The notes under the pieces: model-generated
The model's input: the letters and a program-made list of their open reading frames with translations, nothing else
What the model was told of the DNA's origin: nothing
Database searches by the model: none
Assembly: GCF_010672085.1 (NCBI RefSeq)
Contig: NZ_JAAHHT010000025.1
Coordinates: 55,200-106,346 of the forward strand
DNA from: Okeania sp. SIO3I5
GTDB lineage: Bacteria; Cyanobacteriota; Cyanobacteriia; Cyanobacteriales; Microcoleaceae
Length of the DNA stretch: 51,147 nt
Direction: 5' to 3'
Shown: positions 1 through 51,147 of the stretch, piece by piece
Layout of the letters: each line of letters opens with the position of its first letter
Numbering within the stretch: position 1 is the stretch's first letter
Translations under genes and position numbers: made by a program

Positions 1-430
1 TTTTCATCGTCAAATATCTATCTAAATAGATATTAGGGAGTAGGGAATAGGGAATAAGGAATAGAGAAGAATTAAAAAACTGTATTTTCTGAAAAAGATA
101 ACTGCTCTATTCTATGTTGATTTTCAGGAAGAGTAAAATTATCACATCTGATTCCTGATTGCTCTATTTGTTTGTCTACAAAGTTGGAAAATTTTCTAGT
201 AGGAGATTTTTCATCGTCAAATATCTATCTAAATAGATAGTAGGGAATAGGGAATAAGAAATAGAGAAGAATTAAAAAACTGTATTTTCTGAAAAAGATA
301 ACTGCTCTATTCTAGATTTATTTTCAGGAATAGTAGAATTCTCACATCTAATTCCTGATTACTCTATTTGTTTGTCTACAAAGTTGGAAAATTTTCTAGT
401 AGGAGATTTTTCATCGCCAAATATCTATTG
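1..430. repeat. Direct duplication, ~200-bp unit (two units plus start of a third)
   Basis: A segment that begins at the window edge with TTTTCATCGTCAAATATC recurs at 208 and again, only its first part, at 408. The two full units differ by a few substitutions and short indels and each carries a GGGAATA-type heptamer run near its start. No reading frame spans the units. From 430 to 593 there is AT-rich leader DNA for the following gene and I see nothing else in it. Confidence 0.85.
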
Positions 431-593
431 CTTCTTGTCTATTGCTTTGATCGACTAGGAAATTTATTTGCCATCACTACTTAATAGATATCTTTTTAAA
501 CTGAAAGTAAAATAAATTAGTTAAGATACAAGAGTTATCAATTTTCCTAACTCGGAAAATGCGATTTATTTATTTAATATCTATTGATTTCCA

Positions 594-1274
594 ATGAAAA
601 AGGTAATTGTAATTACAGGGGTAAGTCGGGGTTTAGGTAAAGCGATGACTGATGAATTTATTCGGTTAGGTCATACTGTTATAGGTTGCGCTCGTTCTAA
701 ATCTGCTGTAGAAAATTTAACTAATAAATATGCTAATCCACATCAGTTTACTTGTGTGAATGTAGCAGATGAAAATTCTGTGCAAGAGTGGGCAAGTAAA
801 ACTCTAACTAATTACTCACCGCCAGATTTGTTAATAAATAATGCAGCCATAATTAATCAACCAGCACCTGTCTGGAAAGTTGATAGTAAGGATTTTTCCC
901 AATTAATTGATATTAATATTAAGGGTGTGGCAAATGTGATACGTCATTTTGTGCCTGCTATGATTTCTAAGGGAAGTGGTATTATTATTAATTTTAGTTC
1001 TGGCTGGGGACGTTCGACTTCTCCACAAGTAGGGCCTTATTGTGCTTCAAAGTGGGCGATTGAAGGTTTGACTGGTGCTTTAGCTCAGGAGTTACCGTCA
1101 GGAATAGCAGCTATTCCTCTTAACCCAGGAATTATTTATACTGATATGTTAGATATTTGTTTTGGAGAGGAGGCAAAGTCTTTTACCCCTGTTGAGTCTT
1201 GGGTAAAAAAAGCTGTTCCTTTTTTGTTGAATTTGAAACCAAAGGATAATGGGATACCTTTGACTATATCTTGA
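594..1274 (+). CDS. Short-chain dehydrogenase/reductase (SDR) family oxidoreductase
   Basis: A 226-residue classical SDR, a cytosolic NAD(P)-dependent oxidoreductase with a Rossmann fold. The cofactor loop TGVSRGLG lies at residues 8-15, the NNAA strand motif at 82-85, the structural Asn at about 108, the catalytic Ser in NFSSGWG near 135-136, and the catalytic YxxxK as Y149 and K153, so the Asn-Ser-Tyr-Lys tetrad is complete. The Arg after the glycine loop and the Arg-Ser at 34-35 would fit NADP preference, which is inference. The length is at the short end for the family but no motif is missing. The ATG has no clear Shine-Dalgarno sequence. The gene stands alone, with repeats on both sides, so its substrate cannot be guessed. 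Confidence 0.93.
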   Translation: MKKVIVITGVSRGLGKAMTDEFIRLGHTVIGCARSKSAVENLTNKYANPHQFTCVNVADENSVQEWASKTLTNYSPPDLLINNAAIINQPAPVWKVDSKDFSQLIDINIKGVANVIRHFVPAMISKGSGIIINFSSGWGRSTSPQVGPYCASKWAIEGLTGALAQELPSGIAAIPLNPGIIYTDMLDICFGEEAKSFTPVESWVKKAVPFLLNLKPKDNGIPLTIS

Positions 1275-1287
1275 AATCTGATATCTA

Positions 1288-1315
1288 CTGGACTGGCAAA
1301 GCTAAAACTTTGCAT
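1288..1315. repeat. Dispersed TGACACAGCTAAAACTGTG-like element (degenerate copy)
   Basis: Just downstream of the SDR gene there is a copy of a short dispersed element with the core CTGACACAGCTAAAACTGTG; here it reads CTGGCAAAGCTAAAACTTTG. Its centre can fold as CACAG-CTAAAA-CTGTG. Better copies lie near 2336, 12192 and 18119, and partial copies near 12581, 16191 and 20307, usually next to a CTAGTA/CTACT sequence and often at the edge of another repeat. Confidence 0.6.
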
Positions 1316-1397
1316 AGCGCTTTTTTCGTATAGTTCCTCTTATAGCAAGGTTTGAGGATTTTTTCTAATGCAACATTTAAGGTGTATTAGTTCAGTA

Positions 1398-2153
1398 GGA
1401 AAATTCCACTACCCATCTCCTCTGGCGGGGTGCTTCAGAAAATGAATCTATTATTGCTCCATACGCAATAGTCGGGAAATTTCACTATCCATCTCCTCTG
1501 GTGGAGTGCTTCAGAAAATGAATCTATTATTGCTCTATACACAATAGTCGGAAAATTCCACTACCCATCTCCTCTGGCGGGGTGCTTCAGAAAATGAATC
1601 TATTATTGCTCCATACGCAATAGTCGGGAAATTTCACTACCCATCTCCTCTGGCGGGGTGCTTCAGAAAATGAATCTATTATTGCTCCATACGCAATAGT
1701 CGGGAAATTTCACTATCCATCTCCTCTGGCGGGGTGCTTCAGAAAATGAATCTATTATTGCTCCATACGCAATAGTCGGGAAATTTCACTACCCATCTCC
1801 TCTGGCGGGGTGCTTCAGAAAATGAATCTATTATTGCTCCATACGCAATAGTCGGGAAATTTCACTATCCATCTCCTCTGGTGGGGTGCTTCAGGAAATG
1901 AATCTATTATTGCTCCATACACAATAGTCGGAAAATTTCACTACCCATCTCCTCTGACGGGTGCTTTCAAAAATGAATCTATTATTGCTCCATACGCAAT
2001 AGTCGGGAAATTTCACTACCCATCTCCTCTGATGGGGTGCTTTCAAAAATGAATCTATTATTGCTCCATACGCAATAGTCGGAAAATTTCACTACCCATC
2101 TCCTCTGACGGGTGCTTCAGAAAATGAAACTATTATTGCTCTATACACAATAG
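1398..2153. repeat. Tandem array, about ten 76-bp units
   Basis: The marker TGCTTCAG/TGCTTTCA recurs at 1431, 1507, 1583, 1659, 1735, 1811, 1887, 1962, 2038 and 2113, which is a 76-bp period with two 75-bp steps. Units are over 90% alike and are not separated by unique spacers, so this is not a CRISPR array. The period is not a multiple of three, so no long frame is created. A related 77-bp array sits at 16236-16690. The stretch from 2154 to 2618 holds another dispersed element at 2334-2365 and AT-rich DNA with no gene. Confidence 0.95.
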
Positions 2154-2333
2154 AACTAGACAGTACAAAGTTCTTGGAATAACCATTGCTAGCAATGGCT
2201 ATCAGCAATCCCAAAGTTAGAAACTCGCGAGACTGAGCGGTATGTGCTGTAAGCTTTTATCAGTAATACTTTCAAGAATGAAAGTAAATCTTTTTTTAGA
2301 AGAACTTTGTACTCTCCAGACAATAGAAGTATT

Positions 2334-2365
2334 GGATTGACACAGCTAAAACTGTGGATTAGCTT
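2334..2365. repeat. Dispersed TGACACAGCTAAAACTGTG element
   Basis: A clear copy of the dispersed hairpin-forming element, GATTGACACAGCTAAAACTG followed by TGGATTAGC. CACAG and CTGTG pair around CTAAAA. Its role is unknown; copies flank several repeats in this window. Confidence 0.65.
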
Positions 2366-2618
2366 TTAACTTGAAAATTCTTACTTTTAACTTTTGACTT
2401 TTGACTTTTGAATTCTAATGTAGATGAAGGGAGTTGAACCTGACTAAATTTTTTATAGGGAATAAATCTTTGATGATTTATTTGTATAGATAGTTGAAAA
2501 GAAGTTCTCTCGTTATCCTCTGTAATTCTTGCTATATGAGGGATTTTAGAGAGAAGCTATTGGACATCATCTTATAGAAAAAATCGAAAGCTATATATTA
2601 TATAGCTTGTAATAATAG

Positions 2619-2700
2619 TGCGGATAAAGGGACTTGAACCCCCACTTCCGAAGAAACTAGAACCTAAATCTAGCGCGTCTACCAATTCCGCCACATCCGC
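2619..2700 (-). tRNA. trnL: tRNA-Leu (anticodon UAG)
   Basis: On the minus strand the sequence folds as a tRNA of about 82 nt. The acceptor stem GCGGATG pairs with TATCCGC (last pair G-T), followed by discriminator A at 2619. The D-arm contains GGTAGACGC, the anticodon stem is CTAGA/TCTAG around loop TTTAGGT (anticodon TAG), there is a long variable arm typical of class II tRNAs, and a T-arm with GGTTCAAGTCC. The long variable arm, A73 and UAG anticodon identify leucine (CUN codons). CCA is not encoded. Confidence 0.95.
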
Positions 2701-2883
2701 ATGAATTTAACTATAACACACAAATCAAAATTTTTTACAGTTACCCTCAGTTTTTTATACATATTGCTCTACTGATTAAATATCAAAGTATTGATACATA
2801 AAGATTATAGCCTTTTTGATGCTTGGCAAAAGTTCCTGGTTTTCGGCCTTTAGAGCTGCAAAAAGTTAGCATTTTGAGCAGAC

Positions 2884-3068
2884 AAGATTCGATCTCCCCA
2901 CACTTCCCACGCTCCCCGCACTTCCCGCACTTCTCACACATCCCGCACCTCCCATACCTCTTAATCCGTATATCCGTGGCATAATCCGTGTGAGCGCCTA
3001 CCCCACTCCCCACACCTCCCATACCTCTTAATCCGCGTATCCGTGGCATAATCCGTGTGAGCGCCTCC
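2884..3068. repeat. Low-complexity C-rich tract and copies of a GTGGCATAATCCGTGTGAGC element
   Basis: The stretch 2884-2960 is a run of CCCGCACTTCC/CCCCACACTTCC-like decamers. It is followed by two copies of a sequence reading ATCCGTGGCATAATCCGTG TGAGCGCC (near 2966 and 3030). The reverse complement of this element is the unit of the 25-bp tandem array at 15461-15660. An open frame on the minus strand across this stretch is only a by-product of the repeats. The rest of 2701-2883 shows no gene. Confidence 0.7.
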
Positions 3069-3070
3069 CC

Positions 3071-6000
3071 CTACTCCCTCACTCTCTCCAAAAAATAAGC
3101 CTTCATGTACCCCTTACCCTTAATATAAATAGTTGGTTCCCGTTCTGTAAACAAAAATTTCTGCTGCAATATCAGATAAGTTGCCTCTGTCACTTGGATA
3201 ACATCTGGTATACCATGAGACTCCATACGACTAGCAACATTTACAGTATCACCCCATAGATCATAGATAAACTTTTTACGTCCAATCACACCAGCTACTA
3301 CTGGGCCAGTATTAATACCAATCCGGATACGAAAATCTTGTTCATGTTCATTAGCAAAATGGGCAACTTCCTCCAACATATCAATAGCCATGAGAGCGAT
3401 CGCCTCAGCATGATTTTCCATTGGTTTAGGCAACCCTCCCACAACCATATAAGCATCCCCAATAGTCTTAATTTTTTCCAAACCATACTTTTCTGCTAAT
3501 AAATCAAACCTAGAAAAAATCTCATTTAACCAATAAACTAATCTCTCTGGATGAGTACAACTTGCCAACTCAGTAAACCCTACTAAATCTGCAAATAAAA
3601 CTGTAACTTCAGGAAACCCTTCTGCAATTATGTCTTGATTTTCTTTCAATTTATCAGCAATAGGTTTAGGCAGAATATTTAACAATAATTTCTCTGACTT
3701 TTCCTGTTCTAAAAGTAAAGCTTCTTCTGCTTTTTTCCTTTCAGTTATATCACGACAAAGAGCCAAGATTAAGTTACCATTGCCTGCTTTTAATAAACCG
3801 AGACGTATCTCTACTGGAAAAGTTGTACCATCTTTGCGTCTGTGAGTTCCTTGTACAGTTATAGGTAAACCAGGAATTAGTTCTTGCCACTGTTTATAAA
3901 TTTCTTCTGATGCAAAATTTACCTCAATATCTTCTACATAAAGATTCAATAACTCTTCGCGATTATATCCTAAACCTTGACAGGTACTTTGATTTACATC
4001 AACAATTTTTCCTTGCAAATTATGAATAATAAAAGCATCTGCTGCTTGTTCCATAATACCTCTAAATCTTTCTTCACTTTCTCGCAAAGCTGCCTCTGCT
4101 AATTTCCGCTCAGTTATATCTCGTATAGCACTGACTCTATGTTGATTACCATTATAAAAAAATGCTTTTGCCTCTATTTCTAGAGGAAAGGTAGAACCAT
4201 CTTTTCTAAGTGCAATTACCTCATAAGGTTTTTCATATCCAGAATTCAGATTTTCCCATACTAAATCTCGATATTTGGAGTCAATTAGTTCCAATCCATT
4301 CATCCCAATCATTTCTGATAATTTATATTGAAACATTTTAGTTGCTGATGTATTGGCTTCGACAATTTGTCCTTGTTGATGAATAATAATTCCTTCAAAA
4401 GTTGCTCTAGATAAACTCCGAAATCTTTGTTCATTTTCTTTCAGCTTTACTTCTGATTCCTTTCTTTCAGAAATATCTCTAAAAGTGCCGATGTAGAATT
4501 TGTTTTGATTTAATTTAGCTTCCCTGACAGCAAATTCCATAGGAAATAAGGAACCATCACTACGAATACCAACTAATTCGTATATATTTGCAGTTTCAGC
4601 AATTTTAGATATCAGTATTTCTGTATAATATTTTTTTTTCTGAATTTTGTTTTTGGTCTTTAAATATGTTTGGATACTTGCTAAATTTTCCTCTAATAAA
4701 TTAAGAAAATTAGGAAAATAAGATTGCCAATTTTTAGGTTGAATATCCTGAATATCAAATCTATAATAAGCATCTATAATTTCCCTAGTGGGAGAGAATA
4801 TCAAATTTGGATTAAGCCAGAATTTTAATGGTTCTACTATTAACTTTTTTACTTCCGTAAATAATTCATCACTATCCATTTTTTCCATCGTTAATGGATT
4901 AATAGTAAAATCAAGTATTCCATGAATAGAAGTTCCTACTAAATCTTGATCTTTGTAGCCAAAAATTTTCTGCGCACTAGGATTTACACTAATAATTTCC
5001 AGTCCTGGTTTAGTAAAAGTAATAATTGCATCTGTAGCGACTTTAATAATGGCATCATTTCTAGCAGTAACTTCCTCTAAAGCATCCATAACCTGATTAT
5101 ATCTTTCAGCAATTTGACCAACCGAAGTGAAAGGTTCTACAGGCACTCGTAAACTTAAATCTTTTGTCCGAGCTTGAGAATTCATTACTCGAAATAAATC
5201 TAATATTTCTGTTTTCGCATGGTGTTCAGAAACATTTAAACCGATATGTTCATCTTCTCTAGAAACTCGCAATAAAACAAACTTATTTGTAATTAATAAA
5301 ATTGGGTATACAACACAAAATCCTAATAGAAAAGCTGCACAAACTCCTAATAACTGAACTCTCAATTGTTGGCTAAAATTAAGACCAGTACCTAATACCT
5401 CTACCTTTCCAAATAAAGCTACTGCTAAAGTTCCCCAAATACCTGCACCGAGGTGAACTGGAATAGCTCCAACAGCATCATCCACACTAATTTTCTCTAA
5501 AGCTTGCTCTACTAAAATAGTAACTACTCCACCAATAGCACCAATGGCCACGGCAGAAAAAGGTGTAACTGCATGACAACTTGCTGTAATAGCAACTAAA
5601 CCTGCTAAAGTTCCATTGATAAGTAACTCAACACTAGGAATGCCTCTGATATACCAACTAATGCCAAGATTAGTCAGCATTCCTGCCACACTCCCAAGAA
5701 TAGTATTGACAAAAATACTTGCTACTTGTCCATTTAATGCTAGGGTACTTCCGCCGTTAAATCCAAACCAACCAAACCAAATTAGCATTGCTCCTAATAC
5801 TGATAGGGGCAAATTAGAACCATGAATTTTTTCTGGTGGGCGATCGCTAGGAAATCTGCCAGTACGAGGCCCAATGACTAATAAAACTGCTAAAGAAACC
5901 CAGCCACCAATACTATGAACAACGGTTGAACCTGCAAAGTCAATAAAACCACGTTGTCCAAGCCAACCTGTTAATATACCTGTATCAACTCCATTCCAAA

Positions 6001-6697
6001 CCCAATGGCCACATAAGGGATAAATAAAACCTGAAACTATGAAGGCAACAAATAGATAGGCAGCAAATTTCATCCGTTCAGCTACGGCACCAGAAACGAT
6101 GGTTGTAGCTGTGCCACAAAACATAGCTTGGAATAAAAAGAAGGCCGCATCAAAAGGTTGCAGATCGGTTGCTAAGAAGAAGTTGCTATGGCCAATTATT
6201 CCAGCAGCAGAAGTTCCAAACATAAAGGCAAACCCAAAACCCCAAAAGCAACCCACTGAAATACCAAAATCAGTTAAGTTTTTAATAGCAACATTAATAT
6301 TATTTTTTGACCTGGTAAGTCCGGATTCTAAACACATAAATCCAGGCTGCATTATAAATACTAATCCAGAGCAAAGTAAGAGCCACAAAATATCAATTGA
6401 TTCGTAGGTTAGCTGAGATTGTGAGGTTGATATATTGTTAAATCTGGGTGTATTTTTTCTGTTAATAACAGTTTGATAATTATATAATTTTTGGGGTTCA
6501 AGAAAATCTTCTACTGAAGATTTAGAAAAGTTATTTTTTGCTTTTTCTAAATCATAATTTTCCCAGATTTTAGCTTTTTTTATTTGATTTGATGGTTGGT
6601 AATTATGTGTATATTTATTGATTACTGAACCGTGTAGAATTATTAATGTTAGGGTAAGTAAGAATAAAATAATCCCTAAGGTAGATTTTCGACGCAT
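3071..6697 (-). CDS. Ammonium transporter (Amt)-PAS-adenylate cyclase fusion protein
   Basis: A 1208-residue membrane signalling protein. An N-terminal membrane segment (about 8-24) and a ~70-residue outer linker precede a complete Amt domain (about 98-480) with the twin pore histidines H261 (TVVHS) and H415 (PVHLG), so ammonium conduction or sensing looks possible. Three PAS domains follow (about 542-747, 754-866, 873-990); the first is split by an insertion of ~100 residues. The C-terminal class III cyclase (about 1025-1205) has metal-binding D1037 and D1081, adenine-selecting K1075 (EKIKTIG) and D1146 (YDLWGD), and transition-state N1153 and R1157, the adenylate rather than guanylate pattern. 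The inferred role is to couple extracellular ammonium to cAMP synthesis. Amt fused to a cyclase is unusual; the usual partners are separate Amt and PII. The gene is monocistronic as far as can be seen. Confidence 0.95.
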   Translation of the reverse strand: MRRKSTLGIILFLLTLTLIILHGSVINKYTHNYQPSNQIKKAKIWENYDLEKAKNNFSKSSVEDFLEPQKLYNYQTVINRKNTPRFNNISTSQSQLTYESIDILWLLLCSGLVFIMQPGFMCLESGLTRSKNNINVAIKNLTDFGISVGCFWGFGFAFMFGTSAAGIIGHSNFFLATDLQPFDAAFFLFQAMFCGTATTIVSGAVAERMKFAAYLFVAFIVSGFIYPLCGHWVWNGVDTGILTGWLGQRGFIDFAGSTVVHSIGGWVSLAVLLVIGPRTGRFPSDRPPEKIHGSNLPLSVLGAMLIWFGWFGFNGGSTLALNGQVASIFVNTILGSVAGMLTNLGISWYIRGIPSVELLINGTLAGLVAITASCHAVTPFSAVAIGAIGGVVTILVEQALEKISVDDAVGAIPVHLGAGIWGTLAVALFGKVEVLGTGLNFSQQLRVQLLGVCAAFLLGFCVVYPILLITNKFVLLRVSREDEHIGLNVSEHHAKTEILDLFRVMNSQARTKDLSLRVPVEPFTSVGQIAERYNQVMDALEEVTARNDAIIKVATDAIITFTKPGLEIISVNPSAQKIFGYKDQDLVGTSIHGILDFTINPLTMEKMDSDELFTEVKKLIVEPLKFWLNPNLIFSPTREIIDAYYRFDIQDIQPKNWQSYFPNFLNLLEENLASIQTYLKTKNKIQKKKYYTEILISKIAETANIYELVGIRSDGSLFPMEFAVREAKLNQNKFYIGTFRDISERKESEVKLKENEQRFRSLSRATFEGIIIHQQGQIVEANTSATKMFQYKLSEMIGMNGLELIDSKYRDLVWENLNSGYEKPYEVIALRKDGSTFPLEIEAKAFFYNGNQHRVSAIRDITERKLAEAALRESEERFRGIMEQAADAFIIHNLQGKIVDVNQSTCQGLGYNREELLNLYVEDIEVNFASEEIYKQWQELIPGLPITVQGTHRRKDGTTFPVEIRLGLLKAGNGNLILALCRDITERKKAEEALLLEQEKSEKLLLNILPKPIADKLKENQDIIAEGFPEVTVLFADLVGFTELASCTHPERLVYWLNEIFSRFDLLAEKYGLEKIKTIGDAYMVVGGLPKPMENHAEAIALMAIDMLEEVAHFANEHEQDFRIRIGINTGPVVAGVIGRKKFIYDLWGDTVNVASRMESHGIPDVIQVTEATYLILQQKFLFTEREPTIYIKGKGYMKAYFLERVRE

Positions 6698-6736
6698 GGA
6701 TTCTGGTCTTAGACCTTTATTTGGTTGTTTTTCTAC

Positions 6737-6800
6737 TAAGCATTTCCTTTGGAATGCATAGCTAACAGCTATCAGTTATTAGCTATGAGTTAATAGCATA
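6737..6800. repeat. Dispersed GCATTTCC/GGAATGC hairpin and CAGCTATCAG-type repeat
   Basis: AAGCATTTCCTTTGGAATGC folds into a short hairpin and is followed by repeated AGCTATCAGTTATTAGCTAT motifs. A related hairpin lies at 35608-35630 and related AGCTATCAG runs at 35427-35520, so this is a dispersed repeat pair. It lies in the leader of the Amt-cyclase gene; no promoter could be assigned. Confidence 0.5.
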
Positions 6801-7193
6801 AATATAAGTAGTTGTAATTAGTATAGCGTTTCTCAAGTGACTGAAGTACGGTTGTTTTTCTTTTTTAGTATTCTGACTGAACCTGAGTTATACTAATTCC
6901 CAAAGTGATGCTATACTTCAGCAATACTTCAACAGTTAAATAGTTACCAAGATTCAAAGTCTGTTTTCGACAATTATTAGTCGGTTAATATAGACTTTTC
7001 CTACTTTTAACATATCCCTATACATCCCACACTTCCCACACTTTCCCACCCCATCAGGTATAGCATTCTTTTTTAGAAATGGTATTACTATTTTTTACGG
7101 GCGTTGCATACAATGTCTCTATTTCTGACCTAAAATTAAGGAATTTTATATTTAACCCTTCTTGGGGAATTGCTATATTTATAGATAGAACAA

Positions 7194-7229
7194 AGCGATC
7201 GGCGAAAAATATAAAAATCGCCGATCGCT
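7194..7229. other. Perfect 12-bp inverted repeat made of HIP1-like sequence
   Basis: AGCGATCGGCGA at 7194-7205 is the exact reverse complement of 7218-7229, with a 12-nt AT-only loop. Each arm contains a near-HIP1 CGATCGGCG. It would form a very stable hairpin, but no T-run follows on either strand, so a simple terminator is not supported. It lies in a gene-free stretch (6698-8374). Confidence 0.75.
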
Positions 7230-7329
7230 CTTGATAAAGTTGACGTATTTTTGCTGGAATTATGGTGCAATTAGCAGTCAATTCTCAAAGAGTAAAAGTT
7301 TGTACTAATTCACTTTAAGAATGTCATTT

Positions 7330-7410
7330 CAGTTATCAGTACCTCTGCCTGTTTGCTCCGCATGACCTAGGAAAGTATTGGGATTGAAATATTGAACCTG
7401 TTTTTTTCAT
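7330..7410. repeat. Dispersed repeat, copy 1 of 2 (other copy 9822-9907)
   Basis: About 81 bp from CAGTTATCAGTACCTCT to TTTTTTTCAT is almost identical to 9822-9907, including the phrase TTGGGATTGAAATATTGAAC. The two copies flank the peptidoglycan-binding protein gene in the same orientation. Just downstream (7411-7450) is a further dispersed phrase, GGTTTGAGACC followed by TTATTTTTTGGTC, whose reverse complement recurs at 27357-27390. Confidence 0.8.
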
Positions 7411-7466
7411 CCCCTTTATTGGGGAGGTTTGAGACCTTATTTTTTGGTCACAAATAGTTTCAAACT

Positions 7467-8362
7467 TTAAATGTCAAATAATTGCCGGAAACTGTTGTAA
7501 ATTTCCAAGTTTTTAGCCGAGCAAATCTAGCATTCTGAATTCTCAATTCGGAATTCTCAATTCTGAGAAAATCTCAAATAATTGCCGGAAACTGTTGTAA
7601 ATTTCCAAGTTTTTAGCCGAGCAAATCTAGCATTCTGAATTCTCAATTCGGAATTCTCAATTCTGAGAAAATTTCAAATAATTGTCTGAAACTGTTGTCA
7701 ATGTCAAAGTTTTTAGCCGTTCAAATCTGCCATTCTGAATTCTCAATTCAGAGAAAATGTCAAATCATTGCCGGAAACTGTTGTGAGTATCAAAGTTTTT
7801 AGCCGTTCAAATCTGCCATTCTGAATTCTAAATTCTGAATTCTCAATTTTGAATTCTCAATTCAGTGAAAATTTCCAAGTTTTTCGCCCTTCAAATCTGC
7901 CATTCTGAATTCTCAATTTTGAATTCTAAATTCAGTAAAAATGTCAAATAATTGCCGGAAACTGTTGTAAATTTCCAAGTTTTTCGCCCTTCAAATCTGC
8001 CATTCTGAATTCTCAATTTTGAATTCTAAATTCAGTAAAAATGTCAAATAATTGCCGGAAACTGTTGTAAATTTCCAAGTTTTTCGCCCTTAAAATCTGC
8101 CATTCTGAATTCTAAATTTTGAATTCTAAATTCAGTAAAAATTTCCAAGTTTTTCGCCGTTCAAATCTGCCATTCTGAATTCTAAATTCTGAATTCTCAA
8201 TTCAGAGAAAATGTCAAATAATTGCCGGAAACTTTTGTAAGTTTCCAAGTTTTTCGCCCTTCAAATCTGCCATTCTGAATTCTCAATTTTGAATTCTAAA
8301 TTCAGTAAAAATTTCCAAGTTTTTCGCCGTTCAAATCTGCCATTCTGAATTCTCAATTCTGC
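7467..8362. repeat. Complex tandem array built from GAATTC-rich ~85-110-bp units
   Basis: Units alternate two blocks: one with AATTGCCGGAAACTGTTGT and one with CCAAGTTTTTAGCC/TTCGCC and CATTCTGAATTCTCAATT. The first two units are 100 bp apart and almost identical (7471, 7571); later units vary in length and order. Short runs such as GAATTCTCAATTCTGAATTC are internally palindromic. No reading frame persists. The array ends about 10 bp before the stop of the following minus-strand gene. Confidence 0.9.
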
Positions 8363-8374
8363 ATTGAGTTCAGT

Positions 8375-9199
8375 TTACTTTGACTTCTGACTGAAAGCTG
8401 CCCAAGTTTTTTGATTAACTATTCCATCAGCTTTAATTCCTTTAGATTTTTGAAATTCCTTGACTGCTCCTATAGTTTTCTTGCCAAAAATTCCATCAAT
8501 TGGTCCTGGATTAAAACCCATCGTTTCCAGACGCATTTGTAAGGTTTTAACTTTAGATCCCCTGTCTCCTTTAGCTAATATCTTTTCTACTTCAACTACT
8601 TGATTTTGCTTTGGGATTGATAACTTTTCTGTTTGAGATAACTTTTCTCTTTGAACAGTTGAGCGAGAGGCAAATGATGGTTTAGCTAAAGCTGTCCAAG
8701 TAGCTTCATCAACGATACCTGTAACAGTAAATCCCACAGACTTTTGAAAAGCTCTAACTGCTTTTGTAGTCCGGGCACCAAATAGACTATCTATGGCGCC
8801 TGGGTTAAAACCTCTAGCTTGCAAACGTCTTTGTACTGCCCAGACTTCTGCACCTCGGGAACCCTCTGATATATTCTTTTGATTTTTTTGTTTTTGAGGA
8901 ACACCCGGATAAAAAGGTTCAGAGAATAATTCAGGTTCAGCAGGTTTACTTGAAAATCTCGAATTTTCAGGAATAAAAGGTATTAGAAAATTTTGATTTT
9001 CTTGTTTTTGTGGCAACTTAGTTTTGATTCTATCTAGTTGCTCAAAGATAAAATTATTGGAATTTAATTTAGGAATTAAACTTCCTTCTTTTTCTGTTAT
9101 CAAAGGTTCTGTTTTATTAGAAGCAATTGCCCTAGCGGGGGTAAAGTTAAACAGGGCGACTAAACTTAATAGAGTAGTAATAGTAGGAATACGCATCAT
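8375..9199 (-). CDS. Secreted protein with two peptidoglycan-binding (PG_binding_1) domains
   Basis: A 274-residue exported protein. Residues 1-24 are a signal peptide (hydrophobic core ITTLLSLVALFNF, probable cleavage after PARA). A low-complexity P/E/K/Q-rich linker follows, then two PG_binding_1 domains at about 111-172 and 209-270. Each has the family signature, AVQRRLQARGFNPGAIDSLF and LQMRLETMGFNPGPIDGIFG, then xAVxxFQ and a final GxVxxxTWxA. There is no attached hydrolase domain, so it probably only binds or organises peptidoglycan. Two adjacent ATGs (9199, 9196) give the same protein bar one residue. Its 3' end abuts a repeat array. Binding to the cell wall is family knowledge; a specific role is unknown. 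Confidence 0.9.
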   Translation of the reverse strand: MMRIPTITTLLSLVALFNFTPARAIASNKTEPLITEKEGSLIPKLNSNNFIFEQLDRIKTKLPQKQENQNFLIPFIPENSRFSSKPAEPELFSEPFYPGVPQKQKNQKNISEGSRGAEVWAVQRRLQARGFNPGAIDSLFGARTTKAVRAFQKSVGFTVTGIVDEATWTALAKPSFASRSTVQREKLSQTEKLSIPKQNQVVEVEKILAKGDRGSKVKTLQMRLETMGFNPGPIDGIFGKKTIGAVKEFQKSKGIKADGIVNQKTWAAFSQKSK

Positions 9200-10107
9200 A
9201 ATAATTTTGTTGTGATGATTACTTCTTTTTTTTTTGGGGAAATAACCCTAACTCTTCATCAATTTCCTTGGCAAGAGGCAAGGGATAATAATTGATTTTT
9301 GACGATAAAAATTGATTGTTTTAGCAAATTTTGGAGTTAGATACTTGATGGGTAACAGGTATTAATGGGGAAACCCATCATTATACTTTCCCTATTACCT
9401 ATTCTATTGCATTTAACCTGACAGAATGCTCTGCAAATATGTCGGGTAGCAAAACAGGTTTTTTGAGCTGGAATCAAAGTCCTCCACAACCCCAAGCACC
9501 GGATCGTTTAGGAGGGATTTAAGTCTTTTTCTATACATCAAGAGAGCGATCGCCGATCCTTGAGTGTTGACCACTTATTTTAGATAGCTTTTCTGATGTT
9601 TGTAATTAGGACTTGAGATGCAATTGCTCAAGGCTAAAAACTCACTATAGCTATACAGTTAATATTATCATCTTCCATTTCTATAAATAGATGCAACTAT
9701 TTGTATATTTTTTTGCAGTGCATTTATCCTAATTTTATAGATGGCTACAATTAGAGAATTTCTAGGAGTCATTTCAATTATCAGTTATTCAGTTAGCATA
9801 AGCATAGAGGAACTTTTTTAACAGTTATCAGTACCTCTCCTCTGCCTGTTTGCGCAGCATCACCTAGGAAAGCATTGGGATTGAAATATTGAACCTGTTT
9901 TTTTCATCTTAAATTTATCTGATTATCCGGATTATTTTGAAAAAAATTTGAGACATTAGCTGACTTGATTTTTTGCTGAACAGAGAATATCCTTCCGATC
10001 TAATAATTGTGAAGGGTTGATAGTTTTGAATAAATTTAGCATAGACACTTAAATCAGCCCAAACATTAACTGAAGCTCTGATTACCTGTTTTGAAAAAAA
10101 ATTTTAT
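9200..10107. other. Gene-poor spacer with dispersed repeat copy
   Basis: Apart from repeat copy 2 at 9822-9907 and a HIP1 octamer near 9544, I find no confident gene. A 27-codon frame at 9439-9522 (+), beginning MSGSKTGFLSWNQ and ending APDRLGGI, has protein-like composition and could be the tail of a decayed gene, but there is no support beyond that. AT-rich DNA precedes the end of the carboxypeptidase gene. Confidence 0.5.
9822..9907. repeat. Dispersed repeat, copy 2 of 2 (other copy 7330-7410)
   Basis: Same sequence and orientation as 7330-7410, with a short CCT insertion and a handful of substitutions. The copies are about 2.5 kb apart and could recombine to delete the gene between them. 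Confidence 0.8.
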
Positions 10108-11646
10108 TCAAGCAGAAAGCGGAACTTTCAGATGATATATATTGCTATATTTATCTTGAATATAATTAATAAATGGCTCAATACTTAAAGGTTTACCTGT
10201 TACCCGATGAATTAATTCATTAGCAGTATATTTGCGACCATGTTGATGAATATTTTGTTTCAACCATGTGTGTAAAAGAGTAAAATTACCCCGCTCAATA
10301 GCAACAGTAATTTCTGGGTTATACTTAACCGCAGCTTGATAAACTTGAGCAGCTATTAAATTACCCAAAGTATATCCTTGAAACATTCCCCCAATCATCT
10401 CACCATACCAATGTACATCCTGCATTACCCCTTCACTGTCATTAGCAGGAAAAATACCTAAATCTTTTTTATAACGTTCATTCCAAGCTTCAGGAAGGTC
10501 AGACACATCCAACTTACCCTCCAACATAGCCAATTCCAAATCAAACCGAATCATCACATGAAGATTATATGTCACCTCATCAGCATCAGTACGAATAGGA
10601 GACCTCGCCACCTTATTAATAGCCCGATAAAATTCCGAAACAGAAACAGGACTAAGTTGTTTAAGAAAAATACCCTGTAGTTGGGGATAAAAACATTCCC
10701 AAAATCCACGACTACGACCCACTATATTTTCCCATAATCTCGATTGGCTTTCATGGATACCACTAGAACTTCCTTCCGCGAGGGGAGTACCCTCTAATTC
10801 CAAACCAATACCTTGTTCATAGAGAGCATGGCCTACTTCATGGATGGTACTAAATAGGGCCTCGCTAAAATTATCTTCATAGACACGGGTGGTAATACGA
10901 ACATCCCCAATAGAAAAGCTAGAAGTAAAAGGGTGAGGTGTCTCATCTTGTCGGCCTCGCTGAAAATCAAAACCAATACGTTGGATGACGGCATACCCAA
11001 ACTTTAGTTGTTCTTCTTTTGAGAAATGTTGGTAAAGACAAGAGTCGTCTATGGGAGGCGCGGAGGTAATAGCTTCAACAATAGGTCGTAATTTTTGGCG
11101 CAGTTGGTTAAATAGAGGCCGGAGGATCGAGACTGTCATGCCTTCGTCTATAAAGTCGATGAGGGGATCGGCAATATGTTTGTAGGGGAAAAAGCTAGCT
11201 AGTTCCCGACTTAGTTCTAATGTTTTTTCTAAGTACGGTTCTACTATAGAAAAGTCTTCGAGTGATTTAGCCTTTACCCAAGCTTCATAAGATACAGCCT
11301 GATGTTGGGAAAATTTAGCCATAAATTCTGGGGGGACTCGGACAGCACGCTCGTAGTCTCGGCGAGTAACGCGGATTAGACTAGCTTCGGTGGAATCGTA
11401 GGGGAGGCTTTTTTCATAGGCCCGGAGGTCTTCGAGGAGTTTACCTATAATTGGCTCGGTACGTTTTTGATGGGCAAATTCTTTGAGGGTAGCTATTTGT
11501 CGGCCTCTGGCATAAGTTCCTCCAGTGGGCATATAGGTAGTTTGGTCCCAATTTAGCAGGGAGGCGGCAGCTTCTAAGTCTTGTATTTGGATAAGACGGT
11601 TTTTCAGTTCCAGGTATTTTGGTTCACAAAGACTGATGATTGACAT
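10108..11646 (-). CDS. Metal-dependent carboxypeptidase, M32 family (thermostable carboxypeptidase Taq-type)
   Basis: A 512-residue cytosolic zinc carboxypeptidase that removes C-terminal residues from peptides. It has the HEVGH zinc motif at 269-273, the third ligand in HESQSR (H298-R303, ligand E299), and the family signatures HPFTSSF and DVRITTRV upstream. The length matches the family (about 500). It has no signal peptide or membrane segment. The start ATG lacks a clear Shine-Dalgarno sequence, but residues 1-40 already fit the family N-terminal region. It is monocistronic; the next gene upstream on this strand lies more than 1 kb away beyond repeats. Confidence 0.95.
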   Translation of the reverse strand: MSIISLCEPKYLELKNRLIQIQDLEAAASLLNWDQTTYMPTGGTYARGRQIATLKEFAHQKRTEPIIGKLLEDLRAYEKSLPYDSTEASLIRVTRRDYERAVRVPPEFMAKFSQHQAVSYEAWVKAKSLEDFSIVEPYLEKTLELSRELASFFPYKHIADPLIDFIDEGMTVSILRPLFNQLRQKLRPIVEAITSAPPIDDSCLYQHFSKEEQLKFGYAVIQRIGFDFQRGRQDETPHPFTSSFSIGDVRITTRVYEDNFSEALFSTIHEVGHALYEQGIGLELEGTPLAEGSSSGIHESQSRLWENIVGRSRGFWECFYPQLQGIFLKQLSPVSVSEFYRAINKVARSPIRTDADEVTYNLHVMIRFDLELAMLEGKLDVSDLPEAWNERYKKDLGIFPANDSEGVMQDVHWYGEMIGGMFQGYTLGNLIAAQVYQAAVKYNPEITVAIERGNFTLLHTWLKQNIHQHGRKYTANELIHRVTGKPLSIEPFINYIQDKYSNIYHLKVPLSA

Positions 11647-11841
11647 AATGACGAAAGAATGTTATTGGGTTAGATTTTCTTTAATGTTTTGCTTATTAGG
11701 TGGGGTGAAATACATTAGGTTAACAATAGTAGAGTGCATCTTGCCTAATTTTATTTAAGTATAGGCAAGTTTGCACTTTTGGTTCTGTATATTGATGTCA
11801 GTCAGGTATAATATTACGCGCAAGTCATACCGTTCTACGGA

Positions 11842-12880
11842 AGTTCAGTAGGGTGCGTTAGACGACTTAAATTTAGACCATGAAAAGAATTCAGTAATCT
11901 GTCGCACGGCACCATTGAATATGTGTCACTCCACTACTCTTTTCTTGCTACAAAATATAGGATTAATTTGATATAGGATTATTTGTTTTTCTGGAGAGCG
12001 ATCGCTAACTTTTTGGATTATTTGCGAAGTAATATTGATGATTTATTATTGGGTGTTTGTCTGGGAGTTATCTGTCTGAGAGAGTAAAGTTTTTATCTGA
12101 GGATTTTCTAATAATTTTGTACGACTACTTAATAGCAATAAATGTAGATTGGGTTGAGGAACGAAACCCAACAATAATCTTTCTCCCTAATGCACAGTTT
12201 TAGCTGTGTCAGTCCAGTAGGGTGCGTTAGACGACTTAAATTTAGACCATGAAAAGGATTAAGTAATCTGTCGCACGGCACCATTGAATATGTGTCACTC
12301 CACTACTATTTTATTGCTACAAAATATAGGATTAATTTGATCTAGGATTATTTATTTTTCAGGAGAGCGATCGCTAACTTTTTGGATTATTTGCGAAGTA
12401 ATATTGATGATTTATTATTGGGTGTTTGTATGGGAGTTATCTGTCTGAGAGAGTAAAGTTTTTATCTGAGGATTTTCTAATAATTTTGCACGACTACTTA
12501 ATAGCAATAAGTGTAGGTTGGGTTGAGGAACGTTAGCGTAGCTTATCCGCAGGATAAACCCAACAATAATCTTTCTCCCTAATGCACAGTTTTAGGTGAA
12601 ACAGTCCAGTAGGGTGCGTTAGACGACTTAAATTTAGACGATGAAAAGGATTAAGTAATCTGTCGCACGGCACCATTGAATATGTGTCACTCCACTACTC
12701 TTTTCTTGCTACAAAATATAGGATTAACTTGATATAGGATTATTTGTTTTTCTGGAGAGCGATCGCTAACTTTTTGGATTATTTGCGAAGTAATATTGAT
12801 GATTTATTATTGGGTGTTTGTGTGGGAGTTATCTGTCTGAGAGAGTAAGGTTTTTATCTGAGGATTTTCTAATAATTTTG
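11842..12880. repeat. Three direct repeats (~390 bp) containing copies of the 3' end of the downstream TPR gene
   Basis: Units start with GTAGGGTGCGTTAGACGAC near 11848, 12216 and 12607. Each carries a long identical block that includes a HIP1 site and about 45-50 bp matching the last ~16 codons of the TPR gene ending at 12807 (TCTGTCTGAGAGAGTAAAG onward). In the first two units this block breaks off at AATAATTTTG and changes to unrelated sequence; in the third it continues into the intact gene. So the tail of the gene and its downstream DNA have been duplicated twice. Units 1 and 2 end with the TGACACAGCTAAAACTGTG element. The stretch 11647-11841 holds nothing recognisable. Confidence 0.9.
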
Positions 12881-15350
12881 CTGCATCTGCTAATAGTTTT
12901 TCACCCCAAAGTTCTTTTTTCAGGCGTTGCAAGTTTCCCCAATTTTTGTCTAATTTTAATCCTGCTTCGGCTATTGCTAAACCTTCTGAAATTTCACGTT
13001 TGTTGTAGAGGGCAACTCCTATTGCTAATTGAGGTTCTACAAATTGGTTATTAATTTCAAGTGCTGCTTGCCAATGTTCTATTGCTTCATCTATTTTTCC
13101 CATTTCATATTTAACTAAGCCAAGATTACTAATGGCAACTTTATAATCTGGTTTAATTTCTAGAGACTTTTGATATGCAAATATTGCTTGTTGATAAAAT
13201 TTTAACTGTAAGAAAACACTACCTTTACCAAACCAAGCATAGTGATAGTCTGGCTGAATTTCTAAAGCTTTTTCATAAGCAGCGATCGCCTCTTCATATC
13301 TTTCTAAATTTCTCAGTGCATCTCCCTTATTTTTCCAAGCATAGTGATAGTATGATTTAATTTTGATCGCTTTTTCATAAGCAGCAAGAGCCTCTTCATA
13401 TTTTTCTAAATCTTCCAGTGCAATGCCTTTACCATTCCAAGCATAGTGAAAATCTGGTTGAATTTCTAAAGCTTTTTCATAAGCAGCGATCGCCTCTTCA
13501 TATCTTTCTAATTTTCTCAGTGCATCTCCCTTATTGTCCCAAGCGTTGTGATAATCTGGTTGAATTTCTATCGCTTTTTCATAAGCCGCGAGTCCCTCTT
13601 TATATCTTTCTAAATTTTCCAGTGCAATGCCTTTACCATTCCAAGCATAGTGATAATCTGGTTGAATTTCTATCGCTTTTTCATAAGCAGCGATCGCCTC
13701 TTCATATCTTTCTAATTTTCTCAGAGAATCTCCCTTATTTTTCCAAGCATAGTGATAGTCTGATTTAATTTCTATCGCTTTTTCATAAGCAGCGAGCGCC
13801 TCTTCATATCTTTCTAAATTTTCCAGTACAATGCCTTTACCATTCCAAGCATAGTCATCATCTGGTTGAATTTCTATCGCTTTTTCATAAGCAGCGATCG
13901 CCTCTCCATATCTTTCTATTTTTTTTAGTAGAAAACCTTTAAAATTCCAAGCATAGTGATAGTCTGGTTTGATTTCTATAGCCTTTTCATAAGCAGCAAG
14001 AGCCTCTTCATATCTTTCTAAATTTTCCAGTGCATATCCTTTACTATCCCAAGTATAGTGATAGTCTGGTTTGATTTCTATCGCTTTTTCATAAGCAGCA
14101 AGCGCCTCTTCATATCTTTCTAAATTTTCCAGTGCATATCCTTTACTATCCCAAGCATAGTAATAGTCTGGTTTAATTTCTAGAGCTTTATCATAAGCAG
14201 CGATCGCCTCTTCATATCTTTCTAATTTTCTCAGTGCATCTCCCTTATTGTCCCAAGCATAGTGATAGTCTGGTTTAATTTCTAAAGCTTTTTCATAAGC
14301 AACAAGAGCCTCTTCGTATCTTTCTAACTTTTCCAGTGCAATACCTTTATTGTTCCAAGCATAATGATAGTCTGGTTTAATTTCTAAAGCTTTTTCATAA
14401 GCAGTGATCGCCTCTTCATATCTTTCTAACTTTCTCAGTGCATTACCTTTACCATTCCAAGCTTTGTAATAGTCCGGTTGAATTTCTAAAGCCTTTTCAT
14501 AAGCAGCGATCGCCTCTTCATATCTTTCTAATTTTATCAGTGCATTACCTTTACCATTCCAAGCTTTGTGATATTCCGATTCAATTTCTAAAGCTTTTTC
14601 ACAAGCAGCGATCGCCTCTTCATATTTACTTTCTGATTCTAGGATTAATCCCTGTTCAACCAATAGCTTTCCTTTCTCTTCATCAATATTATTTTCATCT
14701 TCTACTAAATCTTGAATATCCAAAAATTTTTGCCTTCTTTCTTCAGCAGTTAAATCCCCATATTTCTGATAATCTCCCTCCTGAATAATTCGAGATGATT
14801 CTTGAGCTACTAACTCCGGATCAGACTTAAATTCAAAAGTATTAGAACGCCAATCAAAAAAGTCTGGGCAACGATGAATAAAATATTTCAAAGCATACAC
14901 AGGCACAATAAAAACAAAGCAAATATCAAAATCATCCCTGAATCTTTCTCGATGTTGATTCAGGTGACTTAAAATCGGAGGTACACCCTTTTCACTGTAA
15001 CTATATCTCTCATAACTACTCCAGCCATTTTTCAGTTTATTCAACTCATATTCATACAGAGAAACTTCCAAACCAGTCACAAACAAAACATTAATATCCA
15101 GTCGATTTGGCAAATCAGCAACAAGATTATATAAATTCTTTATTGGTTCATTTAACCGCAAAACATCAACTTTTTTCTGAGGAATATCTTGCTTAACTTT
15201 CTCAATTAATTTTGTTCCTTCTGCGGGAGAAGATTCCACAAACAATAACCTAAAACCAAACGTTCTTTTGAGACATCTAACTATAGCTTTATATTCCGTT
15301 TCTGCGTCCTTCAATAAATTCTCATCCCAGTCTGTTAAATCTTGGTTCAT
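12807..15350 (-). CDS. TPR-repeat protein with N-terminal degenerate P-loop-like domain (ATPase partner, copy 1)
   Basis: An 847-residue soluble protein. Residues 1 to about 223 form a domain shared with the 23373-25085 protein: LLFVESSPAEGTKLIEKV looks like a strand-loop-helix where a Walker A should be but lacks GKS/T, NVLFVTGLE resembles a Walker B strand, and FDICFVFIVP and PDFFDWRS are further conserved strands. I infer a catalytically dead P-loop/STAND-like fold. About 17 TPR units of 34 residues (224-800) follow, many nearly identical (xAWNxKGxALxxLERYEEA), then a short tail. HIP1 octamers lie in the EAIAA codons at exact multiples of 102 bp. TPR arrays bind proteins; the partner here is probably the ATPase at 18146-19495, from which it is separated by a TnpB element. 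The function is unknown. Confidence 0.9.
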   Translation of the reverse strand: MNQDLTDWDENLLKDAETEYKAIVRCLKRTFGFRLLFVESSPAEGTKLIEKVKQDIPQKKVDVLRLNEPIKNLYNLVADLPNRLDINVLFVTGLEVSLYEYELNKLKNGWSSYERYSYSEKGVPPILSHLNQHRERFRDDFDICFVFIVPVYALKYFIHRCPDFFDWRSNTFEFKSDPELVAQESSRIIQEGDYQKYGDLTAEERRQKFLDIQDLVEDENNIDEEKGKLLVEQGLILESESKYEEAIAACEKALEIESEYHKAWNGKGNALIKLERYEEAIAAYEKALEIQPDYYKAWNGKGNALRKLERYEEAITAYEKALEIKPDYHYAWNNKGIALEKLERYEEALVAYEKALEIKPDYHYAWDNKGDALRKLERYEEAIAAYDKALEIKPDYYYAWDSKGYALENLERYEEALAAYEKAIEIKPDYHYTWDSKGYALENLERYEEALAAYEKAIEIKPDYHYAWNFKGFLLKKIERYGEAIAAYEKAIEIQPDDDYAWNGKGIVLENLERYEEALAAYEKAIEIKSDYHYAWKNKGDSLRKLERYEEAIAAYEKAIEIQPDYHYAWNGKGIALENLERYKEGLAAYEKAIEIQPDYHNAWDNKGDALRKLERYEEAIAAYEKALEIQPDFHYAWNGKGIALEDLEKYEEALAAYEKAIKIKSYYHYAWKNKGDALRNLERYEEAIAAYEKALEIQPDYHYAWFGKGSVFLQLKFYQQAIFAYQKSLEIKPDYKVAISNLGLVKYEMGKIDEAIEHWQAALEINNQFVEPQLAIGVALYNKREISEGLAIAEAGLKLDKNWGNLQRLKKELWGEKLLADAAKLLENPQIKTLLSQTDNSHTNTQ

Positions 15351-15358
15351 AGCTTTTG

Positions 15359-15835
15359 AAATAGCTCACACGGATTATGCCACAGATACACGGATTAATT
15401 TGTTAGTCTTATTCTAATTTGCTTCATTGCTTTTGATAGACAATTTAGCTTATTTTATATGGATAGCTCACACCGATTATGCCACGGATAGCTCACACCG
15501 ATTATGCCACGGATAGCTTACACCGATTATGCCACGGATAGCTCACACCGATTATGCCACGGATAGCTCACACTGATTATGCCACGAATAGCTCACACGG
15601 ATTATGCCACGGATAGCTCACACCGATTATGTCACGGATAGCTCACACGGATTTTGCCACGGATACACGGATTAATTTCTTAGTCTTATTCTAATTTTAA
15701 GCGATCGCTTCCTTCATTACTTTTGAAATATAATTTAGTTCAGCTCACACGAATAGCTCACACCGATTATGCCACGGATAGCTCACACGAATTATGCCAC
15801 GGATACACGGATTAATTTGTTGGTCTTATTATGGC
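15359..15835. repeat. Tandem array of 25-bp units (GGATAGCTCACACCGATTAT...)
   Basis: Eight contiguous 25-bp units run from 15461 to 15660, with single-base variation. Partial copies lie at 15359-15395 and 15743-15835, joined to a CACGGATTAATTTGTTAGTC phrase. Nearly the same sequence occurs inverted at 2966-3065. The array lies just upstream of the TPR gene start (15350), in its leader. The 25-bp period rules out coding. Confidence 0.9.
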
Positions 15836-15965
15836 AAAGATACACGAATTAATTTGTTAGTCTTATTGTTAAGCGATCGCTAAACCTGAAAGATTTAATT
15901 ATCAATTATTAATTATTCGGAAAATCTTATCTTCAACAATGGTAAAAAATTATGGTTAAAACTAA

Positions 15966-16130
15966 TTTAATTCAGATGGTGCAAGATTAGGTTGGTTAAT
16001 TGATAGTAAAAACCGGAAAGTAGAGATTTATCGGCAAAATCAAGAAGTGGAAATTTTGGAAGATCCTAATAATTTATCTGGGGAAGATGTATTACCTGGA
16101 TTTATTTTAGATTTAACAGAAGTTTGGTAA
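15966..16130 (+). pseudogene. Uma2-family nuclease remnant (C-terminal ~54 codons)
   Basis: A plus-strand frame with no start codon encodes a peptide starting SDGARLGWLIDSKNRKVEIY and ending LSGEDVLPGFILDLTEVW, then TAA. This is the conserved C-terminal part of Uma2 (DUF820, PD-(D/E)XK-type) proteins, where GWLIDP and LPGF are typical. The remaining ~130 residues are absent; a stop lies in frame directly upstream at 15963. It is a decayed fragment and the only plus-strand coding trace within the island. Confidence 0.75.
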
Positions 16131-16235
16131 AGGAACGCTATACAAATGGTTGTTGCTGACATGAATGGGTAGTGCAAAATTTGTAGTAGTAGACTGACAC
16201 ATCTTAAATAGTAGGTGATTAATCCCTCACGCCTG

Positions 16236-16690
16236 GGTGCTTCAGAAAATGTATCGACTATTTCTCTATCCGCAATAAAAGGAAAATTTGCCGATTCATT
16301 TTCTCACGGCGGAGTGCTTCAGAAAATGTATCGACTATTTCTCTTGACGCAACAGAAGAAAAATTTGCCGATTCATTTTCTCACGGCGGAGTGCTTCAGA
16401 AAATGTATCGACTATTTCTCTATCCGCAATAAAAGGAAAATTTGCCGATTCATTTTCTCACGGCGGGGTGCTTCAGAAAATGTATCGACTATTTCTCTAT
16501 CCGCAATAAAAGGAAAATTTGCCGATTCATTTTCTCACGGCGGAGTGCTTCATAAAATGTATCGACTATTTCTCTTGACGCAACAGAAGAAAAATTTGCC
16601 GATTCATTTTCTCACGGCGGAGTGCTTCAGAAAATGTCTTGACTATTTCTCTTGACGCAACAGAAGAAAAATTTTCCCATTCACCTGCTG
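16236..16690. repeat. Tandem array, six 77-bp units related to the 1.4-2.1 kb array
   Basis: GTGCTTCAG recurs at 16237, 16314, 16391, 16468, 16545 and 16622, an exact 77-bp period. The units share the framework TGCTTCAGAAAATG-ATC...CGCAAT with the 76-bp array at 1398-2153 but differ elsewhere. The 146-codon open frame across it simply reads the repeat in rotating frames and is not a gene. Confidence 0.9.
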
Positions 16691-16711
16691 TACAATACCT
16701 ACACAATTCCT

Positions 16712-16739
16712 GCAAAACTAGGAAAAACCTGGGTTTTGC
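16712..16739 (-). other. Right-end hairpin / probable omega-RNA 3' region
   Basis: GCAAAAC-TAGG-AAAAA-CCTG-GGTTTTGC forms an imperfect hairpin about 20 bp beyond the tnpB stop. In IS605-type elements the guide (omega) RNA overlaps the 3' end of tnpB and the right end, so this is where it would lie. A perfect 12-bp palindrome, GGAGCCGGCTCC, at 16770-16781 inside the last codons of tnpB could be a scaffold stem. This RNA is inferred, not shown. Confidence 0.45.
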
Positions 16740-16760
16740 CTTTGCAGCTTGCTTCCTGTT

Positions 16761-17991
16761 TCAACCTGGGGAGCCGGCTCCTTCCAGTTCGCAGGCGTAA
16801 TTTCGGGTGCAGCCCACCCTAGTTTTTTGATTAACTTCCCCATATTGGGATAACACAATTGCCGCGTTTAAGTCGCGGTCTATAACTGTTTCACAATAAG
16901 GACATTTATAGATGCGGTCACTTAGCTTTAGTTCTGAGTAAATATGACCGCAATTACTACAAGTTTTAGATGATGGAAACCACTGGTCAGCTAATACAAC
17001 ACTTCCGCCACTAGCAACAATTTTGGTTGTCAATCGTTGCTTAAATTTATAAAAACCTTGGCGGGCTACTGATGCTGCTAACTTTCGATTTTGCATCATG
17101 CCTTTGACGTTTAAATCTTCCAAGCAAACGTGCTTAATATTGTCTGCTAAATTCGTGGTAGTTTTTAAGGGTAAAATCCTTGCGAATATTAGCAATATGA
17201 GCATGATATTTGGCCAGCTTTTTGCAGTATTTAATCGCATTTTTAGAAGCTGGCTTACCCTGGCCGCCTAATTGTTTATTGCGGTTATGCCACTGGAAGT
17301 TGGCCAACTTTAATTGCTCTTTTTTAATTGACTCAGGAAGAGCAATAGCCATGTTTTCTGCCGATGAAGCTATTGTGCCAAACTGTTTAATACCTACATC
17401 AATACCAAAAAATTCTTGAGGACGTTCATCTAATAACGGATGAGCTGGCAATTTCTCTGCTTCTATAGCAAAACTTACAAACCATCTTTCCCCTGTTTTG
17501 CTAATAGTAAAAGTTTGAGTAGCTGTTGTGTAAGGCACTGGTTCAAATAATCTAAAAGTCCCTAATGTTGGTATTTTTACTTTGTTACCAGCTTTAACTG
17601 TAATTTTCCCATTGCTATAATCAACTGCAAAACTTTGTCGCTCTTTTTTGCGCTTAAATTTTGGTTGCTTGCTAGTTCCTTCTTTGTACCTTTTAAATGC
17701 TTTTCCTAAATTAATAAAAGCATTTTGATAAATTCGAGAGGAATAGTTATTTGTCCAAGCATATTCTGGCTGTTTTTTTACATAATTAGTAAAGACTTTC
17801 TTGGCTTCGTTTATGCGTTGGTTATAACTAAAATTAACCTCTTTACCCTGCTTATTTACTTTGGTTATGCCCTTGGTTTGATTAACCATATTAAGGCCAT
17901 AATTATACACAAAGCGGGCATAACCCGCACACTGAGCCATCAACAATCGTTCTTTATTGTTGAGCTTTAACTCCAGCTTAATTGCATACAT
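16761..17991 (-). pseudogene. tnpB: TnpB (RNA-guided nuclease of IS605 elements), interrupted by a frameshift
   Basis: The N-terminal part reads from ATG 17991 (strong AAGGAGGTGA upstream; a GTG at 18000 is less likely) to TAA inside 17134-17136 and holds the YARFVYN motif and the first RuvC acid in FFGIDVGIKQFG. The C-terminal part is in another frame and ends at 16761. It has the second acid (VCLEDLNVKGM), a zinc ribbon (CSNCG...CPYC) and the third acid (DRDLNAA). The two frames join cleanly at a run of five T/A residues at 17162-17166: with one base fewer the protein would read KDFTLKTTTNLADNIKHV, as in intact TnpB, about 410 residues. All catalytic residues survive. It is either a recent one-base insertion, a slippage site or a sequencing error. 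Confidence 0.88.
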
Positions 17992-18024
17992 TTTTATCAC
18001 CTCCTTGTTATTACTATAGGCTAT

Positions 18025-18076
18025 TTGCTGAAAAATTTCTCGATATCAAGGCTATTTTACTAGATTTTTCCAGCAA
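18025..18076. other. Imperfect palindrome upstream of tnpB (possible left end)
   Basis: TTGCTGAAAAAT and ATTTTTCCAGCAA pair with one bulged base around a 27-nt loop. The position just outside tnpB suits the left-end hairpin of an IS200/IS605-type element. Beyond it, 18119-18145 carries a TGACACGGCTAAAATTGTG copy of the dispersed element, ending next to the ATPase stop. Confidence 0.5.
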
Positions 18077-18145
18077 TTGCCAGGGATATCAAGACTAGCT
18101 AATCGGCTCCATTTTTTAATGCACAATTTTAGCCGTGTCAGTCTA

Positions 18146-19495
18146 CTACTCGACTTTATTATTAACAGTTTCAACAGCCTTTTTAAACTCAGGAATACCC
18201 TTAATCAAAGGATGAACATCATACCAACGTTTCCTCTCTCCTTGATCATAATAACAATATTCCAAAATACAGCGATTAAACATTAAACTGCGGTAATTAT
18301 CATCATTAGGTACTTGCCTAGAAAACGCCACTTCAGCTAACCTTTTCCATTGGTTATCATCCACAGTTTTCCGATAAATATCTCTAGCATCTGTAATTGA
18401 TCTGCGGATAGCATTTATCGGAATAGGCAAATCATCCGTATAGTCAAAAGCCGACTGAATTAATAATAGTAAATTGCGCACATGACCTCCACTCATTATG
18501 CAGAGTTGATTCAAAGTTTCTTCACTATCAAATATCTCAGTTTCCAGGGAAAGATTAGGAGCAAAATTTTCCACTCGCTTGATAATTAACTCCTTAATTT
18601 TATTAAATCCTGGTTCGTATTTACTACCATCAGGTTTCTGCACCATAATCATCGGTAAAACCTGGGGAGCTGAATAAAATTCTCTCAAGTCCGCTGCTCT
18701 ATGGGAGTAAACCATTGAGATAGGAACCGTATAAATAATGTGGCAATTTAAAGCCTTTAATTGTTCAGAGCGATCGATAAAAATATGGTCGTGGTTAGTC
18801 CGTTTATCCTCTTGCAGAACAGGCACTATCCGGTCTAAATTATCAACTATTACCGCTAATTCTGTACAACCATTAGGTAAATTACTTTTAGCATCATCAA
18901 TAAATTCATTCAAAACTTTAATCAGAGTTACAGTGTGGGGATTAATTTTCTGCCGAATTTGATTGCGGAGACTAGGTACTGCCCTTAAATTTGCCGTTAA
19001 CTTAGCAAAAGCAGATATTTGTACATCAACATTTGCCTTCTCAAAGTCAATTTCTGTCAGAGCTAAATCCTTCAATTCTTGCCAGCGAGTCTCCAACCAA
19101 TTAAGTAGAGGACTAGGTTTAGCAACATCCTTTAAATCTTGCAATAAATGACGAGTACAAGCCAGTAAAATATCTGTATATTCGGCATCCTCCGCATCAA
19201 TATCCTGTTCATCCGCAGCAAAATAAACCACAAATATTTTCTCTGATTCTAAATGTTGTTTAAGTCTGAGTAATTCTGTAGATTTTCCTGCCCCTCGATG
19301 ACCCGCATAAAGTTGGCAAGTCATTCTTTTAGCACGTCTAATTTTTCTGCCTAAATCTACTAAAACATCTCCATCTCCCCGCACTTCTTTACAGTCAACA
19401 TAAAGAGGATCTCCTGCCGGTAATGGTTCAAAAGGATCGAAAGAATTGTAGAGATTTGTTAGTATTTTTTCTATCTCTATTTTTGTATTAGTCAT
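18146..19495 (-). CDS. P-loop AAA-type ATPase (TPR partner, copy 1)
   Basis: A 449-residue ATPase taken from ATG 19495. The frame stays open to 19567, but those extra 24 codons translate a GGGAATA heptamer run and are not conserved. Walker A is GHRGAGKS (65-72), Walker B AVIVDNLDR (214-222), followed by HDHIFIDRSEQL, a sensor-like strand CHIIYTVPISMVYS and a GGHVRNLL helix (337-344). The C-terminal ~70 residues (NRCILEYCYYD, WYDVHPLIKGI) resemble a winged-helix lid. It is a close paralogue of 25082-26398 over its whole length. No membrane segment is seen. By analogy with copy 2 it should work with a TPR protein, here 12807-15350, now 2.8 kb downstream behind a TnpB element. The biological role is unknown; a STAND-like switch or regulator is plausible. 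Confidence 0.9.
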   Translation of the reverse strand: MTNTKIEIEKILTNLYNSFDPFEPLPAGDPLYVDCKEVRGDGDVLVDLGRKIRRAKRMTCQLYAGHRGAGKSTELLRLKQHLESEKIFVVYFAADEQDIDAEDAEYTDILLACTRHLLQDLKDVAKPSPLLNWLETRWQELKDLALTEIDFEKANVDVQISAFAKLTANLRAVPSLRNQIRQKINPHTVTLIKVLNEFIDDAKSNLPNGCTELAVIVDNLDRIVPVLQEDKRTNHDHIFIDRSEQLKALNCHIIYTVPISMVYSHRAADLREFYSAPQVLPMIMVQKPDGSKYEPGFNKIKELIIKRVENFAPNLSLETEIFDSEETLNQLCIMSGGHVRNLLLLIQSAFDYTDDLPIPINAIRRSITDARDIYRKTVDDNQWKRLAEVAFSRQVPNDDNYRSLMFNRCILEYCYYDQGERKRWYDVHPLIKGIPEFKKAVETVNNKVE

Positions 19496-19499
19496 AATA

Positions 19500-19540
19500 A
19501 TAGGGAGTAGGGAATAGGGAATAGGGAATAGGGAATAGAG
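19500..19540. repeat. GGGAATA heptamer run (STRR type)
   Basis: Tandem GGGAATA/GGGAGTA heptamers just upstream of the ATPase start. Similar runs occur near 33, 239, 21528, 22707, 23137, 23235, 32069 (GGGAACA), 40550 and 50438. These are the short tandemly repeated heptamers known from filamentous cyanobacteria. Confidence 0.8.
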
Positions 19541-20300
19541 AGTAGGGTGCGTTTCGCGGAGCGACATGAAAAGGCGCTTACCAGAAACTATCGTTGAACT
19601 GTCAAAAATGACATAGCGCCGTAACGCACCATTGAGTAGGATTCAAACATATTCTGATGAAAAATTTCTACAATTGGCATCTATTAAAAATCTCCTTTTT
19701 TTTATTTGGTATTATCAAAATTATTTAGAGAGTAGGGTGCGTTTCGCGGAGCGACATGAAAAGGCGCTTACCACAAATTATCGTTGAACTGTCAAAAATG
19801 ACATAGCGCCGTAACGCACCATTGAGTAGGATTCAAACATATTCTGATGAAAAATTTCTACAATTGCCATCTATTAAAAATCTCCTTTTTTTGATTTGGT
19901 ATTATCAAAATTATTTAGAGAGTAGGGTGCGTTTCGCGGAGCGACATGAAAAGGCGCTTACCACAAATTATCGTTGAACTGTCAAAAATTACATAGCGCC
20001 GTAACGCATCGTTGAGTAGGATTCAAACATATTCTGATGAAAAATTTCTACAATTGGCATCTATTAAAAATCTCCTTTTTTTTATTTGGTATTATCAAAA
20101 TTATTTAGAGAGTAGGGTGCGTTTCGCGGAGCGACATGAAAAGGCGCTTACCACAAACTATCGTTGAACTGTCAAAAATTACATAGCGCCGTAACGCACC
20201 GTTGAGTAGGATTCACACATATTCTGATGAAAAATTTCTACAATTGCCATCTATTAAAAATCTCCTTTTTTTATTTGGTATTATCAAAATTATTCAGAGA
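19541..20300. repeat. Four tandem 190-bp units, mosaic of ATPase leader, TPR-gene fragment and hairpin element
   Basis: AGTAGGGTGCG recurs at 19541, 19731, 19921 and 20111, exactly 190 bp apart. Read on the minus strand, each unit has an AAGGAGA ribosome binding site and ATG(C/G)C that match the 5' leader of the ATPase gene at 26398. Directly after comes GTAGAAATTTTTCATCA, matching a stretch of TPR-gene coding sequence (VEIFHQN, see 22848-23128). Then comes a hairpin element whose arms are GGTGCGTT/AACGCACC and GGCGCT/AGCGCC. The result is a short open frame of about 30 codons repeated in each unit. Whether it is translated is unknown. Confidence 0.9.
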
Positions 20301-20760
20301 GTAGTAGACTGACACAACTAAAATGGTGCGTTACGACGGATTGCTAAATCTCTTTCATAATCTGAATTTAAGCCGTCTAACGCACCCTACAATTTTGCTA
20401 TTTTTGCATTAATCATAATTAGTATTATAAAAATTTTTCAGAGAATAGGGTGCGTTAGGCGCTTACCACAAACTATCGTTGAACTGTCAAAAATTACATA
20501 GCGCCGTAACGCACCATTGAATAGAATTCACACATATTCTATGTCTATTTTTGCATTAATCATAATTAGTATTATAAAAATTCTTCAGAGAGTAGGGTGC
20601 GTTAGGCGCTTACCACAAACTATCGTTGAACTATCAAAAATTACATAGCGCCGTAACGCACCATTGAGTAGAATTCACACATATTTAATGGTGCGTTACG
20701 ACGGATTGTTAAATCCCTTTCATCGTCTAAATTTTTGCCGTCTAACGCACCCTACTAGAC
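20301..20760. repeat. Cluster of GTGCGTTA...TAACGCAC hairpin elements
   Basis: At least four compact elements: 20324-20390, 20448-20514, 20593-20663 and 20691-20754. Two (20448, 20593) have arms GGTGCGTTA-GGCGCT and AGCGCC-G-TAACGCACC around a ~37-nt loop. Two have arms GGTGCGTTACGACGG and CCGTCTAACGCACC. They are REP/MITE-like with no coding. The same ends appear in the 190-bp units, in the ~390-bp repeats at 11.8-12.8 kb and, degenerate, at 27609-27652. Confidence 0.85.
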
Positions 20761-20787
20761 TACTTTTTTTATTCGGCATTATAACCA

Positions 20788-20832
20788 TTATTCAGTCAGC
20801 AATTTGCAAAGCATTTCAGCAATTTCAGTTTT
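20788..20832 (-). pseudogene. 3' remnant (~14 codons) of a MazF/PemK toxin gene
   Basis: The minus strand encodes KTEIAEMLCKLLTE and a stop, which matches the C-terminal TEIGEKLCKLMTE of the intact toxin at 21691-22047. It begins inside the end of the upstream TPR-antitoxin frame in another reading frame. About 290-300 bp of the toxin gene, including its start and active site, are missing. This is a deletion scar, not a functional gene. Confidence 0.8.
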
Positions 20833-21505
20833 TTATTGAATAGGTAAAAGGTTTGCCATCTGTTAATTGATATATATCTTCTTCCGAGTCTTTTAGAAAA
20901 TCAAATACTGGATTTGTAGCTGCTGCGTGAAGCCATTCTTGTTCGTCTATTTCCTCTGAATTTTCCCAGTCTAATTCATCTTCAAATTGTTCAAATTCAA
21001 CAGCAGTTTCTTGGGAATTATCTGTCTGAGAGAGTAAAGCTTTTATCTGAGGATTTTCTAATAATTTTGCTGCATCTGCTAATAGTTTTTCGCCCCAAAG
21101 TTCTTTTTTCAGGCGTTGCAAGTTTCCCCAACTTTTATCTAATTTTAGTGCTACTTCAGCTATTGCTAAACCTTCTGGAATTTCACCTTTGTTGTAGAGA
21201 GCAACTCCTATTGCTAATTGAGGTTCTACAAATTGATTATTAATTTCAATAACAGCTTGCCAATGTTCTATAGCTTCATCTACTTTTCCTATTTCATATT
21301 TAACTAAGCCAAGATTAATAATAGTAAATTTATCGTCTGATTTAATTTCTAGAACTTTTTCATAAGCAACTATTGCTTGTTGATAAAATTTTAACTGTGA
21401 GAAAGCAACACCTTTACTGAACAAAGATTCGTAATAGCCTGGTTGAACTTCTAAAGCTTTTTCATAATCAGCGATCGCCTGTTCATATTGTTCTAAATTT
21501 TCCAT
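20825..21505 (-). CDS. Truncated TPR protein with antitoxin-like tail; toxin gene deleted downstream
   Basis: A 226-residue frame. Residues 1-125 are TPR units nearly identical to the last repeats of the 12807-15350 protein, residues 126-165 match its C-terminal tail (LLENPQIKALLSQTDNS), then an acidic linker leads to DEQEWLHAAATN...DFLKDSEEDIYQL and DGKPF (187-220), the tail typical of antitoxins paired with cyanobacterial MazF/PemK toxins. It starts at an ATG that replaces an internal Leu codon of the parent (GCACTGGAAAAT to GCAATGGAAAAT), with no Shine-Dalgarno sequence, so expression is uncertain. The last residues (SIKN) arise from the deletion that removed the toxin. It could be an orphan antitoxin, or decaying sequence. 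Confidence 0.7.
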   Translation of the reverse strand: MENLEQYEQAIADYEKALEVQPGYYESLFSKGVAFSQLKFYQQAIVAYEKVLEIKSDDKFTIINLGLVKYEIGKVDEAIEHWQAVIEINNQFVEPQLAIGVALYNKGEIPEGLAIAEVALKLDKSWGNLQRLKKELWGEKLLADAAKLLENPQIKALLSQTDNSQETAVEFEQFEDELDWENSEEIDEQEWLHAAATNPVFDFLKDSEEDIYQLTDGKPFTYSIKN

Positions 21506-21540
21506 TGCAATAAATATAATAATAGGGAGTAGGGAGTAGT

Positions 21541-21616
21541 TAGTAGATTTTTATCTACTGGCTGATTATATGGTTAATTAATGAGACTTGATATTATTCT
21601 GGATGACTCATAATTT
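21541..21616. repeat. Dispersed module GTAGATTTTTATCTA...GATGACT (copy 1 of 3)
   Basis: About 75 bp upstream of the TPR-antitoxin frame. Copies 2 and 3 lie at 22742-22835 and 23272-23365, each immediately following (in plus coordinates) a GGGAGTA heptamer run and a TPR-fragment start. So start fragment, heptamers and this module have been duplicated as a block. The GATGAAAAATTTCTACA phrase and a leader-like CATCTATGAAAAATCTCC follow at 21627-21665. Confidence 0.8.
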
Positions 21617-21690
21617 TTTATTTTTTGATGAAAAATTTCTACAGTTGCCATCTATGAAAAATCTCCTTTTTTGATTTGGTATTATAAAAA

Positions 21691-22047
21691 TTATTCAGTC
21701 ATCAATTTGCAAAGCTTTTCACCAATTTCAGTTTGTGTATTTGATGATAATTTACCAATCTCTCGCTTAATTAAAGAAGGACGAAGAGATACAATAAAAT
21801 CTAACTTAATCACAGAAGATTTACGCAAACCAGAATCAGCAAAATCTGGATGATTAGTATCTAATAGAATATCAGTTTCTAGCAATTTAGTAGGAACTTT
21901 ACTTGTGATAAAAGCCATCATAATACGATTATATTGCCCCACTGGATTAGTAAGGCAAACAGCAGGACGTATCTTAGTTGATGATAAATCATCGAAGGGA
22001 AAAGGTACTAAAACTATTTTGCCTTTAGTAAGTGAAGGGTTTGCCAT
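21691..22047 (-). CDS. MazF/PemK-family type II toxin (endoribonuclease)
   Basis: A 118-residue protein starting MANPSLTKGKIVLVPFPFDD, with the family features GxIVLVPFPFxD, SSTKIRPAVCL (about 22-32) and a later ITSKVP strand. MazF/PemK toxins are dimeric, sequence-specific mRNA interferases neutralised by a C-terminal peptide of the partner antitoxin. The ATG lies inside the end of the upstream TPR-antitoxin frame, overlapping it by 23 bp, the classic antitoxin-toxin overlap, so translation is probably coupled. Full length and no frameshift, so presumably active if expressed. The 3' end runs into a copy of the ATTTGGTATTATAAAAATTATT leader repeat. Confidence 0.93.
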   Translation of the reverse strand: MANPSLTKGKIVLVPFPFDDLSSTKIRPAVCLTNPVGQYNRIMMAFITSKVPTKLLETDILLDTNHPDFADSGLRKSSVIKLDFIVSLRPSLIKREIGKLSSNTQTEIGEKLCKLMTE

Positions 22048-22690
22048 CTTCTAATGTATATATGTCCTCTTCCGGGTCTTTCAGAAAATCAAATATTGCA
22101 TTTGTAGCTGCTGCGTGGAGCCATTCTTGTTCGTCTATTTCGTCTGTTTCCCAATCTAATTCATCTTCAGGTTGTTCAAATTCAACAGCAGTTTCCTTGG
22201 AATTATCTGTCTGAGAAAGTAAGGCTTTTATTTGAAGATTTTCTAATAATTTTGTGGCATCTGCTAATAGTTTGTCACCCCAAAGTTCTTCTTTGAGACG
22301 CTGCAAGTATCTCCAACTTTTATCTAATTTTAGTGCTACTTCAGCTATTGTTAAACCTTCTGGAGTTTGACCTTTATTGTAGAGGGCAACTCCTATAGCT
22401 AATTGAGGTTCTACAAGTTTGTTATTAATTTGAAGTGCTGCTTGCCAATGTTCTATTGCTTCATCTATTTTTCCCATTTCATATTTAACTAAGCCAAGAT
22501 TAATAATGGTAAATTTATCGTCTGGTTTAATTTCAATAGCTCTTTCATAAGCAACTATTGCTTGTTGATAAAGTTTTAACTGTGAGAAAGCGACACCTTT
22601 ACTAAACCAAGCTTCGTGAGAGTCTGGTTGAACTTCTAAAGCTTTTTCATAATCAGCGATCGCCTGTTCATATTGTTCTAAATTTTCCAT
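22025..22690 (-). CDS. TPR-antitoxin fusion, partner of MazF/PemK toxin
   Basis: A 221-residue protein: about three and a half TPR units (1-125), the TPR-gene tail region (126-163), an acidic linker (164-184) and an antitoxin-like end with DEQEWLHAAATN, DFLKDPEEDIYTL and DGKPF (186-219). The stop lies inside the toxin gene, which starts 23 bp earlier. There is no Met between the last TPR and the antitoxin end, so the antitoxin peptide can only be made as a fusion, unless a non-ATG start is used. The start is the same Leu-to-Met ATG seen in the other truncated copies, with no Shine-Dalgarno sequence. The antitoxin role is inferred from position and the DGKPF-type tail; a DNA-binding domain is not visible. 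The TPR part could make toxin control depend on a TPR partner. Confidence 0.82.
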   Translation of the reverse strand: MENLEQYEQAIADYEKALEVQPDSHEAWFSKGVAFSQLKLYQQAIVAYERAIEIKPDDKFTIINLGLVKYEMGKIDEAIEHWQAALQINNKLVEPQLAIGVALYNKGQTPEGLTIAEVALKLDKSWRYLQRLKEELWGDKLLADATKLLENLQIKALLSQTDNSKETAVEFEQPEDELDWETDEIDEQEWLHAAATNAIFDFLKDPEEDIYTLEDGKPFTY

Positions 22691-22847
22691 TGCAATAAAT
22701 ATAAAAATAGGGAATAGGGAGTAGGGAGTAGGGAATAGTTTGGTAGATTTTTATCTATTGGCTGATTATTATGGTTAATTAATGAGACTTGATATTATTC
22801 TGGATGACTAATAGTTATAAGTCTAGTTGAGAAAGGTTATCGGTTTC

Positions 22848-23128
22848 TTAGACTATCATTCTCAAAACTTTAGTAAAAATTTCTTTCAATTTATACCAGC
22901 CTATTTTAGTGAGAAAATTTTTTATGTTTTGATGAAAAATTTCTACAGGAAAATCAGGATTAATTTCCTCGCATTTTTTGCACTGGCATAACCTTCTTTA
23001 AAACGGCGTAGTTTTATCAACGCAACACCTCTGAAATACCAAGCTTGATAATAGTCTGGATTAATTTCTAGAGCTTTATCAAAAGCAGCGATCGCCTGTT
23101 CATATTGTTCTAAATTTTCCATTGCCAT
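22848..23128 (-). pseudogene. Fragment of the TPR gene (3' part), frameshifted
   Basis: From the shared Leu-to-Met ATG the frame reads ENLEQYEQAIAAFDKALEIN and continues through one TPR closely matching residues ~475-515 of the 23373-25085 protein. It then shifts frame near GCAAAAAATGCGAGG. In the new frame the match resumes as NPDFPVEIFHQNIKNFLTKI and continues to EIFTKV, ending at a stop at 22848. The parent reads NPDFDEEIYSQMIKNLLTKI at this place, so VEIFHQN is a natural variant of the gene tail. This identifies the origin of the GTAGAAATTTTTCATCA phrase found in the neighbouring repeats. Confidence 0.85.
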
Positions 23129-23180
23129 AAATATTTAGGGAGTAGGGAATAGGGAATCGGGAAAAGTTTGGTAGATTTTT

Positions 23181-23222
23181 ATCTATCGCCTGTTCATATT
23201 ATTCTAAATTTTCCATTGCCAT
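23181..23222 (-). pseudogene. Minimal TPR start fragment
   Basis: About 40 bp encode MAMENLE-stop-YEQAI: the same ATG-bearing start fragment as at 21505, 22690 and 23128, with CAA changed to TAA, followed at once by the GATTTTTATCTA module. It is the shortest of four copies and clearly non-functional. Confidence 0.75.
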
Positions 23223-23372
23223 AAATATAATAATAGGGAGTAGAGAGTAGGGAGTAGGGAGTAGAGAAAAGTTTGGTATATTTTTGTCTATTTGCTGATT
23301 ATTATGGTTAATTAATGAGACTTGATATTATTCTGGATGACTAATAGTTATGAGTCTAGTTGAGGAAAGTTA

Positions 23373-25085
23373 TTAGTTTATTAAACCCATAAATCTCCAA
23401 AGTCTAGTAAAAATTTCTTTCAATTTATACCACCCTATTTTAGTGAGAAGATTTTTGATCATTTGACTATATATTTCCTCATCAAAATCAGGATTAATTT
23501 CCAGACTTTTCATTACACTGGCATTACCTTCTTGAAAACGGCGTAGTTTGATCAACGCAACACCCCTGAAATACCAAGCTTGATAATAGTCTGGATTAAT
23601 TTCTAGAGCTTGATCAAAAGCAGCGATCGCCTCTTCATATATTCCTAATTTTATCAGTAAAATTCCCTTATTTTGCCAAGTATTATAATGATACTCTGGT
23701 TTAATTTCTAGAACCTTTTCACAAGCTGAAATAGCCTCTTCATATTTGCCTAAATATGACAGACTATAGCCTTTACTGTTCCAAGCTTGGTGACAGTTTG
23801 GTTCAATTTCTACAGCTTTATCAAAAGCATAAATTGCCTGTTCATGTCTGCCTAAAGATGAAAGAACATGGCCTTTATTGTACCAAGCGGTGTGAGAGTC
23901 TGATTTAATTTCTATAGCTTTTTCATAAGCAGCGATCGCCTGTTCATATTTGCCTAAATTTATCAGTGCATTGCCTTTATAAAAACAGGCTTCGTCTTGG
24001 TCTGGTTTAATTTCTAAAGCTTTATCATAAGCAGAAATCGCCTGTTCATATTTTTCTAAATTTATCAGTGCATTGCCTTTCAATAGCCAGCTTTCGTCAT
24101 CATCTGGTTTAACTTCTAGAGCTTTATCATAAGCAGAAATTGCCTCTTCATATCTGCCTAAATCTGATAGTGAGTTTCCTTTGAAAATCCAAGAATCGTG
24201 AGAGTTTTGTTTAATTCCTAAAGCTTTATCATAAGCAGAAATTGCCTCTTCATATCTGCCTAAATCTGACAGAGTATTCCCTTTATTGTTCCAAGCATAG
24301 TAATAGTCTGGTTTAATTTCTAGAGCTTTATCATAAGCAGCGATTGCTTCTAACTTTTTACCAATACTATTGTTTAACCTACCTTGCTCAATTAATAAAT
24401 CTACCTTTTTTTCCAGAGTTTGATTATCCTCATCAATCAAACTTTGAATAACAATTAATTCTTTCTTGCATTCTTGAGGTGTGAGAGTTTCATAATCTTC
24501 TTTTCCTATTCTTTTGTAATAAGTGTGGAAAGTTTCATACTCTAAATTTTCCTTATCCATGGGAAAACGAAACACCCCAGAACGCCAATCAAAAAAATCT
24601 GGAGAACGATTAATCAGATAATCCATCGCAAACCTGGGCAACAAAAACACAAAGCAAATATCAAAATTATCCCTAAACCTTTCTCGCTGCTGATTCAAAT
24701 TAATCAAAACACGAGGAACTCCCCTCTTACTAATAGAAATAACCTCTTTCTCATCCAAACCTCTTGCTCTCATTTCATCCTCATATTCATAGAGAGAATA
24801 TTCCAAACCAGTCACAAACAAAATATCAATTTTTTTCAGATTAGGTAAATTTTCGACTCGATTGTAAAAATTATAAACACTCTCATCTAAAGCCAAAACT
24901 TCCGCTCTTTCCCGTGGAATATCTCGGCGAATTTTCTCCATAATTTTTGTTCCCTGTGCAGGCGAACATTCCACAAACAATAAACTAAAACCCTCACTAA
25001 ATCTAATAGTATTTACTAAAGCCTTATATTCCTCTGCAAACGTGAACGATAAATCCTCTTCCCAAACAAATTTTTCTCCATTCAT
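23373..25085 (-). CDS. TPR-repeat protein with N-terminal degenerate P-loop-like domain (ATPase partner, copy 2)
   Basis: A 570-residue paralogue of the 12807-15350 protein. The N-terminal domain (1 to about 225) has LLFVECSPAQGTKIMEKIRR in place of a Walker A loop, DILFVTGLEYSLYEYE, NLNQQRERFRDNFDICFVFL and PDFFDWRSGVFRF; the GKS/T needed for ATP hydrolysis is absent. About nine TPR units follow (232-540) and the C-terminal ~30 residues (LLTKIGWYKLKEIFTRLWRF) form an amphipathic, aromatic end different from copy 1. The ATG overlaps the stop of the ATPase gene as ATGA, so the two are very likely co-translated and probably form a complex. The specific function is not known. Confidence 0.9.
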   Translation of the reverse strand: MNGEKFVWEEDLSFTFAEEYKALVNTIRFSEGFSLLFVECSPAQGTKIMEKIRRDIPRERAEVLALDESVYNFYNRVENLPNLKKIDILFVTGLEYSLYEYEDEMRARGLDEKEVISISKRGVPRVLINLNQQRERFRDNFDICFVFLLPRFAMDYLINRSPDFFDWRSGVFRFPMDKENLEYETFHTYYKRIGKEDYETLTPQECKKELIVIQSLIDEDNQTLEKKVDLLIEQGRLNNSIGKKLEAIAAYDKALEIKPDYYYAWNNKGNTLSDLGRYEEAISAYDKALGIKQNSHDSWIFKGNSLSDLGRYEEAISAYDKALEVKPDDDESWLLKGNALINLEKYEQAISAYDKALEIKPDQDEACFYKGNALINLGKYEQAIAAYEKAIEIKSDSHTAWYNKGHVLSSLGRHEQAIYAFDKAVEIEPNCHQAWNSKGYSLSYLGKYEEAISACEKVLEIKPEYHYNTWQNKGILLIKLGIYEEAIAAFDQALEINPDYYQAWYFRGVALIKLRRFQEGNASVMKSLEINPDFDEEIYSQMIKNLLTKIGWYKLKEIFTRLWRFMGLIN

Positions 25086-26398
25086 CGCACCATATCCTTA
25101 AAATTTTGTATCCCCTTAATCAATGGGTGAACATCATACCAAGTTTTCTTTTCTCCCTCTTCATCAAAGTAAATATATTCCAGCAAACAACGATTAAATA
25201 ATAAACCACGATACTGTTGATTATTTAAGACATTTTTAGAACGAAAAACATCCACCAATACTTGCCATTCTTCTGCTTGAACTGACCTTCTATAAGAAAG
25301 TCTTGCCTCCGTAATTGCTCTTTGTACAACCCTCGCAGAAATAGGTAATTCATCATCACAACGTTTAATTACACTTTGCATCAAAAACATTAAATCCCGA
25401 ACATGACCTCCACTCATTAAGCAAACCTTATCCAAAACTTCTCGACTTTCAAATAACTCCGTTTCTAAAGATAAATCTGACTTAATTCCCTTAACCCGTC
25501 TATCAATAATTTCCCTCATTTTAGCAACTCCCAATTCATAAACTTCTCCCTCTGGAGTCTCCACCATAATCATCGGTAAAACTTGAGGTTCATCATATTC
25601 AATTTTCAGATTAGGAGCTTGATTAGAATAAACCATTGAAATAGGAATCGTATAAATTGTATGGCAATCTAAACCTTTTAATTGAGCGCTACGATCGATA
25701 AAAATTTCATCGTGATTACTACGTCCGTCTGGCTGAACATTTGGTGTAATGCGGTCTAAACTATCAGCAATCATTACCAATTTAGAACCAGAGCCAAGTT
25801 TGTTTGTAGCATCACGAATAAAAGCATTTATCCCCTCAATCAAACTTTCAGTATAAGGATTAACTTTCTCCCTAATTTTTCTTCTTAAAGTAGGTTCAGC
25901 TCTGATATTTGCCGTAATTTTTGCATATTGACTAATTTGTGATTCAACTGCCAAACTTTCCAAAGATATTTCTGTATTTGCTAAATCTTTTAAATCCTCC
26001 CACCGATATCTTAACCAATCTAATAATGGTTTAGGATTAGCTTGTTTTAATTGCTCCAATAAATTTCTAGTACAAGCCAACAAAATATCAGCATATTCCG
26101 TATCTTCCAGATTAATATCCTTCTCATCCGCAGCGAAATAAACCACAAAATATCCATTATCTTCCAAGTGTTTTTTCAGTCGTAAAAGTTCAGTTGACTT
26201 ACCCGCACCTCGATGTCCGGCATAAAGTTGACAAGTATTATTATCAGAGAATTCAATATTCGTAGCCAAATCTTGAATAACATCTCCATCCCCTCGAACT
26301 TCCCGACAATCAACATATACTGGACTATCAGGTTTTAGAGGTTCAAAAGGTTTAAAAGCATTGAATAATCTTTTCAATAAATCTCTTTGATCTGCCAT
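25082..26398 (-). CDS. P-loop AAA-type ATPase (TPR partner, copy 2)
   Basis: A 438-residue ATPase. Walker A GHRGAGKS (61-68), Walker B LVMIADSLDRI (207-217), conserved HDEIFIDRSAQL, a sensor-like CHTIYTIPISMVYS, GGHVRDLMFL and a C-terminal lid with NRCLLEYIYFD and WYDVHPLIKGI. It aligns end to end with 18146-19495. A ribosome binding site AAGGAGAA lies 12 bp upstream of the ATG, and this leader has been copied into the 190-bp repeats at 19541-20300. It overlaps the TPR gene by 4 bp (ATGA), the strongest evidence that ATPase and TPR protein are one unit. Upstream lies an array of 105-bp repeats, so the promoter may be inside or beyond it. Confidence 0.92.
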   Translation of the reverse strand: MADQRDLLKRLFNAFKPFEPLKPDSPVYVDCREVRGDGDVIQDLATNIEFSDNNTCQLYAGHRGAGKSTELLRLKKHLEDNGYFVVYFAADEKDINLEDTEYADILLACTRNLLEQLKQANPKPLLDWLRYRWEDLKDLANTEISLESLAVESQISQYAKITANIRAEPTLRRKIREKVNPYTESLIEGINAFIRDATNKLGSGSKLVMIADSLDRITPNVQPDGRSNHDEIFIDRSAQLKGLDCHTIYTIPISMVYSNQAPNLKIEYDEPQVLPMIMVETPEGEVYELGVAKMREIIDRRVKGIKSDLSLETELFESREVLDKVCLMSGGHVRDLMFLMQSVIKRCDDELPISARVVQRAITEARLSYRRSVQAEEWQVLVDVFRSKNVLNNQQYRGLLFNRCLLEYIYFDEEGEKKTWYDVHPLIKGIQNFKDMVR

Positions 26399-26399
26399 C

Positions 26400-27030
26400 T
26401 ATTAAAAATTCTCCTTTTTTTTGTTTGGTATTATAATAATTCTAAATAATTTGTCAAAAAAACTGTAACGTTTGGGTTTGGTATCCAAACCCCTACGGTG
26501 AAAATCTGTGTTATTTGGTATTTTTTTATTTGGTATTATAATAATCCTAAATAATTTGTCAAAAAAACTGTAACGTTTGGGTTTGGAGACCAAACCCCTA
26601 CGGTGAAAATCTGTGTTATTTGGTATTTTTTTATTTGGTATTATAATAATCCTAAATAATTTGTCAAAAAAACTGTAACGTTTGGGTTTGGAGACCAAAT
26701 CCCTACGGTGAAAATCTGTGTTATTTGGTATTTTTTTATTTGGTATTATAATAATCCTAAATGATTTGTCAAAAAAACTGTAACGTTTGGGTTTGGAGAC
26801 CAAACCCCTACGGTGAAAATCTGTGTTATTTGGTATTTTTTTATTTGGTATTATAATAATCCTAAATGATTTGTCAAAAAAACTGTAACGTTTGGGTTTG
26901 GAGACCAAACCCCTACGGTGAAAATCTGTGTTATTTGGTATTTTTTGATTTGGTATTATAATAATCCTAAATAATTTGTCAAAAAAACTGTAACGTTTGG
27001 GTTTGGAGACCAAACCCCTACGGTGAAAAT
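26400..27030. repeat. Six tandem 105-bp units with a GGGTTTGGAGACCAAACCC hairpin
   Basis: CTGTAACG recurs at 26463, 26568, 26673, 26778, 26883 and 26988, exactly 105 bp apart. Each unit contains the perfect palindrome GGGTTTGGAGACCAAACCC (one unit varies) and a TTTGGTATTATAATAATCCT block that is homologous to the leader block in the 190-bp units. Because 105 is 35 codons, an open frame of 217 codons crosses the array on the minus strand; its composition and lack of any relative make it a by-product. It lies immediately upstream of the ATPase gene. Confidence 0.92.
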
Positions 27031-27036
27031 CTGGTT

Positions 27037-27301
27037 TTAGAGTAGTTGAGTCCAACTGATAACTGATTCATCAATCCCCTCATTATTAATGATAATTGGG
27101 TCGTCTGCACAAGAACCAGCCGTTCTTTCAAAAAAAACCTCTACTCCATCCTAATTGTTCAGGAGTTTTGATTGGTTGGTTTGTCAATTCTTTCGCTAAA
27201 ATAACTTTAATTTCTTCTGTTAAACTCCGACCATGATCTAAAGCTTGATTTTGTAACTTTTCCAAGATTTCCGGTTCTAAATCATCAAGAATAATAGTCA
27301 T
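27037..27301 (-). pseudogene. FitA/VapB-like ribbon-helix-helix antitoxin, frameshifted, toxin absent
   Basis: From ATG 27301 the minus strand encodes MTIILDDLEPEILEKLQNQA and LDHGRSLTEEIKVILAKEL, the ribbon-helix-helix N-terminus of FitA-like antitoxins, then GWSRGFF and a stop at 27128. The stop is caused by a run of eight T residues (27130-27137 on the plus strand as A). With seven, the frame continues FERTAGSCADDPII... to a stop at 27037, which fits the C-terminal end of such antitoxins. So this is a one-base slip in a homopolymer, either a mutation, a phase-variable site or a sequencing error. The PIN-domain toxin expected downstream is missing; the 105-bp array starts there instead. Confidence 0.8.
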
Positions 27302-27661
27302 AATATTACCTCTTTATTAGCTCTGATCTAATTTAATCCTAGTCTAGTAGTATACTGACCAAAAAACAAGGTCTCAAGCCTCCCCTTTTAAGCTATCTCT
27401 TATTAGGAACTCCTGAAAACCTTGTGGGGAGTGTGGGAAGTAAAAATCTTCAAAAAAACGTCTGATTAAATAGACTTTTCTGATGAAAAAGCCTCTCAAA
27501 CGACTGATACATAACTTCAGCAAATTTGTAAGAGATAACTTTCTCTTGCCACAATGGCTATTGCAAAGCACTATCTTAGATGAAGTTTTAGCTATCCCAA
27601 TATTTCGGTGCATTACGCTTTGCTTTTCATATCGCACAGCAAAACGCACCATACTAGACTT
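27302..27661. other. Spacer with dispersed repeats, no confident gene
   Basis: Positions 27357-27390 carry GACCAAAAAACAAGGTCTCA and a C-rich end, the inverse of 7411-7450. Positions 27609-27652 hold a degenerate GGTGCATT...AACGCACC hairpin element. Short frames on both strands (27374-27652 minus, 27483-27665 plus) overlap these repeats and are not convincing genes. Confidence 0.5.
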
Positions 27662-28192
27662 TTAACTTTCCAAATTTTCCCTCTGATAATCTACCAACTT
27701 ACCCAAAGTTTCTGGAAATATTTTAAAATCCATATTTTCATCTTCCCGTTGAGACAAAGAACGCTTTACTTCTCCTAAATAAAGTGGTTCAGAAATACCT
27801 TCCTCTGGATGAATAATAGTTCTAACTCTAATAGTTAATTTATTATCTCCACCTAAACGACCTAGTGAAAATAAATCCCCCGCTGCTTGTTCCATCGTTG
27901 CCTCTATTTCTGATTCTGAAATACTCGGAGAAACAGCTATTACCGTTTGAGTTGAACCATTATCATAAACTAATGTATATGGAACTGCTCCTGGAATTTC
28001 TACACGGTTAAATAATCCTAAACTTAAACCAAATAAACCAGCAGTTAAGACTCCCATAAAACCTGTTACTCCCACCAATCTAAATCTAAATCCCCAATTC
28101 AAAATAAAGCCAAGAGTTGTCAAAAGAAAAAATCCAATTGTAGCAATACCAAACCATTTAGTAGCGATAAATAATTCTGTAGTAGATAACAT
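27662..28192 (-). CDS. ycf51: Ycf51-like conserved cyanobacterial membrane protein (DUF2518)
   Basis: A 176-residue protein conserved in cyanobacteria and some algal plastids. Two hydrophobic segments (about 13-32 and 40-63) surround the conserved GFRFRLVGVTGFMGVLTAGL stretch. A soluble part follows with IPGAVPYTLVYDNG, TQTVIAVSP and LYLGEVKRSLSQRED, characteristic of the family. A good ribosome binding site (AAGGAG, 4 bp spacing) precedes the ATG. The function of the family is not established; association with photosynthetic organisms is known only from its distribution. It is monocistronic and sits at the edge of the repeat-rich island. Confidence 0.9.
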   Translation of the reverse strand: MLSTTELFIATKWFGIATIGFFLLTTLGFILNWGFRFRLVGVTGFMGVLTAGLFGLSLGLFNRVEIPGAVPYTLVYDNGSTQTVIAVSPSISESEIEATMEQAAGDLFSLGRLGGDNKLTIRVRTIIHPEEGISEPLYLGEVKRSLSQREDENMDFKIFPETLGKLVDYQRENLES

Positions 28193-28267
28193 TTTCTCCT
28201 TGGTGATTATCTAGATTTACTTTTTAATTTTATAGTATATAGCAGGGAACACGAAACAGTTAGAAAA

Positions 28268-28345
28268 ATATTTCCTAGTCTTAGATTCATCATCAGTAAT
28301 TGTCAAGATATAACTCTTTCTTAGCTATAGCTTTAAGCATTTCCG
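28268..28345. repeat. Dispersed repeat TTTCCTAGTCTNAGATT...TTTCTTAGCTATA (copy 1 of 3)
   Basis: This ~75-bp sequence recurs at 32138-32220 and 32246-32325 with minor changes, each time ending in TTAGCTATATGTAGCTAT or a close variant. Two copies lie upstream of the AI-2E family gene and one upstream of ycf51. Confidence 0.7.
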
Positions 28346-28415
28346 TTTGCATAGAATTCCCCAGGAAAGGAAAGCTTTGCCCCAGCAAAACAGCTCAAGT
28401 AAAAACTATTAGTTA

Positions 28416-28878
28416 GGCTTTGTTGTACGAAAGCATATAGCTACCGCACAAGATCCAAGATCCTTGTACTTCATACTTCTACAACTATTGTCCAATAAAT
28501 AAATCAAACATCAATCTTTTCTTTCTGGCACTAAAAAAAAGGCTGAAACTTATACCTGTAAAGGCTTTCAGCCATTTAACTATTGGCCAATAAATGAATC
28601 AAACATCAATCTTTGATAAAAAAAGGCTGAAACTTATACCTGTAAAGGCTTTCAGCCATTTAACTATTGGCCAATAAATGAATCAAACATCAATCTTTGA
28701 TAAAAAAGGCTAAAACTTATACCTGTAAAGGCTTTCAGCCATTTAACTATTGGCCAATAAATGAATCAAACATCAATCTTTGAAAGAGGGTGATATAACT
28801 ACCACTAGGTTCACCTTTCATGTCGGATCTGGCAACCGAAAAGCGGAACCGATTTTCTATGGCTATTACAACAAAGCC
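28416..28878. mobile_element. 463-bp MITE with IS5/IS903-like terminal inverted repeats
   Basis: The ends GGCTTTGTTGTA (28416-28427) and TACAACAAAGCC (28867-28878) are perfect inverted repeats and begin with the GGCTTTGTTG typical of IS903-group IS5 elements. They are flanked by TATTAGTTA (28407-28415) and TATTTGTTA (28879-28887), a 9-bp direct repeat with one mismatch, the duplication length known for IS903. There is no transposase gene. The interior holds three ~84-bp units (starting about 28541, 28625, 28708), each with a GGCTGAAA/TTTCAGCC hairpin. I conclude it is a non-autonomous element; the parent transposon is not in this window. Confidence 0.8.
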
Positions 28879-28986
28879 TATTTGTTATAAAAGATTTTAA
28901 TTGTATTAATTTCCCAACACTTTTTTGTAGTGCTATGATTAGGTGTTAGAATTAGTAAACCGCTCAAACTTAGTCAGGGATACTTT

Positions 28987-29028
28987 TGAATTTTGAATTT
29001 TGAATTTTGAATTTTGAATTTTGAATTC
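28987..29028. repeat. Octamer tandem repeat (GAATTTTT-type)
   Basis: About five direct GAATTTTGAATTTT repeats abut the stop codon of the following minus-strand cyclase gene. It is simple sequence with no evident signal. Confidence 0.85.
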
Positions 29029-30085
29029 ACTCTTTTCTACCTACAAGTAAATAAGTCCTCATACTACCTTTCCCTTTAATCTCGATCGTGCCTCGCTCCT
29101 GAAATGTATACTTATTAGCTAGACAATTATAGGTATTCTCAGTTACTTGAATCTCTCCAGGAATACCATGAGACTCCATACGATTAGCTGTATTTACCGT
29201 ATCTCCCCAAAGATCATAAGCAAATTTTTTCGTCCCAATAACTCCTGCTTCTACTGCTCCCGTATTAATACCAATGCGAATTTGTAAAAGTTTACCCTGC
29301 TTTTCAGAAATTTCCTTGACTCGCTCTAACATATCTAAGGCCATTTCCGCGATCGCCTCTGCATGATCCTCCTTGGGCGTTGGTAGGCCACCTACAATCA
29401 TATAAGCATCACCAATAGTTTTGATTTTCTCAAGTCCATATTTTTCTGCCAACTCATCAAACCTAGAGAAAATCATGTTTAGTAACTCTACCAGTTCAGC
29501 AGGAGATAAATTTGCCGACAGTTTAGTAAACCCCACTAAATCAGCAAATAAAACAGTTACTTCACTAAAGCTATCAGCTATAGTTTTTTCTCCCTGTTTT
29601 AACCGTTGAGCGATTGGTGCTGGTAAAATATTTAATAGTAACCTTTCTGACTTTTCTTGTTCCTCAGCCAACCGTTTTAAATAAGCTTGTTCTTGATCCC
29701 GAAGTCGTTTCTTCTCTAGACAAGCATTAATTCTAGCTTTAAGTAATACAGGATTAAAAGGTTTAGACAAATAATCTTCTGCACCCAATTCGATGCAACG
29801 AACTACACTGTCAATATCATCCACTGCAGAAATCATTATTACTGGGATATGGCGTAATGCTGGGTCAGCTTTCAGGGTTTCCAGGACTTGATAACCATTC
29901 ATTTGTGGCATCATAATATCTAGTAGTACCAAATCAAATGGTTGAGTTCTCACCATTTCTAAAGCCTGAAACCCATCAGACGCAGAAGCGATCGTATGGC
30001 CGTGCCTTTTGACTCGGCGAGCTAAAAGGTCTCTATTGACCTGGTTATCATCTACAACCAGCACATTGCCCTGGTCATGTTTCAT
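29027..30085 (-). CDS. Response regulator-adenylate cyclase fusion (REC-class III cyclase)
   Basis: A 352-residue cytosolic protein. An N-terminal receiver domain (about 6-122) has acidic D12-D13, phosphoacceptor D56 (LLDIMMP) and K108 (SKPF). A coiled-coil linker (about 126-160) leads to a class III cyclase (about 172-345) with metal ligands D182 and D226, adenine-selecting K220 and D291, and N298/R302. This residue set predicts ATP to cAMP conversion, switched by phosphorylation of the receiver. The cyclase domain is very close to that of the Amt fusion at 3071-6697. The start overlaps the upstream response regulator stop by ATGA, so they form a two-gene operon. The cognate kinase is not in the window. 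Confidence 0.96.
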   Translation of the reverse strand: MKHDQGNVLVVDDNQVNRDLLARRVKRHGHTIASASDGFQALEMVRTQPFDLVLLDIMMPQMNGYQVLETLKADPALRHIPVIMISAVDDIDSVVRCIELGAEDYLSKPFNPVLLKARINACLEKKRLRDQEQAYLKRLAEEQEKSERLLLNILPAPIAQRLKQGEKTIADSFSEVTVLFADLVGFTKLSANLSPAELVELLNMIFSRFDELAEKYGLEKIKTIGDAYMIVGGLPTPKEDHAEAIAEMALDMLERVKEISEKQGKLLQIRIGINTGAVEAGVIGTKKFAYDLWGDTVNTANRMESHGIPGEIQVTENTYNCLANKYTFQERGTIEIKGKGSMRTYLLVGRKE

Positions 30086-30459
30086 TTTGTTGGTTCTATA
30101 TCTATAAGATTTTTTATCTTCTCTAATAGTCTGGGAAATTCTACTGGTTTTGTATCATATTCGTCACATCCAGCTTGTAAACATTTCTCTCGGTCTCCTG
30201 TCATAGCATGAGCTGTCATTGCTATTACTGGAATATTCTTAGTTTGAGGGTCAGCTTTAATTTTCCGAGTTGCTTGCCACCCATCTAGGACAGGCAAACT
30301 CATATCCATTAGAATTATATCTGGTGCTTCTGATATAGACATTTCCACCCCCTCAGCACCATCAATAGCAATAACTACTTCAAATTTTTTACGAATGAGA
30401 CGCCTAGACAACATATCTCGGTTCATCTCATTATCTTCAACTAAGAGAATCTTAACCAT
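30082..30459 (-). CDS. Single-domain response regulator (CheY-like)
   Basis: A 125-residue stand-alone receiver domain with E8-D9, phosphoacceptor D52 (ILMDMSLP), T/S in VIAMTAHA (about 78-85) and K104 (TKPVEF). There is no output domain, so it probably acts in a phosphorelay or by protein contact. It is the first gene of an operon with the receiver-cyclase protein, overlapping it by 4 bp. Such DivK/Slr-type regulators often accompany hybrid kinases, but none is present here. Confidence 0.95.
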   Translation of the reverse strand: MVKILLVEDNEMNRDMLSRRLIRKKFEVVIAIDGAEGVEMSISEAPDIILMDMSLPVLDGWQATRKIKADPQTKNIPVIAMTAHAMTGDREKCLQAGCDEYDTKPVEFPRLLEKIKNLIDIEPTK

Positions 30460-30932
30460 ACCATTGTTCTACTTTATTAATGAGATAATTTTGGCATTTC
30501 ATCTTTTTATATAAATTTTATTTTATATAGATAAATTTTATATAAAAGAATCACACTCCAAGATATTTCTGGAAGCAGTGCCAAGTGCTATTTATAGCTC
30601 TTGATGAATCTATCAGAGAGTTTTTGTCAAGAAAATATTAAGGCTTGAGGTAATGGGATGAGTTTATATTCATGGCTAATAGCAAAAATCTTCACTCTTT
30701 AAATTATACAGAATTATTAGTTCTATATAAAAGTAATTTATTTATCGGATTATAGTTAATTTTTAGTATTTGCTAAATTCTGTTATTTTTGATAATTAAA
30801 ATATTTGGATTGACAATTTTCTGATTTTATAAATATTTTAATATGATAAATTTGAGATAATTTATTTGGCTGGAAAGATTGCTTTTATTTCATTACTCAA
30901 AATTCCTCCAATACTGTTTATAAAATATAAAA
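30460..30932. other. AT-rich spacer with an inverted repeat
   Basis: Upstream of the response regulator, 30503-30518 and 30533-30548 form a near-perfect AT-only inverted repeat (CTTTTTATATAAATTT and its complement with one base shift). It could be a promoter-proximal operator or just AT-rich symmetry. The rest shows no gene, repeat or RNA that I can recognise. Confidence 0.5.
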
Positions 30933-32042
30933 TTAAGAGGTTATTGGTGGTGGATTATGATCGCCATTATTTGTAACTATCGATCGCATATTTTCAGCTT
31001 CTAACTTAGGTTTTAAATATAAATTTTCTACCAAAGCAGCACTACCAGCAAACCAAGGTGGAATAATCAAAGCACCAATAATTCCTAATAACTGAATTCC
31101 TACTAAAACTGATAGTAATTGATACAGAGGATGTACTCCAACAGAAGAACCTACGAGTAAAGGATCGAGTACATAAGTCTCTACATTTTGGATAATATAG
31201 TACAAAATTATTACCCATAAAAACAACCATCCGCCTTTAGCAATAGCAACAATTAAAGCTGGAACTGCACCTAAAATTGGACCAATAAAAGGAATCAAGT
31301 TTGTCACAGCAGCTATTGCTCCTAAACCTAGGGAAAAATCTTGCAATCCTAAAAATCCTAAACCAGTGGTAGTTGCTAGACCTAAAATAGCAGAAACTAT
31401 AATTCTGCCTCTAATATAACCTCCCATTCTTTGGGTTACAGGAATAACTTGATTTTCCAAACGTTTATCCCAAGGTTGAGGAAAAAATTTGATTATACCG
31501 CTAATCAAAGTTTGACTATCAGATACCATATAACCTGAAATAAATAAAGCTAATATTAAACTAACTACGCCTCCTAATACACCTTTAGTTAAACTATAAG
31601 AACGTAGTAATAATTGTTGACTAGAACGAATTACCCAACTTGTGACAGATTTAGTATCAAAAAGTTGATTAATCCAATCAGGGGGATTTTGAACTAAGGA
31701 ATTAACAAAATCTTCAAAATTATCGCTGATACTTTCAGAAAATAATGGTAACTGACTTAAAAGTCTTTCAATTTGCTCAAAGACTGGTGGACCAATAATT
31801 AATACTGCACTAATCAATCCAGAAATTAGAGTTAAATAAACGATAATTACTCCTAACCAGCGAGGTAATTTAATCCTTTCTGTTAAATCTACTAATGGTG
31901 AAATTGATGCAGCTAAAACTACCGCAACCATCAACAGTACGATTAGATTTTGTACTTGCCATAAAATAATTAGTAGTAAAAAACTGCTAATGATTAATAC
32001 TAGGTTAGATAAGGAAATAGATATCCTTTGTTCGGATTTCAT
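30933..32042 (-). CDS. AI-2E family transporter (PerM/UPF0118) membrane protein
   Basis: A protein of 369 residues from ATG 32042. A GTG at 32051 would add three residues but lies next to a GGGAACA repeat and is less likely. The family layout is clear: two to three N-terminal membrane segments (about 10-75), a soluble middle with FPQPWDKR and VTQRMGGYIRGRI, then four to five C-terminal segments including GLGAIAAVTNLIPFIGPILG and YIIQNVETYVLDPLLVG, the best conserved part of the family. Members export diverse small molecules or ions; autoinducer-2 export is shown only for TqsA, so the substrate is unknown. Monocistronic. Confidence 0.93.
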   Translation of the reverse strand: MKSEQRISISLSNLVLIISSFLLLIILWQVQNLIVLLMVAVVLAASISPLVDLTERIKLPRWLGVIIVYLTLISGLISAVLIIGPPVFEQIERLLSQLPLFSESISDNFEDFVNSLVQNPPDWINQLFDTKSVTSWVIRSSQQLLLRSYSLTKGVLGGVVSLILALFISGYMVSDSQTLISGIIKFFPQPWDKRLENQVIPVTQRMGGYIRGRIIVSAILGLATTTGLGFLGLQDFSLGLGAIAAVTNLIPFIGPILGAVPALIVAIAKGGWLFLWVIILYYIIQNVETYVLDPLLVGSSVGVHPLYQLLSVLVGIQLLGIIGALIIPPWFAGSAALVENLYLKPKLEAENMRSIVTNNGDHNPPPITS

Positions 32043-32340
32043 AGGGAACACTTAAATAAGTTATTTGCAAGGGAACAGGGAACAGGGAACAGGGAACAAG
32101 GAACAAGGAACAAGGAACAAGGAACAGTTGAAAAAACATTTCCTAGTCTGAAATTTATCATCAGTAATTGTTTAAGATTCAATGCTTTCTTAGCTATATG
32201 TAGCTATCTTATTTTAAGGGAATAGGGAACAGTTGAAAAAACATTTCCTAGTCTGAGATTTATCATTAGTAATTGTCAATATTCAATGCTTTCTTAGCTA
32301 TATGTAGCTATCTTATTTTAATTATGAAAGATTGTATATT
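32043..32340. repeat. GGGAACA heptamer run and two copies of a dispersed repeat
   Basis: At 32069-32125 the heptamer GGGAACA (later AGGAACA) is repeated about seven to eight times in the leader of the AI-2E family gene. It is followed by two copies of the TTTCCTAGTCTGA...TAGCTATCTTATTTTA sequence (32138-32220, 32246-32325). From 32340 to 32780 I see only AT-rich DNA. Confidence 0.85.
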
Positions 32341-32782
32341 TTTAGGGAGTAGGGAAAAAAGAAAAAACTATAACAATTCAAATAATCAGATGTATTGAGC
32401 AAGCAATGAAGAAAAAAACTAACCATCAGTAATAAATTTGTTACCAAAAAATAAAGCCTCTAATCTCATCTTTTAAGAGGATGAAAAAATATTCGCCATA
32501 TCTATTTCAAGTCTCCAGCTAAAGCTAGAGGTACTGATTGATAAATGATTGGAGAGGCTTTATATTCCCTATTCCCTGCATCTACATATTATAGTAGTTT
32601 AACTTAAAAATGATACGTTTTTTCGTGTGAAACTCTCTCATAGCAAGAAAGCTTTGTCTCAATCTAAAGTTAAATGACTATAAATCCAATATCTCCATTA
32701 ATTACCTAAAAATCAAGGTTTAAAGCTTTTCCTTTCAAGGAGAAAAAAGCGGTCGTTTGCTAGCATGACCTGATAGATGGGA

Positions 32783-33463
32783 TGGGCGAGGAAACCTCGC
32801 CATATCCAATCGACTAAGAGAATAAAAAAAACCTTTTAACCAATCATCTTTTTAATTTAAAAAGAAGAGGCAATTATTAATTATTCATTATTAATTATTC
32901 ATTATTCATTGCCATATCCAATCGACTAAGAGAATAAAAAAACCTTTTAACTAATCCTCTTTTTCAAAAGAAGAGGCAATTATTAATTATTAATTATTCA
33001 TTATTCATTATTCATTATTCATTATTCATTATTCATTGCCATATCCAATCAACTAAGAGAATAAAAAAAACCTTTTAACCAATCCTCTTTTTAATTTAAA
33101 AAGAAGAGGCAATTATTAATTATTAATTATTCATTATTAATTATTCATTATTAATTATTCATTGCCATATCCAATCAACTAAGAGAATAAAAAAATCCTT
33201 TTAACCAATCCTCTTTTTCAAAAGGAAGAGGCAATTATTAATTATTAATTATTCATTATTCATTGCCATATCCAATCGACTAAGAGAATAAAAAAATCCT
33301 TCTAACCAATCCTCTTTTTCAAAAAAAGAGGCAATTATTCATTATTCATTATTCATTATTCATTGCCATATCCAATCAACTAAGAGAATAAAAAAAATCC
33401 TTTTAACCAATCCTCTTTTTCAAAAGAAGAGGCAATTATTCATTATTCATTATTCATTATTCA
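32783..33463. repeat. Six-unit array with ATTATTC heptamers and CCTCTT/AAGAGG hairpins
   Basis: GCCATATCCAATC recurs at 32809, 32911, 33038, 33164, 33265 and 33365. Each unit (100-127 bp) has a constant part with CGACTAAGAGAATAAAAAAA, a hairpin CCTCTTTTT...AAAGAAGAGG, and a variable number of TATTAAT/TATTCAT heptamers, which explains the length differences. A separate stem GGCGAGG-AAA-CCTCGCC sits at 32786-32802. The array runs right up to the cysS stop codon, so cysS transcripts would end within it. Confidence 0.9.
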
Positions 33464-34933
33464 TTATTGAAGATGCCAATTTGTTATGCCTCCAGGTCGA
33501 TCTATTAGTTTAATACCTTGATTTTGTAGCTCATCTCTAATGCGGTCTGCTTCAGAATAATTCTTAGCTTTTTTTGCCTCTAAACGTTGCTGAATTAAAG
33601 ACTCTATTTCATCATCACTTAAACCTCCAGGTTGATTGCTAATTTTTTCTTCTATTTGAACTTCTAAACCTAATACTTGTGACAACTTTACCAGAGTAAC
33701 CCATTGTTTTTGTAACTCTTCTAAAGATGTTTCAGTTTTCCCTTCATGCACTAAAATATTACCCTCTCGACGTAACTCTTTAGCTAATTCAAATAAAACA
33801 GCTAAAGCACTAGGAGTATTAATATCATCATCCATTGCTTTCTGGAATTTTTCGACTTGAGAAGTTAATAACTTTGTCTGTTCAAATAAGGTTTTTTCTG
33901 GCATTTCCCATCCTAATTTAGAACCATGTTGCTTGGGAAATAATATACCCTCCTTAATAGTATTCCAACCATTTTCGGCAGAAGCGATCGCCTCTTGAGT
34001 AAAGTCAATAGGTTTCCGATATTGAGCCGTTAAAACAAACATTCTGACAGCCATTGGGTCTACAGGTCGAGCCAATAAATCCCGAATTGTGGTAAAATTC
34101 CCTAGGGACTTTGACATTTTTTCTCCATTAATAGTCACAAAGCCATTATGGAGCCAATATCTTACGTAAGGTTTTCCCGTAGCAGCTTCCGACTGAGCAA
34201 TTTCATTTTCATGGTGAGGAAAAATTAAGTCTGCTCCCCCAGTATGAATATCTATAGTTTCTCCCAAACAATCTCTTACCATTGCCGAACATTCAATATG
34301 CCAACCTGGCCTTCCTTTGCCCCAGGGAGAGTCCCATGCAGGTTCCCCAGTTTTTGCTGCTTTCCAGAGGGCAAAATCAAATGGATCTTTCTTTTTAGCA
34401 GTCTCTAAATCTTCTGATTCTACTCTACCACTTGCGCCAGCTTGCATTTCTTCCAAACGACGGCCTGAAAGTTTCCCATATTCTGAAAATTTCCGCACCT
34501 GATAATAAACATCCCCTCCAGAAGGGTAAGCAAAACCTTTTTTTTCTAAATCCTGGATTAACTGTTTAATCCCATCTATTGTCTGAGTCGCCCGAGGATA
34601 TTCATCTGCTTCTAGGACATTTAAGCGTTTCATATCCTCAAAGTATGTTTCTGTGAAACGTTCGGCCACCGACTCCATCGAAGTGCCTGTTTCTCTGGCC
34701 CGATTGAGAATTTTATCATCTATATCAGTAAAATTTTGTACATACCGTACTTGATAACCTTGCCACATCAGATATCGGCGGATTGTATCCCATACAATAT
34801 AAGAACGGGCATGACCTAAATGGCAATAGTCGTATACTGTAACACCACAAGTATACATTTTAATTTTACCAGGCTCTAGGGATTGAAAGTTTTCTTCTTG
34901 ACGAGTCAGTGAATTGTACAGTTTTAGAGTCAT
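33464..34933 (-). CDS. cysS: Cysteinyl-tRNA synthetase
   Basis: A 489-residue class I aminoacyl-tRNA synthetase that charges tRNA-Cys. The HIGH motif is HLGH (38-41), KMSKS is at 272-276, and the zinc ligands expected from the E. coli enzyme are present as C29, C215, H240 and E244. WHIECSAM and GGADLIFPHHENE are typical. Length matches the bacterial enzyme, and the C-terminal domain ends with the ARxLGDxIRDxL-like YSEADRIRDELQNQGIKLID. The start has no obvious Shine-Dalgarno sequence. It stands alone; its 3' end abuts a repeat array. An essential housekeeping gene. Confidence 0.98.
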   Translation of the reverse strand: MTLKLYNSLTRQEENFQSLEPGKIKMYTCGVTVYDYCHLGHARSYIVWDTIRRYLMWQGYQVRYVQNFTDIDDKILNRARETGTSMESVAERFTETYFEDMKRLNVLEADEYPRATQTIDGIKQLIQDLEKKGFAYPSGGDVYYQVRKFSEYGKLSGRRLEEMQAGASGRVESEDLETAKKKDPFDFALWKAAKTGEPAWDSPWGKGRPGWHIECSAMVRDCLGETIDIHTGGADLIFPHHENEIAQSEAATGKPYVRYWLHNGFVTINGEKMSKSLGNFTTIRDLLARPVDPMAVRMFVLTAQYRKPIDFTQEAIASAENGWNTIKEGILFPKQHGSKLGWEMPEKTLFEQTKLLTSQVEKFQKAMDDDINTPSALAVLFELAKELRREGNILVHEGKTETSLEELQKQWVTLVKLSQVLGLEVQIEEKISNQPGGLSDDEIESLIQQRLEAKKAKNYSEADRIRDELQNQGIKLIDRPGGITNWHLQ

Positions 34934-35764
34934 AAAGTTAATTTCAGCAAGTTTTTTCTAATTTTCATTATAGGGAAAAAAGTTTTTTTTTACTTTGGCG
35001 TTAATTTTATAGCATTAAGGAAAAGTTTCGATTATTGATACTCCATTGTTTCAGCTATTCCATAAGTCAATAGGTGTAATGGTAATTGCTATATTATCAA
35101 CTTTTAATATTCACAATTCTGTTGAATTTTTTTCTAGTAATACTAAATAATTTGATTATAACAACAGAAAGAAAAGAATTGCTATTTTTTCCTATATATT
35201 CAACTAAGAATTGTTGAGCCAGCAAATTATTATGGAATCAAAGATATTATCAAATCAAATTATTTTTGGGTAAATCATTCCCCAAAATAATCTAAGACCT
35301 TATTCAATACTTAAGTTATTAAGTAATAAGTCATAAAAATGTTGGGAACGATTCTAGGATCGTTATACTATTTATAGCTAAGAATACTACTCCCTAATCC
35401 CTAATTAAATGATATTGAAAATTGTCAGAAGGTAAGCATTCAGCGGTCAGCTATTAGCTGATCAGCTATCAGCTATAAATTATTAACTCATTATTACACC
35501 GAATGAGGAATTAGTCGCATAAGAAAATTTAAAATTATCAATGAAATTGGTCATTAGCTAACCGAAGTCAAGTTATTACGTTCAAAAGCTTATGAGCGAG
35601 AGCATTCAGCATTTCCTGCGGAATGCTTCCTTTTATGATTACCTTTCCTTAAAAATAAGAGGATTGACTAAAAAGATTTTTTTTCTTTTTTATTCTATTG
35701 AAGTGTATAGGTTTTCAACCTTAATTACTTGGTGAAATTATATTGGTAAATCTTCCTGTTAAAT
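34934..35764. other. Spacer between cysS and the sulfotransferase gene (divergent promoters expected)
   Basis: Very AT-rich. Positions 35427-35520 hold AGCTATTAGCTGATCAGCTA palindromic runs related to 6760-6800, and 35608-35630 hold the hairpin GCATTTCCTGCGGAATGC. No gene, RNA or clear promoter boxes can be named. Confidence 0.5.
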
Positions 35765-36577
35765 ATGATTGAACAATTCAAGTATCATCTCAGAAATCTA
35801 ATTACTTTCAGATATTTCTCTACATTTTCTGGGAATTTATTTCTTATTTTTGGTTGTCAAAGAAGTGGTACAACTTTGTTACTATCTATTCTTAATGCAC
35901 ATCCCCAGATTACTTGTGTAGATGAAACAGAGTTTCCTAGTCCATATCCTTTTCCCTCCGCTCAAAGATTAGCTATTAATAAAATAACTAATCATTATTT
36001 ATGCTTTAAAATGCTAGAGCATTCCCATAAACTTGATTTTTTAAAGAAATTTTATCCTCATGCCAAAATACTTTGGCCTCTGAGAAATCCTCATAGCACT
36101 ATTTCTTCAATGCTGAGTCTTGTTAATTCACAAGGGGATTGGATCGATCGATGTGTTATACAAGAAATAGAAAGACTCAAACCTTTTTTTGGTCAAGAGT
36201 TAGAAAATAGGAATTTATCTAAGTTATCTAAAATTGAGTTGGCTGCAATTTATTGGTTATATAAAAACCAATATCCGACTTGGCTAAAAAATAATGGATT
36301 TCAAGCTTTAGAGTTTAAATATGAAGAAGTAATCCAAAACCAAAAAGAAATGTTAGGGAAAATTACTAATTTTTTGGAAATTGAATGGAGCGACGATCTA
36401 CTCAATTTTTATAAAAAAAATCCAGGTAAATGTTTGGCAGGAGGTACGCGAACAGATAGAGCAATTAATACAGCAAGAGCTAACAATTTACAGGCAGAAT
36501 TCAATTCTGAAGAAATACAGAAAATTAATTCAATTTGTCAACCTGTAATGCAGAAATATAGCTATACAGCTCTATAA
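35765..36577 (+). CDS. Sulfotransferase family protein
   Basis: A 270-residue protein of the PAPS-dependent sulfotransferase fold. The 5'-phosphosulfate loop is IFGCQRSGTTLL (28-39) and the 3'-phosphate motif is LWPLRNPHSTISSM (103-116), with the expected R107 and S111. No signal peptide or membrane anchor is clear, though residues 17-30 are rather hydrophobic. Such enzymes sulfate sugars, lipids or small molecules; in cyanobacteria they may act on exopolysaccharides or natural products. Nothing in the neighbourhood identifies the acceptor. An upstream in-frame start is not apparent. Monocistronic. Confidence 0.9.
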   Translation: MIEQFKYHLRNLITFRYFSTFSGNLFLIFGCQRSGTTLLLSILNAHPQITCVDETEFPSPYPFPSAQRLAINKITNHYLCFKMLEHSHKLDFLKKFYPHAKILWPLRNPHSTISSMLSLVNSQGDWIDRCVIQEIERLKPFFGQELENRNLSKLSKIELAAIYWLYKNQYPTWLKNNGFQALEFKYEEVIQNQKEMLGKITNFLEIEWSDDLLNFYKKNPGKCLAGGTRTDRAINTARANNLQAEFNSEEIQKINSICQPVMQKYSYTAL

Positions 36578-36964
36578 AAAAGTCAAGATTGTATCCTTTC
36601 CATAGTGAATGGAATGCTAAATTTAACTTTATTAATGTTTTTACTGAACCTGTTAAAATCTTGCATTGCTTTTCCCTTAATATAGAAAATGCAGCTTATT
36701 TAATTAACTTAAATGCCGATCTGTATAGAGTCTGAATTCCTCATTTAAAAAGATGTATGGAAATAAGGAAATATTAAAATGATTCAATATTTTAGCAGAT
36801 AATATTGATGAGAGTTGAACCATAAATTATATAATTTTTTGAGCGTAGTTCTATAACCTTCGTCGAATTGCCTTTCCTTCCTTTTTCCTAAATTTTCATA
36901 ATATTGATTCCACAAAATTTTATATGACTAATTCATAAAAATATCAACATAAAAAATTGAGTCA
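36578..36964. other. Spacer, nothing recognised
   Basis: AT-rich DNA between two plus-strand genes. No repeats shared with the rest of the window, no hairpin with T-run and no reading frame of interest were found. Confidence 0.4.
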
Positions 36965-39715
36965 ATGATAGATAAAACATCCTCTGCCACAGATAACTAT
37001 GTGCCAGAAAAACCATCTCTAAAAACGGGATTACTTGCTCTTAAGCAAAAAGATTATCCACAAGCGATCGCTCACTTAGAAATAATTGCTCAACAAGAAT
37101 CTCTCAAGCAAAAATTAAAAGCTCAGATGGGTTTAGTTATTGCTTATGAAAAAACGAAACAAGTAGATCGAGCTATTTCTTTGTGTCGTAATCTTACTAA
37201 AATTTCTGATAGTGAAGTTCAAAGTTTTGCTCATCGTCATCTCAAGGAATTATTAAAGCAATATCCACCCAATAATCTGAAAAAATCAACAATTCCTCCT
37301 CCTAAAGCTTCAGAAACATCTACCCAAAATCAACAACCTATTGAAACAGGATTTGTTCCTTTTAATCCTAATTCAGATCAATCTAAGTCTGCCAAAAATA
37401 GCAATGACATCTCTAAAGAAAATATTGATTTATCTGTAGAAACAGGTTTTCAACCAATCGCAGAAAATCCAAATATCTCAGAAATAAAATCTAGTCAAAC
37501 CTCAAATTCCCTAAAGCATTCTCAGCCAAATAAAAATGATATAGAGGCAAATAAAAATCAATTACCTGATTTATCAAATATAGTTAATAAGTCAAATTTA
37601 AAAAACACAAATGAATCTCATCAAATATCAACAGAGATTACTTCAGATGAACCAGAAAATTCTAGTAAAACTTCAGATATTGTACAGCATTCTCAGGCAA
37701 ATAAAAATAATATAGAGGCAGATAAAAATAGCTCGCCAGCTTTATCAAGCACAGTAAATAACTCAGATTCAAAAACTACAAATGAATCCCATCAAACATC
37801 AACAGAAATTACTTCAGACAAACCAGAAAATTTACCTAAATTAAAATGGCGCGAAGCAGGAAGAGCAAAAGGAGGTCGTCGCCTTAAATCTCCTAATTTA
37901 ACTCTTTTATGGTTAGAACAAATAGTGGTAGCTATTACTCTATTTTGGCTAAGTCTTACAATACTAAAGTTTAGCTTAGATGCTACCAATGATTTTCTAG
38001 TTTGGCTCCCACATTTTCGACCAATTCAACTTTTTTATCGAGACCCAACTCGAAATTTTATAATCTTTCTGCTCGGATTATTTATATTCTCTCCTTGGTT
38101 AATTGATGGATTATTAATACTTACTTATGGTCTCCAAACTCTACCAACAACAACTCTAATTAATTACAGTAAAGAAGCAAATAAACTACTCCGTAATTTT
38201 TCTAAAAAACAAAAAATACGAGGAATTACATTGAAAATCTTACCAATAGATGTTCCAATAGCATTTAGTTATGGATGCTTGCCTCGTTTTTACAGAATAG
38301 TTGTTAGTCAAGGATTGTTAGATAATCTCGCAGAAGATGAAATTGCTACTATTTATGCCAGAGAAATTAGTCATGTTCAAAATGGAGATTTTCGATTAAT
38401 GTCTATGGCTAATTTAATGCTTCAAATTCCCTACACTATTTATTGGCAATTAACTTTTTGGGCTGATTGGATATTAGATTTCATAAATCATCAATTACCA
38501 GATTTTTTACCAGAATTTATCAAATCTTTTTTGCCTATATTAGTATCCGTTTTTAGAGCATTCGCTGCAATAATTTCGACTCTTAGTTATGGTTTATATT
38601 GGTTACTAAAATTGCCGATTTTATGGTTATCTCGTCGGCGAGTTTATTATAGCGATCGCCTAGCTTGTAATTTAACTGGTAATCCTAATGGTCTCACACG
38701 AGCTATTCTGAAAATTACAATTGGTATGGCTAATGATGTTAAAAATCAAACCAAAATTAGGAATTTATTAGAGAGTTTTGAAATATTAATGCCAGTAGGA
38801 ATAAACCAAGCTATTACTACTGGTAGTTTTCTTTCAGATAGTGGTTTTGAATCTATTTTTAACTGGGATATTGTTAACCCATATCGTCAATGGTTAGAAA
38901 TTAATAATAGTCATCCTTTGCTTGGCGATCGCTTAAAAAGATTAACTTTATACGCTAATTTCTGGAAAATAGAAACAGAGTTAAATTTAGGAAATATAAA
39001 TGCTGACTTAACTGCAAAAAATCAATTAAGTGGCACTCAAGAAGAAAATATTTATACTCCACAAAACCTTGATTGGCAAAAACTTTTGCTTCAGGGAGCG
39101 CCATTTTTTTGTACATTAATAGGTCTAGGTTTTGCTATTTTTTTGTGGTTAATAGGTGTAATTTCATCTGCTATTGGTCTTTGGCGTTTAGATTGGTTAT
39201 TTGGAGATATTTCCATTTTAGTTGGTTGTTTAACTATAGGTTTTAGTCTTGGTATTTTAATCAGAATTAATCATTTTTTTCCAGATATAAAACAGACTCA
39301 ACTTTCGCAAAACCCTGACTTGGTAGAATTGTTAACCGATCTAAAAGCTTTGCCATTAGATAGTCAAATAATTCAGTTCAAAGGCAAACTTCTTGGTAAA
39401 AGCGGAATGAGTAATTGGTTGGGACAAGATTTGGTTGTAAAAACAACAAAAGGTCTGGTCAGATTGCATTATTCTCATAACTTTGGTCCTCTTGGTAACT
39501 TATGGCCTAAGATTGATCGTCCTAGCGATTTGGTTGGTAAGTCTATAACTGTCACTGGTTGGTGGAGGCGAGGAGCTACTCCCTGGATAGATATCAATGC
39601 TCTAAAATCTGAAAATGGTCAATCTATTCATAGTGGTCATCCTGTCTGGTCAACAATTGTAGCTTTTACTCTTGCTATATGGGGAGCTTATATGGTATAT
39701 ACTGGCAGATTTTAA
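36965..39715 (+). CDS. M48-like membrane protein lacking zinc ligands, with N-terminal TPR-like region
   Basis: A 916-residue protein. Residues ~17-98 resemble TPR helices (LLALKQKDYPQAIAHLE). Residues 100-290 are a hydrophilic linker with an internal duplication (about 183-233 and 239-289, each with NESHQxSTEITSDxPEN). Membrane segments lie at about 312-337, 363-390, 519-552, 708-735, 743-767 and 893-912. The peptidase-like domain spans about 395-660. Where M48/HtpX enzymes have HExxH this protein has REISH (466-470), and the third ligand in the later SRxxE motif is V560 (SRRRVYYSDR). D564 is kept. With two of three zinc ligands gone it is probably a pseudo-protease, perhaps a binding or scaffold protein. 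A C-terminal region (800-880) looks like a small beta domain. Confidence 0.85.
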   Translation: MIDKTSSATDNYVPEKPSLKTGLLALKQKDYPQAIAHLEIIAQQESLKQKLKAQMGLVIAYEKTKQVDRAISLCRNLTKISDSEVQSFAHRHLKELLKQYPPNNLKKSTIPPPKASETSTQNQQPIETGFVPFNPNSDQSKSAKNSNDISKENIDLSVETGFQPIAENPNISEIKSSQTSNSLKHSQPNKNDIEANKNQLPDLSNIVNKSNLKNTNESHQISTEITSDEPENSSKTSDIVQHSQANKNNIEADKNSSPALSSTVNNSDSKTTNESHQTSTEITSDKPENLPKLKWREAGRAKGGRRLKSPNLTLLWLEQIVVAITLFWLSLTILKFSLDATNDFLVWLPHFRPIQLFYRDPTRNFIIFLLGLFIFSPWLIDGLLILTYGLQTLPTTTLINYSKEANKLLRNFSKKQKIRGITLKILPIDVPIAFSYGCLPRFYRIVVSQGLLDNLAEDEIATIYAREISHVQNGDFRLMSMANLMLQIPYTIYWQLTFWADWILDFINHQLPDFLPEFIKSFLPILVSVFRAFAAIISTLSYGLYWLLKLPILWLSRRRVYYSDRLACNLTGNPNGLTRAILKITIGMANDVKNQTKIRNLLESFEILMPVGINQAITTGSFLSDSGFESIFNWDIVNPYRQWLEINNSHPLLGDRLKRLTLYANFWKIETELNLGNINADLTAKNQLSGTQEENIYTPQNLDWQKLLLQGAPFFCTLIGLGFAIFLWLIGVISSAIGLWRLDWLFGDISILVGCLTIGFSLGILIRINHFFPDIKQTQLSQNPDLVELLTDLKALPLDSQIIQFKGKLLGKSGMSNWLGQDLVVKTTKGLVRLHYSHNFGPLGNLWPKIDRPSDLVGKSITVTGWWRRGATPWIDINALKSENGQSIHSGHPVWSTIVAFTLAIWGAYMVYTGRF

Positions 39716-41081
39716 TTATCAGACATCTCCAGAAAATAGGGTACAGGGAACAGAGGTAACCCACTCCCAACCCCTCCGAGGAGGCAGGGTCAATTTATTG
39801 TCATCAGAGAAAAAAGTAGGATAGGGTGGGGAGGTGTGGTCTGTGTGGTCCGTGTGGTCCGTGTGGGAGAAAAGTCCGCTTTTATTCATGCAGCGGCTTT
39901 ACTTCGAGACCTTGTCCTCCCCATCCCCCCATCCTCCCCATCCTCCTCATCCTCCTCATCCTCCTCATCCTCCCCATCCCCCCCATCCTCCCCATCCTCC
40001 CCACCCTCTCCCTAAATATTCTCTGGCGACAAAGAATGAGCAATGCTCCGAGGAGGGGAGTAATTGATAATTTATGGATAATAATTGATTTTATTTTTCA
40101 TTTTTGGATAAGTCTATTAGATATTGTCAAGAAAAGTTGCATTCCCGAACAAATTATGTTATTCTCGTTTACGCTCAGTAGCTTAACCCAAGCGACTTCA
40201 TAGTTTTGTCTAGCTCAAAAGTGTAGTCTGATATGAAGAATATAGATAGATTGCAGATGTTTAAAAATATAAATCTATGCTGCCAACAGTAACTATCACC
40301 AGAGAAAATATAGTTTATTGATATATAATAAACCTCCACCTAACTCATAACATATCCGACTTTTTGGTTGGCAAGTGTCAATCTCCCAAGAAAGCAAGTT
40401 CCGCCATTTCTATATATCCGACTGTTTTTTTTACCAATTCATAAATTTTGCGATCGAAAAAGTAGGGATTACTGAACAACTTAAATGTATAGCACTACGC
40501 AAATAGGTGAGGACATTTCTAAATCCTAAAACCCTTTGACAGTACCTGTTCCCTGTTCCCTGTTCCCTATTCCCTAGTGCGTAGCGCTATAAATAGTGAA
40601 ATTTTAGAAAAGTAGTAGATATTGACTTAGGATTATGATAAGTTTATAGTAGTTAAGAAATTACTAGCCTGTTAACAAAGTAAATATAAGTTGTAAGCAT
40701 TTCTGGTTTGGTTGAAAAATAAGTCAAATATTAAGATTAGTTTGAGCACTCACCAAGTAGAAAGTTTTGTCTATAGAACCTGATCTGAATGCAAGTATAA
40801 ATTTTAAAAATGTGGTAGACTTTATCGTTGGTGTCTGTGGACGGAGTGCTGGCAACAATTTCAGTAGAAGCAGAAAATCAACATTAAAATATCACTAATT
40901 GTGACGTTTTATATCAGTCTTATAAAACAGTACACTTGAAATTAATATCATAATTAGCAATTAGGTTGTTTGAGTTTAGCAGGCTTTAAAGTTATATTTA
41001 AAAGTTGGGGCGATAAGAGTTTACTAAATCAATATCAATGAAATAAGTAATTGAGCAATACCTAATAGTCTTGTTAGTTGA

Positions 41082-41240
41082 ATGATGACCAGAAAATTTA
41101 AAGAAGAACCTGACAAAATCAAATTATCTGCCAGAATTGACCAAAATGGGAAATGGGAAATAATTTTATCTGTAGTAAAGGTGAATATAGGTATTTGTCA
41201 AAGTTCTTTACATCTTAAAGTCAGGAGCAGTTTTTTTTGA
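41082..41240 (+). CDS. Possible small ORF upstream of the RNA-binding protein gene
   Basis: A 52-codon frame (MMTRKFKEEPDKIKLSARID...) ends within the hairpin at 41223-41250 before the rbp gene. The first 26 residues have protein-like composition with charged residues, while the end is a run of Ser and Phe from the hairpin. There is no Shine-Dalgarno sequence. It may be a leader peptide or chance; I do not recognise it. Confidence 0.2.
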   Translation: MMTRKFKEEPDKIKLSARIDQNGKWEIILSVVKVNIGICQSSLHLKVRSSFF

Positions 41241-41250
41241 GTCTGCTCTT
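41223..41250 (+). terminator. Hairpin followed by T-rich tract in rbp leader (attenuator or upstream terminator)
   Basis: AGGAGCAG pairs with CTGCTCTT (one G-T pair) around a T-rich 12-nt loop, followed by CTTTTAT. It lies 90 bp before the rbp start codon. The short T-run makes it a weak terminator candidate; in a cold-responsive gene family it could act as a regulatory leader structure. Confidence 0.4.
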
Positions 41251-41338
41251 CTTTTATGTTCAACCAATCTCAGTTGACTAAGTTTTCGTTTTTTGTAATT
41301 TAAACAAGTAAAAATCAAGCATTTGGAGGAATTTTCCT

Positions 41339-41815
41339 ATGTCAATTCGTTTGTATATTGGTAATTTGCCTAAAGACGTAATGGAACGTGAAGAACTACA
41401 AGAAGTTTTTGAAGAAGAAGGTGATAGTGTCACCACTAAATTGATCACAGATCGTAAAACTGGTAAATGTCGTGGTTTTGGCTTTGTAACAGTTAAAAAT
41501 GATGAACAAGCTGACCAAATTATTGAAAAGTATAACGGTTATCAGTTTAGAGAAACTCCTTTAAAGCTGGAAAAAGCATTACCTCGCGCTAAGAATAAGG
41601 GTGAGTCTGAAAATAGTGAGGCTGAATCTAAACCAGTTAGCAAGAGTAATACTAGCAAGAGTAAAAAATCTCGCCGTGATAAGGATAAAGCAGGATCATC
41701 TAAAGCTGCGAGTAGTTATAGCTCTGGTGGCAATGAAGCAGTTCAACCCGATCCCCGTTGGGCTGATGTTTTAACAGAGTTAAAGGAACGTTTGGCAGCT
41801 ACCAGTAATTCTTAA
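41339..41815 (+). CDS. RRM-type RNA-binding protein (cyanobacterial Rbp)
   Basis: A 158-residue cytosolic RNA-binding protein. One RRM occupies residues 2-82, with RNP2 LYIGNL (5-10) and RNP1 KCRGFGFVTV (43-52), including the RNA-stacking aromatic residues. The rest is a Ser/Lys-rich linker ending in a conserved-looking PDPRWADVLTELKERL helix. Cyanobacterial Rbp proteins are typically ~100 residues with a Gly- or Ser-rich tail and are often induced in the cold; several bind mRNAs for thylakoid proteins. This one is of the longer type. GGAGGA lies 8-9 bp before the ATG. The long upstream leader fits post-transcriptional control. Confidence 0.95.
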   Translation: MSIRLYIGNLPKDVMEREELQEVFEEEGDSVTTKLITDRKTGKCRGFGFVTVKNDEQADQIIEKYNGYQFRETPLKLEKALPRAKNKGESENSEAESKPVSKSNTSKSKKSRRDKDKAGSSKAASSYSSGGNEAVQPDPRWADVLTELKERLAATSNS

Positions 41816-42176
41816 AATTAACCAAAATAAACTAAGAGGTAATCTCAACCTAAAAACGGATGGAAGGAAGTTAGTAGCTAGTTTCAATCGCTAGTTAAAT
41901 AACGACGAGCAGGTTTTAATCCACAGTTAAGTAGCTATTAGCTTTTCCTAGATTATCCTGGAGGTAACCAGGATTTAGGGATGGGCAATTATTATTAAGA
42001 AGTTGTTGTCTGAGTGCTTTTTTTTAGCTGAGGTTAAATCTCTGACTTGATTTCTGCCAGATGATTTTTTCTGGGTAAAACATTTCCTTCCAAACGTTTG
42101 AGAAACTGAGTGGCGATCGCTGACGGCTTTATTTAATAGAGTTGTCGCTAACAAATAGTTATTATAATTAAAGCTC

Positions 42177-42224
42177 GTAGCAGAGATTGAGCAATAACTG
42201 TAGATATTGCTCAATCTCTACTAC
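42177..42224. terminator. 20-bp hairpin between convergent genes (possible bidirectional terminator)
   Basis: Positions 42177-42196 and 42205-42224 are inverted repeats with a single mismatch and an 8-nt loop (core AGAGATTGAGCAATA). It stands between the ends of rbp (plus) and crtB (minus). No long T-run follows, so it may be a miniature element rather than a classical terminator. The rest of 41816-42409 has no gene. Confidence 0.5.
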
Positions 42225-42409
42225 AAAGAAAAACTTTATTATAAGTGATTATCCTAACATTATATAACTCTTAAATCCTGACTCCTAATTAACTAAATTA
42301 ACTATCTAAATTATACCAATGCTACCGGATTTAATCTTATTAATTGCCCAAACCAGCAATTTTATATTTTAAACTCTTACTGTTTTTTTCTGAGCAAATA
42401 TTCTAGAAC

Positions 42410-43387
42410 TTATAAGATTTTTGACCTCAGAAATGCTATGGGCAAACATAGCAACTTGCGAGGAGTAGAAACGTAAGCTCTACGATTAAATACATCATAT
42501 TGATTACGCTCAATAGCATCTAAAATCTTACTATAAAGCATAGCAGCTGACCAAACAGGCCAACGAATATCAGTGCTCAAACGCTTAATACCTTTCTCTG
42601 CATCAACAAAAAACTTACGCGCTCTGTGAATCTGAAATTTCATCAACTCTCGCCAACGGTCATCAATTACACCATTCAATAAATCCTCTTCGGTATAATC
42701 AAATAAAGCTAATTCTTGTAAAGGAAGATAAATTCTACCCCGGCGAGCATCTTCTCCTACATCTCTTAAAATATTTGTAAGTTGATTAGCAATTCCCAAG
42801 GCGATCGCCTCTGATACAGGAGACTGAACTTGTTGGTTGCGATTCCACGGAGCAGCAAAATTTGGTGTCTCTACTCCCATAACTGGCATAGTCATTAAAC
42901 CAACTGTACCTGCCACTCGATAACAGTAAAGTTTCAGTTCCTCAAATGTTTGGTAGCGACTGCGGTACAGATCCATTTGTTGACCTGCAATCATATCCCG
43001 GAATGGTTGTATATCTATGGGGAATTTAGATAAGGTATCTACCAATGCTACATCTGCATCTTCTAACGGATAGCCAGCAAATATAGATTCAAGATGTTGT
43101 TCCCACTCTTGGAGAGTTTCTGTAGTTGTAGTATTTGACATAGGTCCATCGACCAGTTCATCTGTACGACGACACCAGACATAAATTGCCCATATCGCCT
43201 TACTTTTAGCCTCTGGCATTAACTGAGTACCCATGTAAAAAGTTTTAGAATGGGTAGCTGTGATTTGACGACAGAGATCATAGGACTCTTCTAAAGATAT
43301 CAGGGATGAACGAGTCATGCGTTGCGAAGATTTAGACCGTTGCAGCATTCTTTGCTGGCCTTGGAGTTGTTGGTTGCAGGTTTGCAT
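42410..43387 (-). CDS. crtB: 15-cis-phytoene synthase
   Basis: A 325-residue prenyl-condensing enzyme that joins two geranylgeranyl diphosphates to phytoene, the first committed step of carotenoid synthesis. Both aspartate-rich motifs are present: DELVD (76-80) and DVGED (209-213), along with YCYRVAGTVG (154-163) and RRGRIYLPLQEL. The Gln/Arg/Ser-rich first ~25 residues are variable in the family; Met14 or Met24 could be the true start and no Shine-Dalgarno sequence settles it. It follows crtP by 23 bp on the same strand, the standard cyanobacterial crtP-crtB operon. Likely membrane-associated by contact with CrtP. Confidence 0.97.
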   Translation of the reverse strand: MQTCNQQLQGQQRMLQRSKSSQRMTRSSLISLEESYDLCRQITATHSKTFYMGTQLMPEAKSKAIWAIYVWCRRTDELVDGPMSNTTTTETLQEWEQHLESIFAGYPLEDADVALVDTLSKFPIDIQPFRDMIAGQQMDLYRSRYQTFEELKLYCYRVAGTVGLMTMPVMGVETPNFAAPWNRNQQVQSPVSEAIALGIANQLTNILRDVGEDARRGRIYLPLQELALFDYTEEDLLNGVIDDRWRELMKFQIHRARKFFVDAEKGIKRLSTDIRWPVWSAAMLYSKILDAIERNQYDVFNRRAYVSTPRKLLCLPIAFLRSKIL

Positions 43388-43410
43388 AAGATTCAGGGTG
43401 AATAGAAGCT

Positions 43411-44790
<1,380 letters not shown>

Positions 44791-45684
44791 TTACTTGGTA
44801 AAAACCTCTTAAATTAAATTTACTTATTTTTTTATTATTATAACTTTACAACTTGTTACAAAATTCAGCAATACTAGATTAAGTTATTTTTGATTTATCT
44901 AATCTGTCCTTAGTTTTGACAAAAAAGTGTAAGTGTGGTAATATTACAGCGAAATTAGTAATAGAGTTGTAGGATCTTAATAAAATGTAAGAATGCTTGA
45001 GTTAGCTGTTGAATAATTAACAACAGAATAAGAGTAACAGACAAAGGTTAAAGAGGCGATACTCTAAAAAAAAATAAATTTGTAACTTCAACAAGAAGAT
45101 AGAGAATTGGCAATAGAGAGTGAGTGACGATAATTAGGACTTAATAAAGATACCCAACTCCCTCCTTACGATCCACCCTATCCTATTGTTAGGAACTCCT
45201 GAAACGATTTTATAATAAGGGATATCATAAGTTGTGGCAGTAGGGAGACAATAATTGTCAAATTAAGGAATCAAAAAAAACTGATTTTAAAATACATTTA
45301 CTATTATAAAATATCCATAATCGAATATACATAACTCATATTTTTTGTCAAGTCTTATGTTAAGAAGAAAAAAAATGTTTATAAGTAAGGGATAGTATAG
45401 ATAGACTCTGGGGAAGGCTTAGGTTATGAAACTCAAAGTTTGAGTGACTTTTCACCTAGTACCTTTGACCTGACATCATCAATATGACGGTTCTCCTACT
45501 CCACTGCCTATTCTCTGTAAGCCTTGGTAGATAAATTAGTATTTAATAGTATCTAGAAATAGGCTCAAACCAAAGGCCAATTGAGAGTTAATTATTGAGA
45601 TGGTGAGGCAATCCTCAAAATACCAAAGAATTCGACACGCACGATAGAATAATAAATAAAAGGACAGAAAAAACAAACTAAGGC
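44791..45684. other. Divergent spacer between crtP and dnaK
   Basis: The 894-bp space must hold the promoters of both operons. Apart from the promoter-like pair at 44916-44944 I see CTGTTG-AATAATTAA-CAACAG (about 45008-45028) as a small stem, and no reading frame of substance. Heat-shock (CIRCE) type inverted repeats were looked for upstream of dnaK and not found. Confidence 0.5.
44916..44944 (+). promoter_or_regulatory. Consensus-like sigma70 promoter reading towards dnaK
   Basis: TTGACA (44916-44921), 17-bp spacer, TAATAT (44939-44944). This is nearly the textbook arrangement and would start transcription near 44951, about 735 nt upstream of dnaK. It could serve an unannotated small RNA or a very long dnaK leader. 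In such AT-rich DNA a chance match cannot be excluded. Confidence 0.5.
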
Positions 45685-47691
45685 ATGGGCAAAGTAGTCG
45701 GCATAGACCTGGGTACAACAAATTCCGTCGTTTCCGTCATGGAAGGGGGAAAACCAATAGTGATAGCTAATTCAGAAGGAATGCGGACAACACCATCTGT
45801 AGTTGGCTTTACTAAGGAAGGTGAACGAATAGTTGGACAAATGGCCAGAAGGCAAACAGTTCTGAATCCCCAGAACACTTTCTACGGAATCAAACGATAC
45901 ATTGGACGTAAATACTCTGAACTATCCCCAGAGTCAAAGCGCGTTCCCTATACGATTCGCCGGGATGAATATGGCAACGTCAAAATCAAATGTCCTCGAA
46001 TGAAACGAGATTTTGCTCCAGAAGAAGTCTCAGCTATGATACTGCGGAAACTAGCAGATGAAGCAAGTCGCTATCTGGGAGAAGAAGTAACAGGAGCAGT
46101 AATTACCGTACCAGCTTATTTTAATGACTCCCAAAGACAAGCTACTCGTGATGCGGGGACTATTGCTGGCTTAGAAGTAAAGCGTATTTTAAATGAACCA
46201 ACGGCAGCATCTCTTGCTTATGGATTAGAAAATACAGAAAATCAGGTAATTCTGGTTTTTGACTTGGGTGGAGGTACATTTGATGTTTCAATTTTAGAAG
46301 TAGGAGATGGAGTATTTGAAGTCAAGGCTACCAGTGGAGATACCCAACTAGGAGGTAACGATTTTGACCAACGAGTAGTTGACTGGTTAGCCGAACAATT
46401 TCTAGAGGCAGAAGGAATAGATTTAAGGAGCGATCGTCAAGCTCTACAACGGCTGACTGAAGCTGCAGAAAAAGCCAAAATTGAATTATCTGGGGTTGGG
46501 GTAACAGAAATTAACCTTCCTTTTATTACTGCCACAGAAGATGGACCTAAGCATCTGGACACTAGGCTGACTAGATCCCAATTTGAAGGGCTTTGTGGAG
46601 ATTTAATTCCGAGAATCCAACGTCCTGTAAAAATGGCTTTGAAAGATGCTGGTATTAGTCCCTCTATGATTGATGAGATAGTATTAGTGGGCGGTTCAAC
46701 TCGGATTCCTTTTGTCCAAGACTTAGTTTATTCTCTGATAGATAGAGAACCAAATCAGGGAGTGAATCCTGATGAAGTTGTAGCAGTTGGGGCAGCTATT
46801 CAGGCTGGTATTTTAGCTGGTGATGTGCGAGATGTGCTACTTTTGGATGTGACTCCATTGTCTGTGGGGTTAGAAACTATTGGGGGGGTGATGAAAAAAC
46901 TCATTCCTCGGAATACTACTATTCCGGTGCGACGTTCTGATATCTTTTCTACTTCAGAAAATAATCAGACTTTGGTTGAGATTCATGTTATTCAGGGAGA
47001 GAGAGAAATAGCTGCTGATAATAAGTCTCTCGGAAAGTTTAAGCTCACTGGTATTCCGCCTGCACCACGAGGTGTGCCCCAGGTACAAGTATCTTTTGAT
47101 GTTGATGCCAATGGTATTTTGCAGGTGACGGCAATGGATAAAACTACTGGTAGGTCTCAAAGTATTACGATTCAGGGGGCTTCTACTTTAACTCAGCAGG
47201 AAATTACTCAGATGATTCGGGATGCGGAAAAGTTTGCTGAGGCAGATCGACTTAAACGGCAGCGAGTAGATAAGCGTAACCGGGCTGAGGCTTTGGCCTT
47301 TCAGGCGGAACGACAACTGCGAGAGGTGGCCTTGGATTATGGGATGCAGTTTGCGGCTAGAAGTCGTCAACGCATTGAGATGTTGATTAGGGAGTTGCGG
47401 GATAGTTTGGAACGGGATGATGAACGGGGTATCGATCAGATAGGGGTTGATTTACAAGATGCTCTCTACGATCTGAAACGTGAGGTTTCAATTTATACCT
47501 CGGAAGAAGATGATGATGATTTCTTTGGCTCTGTGCGCCGGACAATATCTGGCGATGAGCGTAGGCCCAGGGAACGTTATGATTATAATAGTAGGGTTTA
47601 TAGTCGTCCTCCTGATCGAGTTAGTTCTAACCGACCTAATCGTTATTATCAAAGTAAAGATTGGGATGATGATGATGATGATTGGCTGTAA
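45685..47691 (+). CDS. dnaK: Hsp70 chaperone DnaK
   Basis: A 668-residue Hsp70. The ATPase domain has GIDLGTTNS (6-14), the DLGGGTFD phosphate loop (about 193-200) and VGGSTRIP (about 335-342); the substrate domain starts after [17 protein letters not shown] (about 392-408). The helical lid follows, and the last ~50 residues are a charged, Arg/Tyr/Asp-rich tail ending DDDDDWL, instead of the EEVD-like or Gly-rich ends of canonical DnaK. Cyanobacteria have several DnaKs; this tail and the nearby DnaJ suggest one of the non-canonical forms (DnaK1/DnaK3 type), but I cannot assign a number. A weak AAGG precedes the ATG. Confidence 0.97.
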
Positions 47692-47697
47692 GTAATT

Positions 47698-47745
47698 GAG
47701 AAGTGAGAAGTGAGAATTGAGAATTGAGAATTGAGAAGTGAAATT
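47698..47745. repeat. GAGAATT/GAGAAGT simple repeats after dnaK
   Basis: Nine- to ten-bp GAGAATTGA and GAGAAGTGA units begin six bases after the dnaK stop. The remaining spacer to dnaJ (to 48219) is AT-rich, with a CCCCTACTCCCC-type run at 48066-48096 and no gene. Confidence 0.8.
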
Positions 47746-48219
47746 CTTGGTGTAACTATAACTTTAGAAATTCTTAACTGAATTGCTATAGTCTTCCTAT
47801 AGGTAATTCAAAATTCACAAAAGTAATCTCTGAGTGAGTAGTTCCTACTGAAATGCTCTGCAAACAGGATTAACCAATATCCTAAGCTATTTGCGTAGTG
47901 CTATGATTGCTATACTTTGACTCTCAAGAGAGAAGTCTAATACCAATTCCTATGCATTAATGCTATACTTAGGTAACACTTCAATTATTAAGTAATTAAA
48001 ACTAGCTTAAGAATATTTTACCTAAATTTAGTAAGTTAATATCAATTATTGTTCTGTTTATTTCTCCCTTACTCCCCTACTCCCCTACTCCCCTGCTCAA
48101 TAAAATGTAGAAAAGTTTTTGAGAAATGGTATAAAATCTGTTACCATTTTGGTTGAATGAGTCAGATAAAATATTTATAGTTTATAGTTCAAACTATTTT
48201 TAGAAGTTTAAATTAGTAG

Positions 48220-49221
48220 ATGCAAAACTTTCGGAATTATTATCAGATTCTAGATATTTCTAAAGATGCTTCCGTGGATGAAATTAAGAAAGCGTATAGG
48301 AGACTGGCGCGACAATTTCATCCAGATGTAAATCCAGGCAGTAAAGAAGCAGAAGAAAAGTTTAAAGATATTAATGAAGCCTACGACATTTTATCAGATG
48401 TAGAGAAACGGGTAGAGTACGATAAGTTTATTCGATATTGGAAACCAAAAGGAATTGCTAATAAGATGGGGGTGCGAGTTCCCGATCTGAGAAATTGGGC
48501 AGATAATTTTTCTGGAAATGGAGCTAAGTCAGAGCAAGATGTTGATGTTAGTGATTTTTCAGATTTTAATACTTTTGTAGACCAATTGTTGGGTCGTCGT
48601 CGAGAAATTAGAACTCCGGCAACGGCAACAAAACCAAAAACTCAGCCATCAAGTGTTTATCGCCCTGGCCAGAAAAAGGCGGTTTATAAAGCAACGGAAC
48701 GGGAAGCAAAAAAGGATATTGAGGCTAGATTGACTTTGCCTTTGGAAAAGGCTTATGTGGGAGGGATTGAGAAAATACGTTTGGAAGATGGTCGTTCGAT
48801 AGAGGTAAATATGCCTACAGCTATGATTAGTGGTCAAAGAATTCGTCTGAAAAATCAAGGTATTGCTGGGGGAGATTTGTATCTGAAGATTACGGTTGCT
48901 CCTCATGGTTTTTATCAGTTGGAGGGGGCGGACATTTTTTGTGAGTTGCCTGTTACTCCTGTGGAGGCTGTTTTGGGCGGGGATATTGAGGTCCCGACTT
49001 TGGATGGTTGGGTGAAGATGAAGTTGCCTGCGGGGGTTATTTCTGGTCAACGTTTACGACTTGCTAATAAGGGGTATCCTGATGGGATGGGCGATCGTGG
49101 AGATCAGTTGGTGGAGATTAAGATTGTAACTCCGAAGGAGCTTAGTCAAGATGAGTTGGAGATATATCAGAAGTTACGGGAGCTTGAAAGCTTTAAGCCA
49201 CGAAAAGATTTGTCTGTTTGA
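48220..49221 (+). CDS. dnaJ: DnaJ/Hsp40 co-chaperone (type B, no zinc finger)
   Basis: A 333-residue J-domain protein. The J domain covers 6-73 with the HPD tripeptide at 34-36, which stimulates DnaK ATPase activity. A linker without a clear Gly/Phe-rich region follows (75-155, with a conserved DFSDFNTFVDQLLG), then two C-terminal substrate-binding domains (about 165-325; AYVGGIEKIRL, PVTPVEAVLGGDIEVPTLDG, SGQRLRLANKGYPDG). The CxxCxGxG zinc repeats of type A DnaJ are absent. It lies 528 bp downstream of dnaK on the same strand, so it may be co-transcribed or have its own promoter; functional pairing is likely. Confidence 0.96.
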   Translation: MQNFRNYYQILDISKDASVDEIKKAYRRLARQFHPDVNPGSKEAEEKFKDINEAYDILSDVEKRVEYDKFIRYWKPKGIANKMGVRVPDLRNWADNFSGNGAKSEQDVDVSDFSDFNTFVDQLLGRRREIRTPATATKPKTQPSSVYRPGQKKAVYKATEREAKKDIEARLTLPLEKAYVGGIEKIRLEDGRSIEVNMPTAMISGQRIRLKNQGIAGGDLYLKITVAPHGFYQLEGADIFCELPVTPVEAVLGGDIEVPTLDGWVKMKLPAGVISGQRLRLANKGYPDGMGDRGDQLVEIKIVTPKELSQDELEIYQKLRELESFKPRKDLSV

Positions 49222-49290
49222 TTTGGCTTCTAGTTACACGATTTGCTTTAGGGTAGATAAATCTCTTTATCTGTGAATTTATATTTTCTT

Positions 49291-50420
49291 GATTGAATAA
49301 AAAGTCATGTTTATATACGAGTAAGCCCCAGCGTATCAATAGAGTATCACAATTTTTTTGAGGATGCAACCTAACTAGGGTTTGCTGAAAAAGTATTTTG
49401 GTCAGGATAGGAATTAGTAATTGGGATAATTGGGAATTACAAAGGAGGTAGGATGAAGAATTATCTGAAATTTTTCCGCCTTTGTCTGCTGAAAATGTCA
49501 GCCTTTTGAGCTTGAGCGAGGGTTTTTTCTGGGAAAAAAGGCTAAAGCGTTTACGGATAATATCAAATCCGCTTACTTTGGAGCTGGGAGATTTTAAAAG
49601 AAGTTCTATCGCTCTCGAAGCTATACTATTTATTTGGGATTGAACAAAAAGTCATGCATTCAGGGGAGTAACCCCATTTAATATTTACGATATCACAATT
49701 AAAGTGAGGATGCAAGGGAAATTCCTTTGAGGCGGGAATTTTTTCATTAGCTCTCAGAAAATGAAAATGTTGGTGGTTTTCTGCACAGAAGGGATGGATT
49801 GAAAGATTTGATGAAGCAAAAACCAGCATATATATATTTATGATGGGAGCCTTTGATGAAAATATTTCTGGTATTTCTCCTGGGGAAAATTCCTGAATAT
49901 TCGATGCTCTCTGAGCTAGAAAATTTAGTTGAATAAAAAATCATATGTATAGGCGAATAAGCCCAGTTAATCTTAACGATATCACAATTAAAGTGAGGAT
50001 GCAAGAGAAATTCCTGTGACGCGGGAATTTTTTTCAGGAGCTTCAGAGAATGAAAATGTTTGTGGTTTAATGTTTGTGGTTTTCTGCACAGAAGTGATGG
50101 ATTGAAAGATTTGATGAAGCCAAAACTCGCATATATATTTACGATGGGAGCGTCGCTTGATGAAAATATTTCTGGTATTTCTCCTGGGGAAAATTCCTGA
50201 ATCTTCGATGCTCTCTGAGCTAGAAAATTTAGTTGAATAAAAAGTCATGCGTATAGGCGAATAAGCCCAGTTAATCTTAACGATATCACAATTAAAGTGA
50301 GGATGCAAGAGAAATTCCTGTGACGCGGGAATTTTTTTCAGGAGCTTCAGAGAATGAAAATGTTTGTGGTTTTCTGCACAGAAGCGATGGATGAAAAGAT
50401 TTAATGATGGGAAAAATCTG
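49291..50420. repeat. Four ~290-350-bp direct repeats
   Basis: Units begin with GATTGAATAAAAAGTCATG or close variants at 49291, 49639, 49929 and 50232. The last three share GATATCACAATTAAAGTGAG, a GTTTTCTGCACAGAAG block and a CTCCTGGGGAAAATTCCTGA block containing GGGGAAAATTCC symmetry; the first is divergent and lacks the middle. Frames on the minus strand through these units are repeats of each other and not genes. A heptamer run GGGAGTA lies at 50440-50475. Confidence 0.85.
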
Positions 50421-50490
50421 ATTCTAATCTTAAAAGTCAAGGAGTAGGGGAGTAGGGGAGTAAGGGAGTAAGGAGTATTTTTCAATCTTT

Positions 50491-51147
50491 TATTTGGAAA
50501 TTTGAAAAGATGATATTTGAGATTTGAAAAATTTGGTAGATTGAGAAATTTGTGTGGAGAAAAGTTAGCAGTCTGAATGATATTTGTAGAGAAGTTTCAT
50601 GGAAAGTCTCTACACAATTTTTGAGGGCGGAAAAATACTTACCCACCCAAGAAAAACTAATAGTTAATTACTGCTGAAACTGACGAGCGCCGAATATATT
50701 TTCCTTTGCTTTCTCATCCAGATTTTGCACCCGACTCTCACTGAAAACTGCTAAAGCACGACTCACCACAAGGTGCTAACTCAAAGTTATTTGGAAAGTT
50801 GAAAAGAGGATATTTGAGATTTGAAAAATTTGGCAGATTGAGAAATTTGTGTGGAGAAAAGTTAGCAGTCTGAATGATATTTGTAGAGAAGTTTCATGGA
50901 AAGTCTCTACACAATTTTTGAGAGTGGAAAAATACTTACCCACCCAAGAAAAACTAATAGTTAATTACTGCTGAAACTGACGAGCGCCGAATATATTTTC
51001 CTTTGCTTTCTCATCCAGATTTTGCACCCGACTCTCACTGAAAACTGCTAAAGCACGACTCACCACAAGGTGCTAACTCAAAGTTATTTGGAAAGTTGAA
51101 AAGAGGATATTTGAGATTTGAAAAATTTGGCAGATTGAGAAATTTGT
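50491..51147. repeat. Tandem 297-bp repeat, 2.2 units, running off the window
   Basis: TATTTGGAAA marks unit starts at 50491, 50788 and 51085, a 297-bp period. The first two units are almost identical (a few substitutions). On the minus strand each unit encodes a protein-like end (VVSRALAVFSESRVQNLDEK, then AKENIFGARQFQQ and a stop) with no start codon and a stop just upstream, as if the 3' end of a gene had been duplicated. The intact gene may lie beyond 51147. Confidence 0.88.

What the first reader, a model, noticed from the sequence alone, without database searches (positions are those of the whole stretch)
21691..22690. TPR-antitoxin fusion overlapping a MazF/PemK toxin
The frame upstream of the toxin is TPR repeats (from the neighbouring TPR gene) fused in frame to an antitoxin-like end (DEQEWLHAAATN...DGKPF), overlapping the toxin start by 23 bp. 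No internal Met allows a stand-alone antitoxin. This would tie the neutraliser of an mRNA interferase to a TPR module that could interact with the ATPase/TPR system next door.
Basis: partly seen in the sequence, partly recalled or inferred. Interest (0 to 1): 0.75.

Follow-up and report, generated by a model that had tools for sequence, protein, structure and literature searches.

The report
Antitoxin tail grafted onto TPR protein
In this cyanobacterium the short peptide that should neutralise an RNA-cutting toxin is carried on the end of a piece of an unrelated repeat protein, and related genomes show the same peptide-plus-toxin pair attached to several other unrelated proteins, so the neutraliser looks like a portable tag.

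Summary
A 221-aa ORF (22025-22690, minus strand) joins about four TPR repeats in frame to an antitoxin-like tail and overlaps an intact MazF/PemK gene (21691-22047) by 23 bp. The tail is not unique. The same ~40-residue C-terminal peptide ends small stand-alone antitoxins in cyanobacteria, archaea and Chloroflexi; in other cyanobacteria it ends Z1 helicase-like proteins, other TPR proteins, an Mrr-type nuclease domain and an unknown 216-aa protein, mostly with a toxin of this kind next. On a toxin tree the partner part changes at least 13 times; TPR partners need three changes. The tail with its EDELDWE linker is closest to the Z1-borne form, and a sister Okeania carries a Z1-start/tail relic beside the neighbouring ATPase gene. 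Both window copies show purifying selection (dN/dS 0.29). Best reading: a chimeric type II antitoxin, a linear neutralising tail carried by the end of a TPR protein, probably moved from a Z1-tail-mazF cassette. A link to the ATPase/TPR system is untested. Neutralisation, toxicity and expression were not shown.

The parts
22025..22690 (-). Fusion gene B, 221 aa: TPR part + linker + antitoxin tail
22199..22690 (-). TPR part of B (residues 1-164), matching the C-terminal end of the 847-aa TPR protein up to 5 residues before its stop
   Evidence: AF2 helical repeats 2-161
22148..22168 (-). Linker EDELDWE (residues 175-181), resembling the joint of Z1 proteins and the tail
   Evidence: inference
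22025..22144 (-). Antitoxin tail (residues 183-221 and stop), covered by profile A1
21691..22047 (-). MazF/PemK-family toxin, 118 aa, with R27 and T48 in the places of the MazF catalytic Arg/Thr (that these places are catalytic is recalled)
22025..22047 (-). 23-bp overlap of antitoxin end and toxin start
   Evidence: same 23-bp overlap in L117, L119, L120, L123
20825..21505 (-). Fusion gene A, 226 aa: second copy, no toxin after it
20760..20831 (-). Relic of the toxin 3' end next to copy A (63 of 72 bases match the end of the intact toxin and what follows it); almost the same junction as in Okeania SIO2F4
12807..15350 (-). 847-aa TPR protein whose C-terminal end matches the TPR part of the fusions; carries no tail
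25082..26398 (-). STAND-like ATPase upstream (AAA_16 26.9 bits, below the cut-off 32.6); its counterpart in SIO2F4 (87.6% over 1363 bp) has the Z1/tail relic just upstream

Best explanation
Copy B and the next gene form a type II toxin-antitoxin pair with a chimeric antitoxin. The neutralising part is the disordered C-terminal tail (about residues 183-221), a linear motif homologous to the tail of small stand-alone antitoxins. The usual N-terminal domain has been replaced by about four TPR repeats taken from the C-terminal end of a TPR gene of the neighbouring ATPase/TPR loci. The tail and mazF probably arrived as a cassette from a Z1-tail-mazF locus. Translation of the toxin is coupled to the fusion through the 23-bp overlap, and the tail binds the MazF as it is made. 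The TPR part mostly acts as a scaffold that carries and stabilises the tail. Copy A is a toxin-less duplicate that may still supply antitoxin. Shown by sequence: the fusion, the homology of tail and toxin, the duplicate, the toxin deletion, constraint, and recurrence on other hosts. Inferred: neutralisation by the tail, translational coupling, Z1 origin (the least sure), and the passive role of the TPR.
For: Tail homology to small antitoxins beside the same MazF subfamily. In the 195 genomes of the order the query toxin gives 23 strong matches (E<=1e-30; the next is 1.7e-19). Three are broken: the G037 frameshift and the G112:C123 stop were read, and G060 gives the same partial match with one TAA. 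Of the 20 unbroken ones, 19 have an in-frame tail ORF directly upstream; the other, G069, has a decayed Z1+tail. The reverse, a tail ORF without a toxin frame of 80 aa or more found after it, holds for 40 of 102 (some at contig ends). dN/dS of copies A and B is 0.29 (Sd 29.0, Nd 38.0, Fisher 3e-6), 0.31 in residues 1-165, 0.23 in residues 166-221. The model of B has TPR helices up to residue 161 and residues 163-221 under pLDDT 50 (only 3 sequences). MazF fold: best Z 14.7, 2.1 A over 102 residues to 9ikd; toxin profile to 4of1 MazF 2.5e-7. Z1 origin: the best tail matches outside the genome by E-value are Z1-borne (80%); intact Z1 proteins without the tail end in an acidic stretch after KFVFMFN or KFAFMFN, and the partial frame of G094 ends EEIEDDLD; the Okeania SIO2F4 relic joins a match to the Z1 N-terminus (28 residues, 46%, E 0.003) to the tail, upstream of the counterpart of the window ATPase gene. 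Partner labels need 13 changes on the toxin tree.
Against: No expression, toxicity or binding data. In G069 and in L147 (uncultured Nostoc) an open toxin lies behind a decayed host: L147 has three in-frame stops in the TPR part and no in-frame ATG/GTG/TTG before the tail. So either the tail can be made without the host, or these toxins are silent. The fusion was not found in six other genomes of the genus (the tail profile hits only SIO2F4 among them, a relic), so it is lineage-specific. Against the Z1 origin: on the toxin tree the smallest well-supported set with the window toxin holds two toxins of small MNxKLI-type antitoxins from the same family, not Z1 rows (98/87), and the Z1 N-terminal match is short. 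The A/B divergence is small and gene conversion could bias it. The tail+toxin model gives no interface confidence and is an artificial join. Promoter-like sites in the region are no more than chance.
Confidence: 0.68

Rival explanations
1. Decaying accident: recombination between abundant TPR repeats joined a TPR fragment to the remains of a TA pair; the fusion is one of several TPR fragments here and has no selected role.
For: The ORF starts in the middle of a TPR repeat. Further TPR fragments lie beside it (22943-23128), and the leader of the two fusion copies recurs above the fragment at 23215. Copy A has lost its toxin. SIO2F4 holds only a relic, and the other genomes of the genus that were searched lack the fusion.
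Against: Both frames stay open over 221/226 codons with dN/dS 0.29; copy B keeps an intact toxin; the same type of fusion recurs in other genera.
Confidence: 0.17
2. The functional antitoxin is a short product started inside the gene (TTG129, about 93 aa, or Met72 in copy B), so most of the TPR part does not belong to it.
For: TTG129 is preceded by GGAG (B) or GGGG (A), and a 10/12 promoter-like site lies at 22354-22327. About 93 aa is near the size of the small antitoxins. L147 keeps an open toxin behind a broken host.
Against: GGGG...TTG is also in the tail-less TPR gene at 12807-15350, so it is ordinary coding sequence. Promoter-like sites are not in excess (9 found, shuffles mean 11.9). 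Residues 1-165 are constrained between the copies.
Confidence: 0.2
3. The TPR part is a sensor: it docks with the neighbouring ATPase/TPR system and releases or holds MazF according to that system's state.
For: The TPR part matches the C-terminal end of a TPR protein that lies near ATPase genes, and TPR partners need three separate changes on the toxin tree. Z1 hosts match a PADLOC defence model (Helicase_II, 311 bits).
Against: Hosts are many and unrelated. Host parts look eroded in G315 and SIO2F4. TPR genes are very abundant here (201 matches to the fusion in the own genome at E<=0.01), so repeated capture may be chance.
Confidence: 0.12

Closest known systems
MazEF / PemIK type II toxin-antitoxin systems
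   Same: MazF/PemK-fold toxin; antitoxin gene upstream and overlapping; C-terminal neutralising segment (inferred)
   Different: The antitoxin has TPR repeats instead of a DNA-binding N-terminal domain; the tail matched no antitoxin in the PDB search
Small antitoxins of about 80 aa with the same tail (e.g. Planktothrix rubescens PCC7821 L160, Methanosarcinales L136)
   Same: Same tail and same MazF subfamily next to it
   Different: Short N-terminal domain without a Pfam match in the two scanned; not a repeat protein
Z1-tail-mazF loci (Planktothricoides sp. SR001 and three other genera by code)
   Same: Tail at the very C-terminus of a large non-antitoxin protein, mazF frame next; closest tail and linker
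   Different: Host is a Z1 helicase-like protein of 772-779 aa (PF10593 178 bits in G037) with a small gene before it (no Pfam match in G037, no PADLOC match in G115); in SR001 the mazF is frameshifted
Linear, graftable neutralisation motifs of antitoxins (Ernits et al. 2023, PMC10440598, passages seen)
   Same: Their passages say a linear neutralising motif can be joined to other carriers; Phd-C fused to SUMO neutralises its toxin
   Different: There a laboratory graft and known antitoxin domains; here natural grafts on large non-antitoxin proteins
HicA classes with unusual partners (PMC10865869, passages seen)
   Same: TA parts found in odd genetic contexts
   Different: There toxin domains sit in fusions or beside viperins; here the antitoxin tail is fused

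Membership tests
Type II TA system of the MazF/PemK kind | Toxin of the PemK/MazF family | tested here: met
   PF02452 48.4 bits, cut-off 23.1; toxin profile to MazF in the PDB 2.5e-7; fold Z 14.7
Type II TA system of the MazF/PemK kind | Antitoxin gene adjacent, usually upstream and overlapping | tested here: met
   23-bp overlap
Type II TA system of the MazF/PemK kind | Antitoxin tail homologous to tails of antitoxins beside the same toxin subfamily | tested here: met
Type II TA system of the MazF/PemK kind | Toxicity of the toxin and neutralisation by protein-protein contact | not testable with these tools
   needs co-expression and binding assays
MazE antitoxin family (AbrB-like N-terminal DNA-binding domain) | N-terminal DNA-binding domain | tested here: not met
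   Pfam families matched by copy B are TPR and other helical repeats (29 at E<=1, best 25 seen); the TPR match fills residues 2-166
TPR repeat proteins | Tandem TPR motifs | tested here: met
   PF00515 4.6e-26, 3 stretches; helical repeats in the model
Toxin-antitoxin-chaperone or guard-type TA system | Third partner controls antitoxin stability or release | not tested
   no interaction data; the ATPase/TPR genes are only near

The most novel reading that the evidence does not exclude
The tail-mazF pair is a minimal addiction cassette that spreads by landing in frame at the C-terminus of large accessory proteins (Z1 helicase-like, TPR, Mrr-type nuclease), so that the host protein itself becomes the antitoxin. 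Loss or damage of the tagged gene then frees MazF, which guards accessory or defence genes against loss and could couple their state to mRNA cleavage. In Okeania the cassette has hopped from a Z1 gene to the TPR part of an ATPase/TPR system.
Probability: 0.25. Interest if true: 0.8.

Novelty: new variant of a known kind. Interest (0 to 1): 0.5.

Why it matters
It would show in nature what had been shown by laboratory graft: a short linear antitoxin motif can be moved onto carriers that are not antitoxins. The recurrent fusions give ready test cases for whether the carrier matters, and whether toxin-antitoxin pairs can guard single genes by making the gene product the antitoxin.

Tried and rejected
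PDB match for the single toxin sequence: none at E<=1; the toxin profile A3 found MazF. PDB match for the tail: three rows, best E 0.74, unrelated proteins. NCBIfam gave no family for the toxin at E<=1; PADLOC none at E<=0.01. Alignment A2 of the artificial tail+toxin chain with toxins and tails together went wrong (toxins were laid on the tail) and was dropped; A3 has toxins only, so the tail had no alignment depth, and the model's tail (blocks of pLDDT 62-73) is not used as evidence of binding. A first dN/dS table had an offset error for the 847-aa gene and was replaced. In the first tail reading minus-strand loci were read on the wrong strand; one search corrects them. Weak long-frame tail matches (G140, G075 C49, G100, G184; E 0.008-0.077) were fetched; the profile scan included these loci and lists no tail in them. 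Promoters and terminators: at or below chance. Z1 relic in the window itself: tblastn found only the linker/tail stretches. Literature, in an open-licence library only: no paper with 'Z1 domain'+MazF+antitoxin; antitoxin+tetratricopeptide+MazF+cyanobacteria gave 3 papers, listing seen; one search gave 5, one search gave 93 of which 20 were listed; TPR+antitoxin+mRNA interferase+'fused to'+MazF gave one Myxococcus sporulation paper, listing seen; 'tpr' occurs 0 times in PMC2701414 and in PMC10440598. So 'not described' rests on these listings and passages.

Full report
What is in the sequence. On the minus strand, 22690-22025 encodes 221 aa with TPR repeats and an antitoxin-like end, and 22047-21691 encodes a 118-aa toxin of the PemK/MazF family (48.4 bits, cut-off 23.1); the two overlap by 23 bp. 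The window lies in a 10.5-Mb genome of 562 contigs with 12 matches to the PemK family, some broken. Its genus code is shared with G557, whose 3790-bp contig has the length and coordinates of a record of Okeania sp. SIO2F4. Further along, 21505-20825 encodes a second TPR-tail protein (226 aa, 84% identical) without a toxin. DNA just past its stop matches the end of the intact toxin gene (63 of 72 bases), so the toxin body has been deleted. SIO2F4 carries a relic with nearly the same junction, so the toxin-less form is probably older than this strain, unless the same deletion happened twice.

Where the TPR part comes from. Residues 2-166 match the C-terminal end of the 847-aa TPR protein at 12807-15350 (75%), up to 5 residues before its stop. 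The fusion starts in the middle of a repeat. Of six other genomes of the genus, five hold a match to the TPR part at E<=1e-30 (one of them only 37% identical); no match reaches beyond residue 170. The tail profile finds only SIO2F4 among them, as a relic.

Where the tail comes from. In the own genome the tail is only in the two copies (E<=1). It occurs in 64 of 195 genomes of the order with the single query at E<=0.1, and in 34 of 386 genomes drawn from the phylum and 32 of 61 of the family with the profile at E<=0.001. A scan of named genomes with one short pattern gave 47 loci, also in Methanosarcinales, Chloroflexi and others. The held loci (from then on, chosen by tail, toxin or Z1 matches, so biased; rows with the same last 60 residues dropped, among them the G060 one) give 102 distinct tail ORFs. 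My motif-based labels: 40 small antitoxins of the MRAIETTG kind, 20 of the MNxKLI kind (called DUF2281like in my scripts, but the one scanned, L042, has no DUF2281 match), 16 Phd-like, 8 TPR, 4 Z1, 2 DUF433-like, 1 Mrr, 1 unknown 216-aa, 1 Z1 relic and 9 others; 62 have a toxin frame of 80 aa or more directly after them. Pfam backs Z1 (178 bits), Mrr_cat (45 bits), DUF433 (33 bits), and UPF0175 following a truncated tail in G147; Phd/YefM is just under its cut-off (29.7 against 29.8), and one row of the 'others' has a DUF2281 match below its cut-off (22.0 against 26.5). The two MRAIETTG-kind proteins scanned have no Pfam match.

The toxin tree. With 62 toxins and 116 columns (few for so many rows), the label of the N-terminal partner needs 13 changes over nine labels (shuffled mean 32.7). 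TPR needs 3 changes, all forced by well-supported branches. Z1 needs 4, of which 2 are forced. The window toxin has a longish branch; its nearest row by path is the Z1-type L119 (68% identity), but its smallest well-supported set holds two MNxKLI-kind rows of the same family (98/87), which does not favour a Z1 origin of the toxin. Gain cannot be told from loss.

The Z1 link. In the same 195 genomes, 15 hold Z1 relatives at E<=1e-60; 12 of these are at 67% identity or more. Four have an unbroken Z1-tail ORF (G115, G152, G136, G037) and G060 a broken Z1 with the tail; a mazF frame follows in all five, but in G037 it is frameshifted near its start and G060 gives the same partial match. G183, G191 and G090 end without a tail, and those genomes have no strong toxin of this kind (best 1.7e-19). 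G166 ends EDELEWDDSEEIDEN, which I read as a relic of the tail. G094 is a partial frame ending EEIEDDLD. G180's frame is truncated, and G127 was not read. The Helicase_II model of PADLOC ends at residue 714 of the 772-aa Z1 protein of G115, before the tail. The Okeania linker EDELDWE resembles the Z1-tail joint, and SIO2F4 has a 28-residue match to the Z1 N-terminus joined to the tail, upstream of the counterpart of the window ATPase. I infer that the tail came from a Z1 locus; the short matches and the toxin tree leave real doubt.

Signs of function. Copies A and B: 29.0 synonymous and 38.0 nonsynonymous differences, dN/dS 0.29; 0.31 in residues 1-165 and 0.23 in 166-221. Against the 847-aa gene the TPR parts give 0.53 (A) and 0.59 (B), so constraint there is weaker. 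In Z1 hosts the pairs G115-G152, G115-G037, G115-G136 and G037-G136 give 0.09-0.17 for the host part and 0.06-0.09 for the tail in three of the four (the tail of G115-G136 is saturated). In the Trichocoleus-type TPR hosts the host part gives 0.30-0.37; their tails are too alike to judge. Of 20 unbroken strong toxins in the order sample, 19 have an open tail ORF upstream. Against this, G069 has an open toxin behind a decayed Z1-tail, and L147 has an open toxin behind a TPR part with three stops.

Structure. The toxin part of the model matches MazF structures (Z 14.7; 9ikd is MazF-mt3). The model of fusion B (three sequences only, mean pLDDT 66.9) is helical to residue 161 and of very low confidence beyond. 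The tail's contact with MazF could not be tested: the tail+toxin chain is artificial, monomeric and without interface scores.

Reading. The tail is the antitoxin, and the N-terminal part is exchangeable. This agrees with passages of PMC10440598 on linear neutralising motifs. Natural carriage on large non-antitoxin proteins is the new element; I saw no description of it in the listings and passages (one search listed 20 of 93 papers). Whether the TPR part is a passive scaffold, a link to the ATPase system, or bypassed by an internal start (TTG129) is open. I favour the scaffold because host parts vary freely and look eroded in G315 (one TPR left) and SIO2F4.

Noticed in passing
20825-21505 and L172 1080-1480: Toxin-less copy A and Okeania SIO2F4 share nearly the same toxin deletion junction; the SIO2F4 tail is further split by a ~120-bp repeat that also occurs at window 41-167 and 241-367 (74-75%).
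   Followed up: partly
L044, L045, L047 (Trichocoleus type) and Phd-type loci such as L059: The tail is present twice in tandem (two EDIYT..DG motifs), perhaps one per subunit of a MazF dimer.
   Followed up: no
L122 1609-3378: TPR protein with a truncated tail running into a UPF0175 antitoxin domain: one TPR protein with two antitoxin segments in series.
   Followed up: partly
L235 (G069): Decayed Z1 plus double-type tail in front of an open MazF: a Z1 host joined to the other tail type, suggesting another exchange.
   Followed up: partly
L147 5200-6060: TPR part with three in-frame stops (two look like former Gln codons, one like a Glu codon) while tail and toxin stay open.
   Followed up: no
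19632-20167: Three near-identical 51-aa frames at 190-bp spacing between the ATPase gene and fusion A; other repeats follow to about 20690.
   Followed up: no
16761-18000: Two overlapping frames that look like a frameshifted TnpB-type transposon protein (named from memory, not tested).
   Followed up: no
L117 1319-1798, L116 2635-3114: A 159-aa gene (no Pfam match in L116, no PADLOC match in L117) directly precedes the Z1-tail gene; a two-gene candidate unit.
   Followed up: partly
12807-26398: Two ATPase genes and two long TPR genes with similar N-terminal parts look like duplicated ATPase/TPR loci; the ATPases match PADLOC PDC-S20 weakly (1.7e-6 and 2.7e-4).
   Followed up: partly
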